Part shown: positions 1 through 45,815 of the stretch, in pieces
Layout: every line of letters starts with the position of its first letter
Position numbering within the stretch: position 1 is the first letter of the stretch
DNA from: Acidimicrobiaceae bacterium
GTDB lineage: Bacteria > Actinomycetota > Acidimicrobiia > Acidimicrobiales > RAAP-2
NCBI GenBank assembly: GCA_003133125.1
Contig: PKZO01000065.1
Span: 24,286 to 70,100, forward strand
DNA: 45,815 nucleotides
Direction of reading: 5' to 3'
Notes under the pieces: generated by a model
The model's database searches: none
The model's input: the letters and a program-made list of their open reading frames with translations, nothing else
Told to the model about the DNA's origin: nothing
Position numbers and translations under genes: made by a program

Positions 1-459
1 GATCTCATGGTCGTCACGTATCGAGGCATGTCGATTCGATTCAACGAGAGTGAAGTCCGCGAGGTCGGACGCGACTCGACGGGTGTTCGCGGTATCAAGT
101 TGAAGGACGACGACAAGGCGATCTCCCTTGACGTCGTACGAGGTGACGCGGACCTGTTTCTCGTCACCGACACGGGTTTCGGCAAGCGGGTAAAGACCGA
201 CCGATTCAATCAGCAGGGACGCGGCGGTCAGGGCGTGCGGGCCATCAGGCTGACCGCGGCCCGAGGTTTCGTGGTGGCGGCTTTCATGGCGGCGCTCGAC
301 GACGAGGTACTTCTCGCGTCAAGCGGCGGCGTCCTCATTCGCACGCCCGTGCGTGAGGTCTCCTCCCAGGGTCGTGACGCCACTGGCGTACGGGTTATGA
401 ACCTCGACGAGGGACATTCTGTGGCGACGGCCGCAGTGGTGCCCGCCGAAGACGACTAG
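1..459 (+). CDS. gyrA: DNA gyrase subunit A, C-terminal beta-pinwheel fragment (5' truncated by window edge)
   Basis: Frame open from base 1; repeated pinwheel-type blades (VREVGRDSTGVRGIKL, GRGGQGVRAIRL, VREVSSQGRDATGVRVMNL) and acidic tail. Confidence 0.88.
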   Translation, partial: DLMVVTYRGMSIRFNESEVREVGRDSTGVRGIKLKDDDKAISLDVVRGDADLFLVTDTGFGKRVKTDRFNQQGRGGQGVRAIRLTAARGFVVAAFMAALDDEVLLASSGGVLIRTPVREVSSQGRDATGVRVMNLDEGHSVATAAVVPAEDD

Positions 460-1106
460 ACCGTCACCCGGCGCGTCCAGGCTCGCGTGAGAGCGTTGAG
501 TATGTGTTCCGCTCCCTGAGCGCCGACCACCATGAATTTCCCATCGATCAGCAGCGAGGGCACCCCGGTGATACCCAACTCCATGGCCTCGGCCTCGTCA
601 CTTCGAACTTCGCCGGTGTAGAGATCGCTCGACCAGAGTGATGCCACATCCTCGACTCCAATTTCGTTCGCCAGGCTGGCCAGTATCTGATGATCACTGA
701 CCAGTAAGCCATCGCTGAAGTAAGCCCGGAAGAGTCGCTCGCTCATGGCCGCACTCTTGCCCTGACTGGAGGCGAGCGCGATCAAACGGTGTGCGTCAAA
801 GGTGTTGGTCGGTCGAGCGTCCTTCATCGACCACGTCAGGCCTAGTGCGCTGGCTTCGCCCTCGAGTCGGTCGTTGAGCGCCCGAGCACGTTCTACGGGC
901 ATTGAGTACTTCGTGGCTAACAGCTCGGGGAGCGACAGGTGGTAATCGCGTGGCGCCGAAGGATCGAGTTCGAAAGCTCGGTGGCGAACGACGACGTGCT
1001 CGCGGTGTTCAAAACGCTCGAGAGCGTTCGCGAGTTGACGCGTTCCTAGGTAACAGAAGGGGCAGACGACGTCACTCCAGGCGTCAATAAATAAGTAGTC
1101 GCTCAT
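456..1106 (-). CDS. DsbA/FrnE family oxidoreductase
   Basis: 216 aa; thioredoxin-like start with VVCPFCYLG motif and cis-Pro region GITGVPSLLIDGKFMVVGAQ typical of FrnE/DsbA family. Confidence 0.88.
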   Translation of the reverse strand: MSDYLFIDAWSDVVCPFCYLGTRQLANALERFEHREHVVVRHRAFELDPSAPRDYHLSLPELLATKYSMPVERARALNDRLEGEASALGLTWSMKDARPTNTFDAHRLIALASSQGKSAAMSERLFRAYFSDGLLVSDHQILASLANEIGVEDVASLWSSDLYTGEVRSDEAEAMELGITGVPSLLIDGKFMVVGAQGAEHILNALTRAWTRRVTV

Positions 1107-1150
1107 GTGTCAATCTTTCCATACGAACGACGGTAAGGCAGAATGTTGCG

Positions 1151-2449
1151 ATGTCCGCGCGCGAATTGAGTGTCAAAGATGCCATGGCGTTGGTGCGAGC
1201 CGTCGACACCCTTGGACTCGGTCTGGTGACGTCGACTCCGGTTGGCCTGTTGAAGGAACTTTCAAAGCGAAGCGACTGGGAGGATCTCACCATAAGTGGA
1301 GGACTGATCCTTGGGGTCTTTGACGTCTTCATGCATCCCAACGTTCACTATCGTTCGAGTTTCTACGGTGGAGGTGAGCGCCACTATCAGTCCAAGGGAG
1401 CGGACATACAATTCGTTCCGTCTTTCTTCCGCCACTACGGTCTGTTGATTCAGCATCTGGCACCACGGGTCATGATGATGCAAGGCGCGATGCCCGACGC
1501 GAACGCAAACGTCAGTCTTTCGCTCTATAACGGTGCGCACCTCGCTGAATTCCTCGCCGCCGGACGCGACCCGGACCGTGTGCTGATTGTGGAGTGTTCG
1601 CCGCATTTTCCAAGGACGCTCGCCGTCGAGGGATTCGTCAACGAGATCTCGCTCGAGGACATCGACGTGATCGTCTACAGCGATGAGCACCCTACGGTGC
1701 TCGGCAAGGATGTGAGCTCCCCCGAGGACTTGGCGATTGCGGAGTATGCCGCGTCGTTTGTCGAGGACGGTTGCACACTGCAAACGGGGATCGGAGCGGT
1801 GCCGAATCTCGTCGCCCAAGCACTGGTCAAGCGTGATGGTGGCGACTACGGCGTGCACTCTGAAATGTTCACCGATGGGCTCTACCAATTGTGCGCATCG
1901 GGAAAGGTCACTAACGCCCGCAAGTCAATTCATCGAGGCGTCTCAGTGATCACCTTCGGGCTCGGTTCCCAGGAGATGTATGACTTTCTCGATGAGAACG
2001 AGAAAGTGCGGTTCGCACCGGTCAGTTACGTAAATGATCCATCCGTCATTGCGAAGAACCATCGAATGGTGTCGATCAACTCCGCGCTCGAGGTGGACCT
2101 ACAGGGCCAGATCATTGCCGACACCATCGGGGCTCGTCAGTACTCGGGTGTCGGCGGTCATATGGACTTCGTCGAAGGGACGAGTCTGTCGCTGGAGCAC
2201 ACATCGCTGATCTGCCTCCAATCGACCGCCGTGGTCAACGGTGTTCTCAAGAGCCGTATCATTAGTGACATGTCTTCCCATTCCGTTGTCACGACGCCAC
2301 GCCACTTGACTGGGGTTATCGTGACCGAACACGGATTCGCCGACCTGCGGGGTCTCAGCGTGAAGGAGAGGGCTCACGCCATGGTTTCCATTGCTCATCC
2401 TCAGTTTCGAGACGAGTTAACTGACGCCGCTGAACTACTGGGTCGATAA
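1151..2449 (+). CDS. acetyl-CoA hydrolase/CoA-transferase family protein
   Basis: 432 aa; TGIGAVPNLVAQAL, HSEMFTDGLYQL, GVGGHMDFVEG and VVTEHGFADLRGLSVKERA motifs of the acetyl-CoA hydrolase/4-hydroxybutyrate CoA-transferase family. Confidence 0.88.
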   Translation: MSARELSVKDAMALVRAVDTLGLGLVTSTPVGLLKELSKRSDWEDLTISGGLILGVFDVFMHPNVHYRSSFYGGGERHYQSKGADIQFVPSFFRHYGLLIQHLAPRVMMMQGAMPDANANVSLSLYNGAHLAEFLAAGRDPDRVLIVECSPHFPRTLAVEGFVNEISLEDIDVIVYSDEHPTVLGKDVSSPEDLAIAEYAASFVEDGCTLQTGIGAVPNLVAQALVKRDGGDYGVHSEMFTDGLYQLCASGKVTNARKSIHRGVSVITFGLGSQEMYDFLDENEKVRFAPVSYVNDPSVIAKNHRMVSINSALEVDLQGQIIADTIGARQYSGVGGHMDFVEGTSLSLEHTSLICLQSTAVVNGVLKSRIISDMSSHSVVTTPRHLTGVIVTEHGFADLRGLSVKERAHAMVSIAHPQFRDELTDAAELLGR

Positions 2450-4048
2450 ATGCTCATAGTTCGAGATTTGGGGATTGAGATCGGCGCGCGCCGTATTCTC
2501 GAGCCGGTCTCCTTCACGGTAGGTAACGGCGAGAAGGTTGGATTGGTTGGTCGAAACGGCGCGGGGAAATCAACGTTGCTCGCGGTGCTCTTAGGCGGGA
2601 CGCCCGAGCACTTACGCATCACGGGCACGGTACAGCACCAGGGCACCTTGAGCCACCTACCCCAAGAGCCGGTGTCGGGCGGGCTTGGGGTCGAGCCTAT
2701 TGGCTTGTCCCACGTCCTCTCGGCGCGCGGACTCGACGTCCTGGATGCCGACATGCAGCACGCGCGTCACGAGCTCGCCGCCCAACCCACCGAAGAGACC
2801 ATCGAGCGTTTCACGCGACTCGAGGAGACCTTCCGAGAGCGCGGCGGCTACGAGGCCGAGTCCGAGGTTGCTCGTCTGGCCGCGGGCCTTGGTCTCGCCG
2901 AGGACTTGCTGCTCGAAGACCTCGATTCGCTTTCGGGGGGCCAGCGGCGTCGCATTGATCTGATGCGCGTTCTTTATGAGCAACCCGAGACCATGGTCTT
3001 GGACGAACCTACAAACCACCTGGACCGTGCCGCGAAACGCTGGCTGTTCGACGAACTCGAGAAGTTCCGCGGGACGGTTCTTGTTATCAGCCACGACTTA
3101 CCGCTTTTGGACAAATCCATTGACCGCGTCCTCGCGTTGCGTGAAGGACAACTGCGCGAGTACAAAGGCAACTACACCAAATACCTCGAGCAGGAGGAGA
3201 CGCGACGTCTGAGCGAGGAGAAACTGGCCGCTCACCAAGACGAGCAGATCGGTCGCATGAAGACTTTGGCGGATTCCATGCGTGGCCAGACCGAGTCGCG
3301 TGCGCGCCTCGCCAAAGTGCTCGACCGTAAGGTCGAGAAGTTGGTGGACAGTCGCGTCGTGGTGACCAAGAAGGAAAAGAAGGTCACCTTCAAGCTGCCG
3401 GTACCCCCTCGAAGTGGCGATGTGCCCATGACCGTAGAACACGTGGCGGTTCGCTACGGGACTCAGGTCGTACTGAAGGACGTCAACTTCATCACTCGAA
3501 GAGGCGACCGGATCGTCATCGTGGGAAAGAACGGCGCTGGCAAGTCGTCCCTGCTTCGCTGCCTCGCGGGAACCCAGACTGCTCAGACGGGTGATGTCAG
3601 ATTCGGCGCCAACGTGAAGGTCGGCTACTTCGCCCAGGAACATGAGCAGCTCGACTTCTCTCGAACCGTCCTCGATCACCTGGAGAACGCGACGGTCCAG
3701 ACTGAAGTGCAGCGCAGATCGTTGCTGGGAGCCTTCGGACTGAAGGGCTCGGCGGCCCATCAATTACCGGGTACGTTGTCGGGTGGCGAGCGGGCGAAAC
3801 TCGCTATTGCGATCCTCGCCGCGTCAGACGCCAACCTCCTCCTGCTCGACGAGCCAACCAACAACCTCGATCCCGCGAGCGTGGTAGCCCTGGGCGTGAT
3901 GATGCACCAGTGGAAGGGCACGATCGTGGCGGTGAGTCACGAGCGCCAGTTTGTCGAGATGCTCAAACCAACCCATGCGGTCTTACTGCCCGAGGAGTAC
4001 TTCGACTTGTGGCGAGACGACTACATGGATTTGATCGAGCGGCGCTAG
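2450..4048 (+). CDS. ABC-F family ATP-binding protein (duplicated ATPase)
   Basis: 532 aa; two Walker A (GRNGAGKST, GKNGAGKSS), two signature motifs (LSGGQRRR, LSGGERAK), two Walker B (LDEPTNHLD, LDEPTNNLD), no TM domain. Confidence 0.93.
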   Translation: MLIVRDLGIEIGARRILEPVSFTVGNGEKVGLVGRNGAGKSTLLAVLLGGTPEHLRITGTVQHQGTLSHLPQEPVSGGLGVEPIGLSHVLSARGLDVLDADMQHARHELAAQPTEETIERFTRLEETFRERGGYEAESEVARLAAGLGLAEDLLLEDLDSLSGGQRRRIDLMRVLYEQPETMVLDEPTNHLDRAAKRWLFDELEKFRGTVLVISHDLPLLDKSIDRVLALREGQLREYKGNYTKYLEQEETRRLSEEKLAAHQDEQIGRMKTLADSMRGQTESRARLAKVLDRKVEKLVDSRVVVTKKEKKVTFKLPVPPRSGDVPMTVEHVAVRYGTQVVLKDVNFITRRGDRIVIVGKNGAGKSSLLRCLAGTQTAQTGDVRFGANVKVGYFAQEHEQLDFSRTVLDHLENATVQTEVQRRSLLGAFGLKGSAAHQLPGTLSGGERAKLAIAILAASDANLLLLDEPTNNLDPASVVALGVMMHQWKGTIVAVSHERQFVEMLKPTHAVLLPEEYFDLWRDDYMDLIERR

Positions 4049-4539
4049 GGCGTTTTCTGAGTTGAAGTGCCTCGTGCCTCTTCGTGCTCACTGCTTCGGG
4101 TTTCAGTGAACAGGTGACGCAACACTCGTAACACTCGAGCGGCGCTTTCTAGGTCACGTTCGCTCACGTCGTCGTGTAATTCGGCGTTCATAGCGGCGAT
4201 GACATTCTGAATTGCGCGGGCGTAGTTGCCGCCCCGTTTCGTCAGCACGACATTTGACTTTCGTGCGTCGGCGGGGTCAGGAGCAATGCGGGCGTAGCCT
4301 CGCTCGACCAGTGTGTCGATGATCTTTCGCGCCCCTTGGCGGGTCATGGCAAGTTCGCCGCCAAGCGTCCCAAGGGATGAGGGCGATCGATGCAGTCGAC
4401 GAAGTACGAACGCGTCGCTCCGTCGATACTCAGCGAATCCCTTCTGCTCGAGACGCGCGGCCGTCTCGCGGATCCACGCGAGCCGAGCGAGGGCGAGCGA
4501 GTCTCCAAAACCTAGGACTTCGTCGCTCACTTCACTCAC
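4045..4539 (-). CDS. MarR family transcriptional regulator
   Basis: 164 aa; winged-helix pattern SLGTLGGELAMTRQGARKIIDTLVERGYARIAPDPADARKSNVVLTKRG. Confidence 0.85.
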   Translation of the reverse strand: MSEVSDEVLGFGDSLALARLAWIRETAARLEQKGFAEYRRSDAFVLRRLHRSPSSLGTLGGELAMTRQGARKIIDTLVERGYARIAPDPADARKSNVVLTKRGGNYARAIQNVIAAMNAELHDDVSERDLESAARVLRVLRHLFTETRSSEHEEARGTSTQKTP

Positions 4540-4559
4540 GAACGAATCCTAACATATAT

Positions 4560-4572
4560 GCAACTAGGTTGC
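4560..4572. promoter_or_regulatory. candidate MarR-type operator (GCAAC-TAG-GTTGC inverted repeat)
   Basis: Perfect 5-bp inverted repeat with 3-bp spacer, 21 bp upstream of the MarR start and in the divergent intergenic region with the 4616 esterase gene. Confidence 0.45.
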
Positions 4573-4615
4573 CTAAGTGCTAGCCTGATGTGGTTACGAC
4601 GTCAAGGGGGACACC

Positions 4616-5611
4616 ATGGGGGCGATCGCACTTAGCAAGAACCGATTCTTGGTCAGTTGGATCGCGGGGGTCGTCCTCGCCTCGCTGATCGGCTTCGCAG
4701 CTCTGACGACGAGCGTGCCGGCCTCAGGGGCCGTTTCGACGAGCACTTCGAGTGCCGGGTGTGGTTTGTCTAGTGCGCGCAACGCCACTCTGTCACTCAA
4801 GGTGGACGGGTTCTTGCGAACGGTTGTCGTCCATAGACCCAAGAGCTCGGACTCGACGTCGCTACCGTTGGTTCTCAATTTGCACGGCAGTGGCAGTACC
4901 GCTGTCGAACAAGAGGGGTTCACCGACATGGATGCCACCGCCAACTCTGACGAGTTCATCGTCGCCTATCCTCAAGCGCTCATCCCCGACGGTACCGGCT
5001 TCGATTGGAATGTTCCTAACGAGCCGCTCATTGGTGGGGGCGCGGTCCCCGCCAAATCGGCCAACGATGTGAAGTTCCTCACTGAGTTGGTGAAGATCCT
5101 CGAGAGTCGTTACTGCGTGAATCCCGAGCGCGTTTACGCGACGGGTTTCTCGGGTGGCTCTCGCATGGTGAGCCAACTCGCGTGCGCGGATTCGACGACG
5201 TTCGCTGCCGTAGCACCCGTGAGTGGCCTTCGTCGACCTTTGCCGTGCGCGACGAAGCGGGCCGTGCCAGTGATCTCGTTTCATGGTTCGGCGGATCCGG
5301 TGGATCCATTCGCCGGCCACGGTCAGAAGTACTGGTCCTATTCGGTGCCCGTTGCGGCGAAGGACTGGTCGTCACAAGACGGATGTCAGAGCGTAAAGAC
5401 TTCATCACCGCTCAAGAATGTCAAACTCACCGTGTACAGCGCTTGCGCGAATGGGGCGAAGGTCGAACTGTACGAAATCACTGGTGAGGGGCACGAGTGG
5501 CCCGGAGGCCCGACGCTTCCTGGAGCGTTCACCTCGGTGCTCGGTCCCCAATCGACGGCGATGAACGCGGACGCCACAATGTGGTCTTTCTTCATTAACT
5601 ACGAGCTTTAG
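4616..5611 (+). CDS. secreted polyhydroxybutyrate depolymerase/LpqC-like esterase
   Basis: 331 aa; N-terminal signal/TM; LPLVLNLHGSGS, YATGFSGGSRMVSQLAC (GxSxG nucleophile elbow), GHEWPGG catalytic His context. Confidence 0.8.
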   Translation: MGAIALSKNRFLVSWIAGVVLASLIGFAALTTSVPASGAVSTSTSSAGCGLSSARNATLSLKVDGFLRTVVVHRPKSSDSTSLPLVLNLHGSGSTAVEQEGFTDMDATANSDEFIVAYPQALIPDGTGFDWNVPNEPLIGGGAVPAKSANDVKFLTELVKILESRYCVNPERVYATGFSGGSRMVSQLACADSTTFAAVAPVSGLRRPLPCATKRAVPVISFHGSADPVDPFAGHGQKYWSYSVPVAAKDWSSQDGCQSVKTSSPLKNVKLTVYSACANGAKVELYEITGEGHEWPGGPTLPGAFTSVLGPQSTAMNADATMWSFFINYEL

Positions 5612-5660
5612 CGCCTCGGAGGTTCCTTGGACGTCCGTCTCGCCTCGTGGTCGTCCGTTG

Positions 5661-6719
5661 TCAACTTGGCGATGACCCGGGACGTTTCCTTCCCCTCGAG
5701 GGGGGCTTTTTGACGTCATTGAGGTCGCGTCGATTCTGCTGATGGGTGAGTTCGGCGCTGACGAGCTTCCAATTCTCGTAGCGTTCGGACGAGAGGTCGC
5801 CGCCGACCACCGCAGCCTCGACTGCGCAACCCAAGTCGCCGTCGTGGCGGCAGTCACGGAATCGGCATTGCTCGGCGAGTGCGCTGATGTCCGCGAACGT
5901 CTCATCGATACCTTCTTGTCCAACGAGTAGATCGACGAGGCGTATGCCGGGTATGTCGAGCAGCACCCCGCCGCTCGAAAGTCGGTAGAGGCGTCGCGTG
6001 GTGGTGGCGTGGCGGCCCTCGCCACTGCGCGAAACCGTTCTGGTCAATTCATCACTGCCTTCAAGCGCGTTGAGCAGAGACGTCTTTCCAGCCCCGGAGG
6101 GTCCCAGCATGACCGCGGTGACACCTTCGTGCAATTGACCTCGAAGACGCTCGATGCCCTCACCGCTGAGCGAGCTGGTGGTGAGTATCTCGACGCCCGG
6201 GACCACCAATGTAGTTTCGAGGACTACTTCGTCGGCGTTTTGCGACTGGTCTGACTTGGTGAGAATGACGAACGGGCGTGCGCCACTGTCGTAGGCCATC
6301 ACTGCGAATCGCTCAAGCATTCTAACATTGAGACCCCGATCTATCGCGACCACCAGCAGCACGAGATCCAGATTCGAGGCGAGCACCTGGACATCACGGC
6401 CATTGGGATCAGGACGTCGAAGGGCGCTCCTTCGGGGTAACACTCTCACGATGTGAGTGCCGGTTAGCGCGACCCAGTCACCCGCGACGGGTCGTTCATT
6501 GAGTGTGGCACCGAATGTGCAGAGTGACGCCGTTTCGACGCCGTCCCCAGAGCACCAAATGACTTCGGCGTTAGCTCCGTGGACGATACTCACCCGCCCG
6601 AGGTTCTGTCCGCCCTCTACCAAAAGAAACTCGTTCTTTGTTCGGCCCAGGGACTGGTAGACCTGGTCGCACGCCGAAGGCTCCACTCCGTGGTCGCCCT
6701 GGCCTGATGAGCTCTGCAC
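5661..6719 (-). CDS. rsgA: ribosome small subunit-dependent GTPase A
   Basis: 352 aa; circularly permuted GTPase with GPSGAGKTSLLNAL, TTTRRLYRL, DIPGIR and C-terminal zinc motif CRFRDCRHDGDLGC. Confidence 0.9.
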   Translation of the reverse strand: MQSSSGQGDHGVEPSACDQVYQSLGRTKNEFLLVEGGQNLGRVSIVHGANAEVIWCSGDGVETASLCTFGATLNERPVAGDWVALTGTHIVRVLPRRSALRRPDPNGRDVQVLASNLDLVLLVVAIDRGLNVRMLERFAVMAYDSGARPFVILTKSDQSQNADEVVLETTLVVPGVEILTTSSLSGEGIERLRGQLHEGVTAVMLGPSGAGKTSLLNALEGSDELTRTVSRSGEGRHATTTRRLYRLSSGGVLLDIPGIRLVDLLVGQEGIDETFADISALAEQCRFRDCRHDGDLGCAVEAAVVGGDLSSERYENWKLVSAELTHQQNRRDLNDVKKPPSRGRKRPGSSPS

Positions 6720-7189
6720 TGTTTGACAGTATCGCTTGAAGGTCTGCGCCTCGTCAAAGGCTGGGATTTGAGTTCGACGAAGTCGTGTGCATTCTTTGGT
6801 AGACGGGTTCTAAGACGAAGGTAGTTGACGAATTTGCGAAAGGACAACGGGGCTTGCATGAGTCTTTGGTCGATATCGGTCCCTTTCAGGTGTTCACTTG
6901 GGTGGTTCAAAATGCAGTTTTAGACGCGAGGGTCACGTAAATCTGTTCCGCTTCGGTCAGTGAGAAAACTGAGAAGACAGCGCTCATCGAACCTCATCCG
7001 CCTAACTCCGTAGGATTGGTCAGAAATTCGGTAGGAGATGTCAGTGGTGGATGAACTAAGGATGACACGTGGCTATAGGCGTGCGCTCAGTGACGACCGC
7101 GCCATTGAACGGGCGTCGGATTTTGCCACGACGTCAGACGGTTTGTCAGTCCTCCCTATCGGCACTTTGATTATTGGCGAAACAAGTAC

Positions 7190-9031
7190 GTGAGTACGCT
7201 GGCGTCAGCATCTCATGAGTCGTTGGGTGACGACTTGGTCGAGACGCCGCAGTTTCACCGTCGAAGGCAACTTCTACTCGAAGTACTTGGCGTCTTCGTT
7301 TCGGTAGCCACCTTTCTTGCTTCACAATTCTCAATGCTGGTTCGCCACGGATGGAGCCTTGGAAGTTTTCGGGCGTACGCTTCCTTCGATCAGTTGGCGA
7401 ACTTTGCCATGGTCGTTAACGGAGCGCACGGGGATTCTGCGTCGGTGGAACCATTCACCGAGACCGGTTCGATGGTTGATCCACATCTGTACTTCAACTT
7501 GCTCGGACGATTCGCTCACCTATTCGATGTTTCATCGGCAGTCGTCTACAACATCGCGGGCGTCGGCTTACAGGTCGTGCTTGTGGTTGGGCTGTCCATA
7601 GGCTTTGTGCTGATCACTCGCAAGTGGTGGACGGCGTATCTAGGCGCGCTTCCCTTCCTTCTGGGCACGCTCTCTTCGGTTTTCAGCGGTAGCTGGGCAA
7701 CCTCGATGCAAAGTCACGCTGTCCTCTGGGGGGCATTTGGCGTTATGTTCGCCATTAACAGCCAGTCCGCCGCGCTGGCACTCGGCGGGCTTCTGCTGAT
7801 GCTGTTACTAGTGTTGGCCTTCAAGCGTTTCAGTCCTCAAACCACCACGCTTCTCGCAGTTGCTGCAGGCGCCGGAATTGGAATGTTAGCCAATGTTGAC
7901 ACGTACGGGTTTTTCTCAGTGCTCTTCTTTGCTCTGTATTGGCTATCAATCTACGGCCTGCTAGTAGAACGCAAGTGGTGGCCCGTCGCCCTCAGCGTTT
8001 TCGGCGCCATAGTCCTGTTTGCGTTCGGTGACAGATTCGCCACGGAGTTCGGCCGTGTAGACGTCTTCGCTTTGGCGCTGGTCCTCGCGCTTCCCGGTAT
8101 CCTGCTCATGGTCGTCCGTTGGCGCTGGCGCATCGTCGCACCACTCCTTGCCCTAGTGGCAGCAGCATCGCCCCAACTCCTAACGTATATTGAGGCGATT
8201 CACGCCAATAGTCCGTTCCTGGTGTTCCGTGGTTCGTCAAGCGAAGGATTAGGGGTCACATCGAGAAGTGGACTGATCGCCGCCGCGCCCCTGCTCATTC
8301 CGCTCCTTGTGATTTTATTGGCCGGCATCAATCGAAAGAAGATCTTGTGGATTGCCTATTCGGCCGGTTCGATCGTTGCGTGGTTCCTGCTCGCTAAGAA
8401 CGACCTATGGGGAGCCAACCAGGAACCATACCAATTCTGGATCGACAGTTTCGCTCTGACCGCCTTCACCATCGTTCCATTCTTTGTAGATGTGGCGCGA
8501 TCGTACTGGCCAATCAGTCAGGATAAGTCTGAGAATCTCCTGACGAAATTGTGTCGCGTCGCCGTACCAGCGGTCCTTTCGATCTCCATCGTCGTGGCGG
8601 CGACGTCCAGTTTTGATTGGTTTGAGTTCTATCGAGCCTCTGAAGGGCAGTCGTTGTCGCTTACGACCCCAATGGACCGCGCGTTGTCGGAAGTGAGTTC
8701 GCACTTGACGAACCACGGGCTGGTGATGACCGATACCTGTATCAATCCCGAATATTACAAAGTCGTGTCGGGTGCACCAGTTGATTTTTACAGTGCAGGC
8801 TTAGCGTGGCCTGCACGAAAAATCTCAATTGACAAAGCAAACGCCGCGATGGCTTCGGGAAAAGTTACTTCCACGGATTTAAGAAACGCGGGAATCGGAT
8901 GGTTGGTGACCATAAGTCATTGCAGCGATCAATGGCCAATAAAGTATTCAACTTTGCTTGTGCCGGTTGCCCGAACCCGCTTTGGTTCTGGACCCGAGGA
9001 CGTCGTTGTTTTGTGGAGATTCAGGACGTAA
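7190..9031 (+). CDS. large polytopic membrane protein, possible GT-C-type glycosyltransferase
   Basis: 613 aa, GTG start; about ten or more hydrophobic segments, lumenal C-terminal tail; context next to a GtrB/ArnC-like GT2. Confidence 0.6.
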   Translation: MSTLASASHESLGDDLVETPQFHRRRQLLLEVLGVFVSVATFLASQFSMLVRHGWSLGSFRAYASFDQLANFAMVVNGAHGDSASVEPFTETGSMVDPHLYFNLLGRFAHLFDVSSAVVYNIAGVGLQVVLVVGLSIGFVLITRKWWTAYLGALPFLLGTLSSVFSGSWATSMQSHAVLWGAFGVMFAINSQSAALALGGLLLMLLLVLAFKRFSPQTTTLLAVAAGAGIGMLANVDTYGFFSVLFFALYWLSIYGLLVERKWWPVALSVFGAIVLFAFGDRFATEFGRVDVFALALVLALPGILLMVVRWRWRIVAPLLALVAAASPQLLTYIEAIHANSPFLVFRGSSSEGLGVTSRSGLIAAAPLLIPLLVILLAGINRKKILWIAYSAGSIVAWFLLAKNDLWGANQEPYQFWIDSFALTAFTIVPFFVDVARSYWPISQDKSENLLTKLCRVAVPAVLSISIVVAATSSFDWFEFYRASEGQSLSLTTPMDRALSEVSSHLTNHGLVMTDTCINPEYYKVVSGAPVDFYSAGLAWPARKISIDKANAAMASGKVTSTDLRNAGIGWLVTISHCSDQWPIKYSTLLVPVARTRFGSGPEDVVVLWRFRT

Positions 9032-9356
9032 TCTCTGGAGTATCGCGAAATAACCGTGCACTTTCTTTTCGTCGAGCAACTTACAGCCCAGCCCGTGATT
9101 TGCTCAATTCCTCGGCCGAGAGCCGATTCATTCCGATTAGTTTCTTTCAGGATCCAACGAAGGGACGCTTCGTCGTCGTGCCGGTTGACTCTCCCTGAGG
9201 ACGAATGCGGTGCTTGAAGGTGCTCGCCTGGGTCTGTCCAGAACCCCCCACTTTTTCTCACTTAGGGTTTCACGGTGATGTGGCATCGGTGGCTCGTTGC
9301 CATAGTCATATCGAAAACCGTTACTAGGAATTTTCAATTGAACTAGCATCCCGGCT

Positions 9357-10370
9357 ATGCCGAACCCTTTGATGGCGCCAAGACGACTTCATCGCGTCTC
9401 GGTCGTTATCCCAGTTTTTCAGGGAGAGATGACACTCGGTTCCCTCATTGACGAAATCTTGCCCTTGACGAATCCGAGCACAACGACTGACGGTAACGAA
9501 TTTCAGATCGTCGAGGTTTTGCTCGTGAATGATCGTGGCCCTGACCGGTCCGACGAGGTGATTCGTCAGCTCGCCAGTGCGCATGACTTCATTCGGCCTC
9601 TTTGGCTTAGCCGCAACTTTGGTCAGCATCCTGCGACCCTTGCGGGCATGGCGTCTTCGAGCGGCGACTGGATCGTGACGATGGACGAAGACGGTCAGCA
9701 CGAGCCGTCGGCGATCGGGGACTTGCTGGACACTGCTCTAAACCGAGGATCGCAGCTTGTCTATGCCAAGCCCGTCAATCCACCGCCTCACGGTGTTGTG
9801 CGTAACGTAAGTTCTCGGCTGGCGAAGTGGGTTTTTGCGAAGTTTCTATCCCGAGAGCATCAGGCTAACTTTCAAAGTTACCGATTGATTCTTGGTGAGA
9901 TTGGTCGCAGTGTTGCTGCCTATTCAGGCACTGGCGTGTTTCTCGATGTTGCTCTTGGATGGGTCGCGGGACCAGCCGCAACGTGTCCGGTACGCTTGCG
10001 GCTTGAAAGTGATCGACCATCGGGTTATTCCAGCCAAAGGCTCTTAGGGCACTTCTGGCGACTGGTGGTTTCCAATGGCACTCGCCCCCTGCGTTTGGTG
10101 AGCGCCCTTGGAGCATTGTTTTCATTTTGCGGCCTGGGCTTCGCTATCTACTTGGTAGCGATTCACTTCGGGAACGGTTCAACACCTCAGGGCTGGGTTT
10201 CAACGATGATCGTCATACTCGTTAGCACTGGTGCAATTCTGTTTTGCCTTGGCGTCATAGCTGAGTATCTCGGCGTTGCCGTGAGTATGGCAATGGGCAA
10301 GCCACTGTACCTAATTGTGAGCGATCCGAAAGACGGACCGTTAGGTGAGTCGGCGCCAGACCAACCTTGA
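9357..10370 (+). CDS. GT2 family glycosyltransferase, GtrB/ArnC/DPM1-like with two C-terminal TM helices
   Basis: 337 aa; VSVVIPVFQGEMTLGSLI, VNDRGPDRSDEV, TMDEDGQHEP (DxD region), C-terminal paired TM segments. Confidence 0.85.
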   Translation: MPNPLMAPRRLHRVSVVIPVFQGEMTLGSLIDEILPLTNPSTTTDGNEFQIVEVLLVNDRGPDRSDEVIRQLASAHDFIRPLWLSRNFGQHPATLAGMASSSGDWIVTMDEDGQHEPSAIGDLLDTALNRGSQLVYAKPVNPPPHGVVRNVSSRLAKWVFAKFLSREHQANFQSYRLILGEIGRSVAAYSGTGVFLDVALGWVAGPAATCPVRLRLESDRPSGYSSQRLLGHFWRLVVSNGTRPLRLVSALGALFSFCGLGFAIYLVAIHFGNGSTPQGWVSTMIVILVSTGAILFCLGVIAEYLGVAVSMAMGKPLYLIVSDPKDGPLGESAPDQP

Positions 10371-11326
10371 CCCCTCAGTCTCAGCTCTCGTGGGTCATAG
10401 GTAGGCGAGGCCTCCTCGGTCAAAGCGTCGAGAGTGCACTCGCATTGAATTCAAACCTCTGGCACCCGCTTGATCCCATACGATGGTTGCGCCGCGATGG
10501 AGGTGCGAGCGATCTACGCGATGCAGTTGGTCAGTTTCTTGTCGCTGCCGGTAACGACCCTTGGGTCATCGCATGGTGTGCCGGAGCTGGCACGAGCAGC
10601 GCCACGCCGGAGTCGCTACAGCTCGAATTGGTTGCTTTACGCGAAACTCTCAATTCACTTGACGGCGCGACCAGGCCATCGGGAGGTTTATTCTTTTTTG
10701 CTTCTTCTGCGGGTGGAGTGTACTCAGGAGTCGACGCGCCGCCATACGATGAGCGTTCGCCTTTGCTACCACTATCTCACTATGGTCGGGCAAAGCTCGA
10801 GGCTGAGAGCTTGGTCACGGAGTGGAGCCAGCGTAATGAGGCGTCAGCACTGATTGGTCGCATTGCAAACCTGTACGGACCTGGTCAAAACATAAGCAAG
10901 CCACAGGGAATTATTTCGCAGATCTGTCGCAGCTATCTTCTGGGTTATCCTCTCTCGATTTATGTTTCACTTGACACTTTGCGGGACTATATCTTTGCAC
11001 CGGACTGCGCCGCGTTGGTCGCCGATGCCCTTACTCGACTCCGAAGTGAGAGCTCAAAGTCTGGACCGTTGGTTGTTACGAAAATCCTTGCATCTCAACA
11101 TGCCATAACGATCGGTGCCGTACTTGGCGAAATGCGGCGCATCTTCAAGAGTCCACCGCACATCGTGATTGCCGCCTCAGAGGCGTCATCGACGCAAGCG
11201 CGGGATCTGAGCCTTCGATCAATCGTATGGCCCGAACTTGATAGGCGCGAGCTCACTCCATTCCCGGTCGGCGTCGCTATTACGGCGGCGGACCTCCGAC
11301 GCAAACTGCAAGATGCCAGCCTTTAG
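10367..11326 (+). CDS. NAD-dependent epimerase/dehydratase family (extended SDR)
   Basis: 319 aa, TTG start overlapping upstream stop; GRRGLLG nucleotide-binding start, YGRAKLEAE (YxxxK), RIANLYGPGQN. Confidence 0.8.
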   Translation: MTPQSQLSWVIGRRGLLGQSVESALALNSNLWHPLDPIRWLRRDGGASDLRDAVGQFLVAAGNDPWVIAWCAGAGTSSATPESLQLELVALRETLNSLDGATRPSGGLFFFASSAGGVYSGVDAPPYDERSPLLPLSHYGRAKLEAESLVTEWSQRNEASALIGRIANLYGPGQNISKPQGIISQICRSYLLGYPLSIYVSLDTLRDYIFAPDCAALVADALTRLRSESSKSGPLVVTKILASQHAITIGAVLGEMRRIFKSPPHIVIAASEASSTQARDLSLRSIVWPELDRRELTPFPVGVAITAADLRRKLQDASL

Positions 11327-11426
11327 CGATGTCGGATATGCCAATCGGACCCGACTCTGACTTCCTTCGGCCCCGTTTGGTCTTGGCGAGAGTGCCATAA
11401 ACGATTATTGAAACATCGACGAAGTT

Positions 11427-11603
11427 ATGTTGTTGACTAATCTTTGCACTAAGAAGGCCACTTCTGGGAAACTAGGTTCGTGGCGTGGTGTTTTTGATTT
11501 CGTGCAATCGGCCCTAGGAGATCGTGGCGGGATGATGTTCGCGCAGCCAGTGATTGGGCATTTGTTCAATCTGACTCTTCGCCTTGGAGGGACTATTTCA
11601 TGA
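11427..11603 (+). CDS. possible small ORF (58 aa) upstream of and ATGA-overlapping the cytidylyltransferase
   Basis: Read directly: MLLTNLCTKKATSGKLGSWRGVFDFVQSALGDRGGMMFAQPVIGHLFNLTLRLGGTIS*; stop overlaps ATG at 11600. Below the length cutoff of the ORF track. Confidence 0.3.
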   Translation: MLLTNLCTKKATSGKLGSWRGVFDFVQSALGDRGGMMFAQPVIGHLFNLTLRLGGTIS

Positions 11604-12367
11604 AGGTTGTTATTCTCGCCGGCGGACAAGGAACGCGTCTATCCGAAGAAACTACGCTACGACCCAAACCAATGGTAGAAGTCGGAGACCGGCCTCTTCT
11701 TTGGCACATCATGAAGATATATGCGGCACATGGACTCACGGATTTCGTCATCTGCTGCGGCTACCGGGGCTACATGATCAAGGAGTACTTCTCGAACTAT
11801 TCACTTCACGACGCGGACGTCACGATTGACCTTCGTGACGGTCAGGCGGTGGTCCACCATCGTGTCGCTGAACCGTGGAAAGTGACCCTTGTCGACACGG
11901 GTGAACTAACACAAACCGGCGGTCGCTTGGCGAGAATTGCTTCCTACATCGACGATGAGGACTTCGCGATGACTTACGGGGATGCTGTCAGTACTGTTGA
12001 TATCGCGCAAGAAATCGCCTTTCATCGAGAGCAACGCACGCTAGCTACGGTCGCTGCGGTCAGGCCACCCGCGAGATTCGGTGCGCTGGAAGTTGAGAAG
12101 GGGCTAGTGACTCGGTTTAGAGAAAAGCCTGAAGGTGAAGATGCCTGGATTAACGGGGGATTCTTCGTGTTGTCGCCGAAGGTACTTGACTACATCAGTG
12201 GTGACGAGTCTCGCTGGGAACACGAGCCATTAGAACGACTCGCTTCGGAAGGTCAGTTATCGGCCTATCAACACGACGGATTTTGGCAGCCAATGGATAC
12301 AGCGCGGGACCGCAACGTTCTCCAGGATCTTTGGCGTTCTGGCGAGGCACCGTGGATGGTGTGGTGA
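11600..12367 (+). CDS. rfbF: glucose-1-phosphate cytidylyltransferase
   Basis: 255 aa; VVILAGGQGTRLSEETTLRPKPMVEVGDRPLLWHIMKIYAAHG, WINGGFFVL, FWQPMDTARDRN are hallmark RfbF sequences. Confidence 0.95.
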   Translation: MKVVILAGGQGTRLSEETTLRPKPMVEVGDRPLLWHIMKIYAAHGLTDFVICCGYRGYMIKEYFSNYSLHDADVTIDLRDGQAVVHHRVAEPWKVTLVDTGELTQTGGRLARIASYIDDEDFAMTYGDAVSTVDIAQEIAFHREQRTLATVAAVRPPARFGALEVEKGLVTRFREKPEGEDAWINGGFFVLSPKVLDYISGDESRWEHEPLERLASEGQLSAYQHDGFWQPMDTARDRNVLQDLWRSGEAPWMVW

Positions 12368-13470
12368 ATCCTTCGAAGTCCTCGCTCACTTCCATCCTCG
12401 AACGTAACTATCAGGGACGTCGGGTTCTCGTCACGGGGCACAATGGGTTCGTTGGCTCGTGGCTGTCGTATGTATTGGCCAATGCTGGCGCCGAGGTTAC
12501 GGGCTTGTCGTTGGCACTTCAACCGTATGGATCCGCCGAGCGTGATGGGCTTCTTGAGTTGGTACGAACCATCGAGGGTGACATCACGGTACCCGCAACA
12601 GTTCAAAGAGTCGTGGACGAGTGCGCACCCGAACATGTGTTTCATCTCGCGGCCCAAGCTTTGGTTCTCAATTCCTACAGTGATCCAGTGCGTACTTTCT
12701 CGACCAACGTAATGGGTACGGTCAATGTTCTTGAGTCACTTCGCCATCAGTCGAGCATTCGGACTTGCGTTGTGGTGACCAGCGACAAGTGTTACGCCAC
12801 CACCGACCGTCCTCAGATTGAGACTGATCCACTTGGGGGCGATGATCCCTACAGCGCGAGCAAGGCGGCGGAGGAACTTGTGACGAACGCCTATAGGAGC
12901 TCCTTCTTTGAGCGAGTGTCATTTGGGATTGCAACGGCTCGTGCTGGAAATATCGTTGGCGGTGGTGATTGGGCTGAGAACAGAATTGTCCCTGACTGCG
13001 TACGGGCTCTCCGCGATGGTGTACCCGTGACTTTGCGGCAACCCTCAGCAATTCGCCCCTGGCAGCACGTGCTTGATGCGGTCGCGGGCTACATCAGATT
13101 GGGCGACGCACTGAACCGGGCAGGAGGCGAATACTCCCAGGCTTGGAATTTCGGGCCCGCACCAGGGACTGCGGTTAGCGTTGGTGACTTTGTAAACACC
13201 TTCTTTAATCGATGGCGATCGAAGGGCGGTTCGGCTTTGGAGCCATTGTTCGGGGATTCCGTGGTTAATGAACGAGCTACGTTGATCCTTGAAAGTACCA
13301 AGGCACAATCAGAGTTGGGCTGGCGCCCCCTCCTCGATACCGACACAACGATCGGTTGGACCGTTGATTGGTACTACGAAGCCCTTCATGCTTTGGATTT
13401 TGACGCACGTGCCGTAACCGAAAGTCAGGTAGCACAGTTCCTTCGGCTCGATTCACGACTCTCGGCTTAG
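12364..13470 (+). CDS. rfbG: CDP-glucose 4,6-dehydratase
   Basis: VLVTGHNGFVGSWLSYVLANAGAEVTGLSL, VVVTSDKCY, DPYSASKAAEEL, GGGDWAENRIVPD. Track ORF opens at 12283; GTG at 12361/12364 is the likelier start. Confidence 0.94.
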   Translation: MNPSKSSLTSILERNYQGRRVLVTGHNGFVGSWLSYVLANAGAEVTGLSLALQPYGSAERDGLLELVRTIEGDITVPATVQRVVDECAPEHVFHLAAQALVLNSYSDPVRTFSTNVMGTVNVLESLRHQSSIRTCVVVTSDKCYATTDRPQIETDPLGGDDPYSASKAAEELVTNAYRSSFFERVSFGIATARAGNIVGGGDWAENRIVPDCVRALRDGVPVTLRQPSAIRPWQHVLDAVAGYIRLGDALNRAGGEYSQAWNFGPAPGTAVSVGDFVNTFFNRWRSKGGSALEPLFGDSVVNERATLILESTKAQSELGWRPLLDTDTTIGWTVDWYYEALHALDFDARAVTESQVAQFLRLDSRLSA

Positions 13471-14348
13471 GGACCAGAAGTCACTGCGTTCGTGCCGGCT
13501 GGCCCGACGGCGAGTATCCAGCTTCCCAGCAGCACAAGTGCGAAACCCAGGATGCGAAAGAATGTCAATATAGGACTTCGTGGGAGTCCTTCACCAAAGA
13601 TGGCCATTCCCGCCGCGACGACGTAAATGCTTGCCACGATGTTCGTGACTGGTCCTACGACGGCGATTCGACATCGCTTCAGGCCGGTCTGGAATGTGAT
13701 GAGTCCCAAAGTTGACGCAATGATAAAGACGTATGGATACGGTGATGAGAGAATTACGGGTATTGCCCCCGAATCTCCGTGTCGTTCAATGAGCACAGAA
13801 GCAGCCTTAGTTTGAAGAGTTGCGACCCCGTACAGAAGTCCCGAAGTGATACCAAAGGTCACTGAAGGGTCTTTCAGGGCGGACCGCAGAGTCTTGAACA
13901 TAAGGCCGGCGGCTCCGAGTGCTACTGCGCTCACGATCAACACCGCCGCCGGCGAACCCGCATTCGATCGGGGAGACGCGGCGCCGATGGTGGAAGAGAC
14001 ACAGATGAGCGCCAACACAATGACGAAGAGCCCTTGGTGTTCTCGTCGGGTCAGATGTTCTCCCAAGTATCGACGCGACGCGAGTACCAATAGGATGACG
14101 CCCGCGCCAAAGATTGATTGGACAATCACCGTTGGTGCCAGCGAGTACGAAATGACGAGAAGACCGATTGCAACAATACCGATGGAGAAGCCGGCTAACC
14201 ACAATCTTGACGTGAGAAGCGAACGGACCATGTGTCCTGGCCGCCGGACCGTAATTTCTGACATCATGTCAACGGCCCGTTTTTCCATCAGGTTGTTTAT
14301 GTTGAAGCATGCAGAAGATAGAAGGCTGAAGACGATGCCGAGGATCAT
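13467..14348 (-). CDS. DMT/EamA-like multi-TM transporter
   Basis: 293 aa, about 9-10 hydrophobic helices, ILGIVFSLLSSACFNINNLMEKRAV start resembling DMT-family integral membrane proteins. Confidence 0.6.
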   Translation of the reverse strand: MILGIVFSLLSSACFNINNLMEKRAVDMMSEITVRRPGHMVRSLLTSRLWLAGFSIGIVAIGLLVISYSLAPTVIVQSIFGAGVILLVLASRRYLGEHLTRREHQGLFVIVLALICVSSTIGAASPRSNAGSPAAVLIVSAVALGAAGLMFKTLRSALKDPSVTFGITSGLLYGVATLQTKAASVLIERHGDSGAIPVILSSPYPYVFIIASTLGLITFQTGLKRCRIAVVGPVTNIVASIYVVAAGMAIFGEGLPRSPILTFFRILGFALVLLGSWILAVGPAGTNAVTSGP

Positions 14349-14406
14349 CTCGCGCCACCAAGAGTTTGTGGAGTGGGTCGCAACACTCGTAGAAGAATAA
14401 GTGCGT

Positions 14407-15327
14407 TCAACTTTGATCCGGGTGTGGTTGGCGCCGTGCGGTCATGGCGTCGCGAAACCTTAGATGCAGATAGAGCAGCCTTCGCGCTTGAACGAGCAAT
14501 TTTGACTTCATCTTGCCGATTTGTAGGTCAGTTCGGGAAATGTCACCTGGGTAGCGCAGCGCCATTTCGGTGAAGAAGACCTTCATCTCCTCTGCTTGTC
14601 TTGAAGCGAGCGAAGCACTCAATTGTCGAGGGCTCACTCGAAAGCAACTGAGGACGCGACCATCAACCACGGCGTCTTTTTGTCCGATACAACGCATGTA
14701 GAACTCGATGTCTAGGGCGAAGGTCCAGCGGTAATCGAAAGGCACTTCGGGAAGGGCCGTACGACGTATCAGCACACTTGCTGGCTCTCCCAAGAGATTC
14801 GACCCTGCTCGGGTGCACTCGTGCGCGATGGTTCGCCCATTAAGCAACGCCACATCATCGTGGCGGACCAAGTGCCCTAAACCACGCGCTCTGATGAGGA
14901 GTTTTCCCCTGTCATCGATGATTCTGCGACGAGAACAAGTAAGGACCGCTTCTTCGTAGCGTTGGAGCAGGTCCACTTGTGCAGAGATGCATCCGTCCAG
15001 AAGGAGATCGTCGTGACAAACGATCTTGACGAACTCACCATTCGCTTCTATCATCGCTCGCGTCCAGTTATCGTGCAGACGAAGTTGATGTTTTGGATCA
15101 GGAAGTACTCGAATGCGCGGATCCCCGTAACTATTGACAATGTCTAGCGTGTGATCGGTCGACAAGTTATTTGCTACGAGAATTTCGAGGTTTGAGTAAC
15201 TTTGTTGGATCACCGAATCCAAGCACGTAGCGATATAGCGCTCACCGTTGAGTACTGGGATGATTACTGAAACAAATGGCGCGGCACCCGACGTGCTGTC
15301 GAAAGACGAACTTGTCTCAACCATCAT
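14407..15327 (-). CDS. GT2 family glycosyltransferase
   Basis: 306 aa; FVSVIIPVLNGERYIATCLDSVIQQSYSNLEILVANNLSTDHT, VCHDDLLLDG. Confidence 0.88.
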   Translation of the reverse strand: MMVETSSSFDSTSGAAPFVSVIIPVLNGERYIATCLDSVIQQSYSNLEILVANNLSTDHTLDIVNSYGDPRIRVLPDPKHQLRLHDNWTRAMIEANGEFVKIVCHDDLLLDGCISAQVDLLQRYEEAVLTCSRRRIIDDRGKLLIRARGLGHLVRHDDVALLNGRTIAHECTRAGSNLLGEPASVLIRRTALPEVPFDYRWTFALDIEFYMRCIGQKDAVVDGRVLSCFRVSPRQLSASLASRQAEEMKVFFTEMALRYPGDISRTDLQIGKMKSKLLVQARRLLYLHLRFRDAMTARRQPHPDQS

Positions 15328-15447
15328 TCAAGACTAGATGGGAGAGACTTCGCCGAAGAGCGTGGTGAAAAGACAACCTTGTTATAGACGGAGGGAATCT
15401 CGTGGTCCAATGTTAAAGTCGAGTGGCTCGATGATTCGGGAGGCCCA

Positions 15448-16713
15448 ATGGAAATTGAAACAATACGTACGGGGCCCCTGTCGAATCGAGGAATCACCGT
15501 GTGCCGAGGATGCCACGGCGGTGAACTTGTTTCAATCCTCGATCTTGACGTTCAACCTCTTGCCAATGAGCTCCTCTCGTCTGCAACGTCGCCTGAGTCT
15601 CTCTATCCTCTGCATTTGCGCATGTGCGCCAGATGCGGTCTTGGTCAAGTCGGCGAGTTCGTGCCTCCAGATCGGATTTTCAGCAATTATCCGTATTTAT
15701 CGTCGGTGAGTAGTTCTTGGGTGGCTCACGCGCGATCTTTTGCAGCGACAATGACGAAGCAACTCAAACTCGGTGCTTCTGATCTCGTGGTGGACGTCGC
15801 GAGCAACGATGGTTACTTGTTGAGAGGTTTCTTGGATCTGGGGGTTCCGGTCTTGGGCGTCGAGCCGGCGCAGAATATTGCGTCCATCGCACAAGAAACT
15901 GGAATCGAAACACTTCCCGTGTTTCTTGGCGTTGAAACAGCGCGTCAGATCGTCGAATCCAGAACTCAACCGCGGCTCGTTACTGCAAATAACGTACTTG
16001 CACACGTGCCCGACTTGAATGATTTCGTCGGGGGTTTAAGCGTTCTGTGCGGCTCTCACACTGTCATCACAGTGGAGAACCCCTCGTTTCTGAACCTTTT
16101 ACTCGGGACCCAATTCGATACGATTTATCACGAACATTTTTCATACCTATCGGTGATCGCAGTAAGCGCCCTCGTCGCTCGCCATGATCTTGAATTGGTA
16201 AGGGTTGAGGAGTTACCCACGCACGGAGGATCGTATCGATACTGGATTGTCCGGCGGGGTAACGGTAGTGATGACGGCACGGTTGAAGCAGCTATCGCAC
16301 GCGAAGTAGCCGGTGGCCTTCTATCTAACCAACTTTGGGTTGACTTCGAGATGCGAAGTCGAGCCACAATCAGCAGTTTTCGAGAGAGACTGAGTGAAAT
16401 GACGACTAACGGATCTCGCATTGCGGCTTACGGTGCTGCGGCCAAAGGTAACACCCTTTTGAACGCGGCCGGAGTCACTAACCAAGAGATTGAACTTGTC
16501 GCGGATGGAAGTATTGAGAAGCAAGGAAAATTCTTGCCCGGGAGCCGAATTGCTGTTGTAGCGCCGAATGAACTTGCACGCTACGGACCAAGTGACGTGC
16601 TCGTACTTCCGTGGAATCTAGCTTCTGAGATAAGTGTGATTATGTCCGAGTTAGTACCTGATGCACGGTGTTGGAAAGCAGTCCCGGCGATGACTCTTCT
16701 AGGGGCCTTGTGA
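15448..16713 (+). CDS. nucleotide-sugar C-methyltransferase, TylC3/EvaC-like (zinc-binding N-domain, SAM domain, C-terminal domain)
   Basis: 421 aa; CRGCHGG...CARCG zinc motif, VVDVASNDGYLLRGFLDLGVPVLGVEP SAM site, IAAYGAAAKGNTLLN C-terminal domain. Confidence 0.85.
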   Translation: MEIETIRTGPLSNRGITVCRGCHGGELVSILDLDVQPLANELLSSATSPESLYPLHLRMCARCGLGQVGEFVPPDRIFSNYPYLSSVSSSWVAHARSFAATMTKQLKLGASDLVVDVASNDGYLLRGFLDLGVPVLGVEPAQNIASIAQETGIETLPVFLGVETARQIVESRTQPRLVTANNVLAHVPDLNDFVGGLSVLCGSHTVITVENPSFLNLLLGTQFDTIYHEHFSYLSVIAVSALVARHDLELVRVEELPTHGGSYRYWIVRRGNGSDDGTVEAAIAREVAGGLLSNQLWVDFEMRSRATISSFRERLSEMTTNGSRIAAYGAAAKGNTLLNAAGVTNQEIELVADGSIEKQGKFLPGSRIAVVAPNELARYGPSDVLVLPWNLASEISVIMSELVPDARCWKAVPAMTLLGAL

Positions 16714-17246
16714 GTTTTGAACTTCTCGCATTTCGTGGAGTCGTGGTTCTGCGTGGCGAGTCACGCATTGACGAGAGAGGGACGTTTCGTCGGATGGTCG
16801 ACACCGAGGATCTGGTAGCGCTCGGTTTGGAATCACATATTGCACAAGTATCGAACGTCACCAATGTGAGACGGGGCACTATTCGAGGACTTCATTATCA
16901 GGCCGACCCGTTTGGTGAGGCCAAGACCCTTTGGTGCGTCGCCGGCTCTGTCTTTGATGTCATTGTCGACCTTCGAATTGAAGAGCCGACGTACGGCAAA
17001 TGGCTCTCGATGGAATTGTCAGCCGATGAACCCGTGGCCTTACACGTACCTCGTGGCGTCGCGCATGGTTACCAAACCTTTGAGGACAATACAGAATTGA
17101 TGTATTTGATAAGCGCCCCATACGAAGCCGACAGTGCGCGCTCGCTGCTATGGCGAGATCCGACGATCGGTATTGATTGGCCACTTCCAGTTTCCGCAAT
17201 ATCACAACGTGATCAGGATGCACCACTATGGCCACCAAGGCCTTAA
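16710..17246 (+). CDS. dTDP-4-dehydrorhamnose 3,5-epimerase-like (RmlC family) sugar epimerase
   Basis: RGEFxR-type RGTFRRM, TNVRRGTIRGLHYQ, VPRGVAHGYQTFEDNTELMYLIS. GTG start at 16710 overlaps methyltransferase stop; track ORF start 16668 is likely too long. Confidence 0.88.
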   Translation: MSFELLAFRGVVVLRGESRIDERGTFRRMVDTEDLVALGLESHIAQVSNVTNVRRGTIRGLHYQADPFGEAKTLWCVAGSVFDVIVDLRIEEPTYGKWLSMELSADEPVALHVPRGVAHGYQTFEDNTELMYLISAPYEADSARSLLWRDPTIGIDWPLPVSAISQRDQDAPLWPPRP

Positions 17247-18004
17247 TCACCGGTGCAACGGGCCTTCTGGGCACTCAAGTCGTTGAGAACTGGAATCTGC
17301 CCGATATCGAACTGGTAATCGCCGAACACGGGTCGTACGACCTTTTGCAACCGGGTGTCCCAATGGAGCTTTTCCAGCGTTTCAGGCCGCAGGTCGTCAT
17401 TCATCTGGCGTGGGTGGCGAGTGGCACCCCTAACTACAGGACATCTCCGGACAATGAAAAGTGGTTCGACGCGACACGCGAACTCGAGCGTGCTTGTTCG
17501 AGTGAAGGGTCCTGGCTTATAGCCACGGGCACACCTTTAGATGAGGCGACGCCCGCGAAAGATGGGTATTCCGAGGCGAAGACAAGACTTCGAAGGAGCT
17601 TCAAAGCTGCGATTTCGTCAGGAGCCGTTACCTGGTTACGGCCTTACTATGTGATCGATCTCGAGCGCCAACGGCCGGCGCTCGTAGCTGAAGCACTTCG
17701 CGCCCGAAGTTTGATGTTGCCGATTTCTTTGCGGTCTCCAGAAAGCAAACACGACTTCATCATCGCCTCTGACGTTGGACGCGCCATCGTAGAAGTGGTC
17801 CATCACGGGATGCGCGGTGTCGTTCCGATTGGCTCAGGCGAATTGCGGAAGGTGAGTGACCTCGTTTCTAGTCTTGACGCGTCTTGGATACTTGGTTCAG
17901 ACATAGGCACGTTGGCCGAACAAAGCGAAGAGGCCGCTGATGTTGAGAGGCTGCGCGAGGTTGGTTGGTCACCTATGAAAACCGATGCTCTTTTTAGGCA
18001 TTGA
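17228..18004 (+). CDS. NAD-dependent epimerase/reductase (candidate nucleotide-sugar 4-ketoreductase)
   Basis: 258 aa; ALITGATGLLGTQVVENW, IHLAWVASG, YSEAKTRLR (YxxxK). Confidence 0.8.
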   Translation: MATKALITGATGLLGTQVVENWNLPDIELVIAEHGSYDLLQPGVPMELFQRFRPQVVIHLAWVASGTPNYRTSPDNEKWFDATRELERACSSEGSWLIATGTPLDEATPAKDGYSEAKTRLRRSFKAAISSGAVTWLRPYYVIDLERQRPALVAEALRARSLMLPISLRSPESKHDFIIASDVGRAIVEVVHHGMRGVVPIGSGELRKVSDLVSSLDASWILGSDIGTLAEQSEEAADVERLREVGWSPMKTDALFRH

Positions 18005-18231
18005 CATTCGGTTCCAGCATTTGCTATCTATGCGGAACAGGTACTTCTGCGAGAAGTTGAAAGAGCATTCCACCGTTTTGGGTCCTAGGTACTATACCGT
18101 TCACGGGCGACGAGTTGGAATGGAGAGCCTATAGGAACGTCAAAGAGAACTTCCGACTCGACTGCAAATTGCGAACGCTAAGCCGCGCAACAGAGAGATC
18201 TTGCTCGTCGTTTCAAGTCACACGAGTTTGA
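18001..18231 (+). pseudogene. possible degraded gene remnant
   Basis: One frame reads (L)TFGSSICYLCGTGTSARS*KSIPPFWVLGTIPFTGDELEWRAYRNVKENFRLDCKLRTLSRATERSCSSFQVTRV* with a single internal TGA; CxxC-containing start. Confidence 0.25.
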
Positions 18232-18243
18232 AATCTGAAGTTG

Positions 18244-20280
18244 TCATTTCAAGTGCGTGAGACCAACTGAATTGATTACTGCCCTCGTTGTTCCAGGAAT
18301 TGATAGGAGAATCTCCAAAGCGTCATGCGACTTGGGCTCTACGGGCTGCTCAGTAAAGAGTCCAGAGCCGGCGTAGGCCCTTTGAGTGACGTAATTGGTT
18401 AGGACCCCATTTATCGTTCTCGTTTCGTTCAATCCGCCGGTCGAAGAAATGGTCGTCTTGGCGACTAGGGCATTGGCCGAGGCATCGTAAATTCGAACCT
18501 GGACCGGACCGTTAGAAGTGAGTCGAACAGAGGCCGAATACTTACCATTTACGAGACTCCAGTAATCTCCCCAGATCAACAGTTGCGAGGGGCCAGCCCA
18601 CTTGATGCCCCACTGTTTCTCAGGGCCTTTCGTCACTGCGCTGGCCGACGAAGTTTCTAGAAGCCATGCCGGGATGGAATCTTCGTTGGTGAAATTGACC
18701 GACGTGCGATGTAACCCTGGGCGCCATTTGAAAACATAGACGCCATTTGAGTTGATGACGAGGCGGGCATGCAGCCTATTGACGATCTGACCGATTTGGG
18801 ATTCCGACGATATTGCCGTCTCAGTCTCGATTCCGTCGAATGGAGTTATGACAAACCAGACCGTTTTGCTGTGAATCGCAAAGCCGTCAGCGGGACCCAC
18901 GTCAAGGGCGTAGATCCATTTACGGAATGAGAATGGCCCCATGACTCCTTGAGAAGCGATTACTTCATCGTTGGGGTGAATCATGGAAAGCGTCTGACTG
19001 AGGGTTGCGGCAGTTGCGGCAGACGTATTTACCCATTGCTGCTCAGTTCGTGGGAACCACACCCGCGACCAGCCGAGCACGTTGAGTACGGCAAGGACCG
19101 CCAGGAGACCTGCGCCAATCTTCTTCCATCGCTGGCGCGCAGCAGCGAGTGCCACGCACACTGTCACGGTACCGAAGGGGATCAGAAGAAGCAGCGGAAG
19201 ATTGTTCTGTACCGAGGGCTGAATGAAAGTTGGGGTCCCGGAAAGGGAACCTTCGAAGAGCACGAGGAAGGATATTCCAAAGGCCCACGGACTGAACAAG
19301 CCAATGAGTCCTCCGCTCGACACGTCAGCGAAGATGTCGTGACGAACAGACCAAATGGTCGAAATTGGACGGCTCGGGTGTTCGACGATCGTCTTCAGAA
19401 AATCAAACGTCGTCACCGTCTTAAAATGCAATCCTTTAGTCAAATTCGAGTACACCCCGGAGGCCTGGTCTCCTCCGATAAGGGATACGAGGAAGAGCCA
19501 CCCAACACCGAGCACGAGGAGTAGAAGACCCGTGCGTCGCCATTTTCGTCCTGCGAACATCGCCGTGAGACCGATTCCGGCGACGTAGGTGGCTGCTATC
19601 GCCCCGCCAGTGAGAGTGATCAGTGCCCATATCCATCCGCGCCGGGCGTGTCCTCTCCAAAAAGCATGCGACGAAAGTAGGGCGGGGAGCAGGACAACCG
19701 CTTCGGGATGGAAATCAAACGTGTCAATCCAAAGTGTCCACGGATTGGCTATGAGAAGTATGAGTCCGGCTATGGGAAAGAGTACGGACCAGGCTCCAAG
19801 GTTTTTGTCATTTATCGCTTTCGCGGTAATTTCACACATCCAGATGAAGAGCAAGGCTGCGCATCCGGCGGTCGCTGCGTCTTGGAGCCAAAGAAGGGTA
19901 ACTGCGTGAGGCCAGAGGTACCACAAGGCGGCCAGTGGCCACATCATCACTTGCACTGTGCTGTGAAAGAAAGATGGAGGAAACGTCGTCGAATATGGAT
20001 CAAAGTTTCCGTGCGCGATCAGATACCAGGGTTGTGCGTAATAGGAGTAGTCCATGGTGAGCGAAAATCTTCGAACGAGAAACGAACTCCAGTCCGCGAG
20101 TGCAAGGAATGCACCGAAGATGACGACCAAGCCGTATGCCTGAACTCGCTGTAAGGATTCCGGCCACGAACTGCGGGTGGGCACGACTTCGCCTCCGCAT
20201 TTAAGCCATCGAATTAGGACATGCCGAACATTGCTACTAGACAATTCGATATCGGGGTCGTCCCGCAAATCGTTGCTCAC
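18244..20280 (-). CDS. DUF2079-like polytopic membrane protein (putative GT-C-type)
   Basis: 678 aa; FSLTMDYSYYAQPWYLIAHGNFDPYSTTFPPSFFHSTVQVMMWPLAALWYLWPHAVTLLWLQDAATAGCAALL resembles DUF2079 N-terminal region; long extracytoplasmic C-domain. Confidence 0.65.
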   Translation of the reverse strand: MSNDLRDDPDIELSSSNVRHVLIRWLKCGGEVVPTRSSWPESLQRVQAYGLVVIFGAFLALADWSSFLVRRFSLTMDYSYYAQPWYLIAHGNFDPYSTTFPPSFFHSTVQVMMWPLAALWYLWPHAVTLLWLQDAATAGCAALLFIWMCEITAKAINDKNLGAWSVLFPIAGLILLIANPWTLWIDTFDFHPEAVVLLPALLSSHAFWRGHARRGWIWALITLTGGAIAATYVAGIGLTAMFAGRKWRRTGLLLLVLGVGWLFLVSLIGGDQASGVYSNLTKGLHFKTVTTFDFLKTIVEHPSRPISTIWSVRHDIFADVSSGGLIGLFSPWAFGISFLVLFEGSLSGTPTFIQPSVQNNLPLLLLIPFGTVTVCVALAAARQRWKKIGAGLLAVLAVLNVLGWSRVWFPRTEQQWVNTSAATAATLSQTLSMIHPNDEVIASQGVMGPFSFRKWIYALDVGPADGFAIHSKTVWFVITPFDGIETETAISSESQIGQIVNRLHARLVINSNGVYVFKWRPGLHRTSVNFTNEDSIPAWLLETSSASAVTKGPEKQWGIKWAGPSQLLIWGDYWSLVNGKYSASVRLTSNGPVQVRIYDASANALVAKTTISSTGGLNETRTINGVLTNYVTQRAYAGSGLFTEQPVEPKSHDALEILLSIPGTTRAVINSVGLTHLK

Positions 20281-20691
20281 AGAGCAATCTCGGCACTATT
20301 GACAAAGGTCAATTTGATGCCCAAATACGTTGCAAAGTGAAATACAAGCCGAGGTAGAGCGCTCTGCAAGTTTTGAGAATCCGGTTTAGTGGTCCCTGTG
20401 AAGTGCACGATGGAATTGGGCCAGCAAGTGGGTGCACCGAAGAGTGACTCGGGGTGCTCAGAGTTTGAATTCATCGGTTCTTACGATCAACAATACGGGA
20501 AGAGCAGATCGCTGCGGTTAGCGTGCCCATCATTACTCTTCGCATTTTTGCAACAGTAGTAGATGGCTTTGGTGTAATCGCCCAAGAACCACACGTTCTC
20601 TGTTTTCCTCACCTCTCATGTCGTACTTGGCGTTTCGTTAAATCCGTTGCCTTTGAGCTGTTCTCATGGTTAACAACGTGGGTGGCTTCTG

Positions 20692-21062
20692 ATGTCTAAG
20701 TGGAACTTTCGAGTATTTCCCGACGATGTCAACGAGGCGCTCGCGCTTTAAGGCGCGCCGGGAATCTTCAACACCGATCAAGGATCGCAATTCACTGGCG
20801 AAGCCTTCACCACGGTGTTGCTCGACGCCGGCGTCAAGATCTCCAAGGACAGCGTGGGCCAAGCGATCGACAACGTGTTCATTGAGCGCCTCTGGCGAAC
20901 GCTCAAATCTACCTGAACCCCGCCGAGAACGAATCAGCGTGTCGCGCGGGCATCAGCGAATTCCTCAAATACTCCAACGAAGAACGACCGCACTTGTCAC
21001 TTGATGACGCCACGCCCAACGAGGTCTACTATTCGTTACGTGACAACCTGCTCACCTTTTAA
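20692..21062 (+). pseudogene. IS3-family (IS150-like) transposase OrfB integrase-core remnant with in-frame stop and frameshift
   Basis: Frame at 20761 reads GIFNTDQGSQFTGEAFTTVLLDAGVKISKDSVGQAIDNVFIERLWRTLKST*; upstream stop TAA at 20749; after a frameshift it continues IYLNPAENESACRAGISEFLKYSNEERPHLSLDDATPNEVYYSLRDNLLTF* ending 21062. Confidence 0.9.
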
Positions 21063-21100
21063 GAACAAGGTCAGGTTGTCCAAGTGGAGGGGTCCACTTG
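21063..21100. mobile_element. candidate right end of the decayed IS3 element (hairpin CAAGTGGA-GGGG-TCCACTTG at 21081-21100)
   Basis: Directly after transposase stop; sequence GGTCAGGTTGTCCAAGTGGAGGGGTCCA resembles an IS3-type terminal repeat; matching left end not found. Confidence 0.4.
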
Positions 21101-21206
21101 AGTCCTCCCTATTGCCGAGCGACTGCATCCTGGCACACGGACCCGCGTGACGCGTGTTTTGAGTGGGGACGCGAGAATTTGCCGGCCGGCAAAATCCTCC
21201 AAGAAA

Positions 21207-21230
21207 ACTTGCACTTGCACTTGCACTTGC
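21207..21230. repeat. hexanucleotide tandem repeat (ACTTGC)x4
   Basis: Direct reading of sequence, immediately 3' of tRNA-Leu. Confidence 0.9.
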
Positions 21231-21235
21231 ACTCG

Positions 21236-21319
21236 TGGGCGAGGGGGGACTTGAACCCCCACATCCTTTCGAATACAGGCACCTGAAGCCTGCGCGTCTG
21301 CCAATTTCGCCACTCGCCC
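21236..21319 (-). tRNA. tRNA-Leu (anticodon CAG)
   Basis: Reverse complement gives GGGCGAG acceptor pairing with CTCGCCC, anticodon stem CAGGC/GCCTG with loop TTCAGGT, long variable arm, GTTCAAG T-loop; no encoded CCA. Confidence 0.93.
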
Positions 21320-21406
21320 TGGGACCTCGCAAGATTAGTTCATGTCCGGAACCCTTAATTTTGCAACTTAATTGTCATACTTTTCGCCGGTACAGTTAGT
21401 GGAATC

Positions 21407-22054
21407 ATGGTTCTAAAAAGTGTGGAAAATCGCCTCGAGCGGATCTTTGTGAGGACGTTCTCGCGTCCCTTCAAGAATGCGCTGCAGCCCATTGAAATTG
21501 GTACTCGCATTGTCCGTGAGGTTGATCTAACGCGTCGGCTTTCGTCGTTAGGTCCTATTTCGCCTAACCAGGTACGAGTGTGGCTGGGTCCGTCAGACGC
21601 GGAGCGCTTTGATGGTTTCCAAAAGGCGCTGGTGGCTGAGCTTGAAGAAACCGTTCGTCAGCACGCAGTGAGCGAAGGCTACAGCTTCGTCGGTCCAGTG
21701 GTCGTCGAGATCTTCATTGACGATGGTCTAAAGGCTGGCGATCTCGCGGTAAAGACCGAGTTCGTCGCTGGTGACAGTCAACCGCGCCTGCTCGCGAGTG
21801 ACGGTAGGACCTTTGCCGTCGGCGATCAACCACTCATCATCGGACGTAGTCCCGATGTCGCTGTAGTGATCAATGACTCCAATGTTTCACGGCGCCATGC
21901 CGAAGTGTGGCGTACCAGTGAAGGCGTGGCCATTCGCGACCTGCAGTCGACGAATGGCACGTACGTAAATGGTCATCGCATCACCGCGGTGTCACTCTCG
22001 CCCCGCGACGACGTCACCGTGGGGCCGCTTCACTTTCGAATTGAGCTCGCTTGA
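21407..22054 (+). CDS. fhaA: FhaA-like protein (DUF3662 + C-terminal FHA domain)
   Basis: 215 aa; N-terminal VENRLERIFVRTFSRPFKNALQPIEI and FHA motif IIGRSPD...VSRRHAEVWR...LQSTNGTYVNG. Confidence 0.9.
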   Translation: MVLKSVENRLERIFVRTFSRPFKNALQPIEIGTRIVREVDLTRRLSSLGPISPNQVRVWLGPSDAERFDGFQKALVAELEETVRQHAVSEGYSFVGPVVVEIFIDDGLKAGDLAVKTEFVAGDSQPRLLASDGRTFAVGDQPLIIGRSPDVAVVINDSNVSRRHAEVWRTSEGVAIRDLQSTNGTYVNGHRITAVSLSPRDDVTVGPLHFRIELA

Positions 22055-22503
22055 TTCATCTGGAGGCGTCGACGAATTACGCCGCGATCGTGCGTCCAAT
22101 CCAGATTCTGGTCATGGCGGTAGCCCTTATATTCTTCGCACGCATCATTCGCGTAGCGTCACTGGAAGCTCGACCCGCAGACCTTGTACGAGGGTCGCGG
22201 CGTCGTCGCGGCGGCAACCTCGCCTTGGAGTTCATCGAACCCGCCGAGAGGGTCAGGGAGCGAGTTGAGATCAGCAACCCCATCACCGTGGGGCGCAGTC
22301 CAGCGTGTGACCTTAGCGTTCAAGACACGTACATCTCCTCTCGTCACGCTCGGCTCGTTAATGACGCGGGCGAGCTTTCGATCGAGGATCTCGGATCGAC
22401 CAACGGTACGTACGTGAATCAAGAGATGGTGAAGGGGCGAGTGCAGCTAGAGCGCGGCGACATCGTACAAGTCGGCGGAGTCATCTTTGAGGTGGTTCGT
22501 TGA
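22051..22503 (+). CDS. fhaB: FhaB-like protein (single TM + FHA domain)
   Basis: 150 aa; N-terminal TM, VGRSPACDLSVQDTYISSRHARLVN...LGSTNGTYVN. Confidence 0.9.
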   Translation: MIHLEASTNYAAIVRPIQILVMAVALIFFARIIRVASLEARPADLVRGSRRRRGGNLALEFIEPAERVRERVEISNPITVGRSPACDLSVQDTYISSRHARLVNDAGELSIEDLGSTNGTYVNQEMVKGRVQLERGDIVQVGGVIFEVVR

Positions 22504-23717
22504 CGCGTTGGCGTTATGCCGCTGCGACCGACATCGGACTCGTACGAGAGACGAATCAGGACGCGATTTTCATTGATGATTCGCTGGCCGTTGTCGCGGA
22601 CGGCATGGGTGGTCACGCGGCTGGTGAAGTCGCATCCGCGATGACCATCGAAAACGTGCACGAGGGATTTCTTACCGATCAAACCGTGGAGGGATTACTC
22701 CACGCCATTGAATCAGCCAATGCAGCAGTGCTTCGCGAAGCGCGTGACAATCCAAACCGGTTCGGGATGGGGACCACGATCGTCGCGGTGGGCTTGACTC
22801 GCGACAAGCTTGGCGTCGTGTCGCCGACCCTGTTTCACGTAGGTGATTCGCGGGTCTACCAGTTGCGCGACGGAGCCCTTCGCCAACTCACCGAGGACCA
22901 TAGCGTCGCCGAGGAGTGGGTTCGCATGGGTCGACTCACACCAGAGGAGGCTCTTAATCATCCGCGGCGCCATCAACTCACCAGGGGTGTCGGTGTCGAG
23001 GACACCATAGATATCGACGTCATGTCCATCAACGCGCAAGCGGGCGATCGACTCCTGCTGTGCAGCGACGGTCTCTCCAACGAGTTGTCTCCCGAAGGGA
23101 TTGCGCGTCTCGCAAGTGCCCCGGTTCCCCTGGACCAGGCCGTGAACAATTTGGTTGAGGCCGCCAAGCAATCAGGGGGACACGACAACATCTCCGCGGT
23201 CCTGGTGGAATTCGATGAGGCTGAGGTGTCGAGCAAGCAAATCAAGAGGACACTCGGTACCGCGCCACCTCCGGTGGCTCAGATCTCTCGCCCCGGATCT
23301 CATCGTGCGAAACGCAAGGGGGGCTGGTTCAGTTGGCGCGTTGGTGTCGGCTCCTTGTTGGGAATCGGCATCGTGATCGGTTTCTTTGTGGTGCTGCACT
23401 GGTACGCGTACTCGACGTATTACCTGGCGCCCGATCACGGCGTCATTGGTGTCTACCAGGGCCAACCATCGGGAGTCCTTTGGTTCAAACCAGTGTTGGT
23501 GGCTCCAACGAACTATTCCTACGCACAGTTGCGTCCCGCCGACCAGATCTCTTTGAACGCCACCATTAGCGAACCTTCCCTCGACGCCGCCCTGTCGTAC
23601 GCCGCCTCGATCCATTCCGAATGGCAAGCGAGTCAGACATCCTCGGTCACGACGACGACCGTTGGTACAACGACGACTACGGTTGCAACGACGACCACCA
23701 CGGCCAAGAAGGGGTAG
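22500..23717 (+). CDS. pstP: PP2C-family Ser/Thr phosphatase with TM and Thr-rich extracytoplasmic tail
   Basis: 405 aa; DIGLVRETNQDAIFI, VVADGMGGHAAGEVAS, HVGDSRVYQLRDG, LLLCSDGLSNEL, GGHDNISAVLV. Confidence 0.92.
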   Translation: MTRWRYAAATDIGLVRETNQDAIFIDDSLAVVADGMGGHAAGEVASAMTIENVHEGFLTDQTVEGLLHAIESANAAVLREARDNPNRFGMGTTIVAVGLTRDKLGVVSPTLFHVGDSRVYQLRDGALRQLTEDHSVAEEWVRMGRLTPEEALNHPRRHQLTRGVGVEDTIDIDVMSINAQAGDRLLLCSDGLSNELSPEGIARLASAPVPLDQAVNNLVEAAKQSGGHDNISAVLVEFDEAEVSSKQIKRTLGTAPPPVAQISRPGSHRAKRKGGWFSWRVGVGSLLGIGIVIGFFVVLHWYAYSTYYLAPDHGVIGVYQGQPSGVLWFKPVLVAPTNYSYAQLRPADQISLNATISEPSLDAALSYAASIHSEWQASQTSSVTTTTVGTTTTTVATTTTTAKKG

Positions 23718-23720
23718 CTC

Positions 23721-25220
23721 GTGTCACGACGTTTGAGCATCCTGGCGACAATTATCCTTCTGCTGTTCGTGATCGTGGCGGTGCAGTCGGTGAATATACA
23801 GTTCTTTCGTGCGGCGGCGCTCGATAAATCCCCGCTCAACCCGAGAGTGAACTCGACGTCGACGCAGTACCCGCGTGGCGAGATCGTCGCGAGTGACGGT
23901 ACCATCCTCGCCCAGTCGATACCCAGTGGCGATAGCACGTATCCCTACAAACGGATTTATCCGCTGGGCTCGCTGACCGCGGGAATCGTAGGATTCACGT
24001 CCCCTTATACCGAACCGTGGGGCATCGAGAACGAGTACGACAGTTACCTCACTGCTCACGCGCAACCGGCGACTAGTCTCGCCCAACTCTTGGCGCCCAC
24101 CAGTGCCGCGGACAGTGTCAATCTGACAATCCAAACCGCGGAACAAAAGGTGGCCCGCAACGCAATGGGGGGCCAGGACGGCGCCGCCGTGGTGCTCGAT
24201 CCGCACACGGGCGCGGTGCTCGCGATGTACTCGAATCCGACGTACAACCCCACACCGCTGACCTCATTGGACCCGACCGCGGTTGCTGCGGCTTACAAGA
24301 AGATCACGACACCCGACTCGCACGGGTTCCCGCCGCTTGGTCTGGTTGCTACCCAGCAGACGTTCCCACCGGGTTCAACATTCAAGGTCATCACGACCGC
24401 GGCGGCGGTCGTGGGTAATCCGGCGCTTCTCACCAAGTCCTATCCGGACAAGGCCTTTGCCAAGCTTCCGCACTCGAACAAGCTTCTTTACAACGACGGT
24501 GGTTCGAAGTGCGGGGGAACGGTGGCGGTCATGCTGCCCGAGTCGTGCGACCCGGGCTACGCGCTGCTCGGACTGGACTTGGGTGCGGACCTGATGTCGG
24601 CGACGGCGGACTCCTTTGGGTACAACCAGGTGCCACCGCTGGACCTTCCTAACGTCGTGCCGAGCTATTTTCCTACTGCCGCGTCCTTCTCCAGCAACCT
24701 TCCCGGCCTCGCGTATTCGGCGATTGGCCAGGAGAACGTGCGCGCGACCGCCCTCCAAAATGCTCTGGTGGCGGCGGCGGTGGCGAACGGCGGCGTGATG
24801 ATGACGCCGCACCTGATGTCGAGCATCACGTCACCCGATGGATCGACTGTGAAGCGCTATGGCGACACCGTTTGGCAGACGCCGCTGACGGCGTCCCAGG
24901 CCGCCCAGATTGTTCCCCTGATGGAGAACGTCGTCAAAGATGGAACCGCCTATGGAATCTTTCCAGCGGACCTCGACGTCGCGGCCAAGACCGGGACCGC
25001 CCAGACCGGTAACAGCAAGAAGAATACTGACGACTGGATGATCGCCTTCGCTCCCGCGACCGATCCCACGGTCGCCGTGGCGGTCGTCATGCCTTTCCAG
25101 TCTGTGTCGGCCTACGGCGCGACAGTGGCTGGACCAATTGTCAAGTGCCTCATCGAAGGCGAACTCGCTCTTCAGGCGGGTCTCCCCGCCTCGGGAACGT
25201 CTACGACGTGCCCGAGCTGA
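23721..25220 (+). CDS. pbpA: penicillin-binding protein 2 / PbpA-like transpeptidase
   Basis: 499 aa; N-terminal TM, PPGSTFKVI (SxxK), AAKTGTAQTGN (KTG). Confidence 0.9.
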   Translation: MSRRLSILATIILLLFVIVAVQSVNIQFFRAAALDKSPLNPRVNSTSTQYPRGEIVASDGTILAQSIPSGDSTYPYKRIYPLGSLTAGIVGFTSPYTEPWGIENEYDSYLTAHAQPATSLAQLLAPTSAADSVNLTIQTAEQKVARNAMGGQDGAAVVLDPHTGAVLAMYSNPTYNPTPLTSLDPTAVAAAYKKITTPDSHGFPPLGLVATQQTFPPGSTFKVITTAAAVVGNPALLTKSYPDKAFAKLPHSNKLLYNDGGSKCGGTVAVMLPESCDPGYALLGLDLGADLMSATADSFGYNQVPPLDLPNVVPSYFPTAASFSSNLPGLAYSAIGQENVRATALQNALVAAAVANGGVMMTPHLMSSITSPDGSTVKRYGDTVWQTPLTASQAAQIVPLMENVVKDGTAYGIFPADLDVAAKTGTAQTGNSKKNTDDWMIAFAPATDPTVAVAVVMPFQSVSAYGATVAGPIVKCLIEGELALQAGLPASGTSTTCPS

Positions 25221-25263
25221 CCACCGGTACCAGGAAGAGCCAGAGCGTAGGCTAGAGAAAGTT

Positions 25264-27195
25264 ATGGAACCGGTCAGCGACCCCCGAATCTACTCAAACC
25301 GGTATCAAGTTACCCATTTGATTGCCCGTGGCGGCATGGCCATGGTGTATCGCGCGCAAGATCTTCTCTTGAACCGACCAGTGGCGTTGAAGATTCTCTA
25401 TCCAGAACTGAGCGCGGACCCGCTGTTCGTTGAGCGATTTCGCCGCGAAGCACAAGCCGCGGCGAACCTTTCGCATCCCAACATCGTGCCGGTTTTCGAC
25501 TGGGGCGAGGATGAAGGAACTTATTTCATCGTGATGGAGTTGGTCGACGGTACGTCGCTCGCCGACATGTTGCGGGGCTCGCGACGCCTCACCCCGTCAC
25601 ACTCGGCACAGATAGTCGCTCAGGTCGCGGCGGCGCTCGGCTACGCCCATCGAAATGGCGTCGTCCACCGCGACGTGAAGCCCGGAAACATCCTGATCAC
25701 CAGCGACGGTCAGGTGAAGGTAACCGACTTTGGCATTGCCCAAGCGGTTTCGAGCGAAGACCACCTCGCTGAAGAGGGATCGGTGATGGGCACGGCGACG
25801 TACTTCTCACCCGAACAAGCTGAGGGCGCCTCCGTGGATGGACGAAGTGACGTCTATTCGCTCGGCGTGGTGTTGTTTGAGATGCTGGCGGGGCGACCTC
25901 CATTCATCGGTGACTCGCCCGTCGCGGTATCGAGCCAACACGTGCACGGTCGTGTGCCGCCTCCCACGGAGTTCAACAACGCCATTCCTCGTGACCTCGA
26001 GGCGATCGTGATGGAGTCACTCGCCAAGGCGCCGTCACAGCGCTACCAGTCGGCTGACGAATTTCGCGCCGACCTGATTCGATTCAACGAGGGCCAGCCG
26101 GTGCAAGCGGCGGGATACGACGGGGCGTTTTTCGGCGCCGACGCCACGCGAGCGGTCTCCGCGGTTTCGATGGGCGATCGAACCATGTCGGTGCCGGTCA
26201 TGTCGGGTCCCAGAACCGATATTCGGCGTCGACGTAACAACAACACTCCTGGCATCATCATCGCGGTCGTCATCGTGCTTCTCGCCATTGGTGGTCTTGG
26301 TTACTTCTTGTCCCAGCGCACCACCGCGGTGACGTCGATGCCCTACCTGCTCGGACAGGATGTCTCCTCGGCGACGGCGACAATCCGCTCGGACGGTTTG
26401 TCGCTAGGTCCAGTGCGTCAGGTCGCTTCGAACAAGCGCAAGGGTACGGTCGTCGCGACTGACCCAGGAGCTGGCAAGAAGGTCACCAAGGGTGAGGCAG
26501 TCTCGCTCAAGGTTTCGATAGGTGTTTCCTCGAGTCCAGTCACCGTGCCCAACGTCACGGGCATGACGCTCTCGAGTGCCGAGAGCATCCTCGCGAGCGC
26601 TGGCCTTAACTACGTCACTCTCCCCACCACATCCCCGCCACCGGGTGCCGCCCCGAACAAGGTTCTTTTGCAATCGCCCGCCGCCCTCTCCAAGGCGAAA
26701 ACAGGTAACAAGGTGACTCTCACGATTCTTGCGTCCACGGCGACGTTCTCGCTACCGTCGGTCGCGGGTCAGACCCAGGTAGAAGCGACGACAGTACTCG
26801 TCCAGGACCAACTGAAGGTGAGCGCCACCCAGAGCACGGCGTGCTCGAACAAGGTGGCTTCGGGTCTGGTCGTCAGCACCCTGCCCGCGGCGGCGAGTCA
26901 GGTACAAGCGGGTGCCGTGATCCAACTCGTGACTTCTTCGGGTGTGTGCCAGGTCGTCGTACCCAACGTCGTCAACCTCACCCAAGGCGCCGCGACGACG
27001 TCCTTGACCAGTCAAGGGCTCACCGCGGCCGTGATTGCGGCGGATCCCACCTCGTGCCTGCTCGCGCAGGTCGGTACCGTTGTCTCGCAGAACCCGATTG
27101 GCGGGACTTCGGTTCCCGCGGCTTCAGCGGTGCAGATCTCGGTTTGTCAATCAAGCACTGAGTCCACGACCACTACCACCACGCCCGTTAGTTAA
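25264..27195 (+). CDS. pknB: Ser/Thr protein kinase with about four PASTA domains
   Basis: HRDVKPGNILITSDGQVKVTDFGIAQ, APE-like region FSPEQAEG, TM segment, four PASTA-like units, Thr-rich end. Start at ATG 25264 rather than track start 25138. Confidence 0.93.
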   Translation: MEPVSDPRIYSNRYQVTHLIARGGMAMVYRAQDLLLNRPVALKILYPELSADPLFVERFRREAQAAANLSHPNIVPVFDWGEDEGTYFIVMELVDGTSLADMLRGSRRLTPSHSAQIVAQVAAALGYAHRNGVVHRDVKPGNILITSDGQVKVTDFGIAQAVSSEDHLAEEGSVMGTATYFSPEQAEGASVDGRSDVYSLGVVLFEMLAGRPPFIGDSPVAVSSQHVHGRVPPPTEFNNAIPRDLEAIVMESLAKAPSQRYQSADEFRADLIRFNEGQPVQAAGYDGAFFGADATRAVSAVSMGDRTMSVPVMSGPRTDIRRRRNNNTPGIIIAVVIVLLAIGGLGYFLSQRTTAVTSMPYLLGQDVSSATATIRSDGLSLGPVRQVASNKRKGTVVATDPGAGKKVTKGEAVSLKVSIGVSSSPVTVPNVTGMTLSSAESILASAGLNYVTLPTTSPPPGAAPNKVLLQSPAALSKAKTGNKVTLTILASTATFSLPSVAGQTQVEATTVLVQDQLKVSATQSTACSNKVASGLVVSTLPAAASQVQAGAVIQLVTSSGVCQVVVPNVVNLTQGAATTSLTSQGLTAAVIAADPTSCLLAQVGTVVSQNPIGGTSVPAASAVQISVCQSSTESTTTTTTPVS

Positions 27196-27227
27196 GCCCT
27201 TACCAGCGTTCGATAACATCGAGACCT

Positions 27228-27503
27228 ATGGCTAAGTCGCAATCACGTCAGAGCAGGGCAAAGACCGTCGGTCGTTACGTGCCCGCCGAGACTCGAGGAC
27301 GCGTGACGAGGAAGCGCCCCACCGGAGCCGATCACAGTCCGCGTTGGTTCGGATGGATGCTTCTGGGTCTGCTCGTCGCGGGCATGCTGTTCGTCGTGCT
27401 CAACTACCTCGCGGTGCTTCCCGGATCGACGTCCGTGTGGTATCTCGTGGTCGGTCTCGTCGCGATGTTCAGCGCCTTCTACCTCGCTACTCGATACCGC
27501 TAG
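27228..27503 (+). CDS. crgA: CrgA-like cell division protein
   Basis: 91 aa, two TM helices, basic N-terminus, WFGWMLLGLLVAGMLFVVLNYLAVLPGS...; position after pknB. Confidence 0.82.
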   Translation: MAKSQSRQSRAKTVGRYVPAETRGRVTRKRPTGADHSPRWFGWMLLGLLVAGMLFVVLNYLAVLPGSTSVWYLVVGLVAMFSAFYLATRYR

Positions 27504-27531
27504 CGGCACTGCGTCGAGTATCAGGTCTCGT

Positions 27532-28710
27532 TCAGCTCAAGCGCTCGATGATGGTCGCGTTGGCGAGTCCGCCACCTTCGCACATGGTGAGCAGTCCGTA
27601 GCGCCCACCCGTTCGCTCGAGTTCGTTGAGTAAGGTCGCGCACAATTTGGCGCCCGAGGCACCAAGGGGATGGCCCAGGGCGATTGCTCCACCGTTCACG
27701 TTCACCTTGGCGAGGTCGGCCTTGTGCTCTTTCTGCCAGGCGAGCACCACCGAGGCGAAGGCCTCATTGATCTCCACCAGGTCGATGTCCTCTAGGGTAA
27801 GTCCCGCCCGGTCGAGCACCTTGGTCGTAGCGGGGATCGGACCGGTCAGCATCGTGACGGGGTCGACGCCCGCGAGGGCGAACGCGTGGAACTTCGCGCG
27901 GGCCCGGTAGCCGAGCTCGTGGGCCTTCTCCTCGCTCATGATCAAGACCGCCGAGGCACCGTCGGTGATCTGCGAGGAGTTGCCGGCGGTGACTTTGCCG
28001 TTCTCCTTAAAGGCTGGTTTCAGATTGGCGAGGGCCGCGACCGAAGTGTCAGGGCGTATGCCTTCGTCGCGCGTCATCAATTCGTCGGTCGCTTCGCCGT
28101 TCTCGTCGCGCACGTAAATCGGCACGATCTCTCGCTCGAATCGACCTTCGGCGGTTGCTTGGGCGGCGCGACGATGGCTCTCGGCGGAGAAGGCGTCGAG
28201 CTCCTCGCGAGAGATGCCCCACTGGTCGGCGATCATCTCGGCGCCGATACCTTGGTTCTTGAGGCCCCCGACGGGTTCGTAGCGTGCCGCGACGCGCGGA
28301 CCGAACGGGAACCCGGAGTCCTTGCCAATCGAAGAGCCCATGGTGACTCGACTCATGACTTCCACGCCGGCGGCGACCACGATGTCGTACGCGCCTGACA
28401 TCACGCCCTGGGCGGCGAAATGCAGCGCCTGTTGGGACGAGCCGCACTGACGGTCAATGGTGGTCGACGGCACCGACTCGGGCCAGCCAGCCGCCAGTAC
28501 CGCGCTGCGACCAACGTTGAACGCTTGCTCGCCGACCTGGGACACGCAGCCCATAATGACGTCGTCAACGAGGGCTGGATCGAGGGAGTTGCGACTGGCG
28601 ATGGCGCGAAGTGCTTCGGATGCGAGGTCCACCGCGTGCCAGTTACTGAGCTTCCCGTTGCGCTTGCCCCCCGGGGTGCGAACGGCATCCACAATGACCG
28701 CTGTTGGCAT
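27532..28710 (-). CDS. acetyl-CoA C-acetyltransferase (thiolase)
   Basis: 392 aa; DRQCGSSQQALHFAAQ, EINEAFASV, NVNGGAIALGHPLGASGA, CEGGGLANATIIE. Confidence 0.95.
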   Translation of the reverse strand: MPTAVIVDAVRTPGGKRNGKLSNWHAVDLASEALRAIASRNSLDPALVDDVIMGCVSQVGEQAFNVGRSAVLAAGWPESVPSTTIDRQCGSSQQALHFAAQGVMSGAYDIVVAAGVEVMSRVTMGSSIGKDSGFPFGPRVAARYEPVGGLKNQGIGAEMIADQWGISREELDAFSAESHRRAAQATAEGRFEREIVPIYVRDENGEATDELMTRDEGIRPDTSVAALANLKPAFKENGKVTAGNSSQITDGASAVLIMSEEKAHELGYRARAKFHAFALAGVDPVTMLTGPIPATTKVLDRAGLTLEDIDLVEINEAFASVVLAWQKEHKADLAKVNVNGGAIALGHPLGASGAKLCATLLNELERTGGRYGLLTMCEGGGLANATIIERLS

Positions 28711-28786
28711 TGCTTACCCTTTCGTAGTGCGTGGGAAATCCCCACCGCGCGAATACTAGACGCGAGTTGAGAGTATCGTCACGGGC

Positions 28787-29227
28787 GTGGTCGATCAGAC
28801 GAAGGACATGGACCGTTGGCTGGGTGACGGAGGCATGGCGATCATCGGCGCGATTGGCGGGAACTTCGATGCCTACGGCGTCGACGGCGAGGACCTGGGT
28901 TGGGTGAGTGGGACGTTCATTCCACTTGACGTCGCGTGCAATCCCCACGGTTCGGTTCAAGCGGGAGTGCACTCGGTGCTGCTCGACGCGGCGATGAACT
29001 TCGCGATCAACGCCGCGCTGCGGGGTAAGGACCGGACGAACGCAACTATCGAGATGACCACGGAGTTGATGCGTCCCGCCATGCGAGGTCAGTCCTACCG
29101 CGTGCGTGGTGACGTGGTGCGACTCACCCGCCAGATCGCGTACGCCGAGGCGACCGTGAGTAACGCCGAGCACAAATTGGTGAGCCGGGCGACGGGCACG
29201 TTTCTCGTGCACCGCGAGCCTGGCTAG
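28787..29227 (+). CDS. PaaI-family hotdog thioesterase
   Basis: 146 aa; NPHGSVQAGVHSVLLDAAMNFAINAAL hotdog motif. Confidence 0.82.
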   Translation: MVDQTKDMDRWLGDGGMAIIGAIGGNFDAYGVDGEDLGWVSGTFIPLDVACNPHGSVQAGVHSVLLDAAMNFAINAALRGKDRTNATIEMTTELMRPAMRGQSYRVRGDVVRLTRQIAYAEATVSNAEHKLVSRATGTFLVHREPG

Positions 29228-30180
29228 ATGTGGTCCGCGGGTATCTGACCGAGGCGACCGGCTTCGTAGTCTTCGAAGGCCTTTTGTAACTCGGCTCGGG
29301 TGTTCATCACGAAAGGACCGTACGCCGCGACCGGTTCTCGTATTGGTTCGCCACCGAGGATGAGCACCTCCATCGCCGCGGTGCGCGAGTCCTGGGTCTC
29401 GTTGGCCGTCAGCAGGATGGTGTCGCCGTCGACGTGTACGCCCATCTGGCCCTCGGTGATCTCGTGCCGATCGACGCCCACGGTTCCCGCGCCCGCGAGC
29501 ACGTAGGTGAGCGCGTTGTAGTGGGGATTCCAAGGCAGTTCTAAGCGCCCGCCGGCGAGCAGCGTCACGTGCAGGACCGTGATGGGAGTGTGCGTCGATC
29601 CAGGACCGTGCACCTCACCCAAGGATCCGGCGATGACGCGGATAATCGCGTCACCGTTCTCGTTGGTGAGCAGGGTCACCGCATTCGCGCCGATGTCCTG
29701 GTAGCGAGGTGTCGTCATCTTGAGCTTCGAGGGGAGGTTGACCCAGAGTTGTATACCGTGAAAGAGACCCCCGGAGTCGATCAGGGCGTCCGGCGGGCGT
29801 TCGATGTGCAAGATGCCCGCACCGGCGGTCATCCACTGCGTGGCACCGTTTTCGATCATGCCCCCGCCACCGATCGAGTCCTGGTGCAAGAAGGTGCCCT
29901 CCATCATGTACGTGACGGTCTCAAAACCACGGTGGGGGTGCCAGGGCGTCCCCTTGGGTTCACCGGGCCCGTAGTCAACCTCGCCCATCTGATCCATGTG
30001 GATGAAGGGGTCGAGGTCCACGAGATCGATGCCGGCGAAGGCTCGACGAACGGGAAAACCCTCGCCTTCGAGTCCCCGGGGGGCACTGGTGACTGATTTG
30101 ACGCGGCGCGGACGTTCGTTGTCCTTGGGCGTAACGACCTTGGGCAGTTCGAGCGGGTTATCAACGGTGATGGCGGGCAT
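29224..30180 (-). CDS. pirin family protein
   Basis: 318 aa; HPHRGFETVTYMMEGTFLHQDSIGGGGMIENGATQWMTAGAGILHIE. Confidence 0.94.
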   Translation of the reverse strand: MPAITVDNPLELPKVVTPKDNERPRRVKSVTSAPRGLEGEGFPVRRAFAGIDLVDLDPFIHMDQMGEVDYGPGEPKGTPWHPHRGFETVTYMMEGTFLHQDSIGGGGMIENGATQWMTAGAGILHIERPPDALIDSGGLFHGIQLWVNLPSKLKMTTPRYQDIGANAVTLLTNENGDAIIRVIAGSLGEVHGPGSTHTPITVLHVTLLAGGRLELPWNPHYNALTYVLAGAGTVGVDRHEITEGQMGVHVDGDTILLTANETQDSRTAAMEVLILGGEPIREPVAAYGPFVMNTRAELQKAFEDYEAGRLGQIPADHI

Positions 30181-30961
30181 GTCCCCAGCCTAATGATGAG
30201 CTCGCGTTTCGGCGCCGTCGATCGCCCATCAACAAGATCGCCACCACCACTACGATCGCTGCGCTGAAGAGCAGCGAGACGTTGCCGTTACCCCAGTTGA
30301 GCCCACCACGTGCGTGGCTCACCCCCATCCAGTCCGCGAAGGAGGCGCCGAGTGGACGCGTGAGGATGTAACTCGCCCAGAAGGCGCCAATGGCGTTGAA
30401 GTGAACAAACCGGTAGCCCAGAGCAGGGACGAGGAACAGTCCGGCGAACAAGAGCCCGGAACTGAAGTAGCCCAAACGCAGCGTCGTCGCGGTCATGTCA
30501 CCGACGGCCGTGCCCAGGGCGAAGGTCGCGGTGACCGTCGCCCAGTAGAACAACTCGCGTCGGGTCGAGGTGATGCTGTGAATCGAGAGCGTCCCTTCGA
30601 CCCGGTGCCACGCGAGAAAGACCACGGTGAGCACAGCGGCGAACCCGGCGGCGGAAACGACGTAGGCAACGCCGAACCCTACGTGGACGACGTCGGCGCA
30701 CATGGTGCCAAAGACACTCACCATCACTACGGCGAGCCAGTACCAAAGAGTGCTGAATCGGGGGAAACGCAGTTGCCAGACGAGCACTACCACGAAGATG
30801 ACCCCAGCGCCCAGCACCGCTGCGGCGGGGGCGAAGTGGTGAACGAAGTAATCCGACGTCGCCTCACCCATCGCCGTGGTCAGTATCTTGACGAACCAGA
30901 AGACACCATTTATCTCAGGGACCTTGCTCGATTGGAACTGTCGTCGCAGGTTGATCATCAT
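30161..30961 (-). CDS. COG4705-like membrane protein
   Basis: Repeated 'TTAMGEATSDY', 'GTAVGDMTA' and 'LGASFADWMG' helix pairs; likely start MMINLRRQFQ at 30961 rather than 31114. Confidence 0.75.
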   Translation of the reverse strand: MMINLRRQFQSSKVPEINGVFWFVKILTTAMGEATSDYFVHHFAPAAAVLGAGVIFVVVLVWQLRFPRFSTLWYWLAVVMVSVFGTMCADVVHVGFGVAYVVSAAGFAAVLTVVFLAWHRVEGTLSIHSITSTRRELFYWATVTATFALGTAVGDMTATTLRLGYFSSGLLFAGLFLVPALGYRFVHFNAIGAFWASYILTRPLGASFADWMGVSHARGGLNWGNGNVSLLFSAAIVVVVAILLMGDRRRRNASSSLGWGHARHHR

Positions 30962-30972
30962 CGCACTGGGAG

Positions 30973-31617
30973 TTAGTCGCTCACCGCAAGGTGCTCGAGG
31001 AACTTCTGCGGGTCGACCGCGATGAACAGGCCCGAAGCCGAGGCGAGTTCGATCGCGCCCACTTGGACCTTCGCCGCGATGAAGAGCTTTCTGCCGTCGC
31101 GCTTCTCGAGCCAAGCTCTGGCAACTACGGGTTCGTTGATGGGCGTTGGCGCGAGGTAGGAAATGTCGAGTTGGACGGTATAGGCGAGGACGTCGCTGAT
31201 GGCGAGCACGAGCCCCATGGTCTCGTCAATCAGGGCCGCGACGATCCCTCCGTGCGCGCGTCCCGGTGCGCCCTCGAAAGCCTTGCCGAGCGACACCTGC
31301 ATGACCGAGACGTCGCCCTCGCGCCAGAGAAATGCCCCGAGTCCCATAGGATTCGCGCCGCCCGAAACGACCGAGTCGGAGAAGAGCTGGTGTTTTTCAG
31401 TGGAGTCCTCGCTCGGTACGGCCATCTTGAAACCTTCCAGCGCGCCGCTGGGTACAATCCGCGTGCGCAGTTCTCCTCGGGCGACGATGCGGTGAAGTTC
31501 CTCGAGATGTGCGGTGAATTCGTCGAGTTGTTCGTCGTCGAGGTCGCGCGCGACAAAGTCATGACCCAGGGCGCGCATGAGCGTGGCGGCTTGCATCCGG
31601 TGTTCTTCGATGGTCAT
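30973..31617 (-). CDS. PaaI-family thioesterase
   Basis: GAPGRAHGGIVAALIDETMGLVLAI motif; likely start MTIEEHRMQ at 31617. Confidence 0.8.
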   Translation of the reverse strand: MTIEEHRMQAATLMRALGHDFVARDLDDEQLDEFTAHLEELHRIVARGELRTRIVPSGALEGFKMAVPSEDSTEKHQLFSDSVVSGGANPMGLGAFLWREGDVSVMQVSLGKAFEGAPGRAHGGIVAALIDETMGLVLAISDVLAYTVQLDISYLAPTPINEPVVARAWLEKRDGRKLFIAAKVQVGAIELASASGLFIAVDPQKFLEHLAVSD

Positions 31618-31709
31618 TACTAGGTCGCGTTCGTAAGGTTTCCACCAAGACGGTAATGCACCGGCGGGGTCGCCCCATCGCAGTGAATGACACCCGCTGA
31701 GGCGACGGC

Positions 31710-31845
31710 TCATGCCCCGTTGAGAAATGCGTCGACGATCGATGTGAACGTCGAGGCCTTGGAACAGAAAGGCGTGTCCGGCGTCGGGGTAGAGCGCGAG
31801 CTAAGCGTTAGGAATCAGCTTCGCGAGCGCGTGACGCGTTGTGCC
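31710..31845 (-). pseudogene. C-terminal fragment of an alpha/beta-hydrolase, with nonsense codon and frameshift
   Basis: Minus strand reads TRHALAKLIPNA*LALYPDAGHAFLFQGL then, after frame change, TFTSIVDAFLNGA*; matches the typical alpha/beta-hydrolase His-containing C-terminus. Confidence 0.7.
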
Positions 31846-31853
31846 ACTCCTGC

Positions 31854-32681
31854 CTACGGGTGGAACTGGCCGAGCAACTTCGTCGCTGCATCAAGCGGAC
31901 CGACCACGTGAAACAGGTTTCCGTCGGTGTCCTGGCTCAGGTAGTGGGCGAGATCGTTCAACGGAAGTGGCGTGGAGCTTCCCGACAGGTTCACTCCGGT
32001 GATGGTGGCGCCCGCGACGAGGTGCACGGATTCGGGCTCCTCGCCAGTCACCAGGTCGTCGAACTGGAAGTCGTCGGGGGTCCCGGGCGCGCACTGCACT
32101 CCGAGGGCCAAGCCCTTCACGGTTGCGGTTCCGTCCGGGCTAATCGCGACCGACTGGACCTGGATGAACGATTCAGCCATGAGAGTGACGCACCAGGGTG
32201 CGAGCGTCGTGGTGGTGGCGCTCGTGACGCAATCGCCCCAGGCCGTTCGCAACTTGGATGGCAGCTCTTTGAACGTGGTGCAGTTCCTCGCGCCCGGGGG
32301 TCCGGGTGCCGTGCCCACGACCCGCCAGTGCCTTGAGCCAGTTCGCAGAAAGAACTCGGGATAAGCACCGTGGTCCTGGAAGGCGACGCTCTGGGCGACC
32401 GTGGCGCTCGGCGACGCCTCAAAGGTCGCCACCGCGTACTGCGCGTTACCGCAAGAACCGTAGAACACGGCGCCAGGTGCGGCCCTCGCACCTGGGCGGC
32501 CGTCGGCGCTCACGAGCGACTCTAAGAGAGAAGGCGTCGCCACCCGGTTGGTGCAAGCCACTTTGATCGCGGCGGATGTCGTGGTGGAAGGGTGATGGAT
32601 CGTGACGGCCGAGGCGCAGCTCGCGGTCGTCAATGCCGTCGTGGCGAGTAGCACTACCAGGCGCAGCACGCGGGCGATCAC
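31854..32681 (-). CDS. hypothetical secreted protein
   Basis: 275 aa; N-terminal hydrophobic signal with Cys (VLLATTALTTASCASA, lipobox-like). Confidence 0.65.
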   Translation of the reverse strand: MIARVLRLVVLLATTALTTASCASAVTIHHPSTTTSAAIKVACTNRVATPSLLESLVSADGRPGARAAPGAVFYGSCGNAQYAVATFEASPSATVAQSVAFQDHGAYPEFFLRTGSRHWRVVGTAPGPPGARNCTTFKELPSKLRTAWGDCVTSATTTTLAPWCVTLMAESFIQVQSVAISPDGTATVKGLALGVQCAPGTPDDFQFDDLVTGEEPESVHLVAGATITGVNLSGSSTPLPLNDLAHYLSQDTDGNLFHVVGPLDAATKLLGQFHP

Positions 32682-32789
32682 GGCCCCACCTTACGTGGCT
32701 CGCCTAGAGCATGCCAGGACAACGAAAGGGTCGGGGACCATGTGCGAACAAGGAGCTCCGCTCGCCCATCTCGCTTGGCACCAGCTCAA

Positions 32790-32866
32790 TGGTGGGGCTA
32801 GTAAGAATCGAACTTACGACCTCGTCATTATCAGTGACGCGCTCTAACCGACTGAGCTATAGCCCC
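32790..32866 (-). tRNA. tRNA-Ile (anticodon GAT)
   Basis: Reverse complement GGGGCTATAGCTCAGTCGGTTAGAGCGCGTCACTGATAATGACGAGGTCGTAAGTTCGATTCTTACTAGCCCCACCA; anticodon loop CTGATAA; encoded CCA. Confidence 0.97.
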
Positions 32867-32897
32867 TAAGGGGTTCTAATCTACACCAGAGTCGAGT

Positions 32898-33674
32898 TCA
32901 GTCTTCTGGGTCCCACAGTCGTGCGGCGATTGATTGACTCGCGGTGGCGAGCAACGTTCCCGAACGACTCCAGAGCAAAGCGGTGCCTTGACCGAAGCCC
33001 CCGCTGAGCGCGTGCATGTGAATCTCGCAGAGTACCCACTCGGTTGGCTCTAGTTTCGCAATGCGAATCGTGTTGTCGAGGCTTCGGCCCATGGTGCTCT
33101 TGCCGAGAGGCTGGGTGGAGCCGCCCGACACGTAGTCGCCGAAGATGGCGAGGGTCGCCGCGGATGGATCGAAGTGTCCCGGGACTCGAGCCCAGAGCGC
33201 GGAGATTGGCGATCCAGGCGTGCCATCTATGTCGGCGAACGATCGGCCCAGAGCGATGCGCGTCTCGACGTGGTTAAAGATCGAGTTGTCAAAACGCTTC
33301 GGCATGATTCGAGGGGGGCAGTCTTCGGGAGGGGGTACTTGGGCCATCGTGGCCCACGGTGTGGGCGCCGTGAGCTCACCCGTTCCCAAAGCAGCGTTTA
33401 CCGTGAGGACCTCGCGTCCTTCACACCAGGTCGTCGCACGAGCTTGGGTGACGTGCCCTCCGACGACGGCGAGGTCGGTCTTTACCGTGACCTCGGCGCC
33501 GAGCGGCGCGTACGAAAGGTAGTGGGCGCTCGCCCACACGGTTGGTCGCTCGCTCGCCTCTTCGAGGGCGACGAGACCCGACGCGAGGCCGCAGCCACCG
33601 AAGAGAAACCTGCCCGGCGTGATGAGTCGTTCGGTGACCTCGAATCGCCACGTGTCATCATCCACGCGGGTCAT
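32898..33674 (-). CDS. acyl-CoA thioesterase (TesB-like double hotdog)
   Basis: GRFLFGGCGLASGLVALEEASERP, SAHYLSYAPLGAEVTVKTDL; likely start MTRVDDDTW at 33674. Confidence 0.75.
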   Translation of the reverse strand: MTRVDDDTWRFEVTERLITPGRFLFGGCGLASGLVALEEASERPTVWASAHYLSYAPLGAEVTVKTDLAVVGGHVTQARATTWCEGREVLTVNAALGTGELTAPTPWATMAQVPPPEDCPPRIMPKRFDNSIFNHVETRIALGRSFADIDGTPGSPISALWARVPGHFDPSAATLAIFGDYVSGGSTQPLGKSTMGRSLDNTIRIAKLEPTEWVLCEIHMHALSGGFGQGTALLWSRSGTLLATASQSIAARLWDPED

Positions 33675-33781
33675 CGCGAGAAAACTCCTGGCATCCACAA
33701 CCGCCGAGGCTACTTGACCGAGAAAATGGCGCGAACCGAAGTTCGCGTGACTTCGGGGGTCAAACGGGGCAGACTTGATGG

Positions 33782-34399
33782 ATGATTGATCCACGCTTCG
33801 TGTTCCTCGCGGCTTTCCTGTCGTTGATCGGCGCGTATGGCTATATTCGCGACACGCTACGGGGCGAGACGTCACCGAACCGGGTCACGTGGGGGCTTTG
33901 GGGGCTCGAGGGAATCCTCGCATTCGTGGTCGAGATCCAACAGCACGTCGGGCTCGCCTCGGTGATGACGCTCATGCTCGGTTTCGTGCCATGTGTGGTG
34001 CTGGTGGCGTCGTTCAAGAACTCTCACAGCGTGTGGAGAATCGGGCGCTTCGATGTTATTTGTGGCGCCATTTCTGTCGCCGGTCTCGTGTTCTGGGCCT
34101 TCGTCAATCAGCCGACCATCGCTCTACTCTCCTTCGTCGCCGCCGATCAGGTCGCTGCCCTACCCACCCTGCGCAAATCATGGTTAGCGCCCTCTACTGA
34201 GTCGCCGAGGGTCTTCTTCATGGGATTTGTGAACTGCGGAATCACGCTGTTGACATTGCGACACTTCACGACCGCTGGCGTTATCTTTCCGGGATGCGTG
34301 CTCGTCATGGACTTGATGATCGGATTGCTTATCGTCTCTCGGATCGGCGAGCGAGTCGCCACTCGAACGATGGCGCCAGCGATTTCGGGTGCCGCGTGA
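33782..34399 (+). CDS. hypothetical membrane protein
   Basis: 205 aa, several TM helices. Confidence 0.65.
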   Translation: MIDPRFVFLAAFLSLIGAYGYIRDTLRGETSPNRVTWGLWGLEGILAFVVEIQQHVGLASVMTLMLGFVPCVVLVASFKNSHSVWRIGRFDVICGAISVAGLVFWAFVNQPTIALLSFVAADQVAALPTLRKSWLAPSTESPRVFFMGFVNCGITLLTLRHFTTAGVIFPGCVLVMDLMIGLLIVSRIGERVATRTMAPAISGAA

Positions 34400-35778
34400 C
34401 CTCGGGACGAAGTGACTCGAACGTCGAGGGGCGAAAGGCCAAAGGTCGCGGCGTTCGAGAGCGCACGTCGCGCCAGTCGCTCGGTCATTTGGCCGAGCGG
34501 CCAGTGGGATACGACGCTGTTGCCCAATTGATCAATCAGGGCGTACATCGGGTGGCGTCACTGCTGCCCTTGCGATACGAACGGATGCTCGAGAGTCCAC
34601 TGGCCTTCTACCGTGGCTCCGCGCTGCTCATGGCGGACGATCTCGCTCGAGGAGCGAGCACGGACCTCGAAGTGCAGATTTGTGGCGACGCGCATCTATC
34701 GAACTTTGGCGTCTTCTCCTCGCCAGAGCGACAGCTGGTCTTTGACGTCAATGACTTCGACGAGACCGAGGTCGGACCCTTCGAATGGGACGTCAAGCGT
34801 TTGATCTCGTCACTGGTCATCAGTTCTGAGCAGCTCGGACATCGGACGAAGCAGCAGGAGAATATCGCCTTGAGCGCCGCGGGCGAGTATCGAACCGCGA
34901 TGGCTGCGTTCGCAGCACAGTCCCGGTTAGAGGTCTGGTACGCGACCCTGGACCTCGATCTGGCGATAAAAGAACTCCGCGGATTCTTCTCGGACAGCGC
35001 GAGAGAGAGGATCGACGACATCTTTCGCCGCGTCAAGGACACCAACACGTTGACCGCGTTTTCCAAAGTGGTCGCGTACTCCAAGGGTGGCGTAACGATT
35101 CGCAACAATCCACCGCACTTCACCCCGCTCGACGCGAAGGTGGATGATTCGATAGGCAATGACGACGCCTATGAGATCGTGCGCGAATACGTCAAGACCT
35201 TGAGTAGCGATCGCCAGGTGCTGCTTAGTCAGTACGTGGCCCGGGACGCGGCTCGTCACGTCGTGGGAGTCGGATCGGTGGGCACTGAATGCCTCGCCGT
35301 CTTGCTCACCGGTCGCGACGACCACGACCCGCTCCTGCTCCAGATCAAAGAGGCGCAGACCTCGGTGATAGCGCAGGCTCGAGGTCTCACCTCTTCGTAC
35401 GCACCCGGTGAGAGGGTGGTGCGCGGACAGCGTCTCATGCAAGCGACCCCGGACGTCCTGCTCGGTTGGCAGTCCATTGGTCCGCTGAAGAAGCGACGGA
35501 GTTTTTATGTGCGTCAGCTCTACGACAACAAGGCGTCGGTGAACGTCGAGCAATTGAACGAACCGCTCCTGGTCGCTTACGGGAGGATCTGTGCGTGGAC
35601 GCTCGCGCGGGCCCACGCTCGTTCAGGGTTTTCGGCACAGATCGCTGGCTACCTCGGCAAGGGCTCGCGTTTCGATGAGGCCATGGCCGAGTTCGCGCGA
35701 GGTTACGCCAAGAGAAATATGAAGGACTACGAAGCACTGAAGAAAGCGGTCCAAGAAGGTCGCGTCGTCGCGAACTGA
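34396..35778 (+). CDS. DUF2252 family protein
   Basis: FYRGSALLMADDL, CGDAHLSNFGVFSSPERQLVFDVNDFDETEVGPFEWDVKRL; GTG start at 34396 overlaps upstream stop. Confidence 0.9.
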   Translation: MTSGRSDSNVEGRKAKGRGVRERTSRQSLGHLAERPVGYDAVAQLINQGVHRVASLLPLRYERMLESPLAFYRGSALLMADDLARGASTDLEVQICGDAHLSNFGVFSSPERQLVFDVNDFDETEVGPFEWDVKRLISSLVISSEQLGHRTKQQENIALSAAGEYRTAMAAFAAQSRLEVWYATLDLDLAIKELRGFFSDSARERIDDIFRRVKDTNTLTAFSKVVAYSKGGVTIRNNPPHFTPLDAKVDDSIGNDDAYEIVREYVKTLSSDRQVLLSQYVARDAARHVVGVGSVGTECLAVLLTGRDDHDPLLLQIKEAQTSVIAQARGLTSSYAPGERVVRGQRLMQATPDVLLGWQSIGPLKKRRSFYVRQLYDNKASVNVEQLNEPLLVAYGRICAWTLARAHARSGFSAQIAGYLGKGSRFDEAMAEFARGYAKRNMKDYEALKKAVQEGRVVAN

Positions 35779-35863
35779 GGTTCAAGTGACTTGGCGGCCC
35801 GAGAAGAGGTGGTTGTCGGGACCTCGCCGAGTAAGAGCCCAACATTGGTAGCATGTGTTCCCC

Positions 35864-35936
35864 GGGGACGTAGCTCAGTTGGTAGAGCGCGGGCTTTGCA
35901 AGCCTGAGGTCGTGGGTTCGATCCCCATCGTCTCCA
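35864..35936 (+). tRNA. tRNA-Ala (anticodon TGC)
   Basis: GGGGACGTAGCTCAGTTGGTAGAGCGCGGGCTTTGCAAGCCTGAGGTCGTGGGTTCGATCCCCATCGTCTCCA; anticodon loop TTTGCAA; CCA not encoded. Confidence 0.97.
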
Positions 35937-35943
35937 CCGAGAT

Positions 35944-35971
35944 TTCACAGTTCACAGTTCACAGTTCTCAG
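35944..35971. repeat. heptanucleotide tandem repeat (TTCACAG)x3 + TTCTCAG
   Basis: Direct reading. Confidence 0.9.
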
Positions 35972-35978
35972 TGTAAGA

Positions 35979-36076
35979 GTCCGGGACGTAGGTCTCACTT
36001 CGGCTCCGGGACCTCTGTCGCACTACCCGGCCCGGCTCCGAGACCTGTGTCACAGTGGCTCCGGGACCTATGTCAC
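35979..36076. repeat. four degenerate copies of GGCTCCGGGACCTATGTCAC
   Basis: Copies at about 35979 (GTCCGGGACGTAGGTCTCAC), 36002 (GGCTCCGGGACCTCTGTCGCAC), 36034 (GGCTCCGAGACCTGTGTCAC), 36057 (GGCTCCGGGACCTATGTCAC). Confidence 0.85.
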
Positions 36077-36085
36077 GTTCGCGAA

Positions 36086-36544
36086 TTAATGCAGTGATTC
36101 TTCGGTGCGTTCTTTGATCTCAGTGAGAGCGATCAGACCATTGCGAAAACCGAGTAGTTCCTCGGGGGTCAACATGTGCGAGAGTTCGTGATTAACGCAG
36201 GCGATCGCATCACCTACCGCGCGAGCGGCGCGGAGCCCCTTGTCGGTGTTCTGCAGAGCGATGGCGTCGTCCGCGTACGGACCCACCGCGGCCTCGACGA
36301 AATGTCCTTCGAGCAACGCACCTAGGAGTTTCTCTGATTGCGCGTCCGAGAGGTTCATCTCACGCAGTAACTGCTCCGTGTTGGCGCCATTGGCGAGTCC
36401 ACCGACTAGGTAGGGACCGTTCTTGGGCAGGTCGCTCAGCCCTTCGGCGCTCAGTCGAATTCGAATCGCCAGCGAGTAGGTGCCTCGAGCCTGACGCAGC
36501 AACACCGGGACCGGTACTTCGTCGATGGAATTGCTCTGGTTCAC
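36086..36544 (-). CDS. MarR-like winged-helix regulator (tentative)
   Basis: 152 aa; helical, GANTEQLLREMNLSDAQSEKLLGALLEGHFVE and TPEELLGFRNGLIALTEI. Confidence 0.45.
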   Translation of the reverse strand: MNQSNSIDEVPVPVLLRQARGTYSLAIRIRLSAEGLSDLPKNGPYLVGGLANGANTEQLLREMNLSDAQSEKLLGALLEGHFVEAAVGPYADDAIALQNTDKGLRAARAVGDAIACVNHELSHMLTPEELLGFRNGLIALTEIKERTEESLH

Positions 36545-36565
36545 TGCCCTAAAGGTAGCGGACGC

Positions 36566-37522
36566 TCAACTGGAACCGCCAGAATCTCGATAGTGCTCGC
36601 GCCAGATCAGTCGATAGATCCGCAACTTGCGCGGAATCGACCGTAGACCAGGGATCACCGGTACGAGCAGCAGCAGGACCGAGAGCACCATCATCACCGC
36701 CCAGACCAGGGCGTCGCCGTTGCCACTCTGGTTGAACGGCGGGATCTGGTACCAGAAGGTGTAGAGCCACAGCCATGCCTGACCGGGGTAGTTGCCGGTC
36801 TCGTTCATCATGCCCCACTGGTCACCACCGAGGTGTTGTTCGGTGGCGAGGTTGCCGAGGTACTGGCTGTCCGCGAGGAAGAGCAGGGGCTTGGTGTAGT
36901 CAGTCGTGTAGAAGCCGTTGTCGTTCAGCAGGTCCTGATCGAGCGCGCCCGAGCGCGCCATGGTCGTCAGGTCGTTGATCATCACCGGCACCGGACCGGC
37001 GTTGGTGGTGTTCACCACCACCTGGCCCTTGACGAACTTCATGTCCGCCGAGGCCTTCGCGTAGGCGTTGAGCCAACCCGTTTGGGTGCTTGACGAGGCC
37101 GAGGAGTACTGCTTGAGGTCCGCGTCCAACGTCGGCTCGTTCGGCAGCGCCTTTAGGGGCTCGATGACGAAGTTCTGAGCGGAGTTGATGGGAATGCGAA
37201 CGCCGACCCATTTTGCCAGCTGCAATGGACCGATCTGCTGGCTGGCACCATTGTGGTTATAGGGGGCACCGTAGGAAGCGGATATCGACGTGCCGTTCAG
37301 TTCGCTGAGTGCGGTCGTGGCGAAGTCGATGGGATCCGCGTTCGACCAGGACTTGATGGTGATGGCCGCTTCGTCGGGTGAGCCGAAAACAACCGCGAAG
37401 ATCAAGGTGAGTAGCGCGATCACCAAAAGGGCGATGGTGCCCTCCTTGATGATGTCGTAGGGCGTGTGCCCGCCCTTCCACTCGGGGGCGTCGACGTCGG
37501 GTCGGAAGGCCTTCTTCGTCAT
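36566..37522 (-). CDS. membrane protein with large extracytoplasmic domain, putative cytochrome b C-terminal-like partner
   Basis: 318 aa; N-terminal TM, about 200 aa extracytoplasmic domain, C-terminal TM; contains no Cys residue; ATGA overlap with cytochrome b gene. Confidence 0.65.
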   Translation of the reverse strand: MTKKAFRPDVDAPEWKGGHTPYDIIKEGTIALLVIALLTLIFAVVFGSPDEAAITIKSWSNADPIDFATTALSELNGTSISASYGAPYNHNGASQQIGPLQLAKWVGVRIPINSAQNFVIEPLKALPNEPTLDADLKQYSSASSSTQTGWLNAYAKASADMKFVKGQVVVNTTNAGPVPVMINDLTTMARSGALDQDLLNDNGFYTTDYTKPLLFLADSQYLGNLATEQHLGGDQWGMMNETGNYPGQAWLWLYTFWYQIPPFNQSGNGDALVWAVMMVLSVLLLLVPVIPGLRSIPRKLRIYRLIWREHYRDSGGSS

Positions 37523-38166
37523 TCGCCGACCGCGACCTTCTGCGCCGCTGGCTTCACGTCGTCCTCAAAGGGAGGCACCACGCCCTTGATGCGCACGAGA
37601 ATCACGTGTAGTGCAGTCAGCACCACCGCCGCGATCGGTAACAGGACGATGTGCCACATCAGCATCTGTCCCAGGTTCAAGACGTTGAAGTAGGCGCCGG
37701 CGCCCGTCGCGTTGATACCGTCCTTGGCCTGGGTCGTGATCCACTGCGAGTCGAAGTTGCTCTGACTGGCGTAGCCCGTGAAGGCCGTGGCGATGGAGGC
37801 GAGAAAGGTCACCACGCCGGTCATCCAGGTGAGCGTGCGCCCGCCGCGCCAGGCGGCCATGGCGAACTTGCCCCAGAGGTGGATGACCATGGTGAAGAAG
37901 AAGATCTCCACGCTCCAGAGGTGCAGTGAGTTGACGAAGTGACCGTACTGTGAACCGTGCCACCACTGCGGCCCGCGCAGCGCGAGGACGCAGCCCGTGA
38001 AGATCACTACCCCGAGCGAGGCCAGGGTCGCCACGCCAAAGACGTAGATCCACGAGGCGACGTAGGACGGCTGGGTGTCGGGAAGGACCTTTTCCGGAGG
38101 GAGTTTGCCCTCGACCCTACGACGTAGTCGGGTCGTCCATTGACGGTCGATCTCTGCGTTGCTCAT
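37519..38166 (-). CDS. cytochrome b N-terminal-like (b6-type) diheme membrane protein
   Basis: 215 aa; His pairs SLHLWSVEIFFFTMVIHLWGKF and MLMWHIVLLPIAAVVLTALHVILVRIKG, GGRTLTWMTGVV, GYASQSNFDSQWITTQ. Confidence 0.85.
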   Translation of the reverse strand: MSNAEIDRQWTTRLRRRVEGKLPPEKVLPDTQPSYVASWIYVFGVATLASLGVVIFTGCVLALRGPQWWHGSQYGHFVNSLHLWSVEIFFFTMVIHLWGKFAMAAWRGGRTLTWMTGVVTFLASIATAFTGYASQSNFDSQWITTQAKDGINATGAGAYFNVLNLGQMLMWHIVLLPIAAVVLTALHVILVRIKGVVPPFEDDVKPAAQKVAVGE

Positions 38167-38345
38167 TGGTTCTCCTTACGACGACGCCGGCCCGGGAAGG
38201 GTAAGAGGAGAGCCGCGACGAACGTGACGATCATCAAGATGATGACGGTCAGGTTGGCGACGCTTATGTAGAACCAGTGCCAGTGGATGTAATGCCCCAA
38301 AGTGTTCAATGGGAAAATCGCTGCAAAAGACAAAATGGTTGCCAT
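38163..38345 (-). CDS. small single/two-TM membrane protein in the cytochrome b operon
   Basis: 60 aa; MATILSFAAIFPLNTLGHYIHWHWFYISVANLTVIILMIVTFVAALLLPFPGRRRRKENQ; 4-bp overlap with cytochrome b gene. Confidence 0.7.
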   Translation of the reverse strand: MATILSFAAIFPLNTLGHYIHWHWFYISVANLTVIILMIVTFVAALLLPFPGRRRRKENQ

Positions 38346-38386
38346 CTAGTACGCACCCCCTCTTGGGCTCAGTATGTCAGGTTTGT

Positions 38387-39352
38387 TCAGGACGCGACTA
38401 AGGACTTTCGGCCCGGATTTGCCGAGCGGGATTTCTTCTCCGTACCTGGTTCTCGATCGTGGGCGCTTTGACGCAGAGTGAACTGGGTCATGCCAATGGA
38501 GAGCGACACCGCTCCGGCGACGTGTAGTTCAACGAGCACCACCGGTACGTGTGTGAGGTACTGGGTGACACCAATGGCCGCCTGAACAAGAGCAATCACT
38601 ACCAGACGTCGTACGCCGAGCTGGAGGGGTTTGGGTGCACCCGTCTGCCAGATCGCGAGCAACAAGCCCACCACGAGACCAATGAAGAGCAGGGCCGCGG
38701 CCGAGTGCACCCACGCGGCTGAGGAGAAGGCGAAGGGAAGACGTTTGGCGTGAACTTGACCTTGTGACGAGCCCGCGTGCGGTCCCGAGCCAGTGGTCAT
38801 GGTGCCGGTGACGAGCAGAATCACGAAGGGTATCCACAACGCTCGCGCGACGGCGCGAAAGTGCGGGTCGCGCACGTCACTGCGCGCGCCGGGTCCGTAG
38901 ATGTATTTCGAGTGGTGGTAGAGCACGGCCGCGATTACGACCATCGTCAGCGAGAGCAGCATGTGCAGTGAGACGAGCCAGGGGTTGAGCTTGCTGTAGA
39001 CAACCAATCCTCCGAGCACCGCGTCGGCGATGACGCCAAGGACAAGTGAACCCGAGAGCACCAGGAGGTCGCGACGACGGCGCTCGCGCAGCCACGCGGC
39101 GATCAAGGTCACACCCGTGAGAACAACCAAGGTCACGGTGACCATGCGGTTCGCGTACTCAATGAAGGGATGGATGCTCAACGAGCCCGTGATTCGTCCG
39201 TGAAAACACGTGGGCCAGTCCGGGCAACCCAGGCCCGAACCCGTGAGTCGCACGGCGGCCCCCGAGAGCACGATCAGGATCATCGACAAGAAGGTGGCAA
39301 AGGCGAACCAACGAAAGACCGGTGCTGACAGCGTGCGGGGTGTAGGTGCCAC
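38387..39352 (-). CDS. ctaA: heme A synthase
   Basis: 321 aa; GAAVRLTGSGLGCPDWPTCFHGRI, EYANRMVT, HAKRLPF. Confidence 0.93.
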   Translation of the reverse strand: MAPTPRTLSAPVFRWFAFATFLSMILIVLSGAAVRLTGSGLGCPDWPTCFHGRITGSLSIHPFIEYANRMVTVTLVVLTGVTLIAAWLRERRRRDLLVLSGSLVLGVIADAVLGGLVVYSKLNPWLVSLHMLLSLTMVVIAAVLYHHSKYIYGPGARSDVRDPHFRAVARALWIPFVILLVTGTMTTGSGPHAGSSQGQVHAKRLPFAFSSAAWVHSAAALLFIGLVVGLLLAIWQTGAPKPLQLGVRRLVVIALVQAAIGVTQYLTHVPVVLVELHVAGAVSLSIGMTQFTLRQSAHDREPGTEKKSRSANPGRKSLVAS

Positions 39353-39394
39353 CCCCGTAGCCTAGGGAATCCGCCGACTCGTAGAATAACCGGC

Positions 39395-40309
39395 GTGACT
39401 ATCGCAGCCCCTCGTAACCTCTCCATTTCCGAGGTCCTTCGCGGCTACGTCGCGCTGACCAAACCGCGCATCATCGAGTTACTGCTCGTCACGACGATCC
39501 CCACCATGGTGGTGGCGGCCAACGGGATTCCCGGGTTCTGGCTCATCGTGGCGACGTTGATTGGTGGCACGCTCGCCGCGGGCGGTGCCAACGCTTTTAA
39601 CATGGTGATCGATCGCGATATCGACGCCATCATGCAACGCACCAAGAGACGACCGCTCGTCACCGGCGTGATGAGTCCGCGAGCCGCCACGATTTTCGCG
39701 CTTGGTCTCGAAGTCGTGGCGTTTGCGGTTCTGGTCATTTGGGTAAATCAACTCTCGGCCTGGTTGGCCCTCGCCGCAACGGCCTTCTACGTGTTTGTTT
39801 ACACCATGTGGTTAAAACGTCGCTCCAAGCAGAACATCGTGATTGGTGGCGCGGCGGGAGCAGTACCCGTGCTGATTGGTTGGTCGTCGGTGACCAACTC
39901 GCTCGCCTGGACCCCCGTGCTGCTGTTCCTGGTGATCTTCATCTGGACGCCACCACACTTCTGGGCGCTCGCGGTGCGCTACCGCGACGACTACGAAGCG
40001 GCGAACGTACCAATGATGCCCGTGGTGGCGTCGCTTCGACGCACCACCCTGGAGATCCTCGTCTACACCGTCTTGATGTGGGCGCTGACGATGCTGATCG
40101 GGCCCGCGGCCCACTTGGGATGGATCTACGCGGTGTCGGCGACCGTATTGGGTGGTCTGTTCACCTTCTACGCGTTTCGTCTCTATCGCCACGCCCTCGC
40201 GGATCGCGCGGACGCGGGCGAGGCGATGCGCCTCTTTCATTTCTCGATTACGTACTTAACGGCGTTGTTTGTCCTTATGGCGGTCGATGTCATTGTCCGA
40301 AGCCACTAA
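39395..40309 (+). CDS. ctaB: protoheme IX farnesyltransferase
   Basis: 304 aa; ALTKPRIIELLLVTTIPTM, NMVIDRDIDAIMQRTKRRPL, RSKQNIVIGGAAGAVPVLIGW. Confidence 0.96.
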   Translation: MTIAAPRNLSISEVLRGYVALTKPRIIELLLVTTIPTMVVAANGIPGFWLIVATLIGGTLAAGGANAFNMVIDRDIDAIMQRTKRRPLVTGVMSPRAATIFALGLEVVAFAVLVIWVNQLSAWLALAATAFYVFVYTMWLKRRSKQNIVIGGAAGAVPVLIGWSSVTNSLAWTPVLLFLVIFIWTPPHFWALAVRYRDDYEAANVPMMPVVASLRRTTLEILVYTVLMWALTMLIGPAAHLGWIYAVSATVLGGLFTFYAFRLYRHALADRADAGEAMRLFHFSITYLTALFVLMAVDVIVRSH

Positions 40310-40868
40310 ACCTCAGCGGGGTCACCCGTCGCCCATGATGTTCGTCTCGCTCGGCATCGGAGCAGTTATCGCGCTCGCGCTCATCACCGTGGTTTCGGTC
40401 CTGACGGGTGGCAAGGTGACCGATTCGAATACCGCTCCCAAGTCAGCGTTGGACGGGACCAAGATCGCTTCTTTCTCCGTGAGCGGACTCGACGGCGGGA
40501 GTCAGCACGCTCCCTGGTCGAGCGGGCGACCTTCGGTGCTGGTCTTCTTTGCGAGCTGGTGCGGTCCTTGTCAGGGAGAGATTCCCAAGCTGGCAAACTA
40601 CGTCGCGACCCACCACGACGGCAACGTCGAGGTCATGGGCATTGACGCGGGCGACCAACGAGGGGCGGCTCAGTCGTTCACGAAGAAGGACCACGTGACC
40701 TTTCGCGTCGCGTTCGATCCCAACGACACCATCACCGCCGGTCTGTTCAAGTTCGCGGCGTTACCAGAGACGGTGTTCTTGAACGCAAAGGGCGTCGTCG
40801 TGAACGTCCACGTGGGCGCGATTGCGGTCTCGCAGTTCGCGAGCGGCATCAAGTCGCTCGAGACCTAG
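40287..40868 (+). CDS. TlpA-like membrane-anchored thioredoxin
   Basis: N-terminal TM, VLVFFASWCGPCQGEIPKL active site. Confidence 0.88.
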   Translation: MSLSEATKPQRGHPSPMMFVSLGIGAVIALALITVVSVLTGGKVTDSNTAPKSALDGTKIASFSVSGLDGGSQHAPWSSGRPSVLVFFASWCGPCQGEIPKLANYVATHHDGNVEVMGIDAGDQRGAAQSFTKKDHVTFRVAFDPNDTITAGLFKFAALPETVFLNAKGVVVNVHVGAIAVSQFASGIKSLET

Positions 40869-41596
40869 TCGAATCGGAACGTCCGGGCCGCGAGTAGCGG
40901 CGCGAGTACCGCCCAGACGCCGAGCGAGATCCAGTCGGCCGTAGTCGGCGTCAGACCCTGGCCGAGTATTCGATGGAGCCCTTCGGCGAGGGCTCCCGAA
41001 GGCAGCCCCACGACGACGTGACGTATGAACGACGGAAGTGACGACACCGGTACGACGATGCCCGAGACCAGCAGCAGGATCAGGTACAGGCCGTTACTCG
41101 CCGCGAGGTTCACCTCGGCTCGTAGTTGGCCAGCGAGCAGCAGGCCAATGCCCGCACATCCGGCTGAACCGAGCACGAGCAGGGCGGCGACCTCGAGTGC
41201 GCCGCCTAAGCCGCCGCGGGGGTGCCAACGAAGAGCCAGGGCGACCAGGCTAAGGACGACGACCTGGATGGCTTCGGTGACGAGGACCCCTCCGATCTTG
41301 GCGCCGATCAATCGTCGCTGGCCCAGCGGGGTGACGAAGAGCCGGCGCAGCACGCCAAAGGACCGCTCGAATCCTGTGGCGATCGACAGCGCCACGAGCG
41401 ACGTCGACAGGACGCAGAGGGCCAGGATGCCCGGGGCGATGAAGTCGACCCGGTGCGCGGCGGGCGAGGTGGTGACCTTCGCGAGCGAGAAGAAGACGAG
41501 CAAGAGCACGGGGATGCCGATCGTCAGTAGCAAAGTCTCGCCACGACGGATGTTCATACGCACTTCGGCCAGGGTCTGAGCCCACCACGCTTTCAC
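40865..41596 (-). CDS. ABC-2 type transporter permease
   Basis: GTG start at 41596 (VKAWWAQTLAEVRMNIRRGETLLLTIGIPV), six TM helices; GTGA overlap with ATPase gene. Track ORF to 42532 is an out-of-frame read-through. Confidence 0.85.
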   Translation of the reverse strand: MKAWWAQTLAEVRMNIRRGETLLLTIGIPVLLLVFFSLAKVTTSPAAHRVDFIAPGILALCVLSTSLVALSIATGFERSFGVLRRLFVTPLGQRRLIGAKIGGVLVTEAIQVVVLSLVALALRWHPRGGLGGALEVAALLVLGSAGCAGIGLLLAGQLRAEVNLAASNGLYLILLLVSGIVVPVSSLPSFIRHVVVGLPSGALAEGLHRILGQGLTPTTADWISLGVWAVLAPLLAARTFRFD

Positions 41597-42504
41597 GGTC
41601 GCACTCCGCTTCGCTCGTCGGCGATGAGCTCGAGGTACCGCTCTTCGAGAGTCGCTCGAGTGCGAAGTGACACCATGGAAAGGCCCACGCTGGTCAGGTA
41701 GTTGTTCACCGAGGTGATCCTCTCGGGGCTCGACGCTACGGCACAGCGGACGCGCAAGGGTCCGTCGTTGGTGACTTCGCACGCCAAGAGGGCTGCGAGG
41801 GCCGTGGGGTCGACGGGCCCCGACGTCTCGATGATGAGTTCGGGCTCTCCCGCGAGCTCGAGCAGCGTACCCTGGGCGACTTCGTGTCCCCGGTGCACGA
41901 TGACGAGATGGTCCGCGACGCGCTCGGCTTCGTCGAGTTCGTGCGTGGTTATCAACAGCGCACATCCCCGGTCTCGTTCGGCACGGATGATGTCGCGTAT
42001 GACTTGTCGACCTTCGGGGTCGACTGAAGTCGTGGGTTCGTCGAGCACCAAGACCTTGGGACGTCCGAGCAGCGCCAGCGCCAGCAGGGTGCGCTGCTGT
42101 TCGCCACCGCTCAAGCGTCGCCACGGAGTGCGTGCGCATTTGTCTAGTTCCAACAGCGCCAACAGCTCGCTCGGCTCGCGCGGCGCCTCGTAGTAGGTCG
42201 CCGTCAACTCGAGGACCTGGCGAGGCGTCATGGGAAACCAGACGCCACCACGCTGGAGCAGGGCTCCGGTGCGCGCGACGACCTCGCGGTGATCGCGCAC
42301 CGGGTCGAGTCCGTGGACGCGAACGGTCCCCGAGGTGGGACGACGAAATCCAAGCAGCGTCTCGACCGCCGTGGTCTTTCCCGCGCCGTTGGGACCCAGC
42401 AGGGCGGCGACCTCGCCGTAGTTGATGTGCAGCGTGACGTCGTCCACGGCGTCCACGGTCCCAAAAGAGACCGTCAGGTTCTTCATCTCTACGGCGTTGC
42501 TCAC
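41593..42504 (-). CDS. ABC transporter ATP-binding protein
   Basis: 303 aa; LLGPNGAGKTT, LSGGEQQR, VLVLDEPTTSVDPEGRQ. Confidence 0.94.
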   Translation of the reverse strand: MSNAVEMKNLTVSFGTVDAVDDVTLHINYGEVAALLGPNGAGKTTAVETLLGFRRPTSGTVRVHGLDPVRDHREVVARTGALLQRGGVWFPMTPRQVLELTATYYEAPREPSELLALLELDKCARTPWRRLSGGEQQRTLLALALLGRPKVLVLDEPTTSVDPEGRQVIRDIIRAERDRGCALLITTHELDEAERVADHLVIVHRGHEVAQGTLLELAGEPELIIETSGPVDPTALAALLACEVTNDGPLRVRCAVASSPERITSVNNYLTSVGLSMVSLRTRATLEERYLELIADERSGVRP

Positions 42505-42561
42505 GACCTTTGAACCTAGACGCTTCGGTCACCCTTCGGGTCCGTCGGTAGGCTTGCGTGC

Positions 42562-43869
42562 ATGATTGATCTCGCGCAACTGCGTCGTGAACCTGAATTC
42601 GTCAAAGCCGCCCTCGCTCGCAGGGGTGTCGAGCTCTCGACGATGGACGAGATCATTGGCTTGGACGCCGAGCACCGCCAACTGCTTCAAGAGGCCGAAC
42701 GGTTGCGCGCCGAGGTGAAGGAGCTCTCACGTCAGGTGGGCGAAGCGCGCCGGAACAACGAGGAAGACAAGGCAGAGGAACTGACCTCGACGAGCCGCGA
42801 ACTGGGCGATCAAGAGAGAATGGCGAGTCAGCGCGTGGACGCCGTGGCGCAGGATTTGCGTGAGAAGTTGTTGATGATACCCAACATTCCGGCGCCCGAT
42901 GTTCCTGACGGCAGGGATGAGAACGACAACGTGGAAACGCGGCGCTGGTGGGTCGGTATGGACCAGGGCGCGGCCTTTCCGACCTACGCGGCACACCAGC
43001 GCGTTCCCCACTGGGACATCGGGATCGAACTTGGCATCCTCGACCTGGAATCGGGCGCCAAGTTGGCTGGTTCGATGTTCCCGCTGTATCGAGGAGCGGG
43101 TGCGCGTCTACTGCGCTCGTTGGGCTTTTTCGCCCTAAACGCTCACATGGCGGACTACGAGGAGATCCGTCCGCCGAGTTTCGCTCTTACCGAGACCATG
43201 ATGTCGACTGGTCATCTTCCCAAGTCGGTCGACGACATGTACGCGATCGAGCGCGACGACCTCTGGGCCATTCCGACCGCCGAAGTGCCCCTCACGTCGA
43301 TGAACCGCGACGAGATCCTCGAAGAATCACAGTTGCCCCTACGCCTGACGGCCCAGACCGCCTGCTTTCGTCGTGAAGCTGGCGCCGCGGGCCGTGACAC
43401 CAGGGGGTTGCTACGAGTGCACGAATTCGACAAGGTCGAACTCTTCGCGTACTGCACACCCGATCAGGCCGAGGCGGCTCACGCGGACATCCTGGCTCGC
43501 GCCGAAGGATTGCTCCAGGCGCTCGGACTTACCTACCGCGTGCTCGACCTGTGCACGGGTGATCTGGGCACGTCGTCGGCTCGTACGGTGGACCTCGAGG
43601 TGTTCAGCCCGGGCGTAGACCGCTGGCTCGAAGTGTCCTCGGTGAGTTGGTTCCGAGACTTTCAGGCGCGCAGGGCCAACGTGCGCTACCGCACGGCGGC
43701 GGGCACCACCGCGCTCGTGCACACCGTGAACGGATCTGCGCTGGCGTGGGCGCGCATCTGGGCCGCACTCGTCGAGACCTACCGGCTCAGCGACGGATCA
43801 GTGAAGTTGCCCGACGTGCTCGCTCCCTACATGGGCGATCAATTGACCATCACGAAGAAGGGTTCATAA
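42562..43869 (+). CDS. serS: seryl-tRNA synthetase
   Basis: 435 aa; MIDLAQLRREPEFVKAALARRG, TAEVPLTSM, CFRREAGAAGRDTRGLLRVHEFDKVELF, class II motifs. Confidence 0.97.
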   Translation: MIDLAQLRREPEFVKAALARRGVELSTMDEIIGLDAEHRQLLQEAERLRAEVKELSRQVGEARRNNEEDKAEELTSTSRELGDQERMASQRVDAVAQDLREKLLMIPNIPAPDVPDGRDENDNVETRRWWVGMDQGAAFPTYAAHQRVPHWDIGIELGILDLESGAKLAGSMFPLYRGAGARLLRSLGFFALNAHMADYEEIRPPSFALTETMMSTGHLPKSVDDMYAIERDDLWAIPTAEVPLTSMNRDEILEESQLPLRLTAQTACFRREAGAAGRDTRGLLRVHEFDKVELFAYCTPDQAEAAHADILARAEGLLQALGLTYRVLDLCTGDLGTSSARTVDLEVFSPGVDRWLEVSSVSWFRDFQARRANVRYRTAAGTTALVHTVNGSALAWARIWAALVETYRLSDGSVKLPDVLAPYMGDQLTITKKGS

Positions 43870-44578
43870 GCTCAAAGCGGTAACCGACGCCACGCACGGT
43901 AGTGATGTGGGTGGGCGATTTTGGATCCTCCTCGATCAGGCTGCGGAGGCGTTTGATGTGCACGTCCAGGGTCTTGGTGTCGCCGACGTAGTCGTTACCC
44001 CACACTCGGTCGATGAGCACCTCTCGGGTCAGCACGCGCCCGGGATTCTCGAGCAGGAGGCGAAGTAGTGCGAACTCCTTCTTACGAAGTTTGATCTCTT
44101 CACCGTCGACGAAACAACGCCGCGCGTCGACGTCCATGCGTAACGGTCCCTGCTCGATGATCTCTTCGCTAAGCGCGGACTGCTCGTGGACCTCACGGCG
44201 CCGTAGTACCGCGCGGATGCGAGCCACCAGCTCACGAAGCCGGTAGGGCTTGGTGACGTAGTCGTCGGCGCCAATCTCGAGCATGAGGACCATGTCGACT
44301 TCCTCTCCCTTGGCACTCACGATGATGATCGGCACGTCACTGACGTTTCTGATCGATCGGCACACGTCCAGACCAGAGAGCTTGGGGAGCATGAGATCCA
44401 GGAGCACCAGGTCGAAAGTCTCTCGAGAGTAGAGGGTGAGTGCCTCCTGTCCGTCTCGAGCGATGCTCACGTTAAAGCCCTCGCGGCCTAGTCCGATGCT
44501 GAGTGCGTCAATGAAGGACTCCTCGTCCTCGACGACCAGGATGTGGATCTTCTTCTCGGAGTTCGATTTCTTGCTCAT
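43850..44578 (-). CDS. OmpR-family response regulator, RegX3/PhoB-like
   Basis: 242 aa; receiver domain LVLLDLMLPKLSGLDVC and wHTH VWGNDYVGDTKTLDVHIKRLRSLIE. Confidence 0.92.
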   Translation of the reverse strand: MSKKSNSEKKIHILVVEDEESFIDALSIGLGREGFNVSIARDGQEALTLYSRETFDLVLLDLMLPKLSGLDVCRSIRNVSDVPIIIVSAKGEEVDMVLMLEIGADDYVTKPYRLRELVARIRAVLRRREVHEQSALSEEIIEQGPLRMDVDARRCFVDGEEIKLRKKEFALLRLLLENPGRVLTREVLIDRVWGNDYVGDTKTLDVHIKRLRSLIEEDPKSPTHITTVRGVGYRFELMNPSS

Positions 44579-45815
44579 TGGTGGTTCATCGGTAGTTCGA
44601 GGGCGAAGGTCGAACCCTCACCTTCTCGTGATTCGACGACGACCGAGCCTCCGTGGTTGTGGGCGACGTGACGCACGATGCTGAGTCCTAACCCGGTGCC
44701 GCCGGTTTCGCGGGCTCGGCCCGGGTCCACGCGGTAGAAGCGCTCGAAGATACGCTCAAGATCCTTGGCGGGTATCCCTACTCCGTGGTCCCGGATGGCG
44801 ACTCGTACGAGTGGACCGATGACCTCGCCCTCGTCGGACGTTCTCGGTTCGACTCGCTCGATGGTGATTATCACGGTGCCGCCCGCGGGCGAGTAGACGA
44901 CGGCGTTTTCTAAGAGGGCGTGGATCGCCGAGATCAACTGACGACGGTCGCCGACGATGACGTAGTTGGCGACGGGCTCGACGAAGTCCAAAGTGATCTC
45001 GTGCTGCTCGGCGGCGGTGCGGATCCGCTCGATGGCGTCAGCGACGATGAGTGAGACCGGTACCGGCTCCCTCGAGGGTGAACCCTCGCTCTCTATCCTC
45101 GAGAGGTCCAGCAAGTCTTCGATGATCCGATTGACGCGAAAGGCCTCGGAGTTGATTCGCTCGGCGAGTCGGTTCGCGACGGCGGGATCACGCTCGAACT
45201 GAAGGGTCTCGGCGAGCAAACCGAGCGCGCCCATCGGGGTCTTCAACTCGTGTGAGACGTTGGCGATGAAGTCGCGACGGATGTCTTCTAGGCGCCGGCG
45301 TTCCGAGACGTCCTCGATGACGGCGATGACGCCCAGGGGACGTCGGCCATCGTCGATCACCGACGCTCGAATCGTCAAGGTTCGTCGCGGCGGACCGTAG
45401 ATGTCGATGGTTCGATCAGCGACACCGTTGGTCCAGCCCTCGGCGAGGACTTCGGTGACCGCCTGGGCGGCGATGGCGTCACCGTAGCGGCTCGCCATGA
45501 GCGTTTCGGCCTGCGTGTTTCGAAAGATGACGCCCCCGGCTTCGTCACAGAGCACGAGGCCGAGGGGAAGGGCGTCAAGGGACCTGCGAAGCCGGATCGA
45601 TTCGGCACTCGACTCCGATACTGCAATCGTGGCAGCACCGGTGACTTCTTCTAAGAAACTGAGGGCCGACTCTACCTTTCCGTCGTCGTCACGAGGCTCG
45701 ACGCCGAGACGAGCGCCCAAGGCGGTGAGTCGCTGGGCAATGGAACGATGACCTCGACGCCGGTTGATCAGGGCGCCCACCAGTCCTCCTAGTACGAGGA
45801 CACCCGCCGCCGCTA
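44575..45815 (-). CDS. sensor histidine kinase, SenX3/PhoR-like, truncated at window end
   Basis: PAS domain, HisKA NVSHELKTPMGALGLLAETL, HATPase ENAVVYSP, GTGLGLSIVRHV; reading frame stays open past GTG 45780 to the window edge and encodes a TM-like AAAGVLVLGGLVGALINRRR. Confidence 0.9.
   Translation of the reverse strand, partial: AAAGVLVLGGLVGALINRRRGHRSIAQRLTALGARLGVEPRDDDGKVESALSFLEEVTGAATIAVSESSAESIRLRRSLDALPLGLVLCDEAGGVIFRNTQAETLMASRYGDAIAAQAVTEVLAEGWTNGVADRTIDIYGPPRRTLTIRASVIDDGRRPLGVIAVIEDVSERRRLEDIRRDFIANVSHELKTPMGALGLLAETLQFERDPAVANRLAERINSEAFRVNRIIEDLLDLSRIESEGSPSREPVPVSLIVADAIERIRTAAEQHEITLDFVEPVANYVIVGDRRQLISAIHALLENAVVYSPAGGTVIITIERVEPRTSDEGEVIGPLVRVAIRDHGVGIPAKDLERIFERFYRVDPGRARETGGTGLGLSIVRHVAHNHGGSVVVESREGEGSTFALELPMNHQ

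Follow-up and report, generated by a model that had tools for sequence, protein, structure and literature searches.

The minus strand of the window (the whole stretch of DNA analysed, 45,815 nucleotides) carries a conserved three-gene module, p60-cytb-p318, whose products we interpret, from their sequences and with somewhat better than even confidence, as a Rieske-free, non-bifurcating, menaquinone-linked transmembrane heme-b carrier of three subunits, in which the link to quinone is predicted. The module is apparently undescribed in the literature that we searched, which yielded nothing on point about a comparable cytochrome b lacking a Rieske partner or about cytochrome b of the Acidimicrobiia.

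In the direction of transcription, the module consists of p60 (38163..38345; delimited by the ORF list, a family alignment, and transmembrane [TM] prediction), which encodes a 60-aa single-TM subunit; cytb (37519..38166), which encodes a cytochrome b6-like diheme subunit of 215 aa; and p318 (36566..37522), which encodes a 318-aa protein that we propose to be a remodelled subunit IV. A fourth minus-strand gene, of 152 aa, follows at 36086..36544. The genes of the module overlap by exactly 4 bp, at positions 38163-38166 (p60/cytb) and 37519-37522 (cytb/p318). A scan of GTDB genomes identified 210 loci that encode a cytb relative, and the best 80 were fetched; nearly all of these 80 are labelled as Acidimicrobiaceae, Acidimicrobiales, or actinobacterial MAGs, with a minority of a few Acidobacteria and one Dormibacterota. 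Within these best 80 of 210 loci, the p60/cytb overlap is kept in 74 of 78 cases and the cytb/p318 overlap in 72 of 81. This bears out a preliminary description of the locus, made from its sequence, in which four minus-strand ORFs had been reported with the first three joined by 4-bp overlaps, an arrangement that recurs in about 90% of related loci. The same description had read all four genes as one operon, which we rule out: p60, cytb, and p318 form the conserved unit, and among the fetched loci only the two nearest (L003 and L004) have homologues of the 152-aa gene, so that it is a local neighbour outside the module. Its product had no match in Pfam, NCBIfam, or PHROGs, looks cytoplasmic and HTH/MarR-like by eye, and is possibly a recent local gene or regulator. 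Scanning the operon for promoters and terminators returned no sites. Between the 152-aa gene and a tRNA-Ala gene, positions 35980-36079 hold three to four copies of a degenerate direct repeat resembling GACAyAGGTCyCGGAGCC with a spacing of 23-32 (3 matches versus 0.14 expected).

The assignment of cytb to the cytochrome b superfamily is supported by matches above the Pfam cut-offs to the N-domain models Cytochrom_B_N_2 (43.3 bits, cut-off 27) and Cytochrome_B (33.1 bits, cut-off 27.2) (PF13631/PF00033) and by a phmmer match to cytochrome b6 in the PDB (1q90_B, E 1.7e-8). The protein has the four-helix cytochrome b N-domain with two His pairs, whose members are the predicted ligands of heme bL (His82, codon 37921..37923, and His172, codon 37651..37653) and of heme bH (His96, codon 37879..37881, and His187, codon 37606..37608; all on the minus strand). 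Their spacings, 14 for His82/96 and 15 for His172/187, are of the b6 type. None of the four varies among 81 homologues or among 20 diverse members, some of them only about 30% identical, and this confirms the two His pairs at b-heme spacing that had been noticed in the 215-aa protein. No cysteine for a covalent b6f-type heme c_n is conserved in cytb, and 34 of the 81 homologues have no cysteine at all. Compared with 25 canonical sequences, two arginines are replaced in the 20 module proteins, at position 79 by Asn (18/20) or Lys (2/20) and at position 167 by Gln (18/20) or Val (2/20); presumably, these are the residues that lie beside heme bL in solved complexes. Canonical LPW is replaced by SQ, and Gln141 and Asp149 are constant in all 20 module proteins and specific to them. 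The Qo-proximal part of cytb is highly conserved within the module. In a phylogenetic tree, the module proteins form one clade (support 100/99) apart from the QcrB and b6-type proteins of the class, the exact attachment of this clade being unsure because the branches are long.

Strong evidence that the three proteins make one complex comes from gene fusions found in other families of the order and in other Acidimicrobiia. Specifically, cytb is fused to p318 at three loci (L091, L096, and L128), p60 to cytb at three others (L102, L125, and L127), and all three are joined into a single chain of 611-638 aa at a further five (L092, L098, L100, L101, and L126). Since the products are fused in several combinations, we infer that they belong to one physical complex, and since only p60, cytb, and p318 are joined in this way, the 152-aa gene would lie outside it. 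At all eight loci where p60 is fused to cytb it occupies the N-terminal position, and its topology is likely N-out/C-in. One of the fused relatives (L091) comes from a single-contig genome that we take to be Acidimicrobium ferrooxidans, whose menaquinone in strain ICP is MK-9(H8) (PMC3035218).

According to a review, a Rieske protein, a c-type cytochrome, and a cytochrome b are always present in cytochrome bc complexes (PMC9162462). Within 5 kb of cytb in the best 80 of the 210 loci, genes for the first two were not found; CxxCH or Rieske motifs occur there only in the redoxin or in frames that are apparently antisense or spurious. The genome under study encodes a complete ctaE-qcrC-qcrA-qcrB cluster on another contig, with a diheme QcrC and a Rieske-type QcrA, and also carries COX1 and CydA. 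Because this canonical cluster is present in the same genome, the module represents an additional complex, and a replacement of complex III can be ruled out. A canonical cytochrome b/Rieske system was likewise present in every module-bearing genome tested, as was an actinobacterial-type QcrB in every such genome tested within the order; CydA was found in 7 of 8 module carriers, in a sample made up of carriers only. The absence of a visible Rieske or c-type partner, put forward in the preliminary description, therefore holds across the 80 loci, and the canonical qcrABC genes that it had proposed to look for are present elsewhere in the genome. Nor did any of the findings turn up that it had named as speaking against its view: homologues lack Rieske or cytochrome c flanks, no match links p318 to a characterised subunit, and the heme-ligating histidines are kept. 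Of its suggestion of a divergent quinone-linked membrane redox complex, the part that stands is a divergent heme-b complex with no Rieske or c-type gene at the locus.

We then focused on p318, the least familiar of the three proteins. Hydropathy places TM segments at aa 28-46 and 272-290, as had been supposed of this two-TM protein with a large extracytoplasmic domain, and the positive-inside rule puts both ends inside. The protein contains no cysteine, an earlier observation that extends to 75 of 77 full-length homologues, and an excess of third-codon-position changes indicates purifying selection. Searches of Pfam (38 members queried), NCBIfam, and PHROGs assigned it to no family, and comparison with the PDB by phmmer and hmmsearch gave negative or chance matches, so that we reject a reading as a known subunit. 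In the fusions, p318 is placed directly after helix D of cytochrome b. With its insert removed, p318 aligned by hhalign to a cytochrome b C-terminal domain profile built from 29 class members with a score of 31 (E 4e-4). Among the controls, none of 60 column shuffles scored above 19.8 and the reversed profile gave 19.2; CtaA and CtaB, aligned to p318, stayed at about 15-16. The corresponding score of p60 was 27, which shows that part of the signal reflects TM composition. Nearly all of the profile signal comes from the helix-E segment, and the half containing helix F scores nothing alone. The relaxed alignment path pairs FGSPD with FnAPL in helix E, NETGnYPGQaWLW with NPxxTPnPxKAPWYF in the Qo loop, and VPfIPGLR with LPyIDR in helix F.

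On this basis, the proposed helix E corresponds to aa 28-46 (37385..37441; the best segment against cytochrome b helix E, E 8.8e-5) and the proposed helix F to aa 272-290 (36653..36709), which is followed by positive charge in the form of a conserved basic motif, IPGLRSIPR..YR.IWR. Between the two TM segments lies a cysteine-free extracytoplasmic domain, an insert in the ef loop (aa 50-245, 36788..37375), and after it the sequence PGQAWLW (aa 246-252, 36767..36787; these four features are likewise on the minus strand), which the hhalign path puts where canonical proteins have the PEWY/PDWY/APWY Qo motif; under this subunit IV assignment, p318 has no helix G. An AlphaFold2 model of p318 alone, from a narrow alignment, reached a pLDDT of 58 and gave only chance Foldseek matches in the PDB. 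A model of the fused protein, likewise mediocre overall, reached 69, with a helical insert domain in which most blocks have a pLDDT of 91-98, and its best PDB matches by Foldseek are all cytochrome b of bc1, bcc, or b6f complexes (E 2e-4, probability 1.0; alignments of 220-520 columns with low TM-scores of about 0.2). Taken together, profile, topology, and position make it likely, with moderate support that would be weak if the hhalign link were taken alone, that p318 descends from subunit IV, the C-terminal half of cytochrome b, and has been remodelled. The position of the insert suggests that a domain of about 190 residues occupies the PEWY/Qo loop, the docking place expected for the Rieske head.

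If p318 is indeed a remodelled C-terminal half, the membrane core of the complex is still recognisably bc/b6f-like and probably works like one half of such a complex. Like cytochrome b6 and subunit IV of b6f, and like the split Rieske complexes of other Acidimicrobiia, the module has a split cytochrome b with His spacings of 14/15 and a proposed separate C-half, and the N-half of b6f is caught by the same Pfam models as cytb. However, compared with b6f-type and other split complexes, the module adds the insert of about 190 aa and drops helix G. The Qo motif follows the pattern P[EDPA]WY, is PEWY in mitochondria, and varies at its second residue in relation to potentials and the type of quinone (PMC9162462), whereas p318 has PGQxW at the corresponding place. 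Because the operon contains neither a Rieske gene, which is encoded elsewhere with QcrB, nor a c-type cytochrome gene, and because it lacks a motif of this pattern, we would not classify the module as a bc/b6f complex. Split b6/subunit-IV-type complexes with APWY instead of PEWY occur in many other Acidimicrobiia (L107, L108, and L110, among others), and one of them (L108) combines Rieske, diheme c-type, and ferredoxin-like genes with the split b6/subunit IV in a single operon; the module differs from these Rieske complexes in its PGQ-W and from L108 in having neither a Rieske nor a c-type gene. Module carriers in the order mostly have a fused QcrB and not the split APWY type. The QcrB encoded in the same genome (bcc type; G000:C41) shares with cytb the cytochrome b superfamily and two hemes but has a PDWY motif and lies beside Rieske and diheme cytochrome c genes, and cytb scores only 20.2 bits against the NCBIfam QcrB model (cut-off 500). 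The best NCBIfam match of cytb is ExtP (NF040969; 46 bits, below the cut-off of 290), the b-type cytochrome of a Geobacter selenite/tellurite operon, which, like the module protein, is a cytochrome b N-domain that stands alone and is not part of a classical bc operon.

In the arrangement that we favour, a b6-like four-helix bundle with two b hemes would span the membrane, p318 would be a cut-down subunit IV contributing helices E and F, and p60 would add an extra helix. The cofactor-free extracytoplasmic domain would replace the loop that carries PEWY and receives the Rieske protein, and probably caps the outer heme-bL/quinol pocket. Since there would be no one-electron high-potential acceptor at the outer site, classical Q-cycle bifurcation would be impossible; electrons would instead cross the membrane via bL and bH, in a presumed flow that links the menaquinone pool with either a partner on the outer side or a second quinone site, and the complex would form a side branch, electrogenic or regulatory, beside the normal bcc-aa3 chain of the genome. 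It is tempting to go further and to predict, more tentatively and against our own balance of expectation, a new Rieske-independent quinone enzyme working in parallel to complex III, in which a domain that has grown within the Qo loop would stand permanently in place of the mobile Rieske head and which would be electrogenic and either non-bifurcating or differently bifurcating. If true, the b core would be detachable from bifurcation, and the module would offer a natural system for testing what a Qo site requires. Such tests are feasible because the module is found in the cultured A. ferrooxidans, which has a closed genome.

The gene neighbourhood bears on another reading, which we consider unlikely, namely that the module serves the terminal oxidase or the bcc-aa3 supercomplex as a factor for assembly, heme delivery, or sensing, with its b hemes as cargo or sensor. 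Upstream of p60, across a gap of 41 bp, lies a gene of the heme A synthase family on the same strand (ctaA, 38387..39352; Pfam COX15-CtaA), and in most close relatives the module adjoins ctaA/ctaB and a ResA-like redoxin. A single type of cofactor would also suit such a factor, as would dispensability, which follows from the absence of the module from 4 of 19 searched genomes of its own family that keep QcrB. However, ctaA precedes p60 in most of the best 80 of 210 loci within the close family only, so that the adjacency to ctaA, ctaB, and the redoxin remarked on earlier is conserved there but not in A. ferrooxidans or other lineages, where the module stands alone in varied gene contexts; the conserved upstream genes thus represent local synteny. 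Moreover, COX1 was not matched in four genomes that carry divergent copies (G062, G038, G383, and G377), so the function of the module is not tied to the COX1 oxidase, and an obligatory link to a heme-copper oxidase can be rejected.

Alternatively, the complex could be a bifurcating quinone enzyme in which a soluble outer-side protein, such as a cupredoxin or thiol redoxin, takes the role of the Rieske protein. The conservation of the Qo-proximal part of cytb would fit this, and the outer-side domain could serve as a docking platform, but we find the idea improbable: no candidate partner is conserved beside the module outside the close family, and the neighbouring redoxin is missing in other contexts. 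Comparison of gene neighbourhoods revealed no evident conserved downstream gene, the clustering of ORFs being confounded by antisense frames. Similarly improbable is a conventional bc-type quinol oxidase in which cytb would be an alternative cytochrome b using the Rieske and c-type subunits (QcrCA) encoded elsewhere, for although a canonical system accompanies the module in every genome tested, the heme-bL region and Qo loop are rebuilt with a large domain in the ef loop, the Rieske gene forms a set with that of QcrB from which the module is absent, and the tree shows a single deep separate clade and not a recent copy of QcrB.

The Rieske-free carrier that we prefer to these alternatives is patchily distributed. 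p318 was found in 32 of 296 genomes of the class and in 10 of 347 genomes of a phylum sample, 3 of the 10 lying outside the class; in the classes of two of these outside carriers, it is present in 1 of 36 and 1 of 40 genomes. This pattern suggests gain by transfer or frequent loss. Two copies per genome were seen on contigs of one MAG (L053 and L074) and in two further genomes (G267:C17 and C8; G383:C8 and C16). Universal-stress, GAF-LuxR, PNPOx, and ferritin genes occur close to divergent copies, as does a directly adjoining P-type cation ATPase gene, neighbours that provide a weak lead toward a low-oxygen or redox-stress role. In one of these genomes (G383; L123:1551-4952), the module copy directly abuts the ATPase gene, which is apparently frameshifted (split ORFs). 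In another (G377; L121), genes of the Usp, GAF-LuxR, PNPOx-like, and GNAT types lie in the vicinity of the divergent copy and cytochrome bd is encoded about 12 kb away, surroundings that resemble dormancy/hypoxia gene sets.
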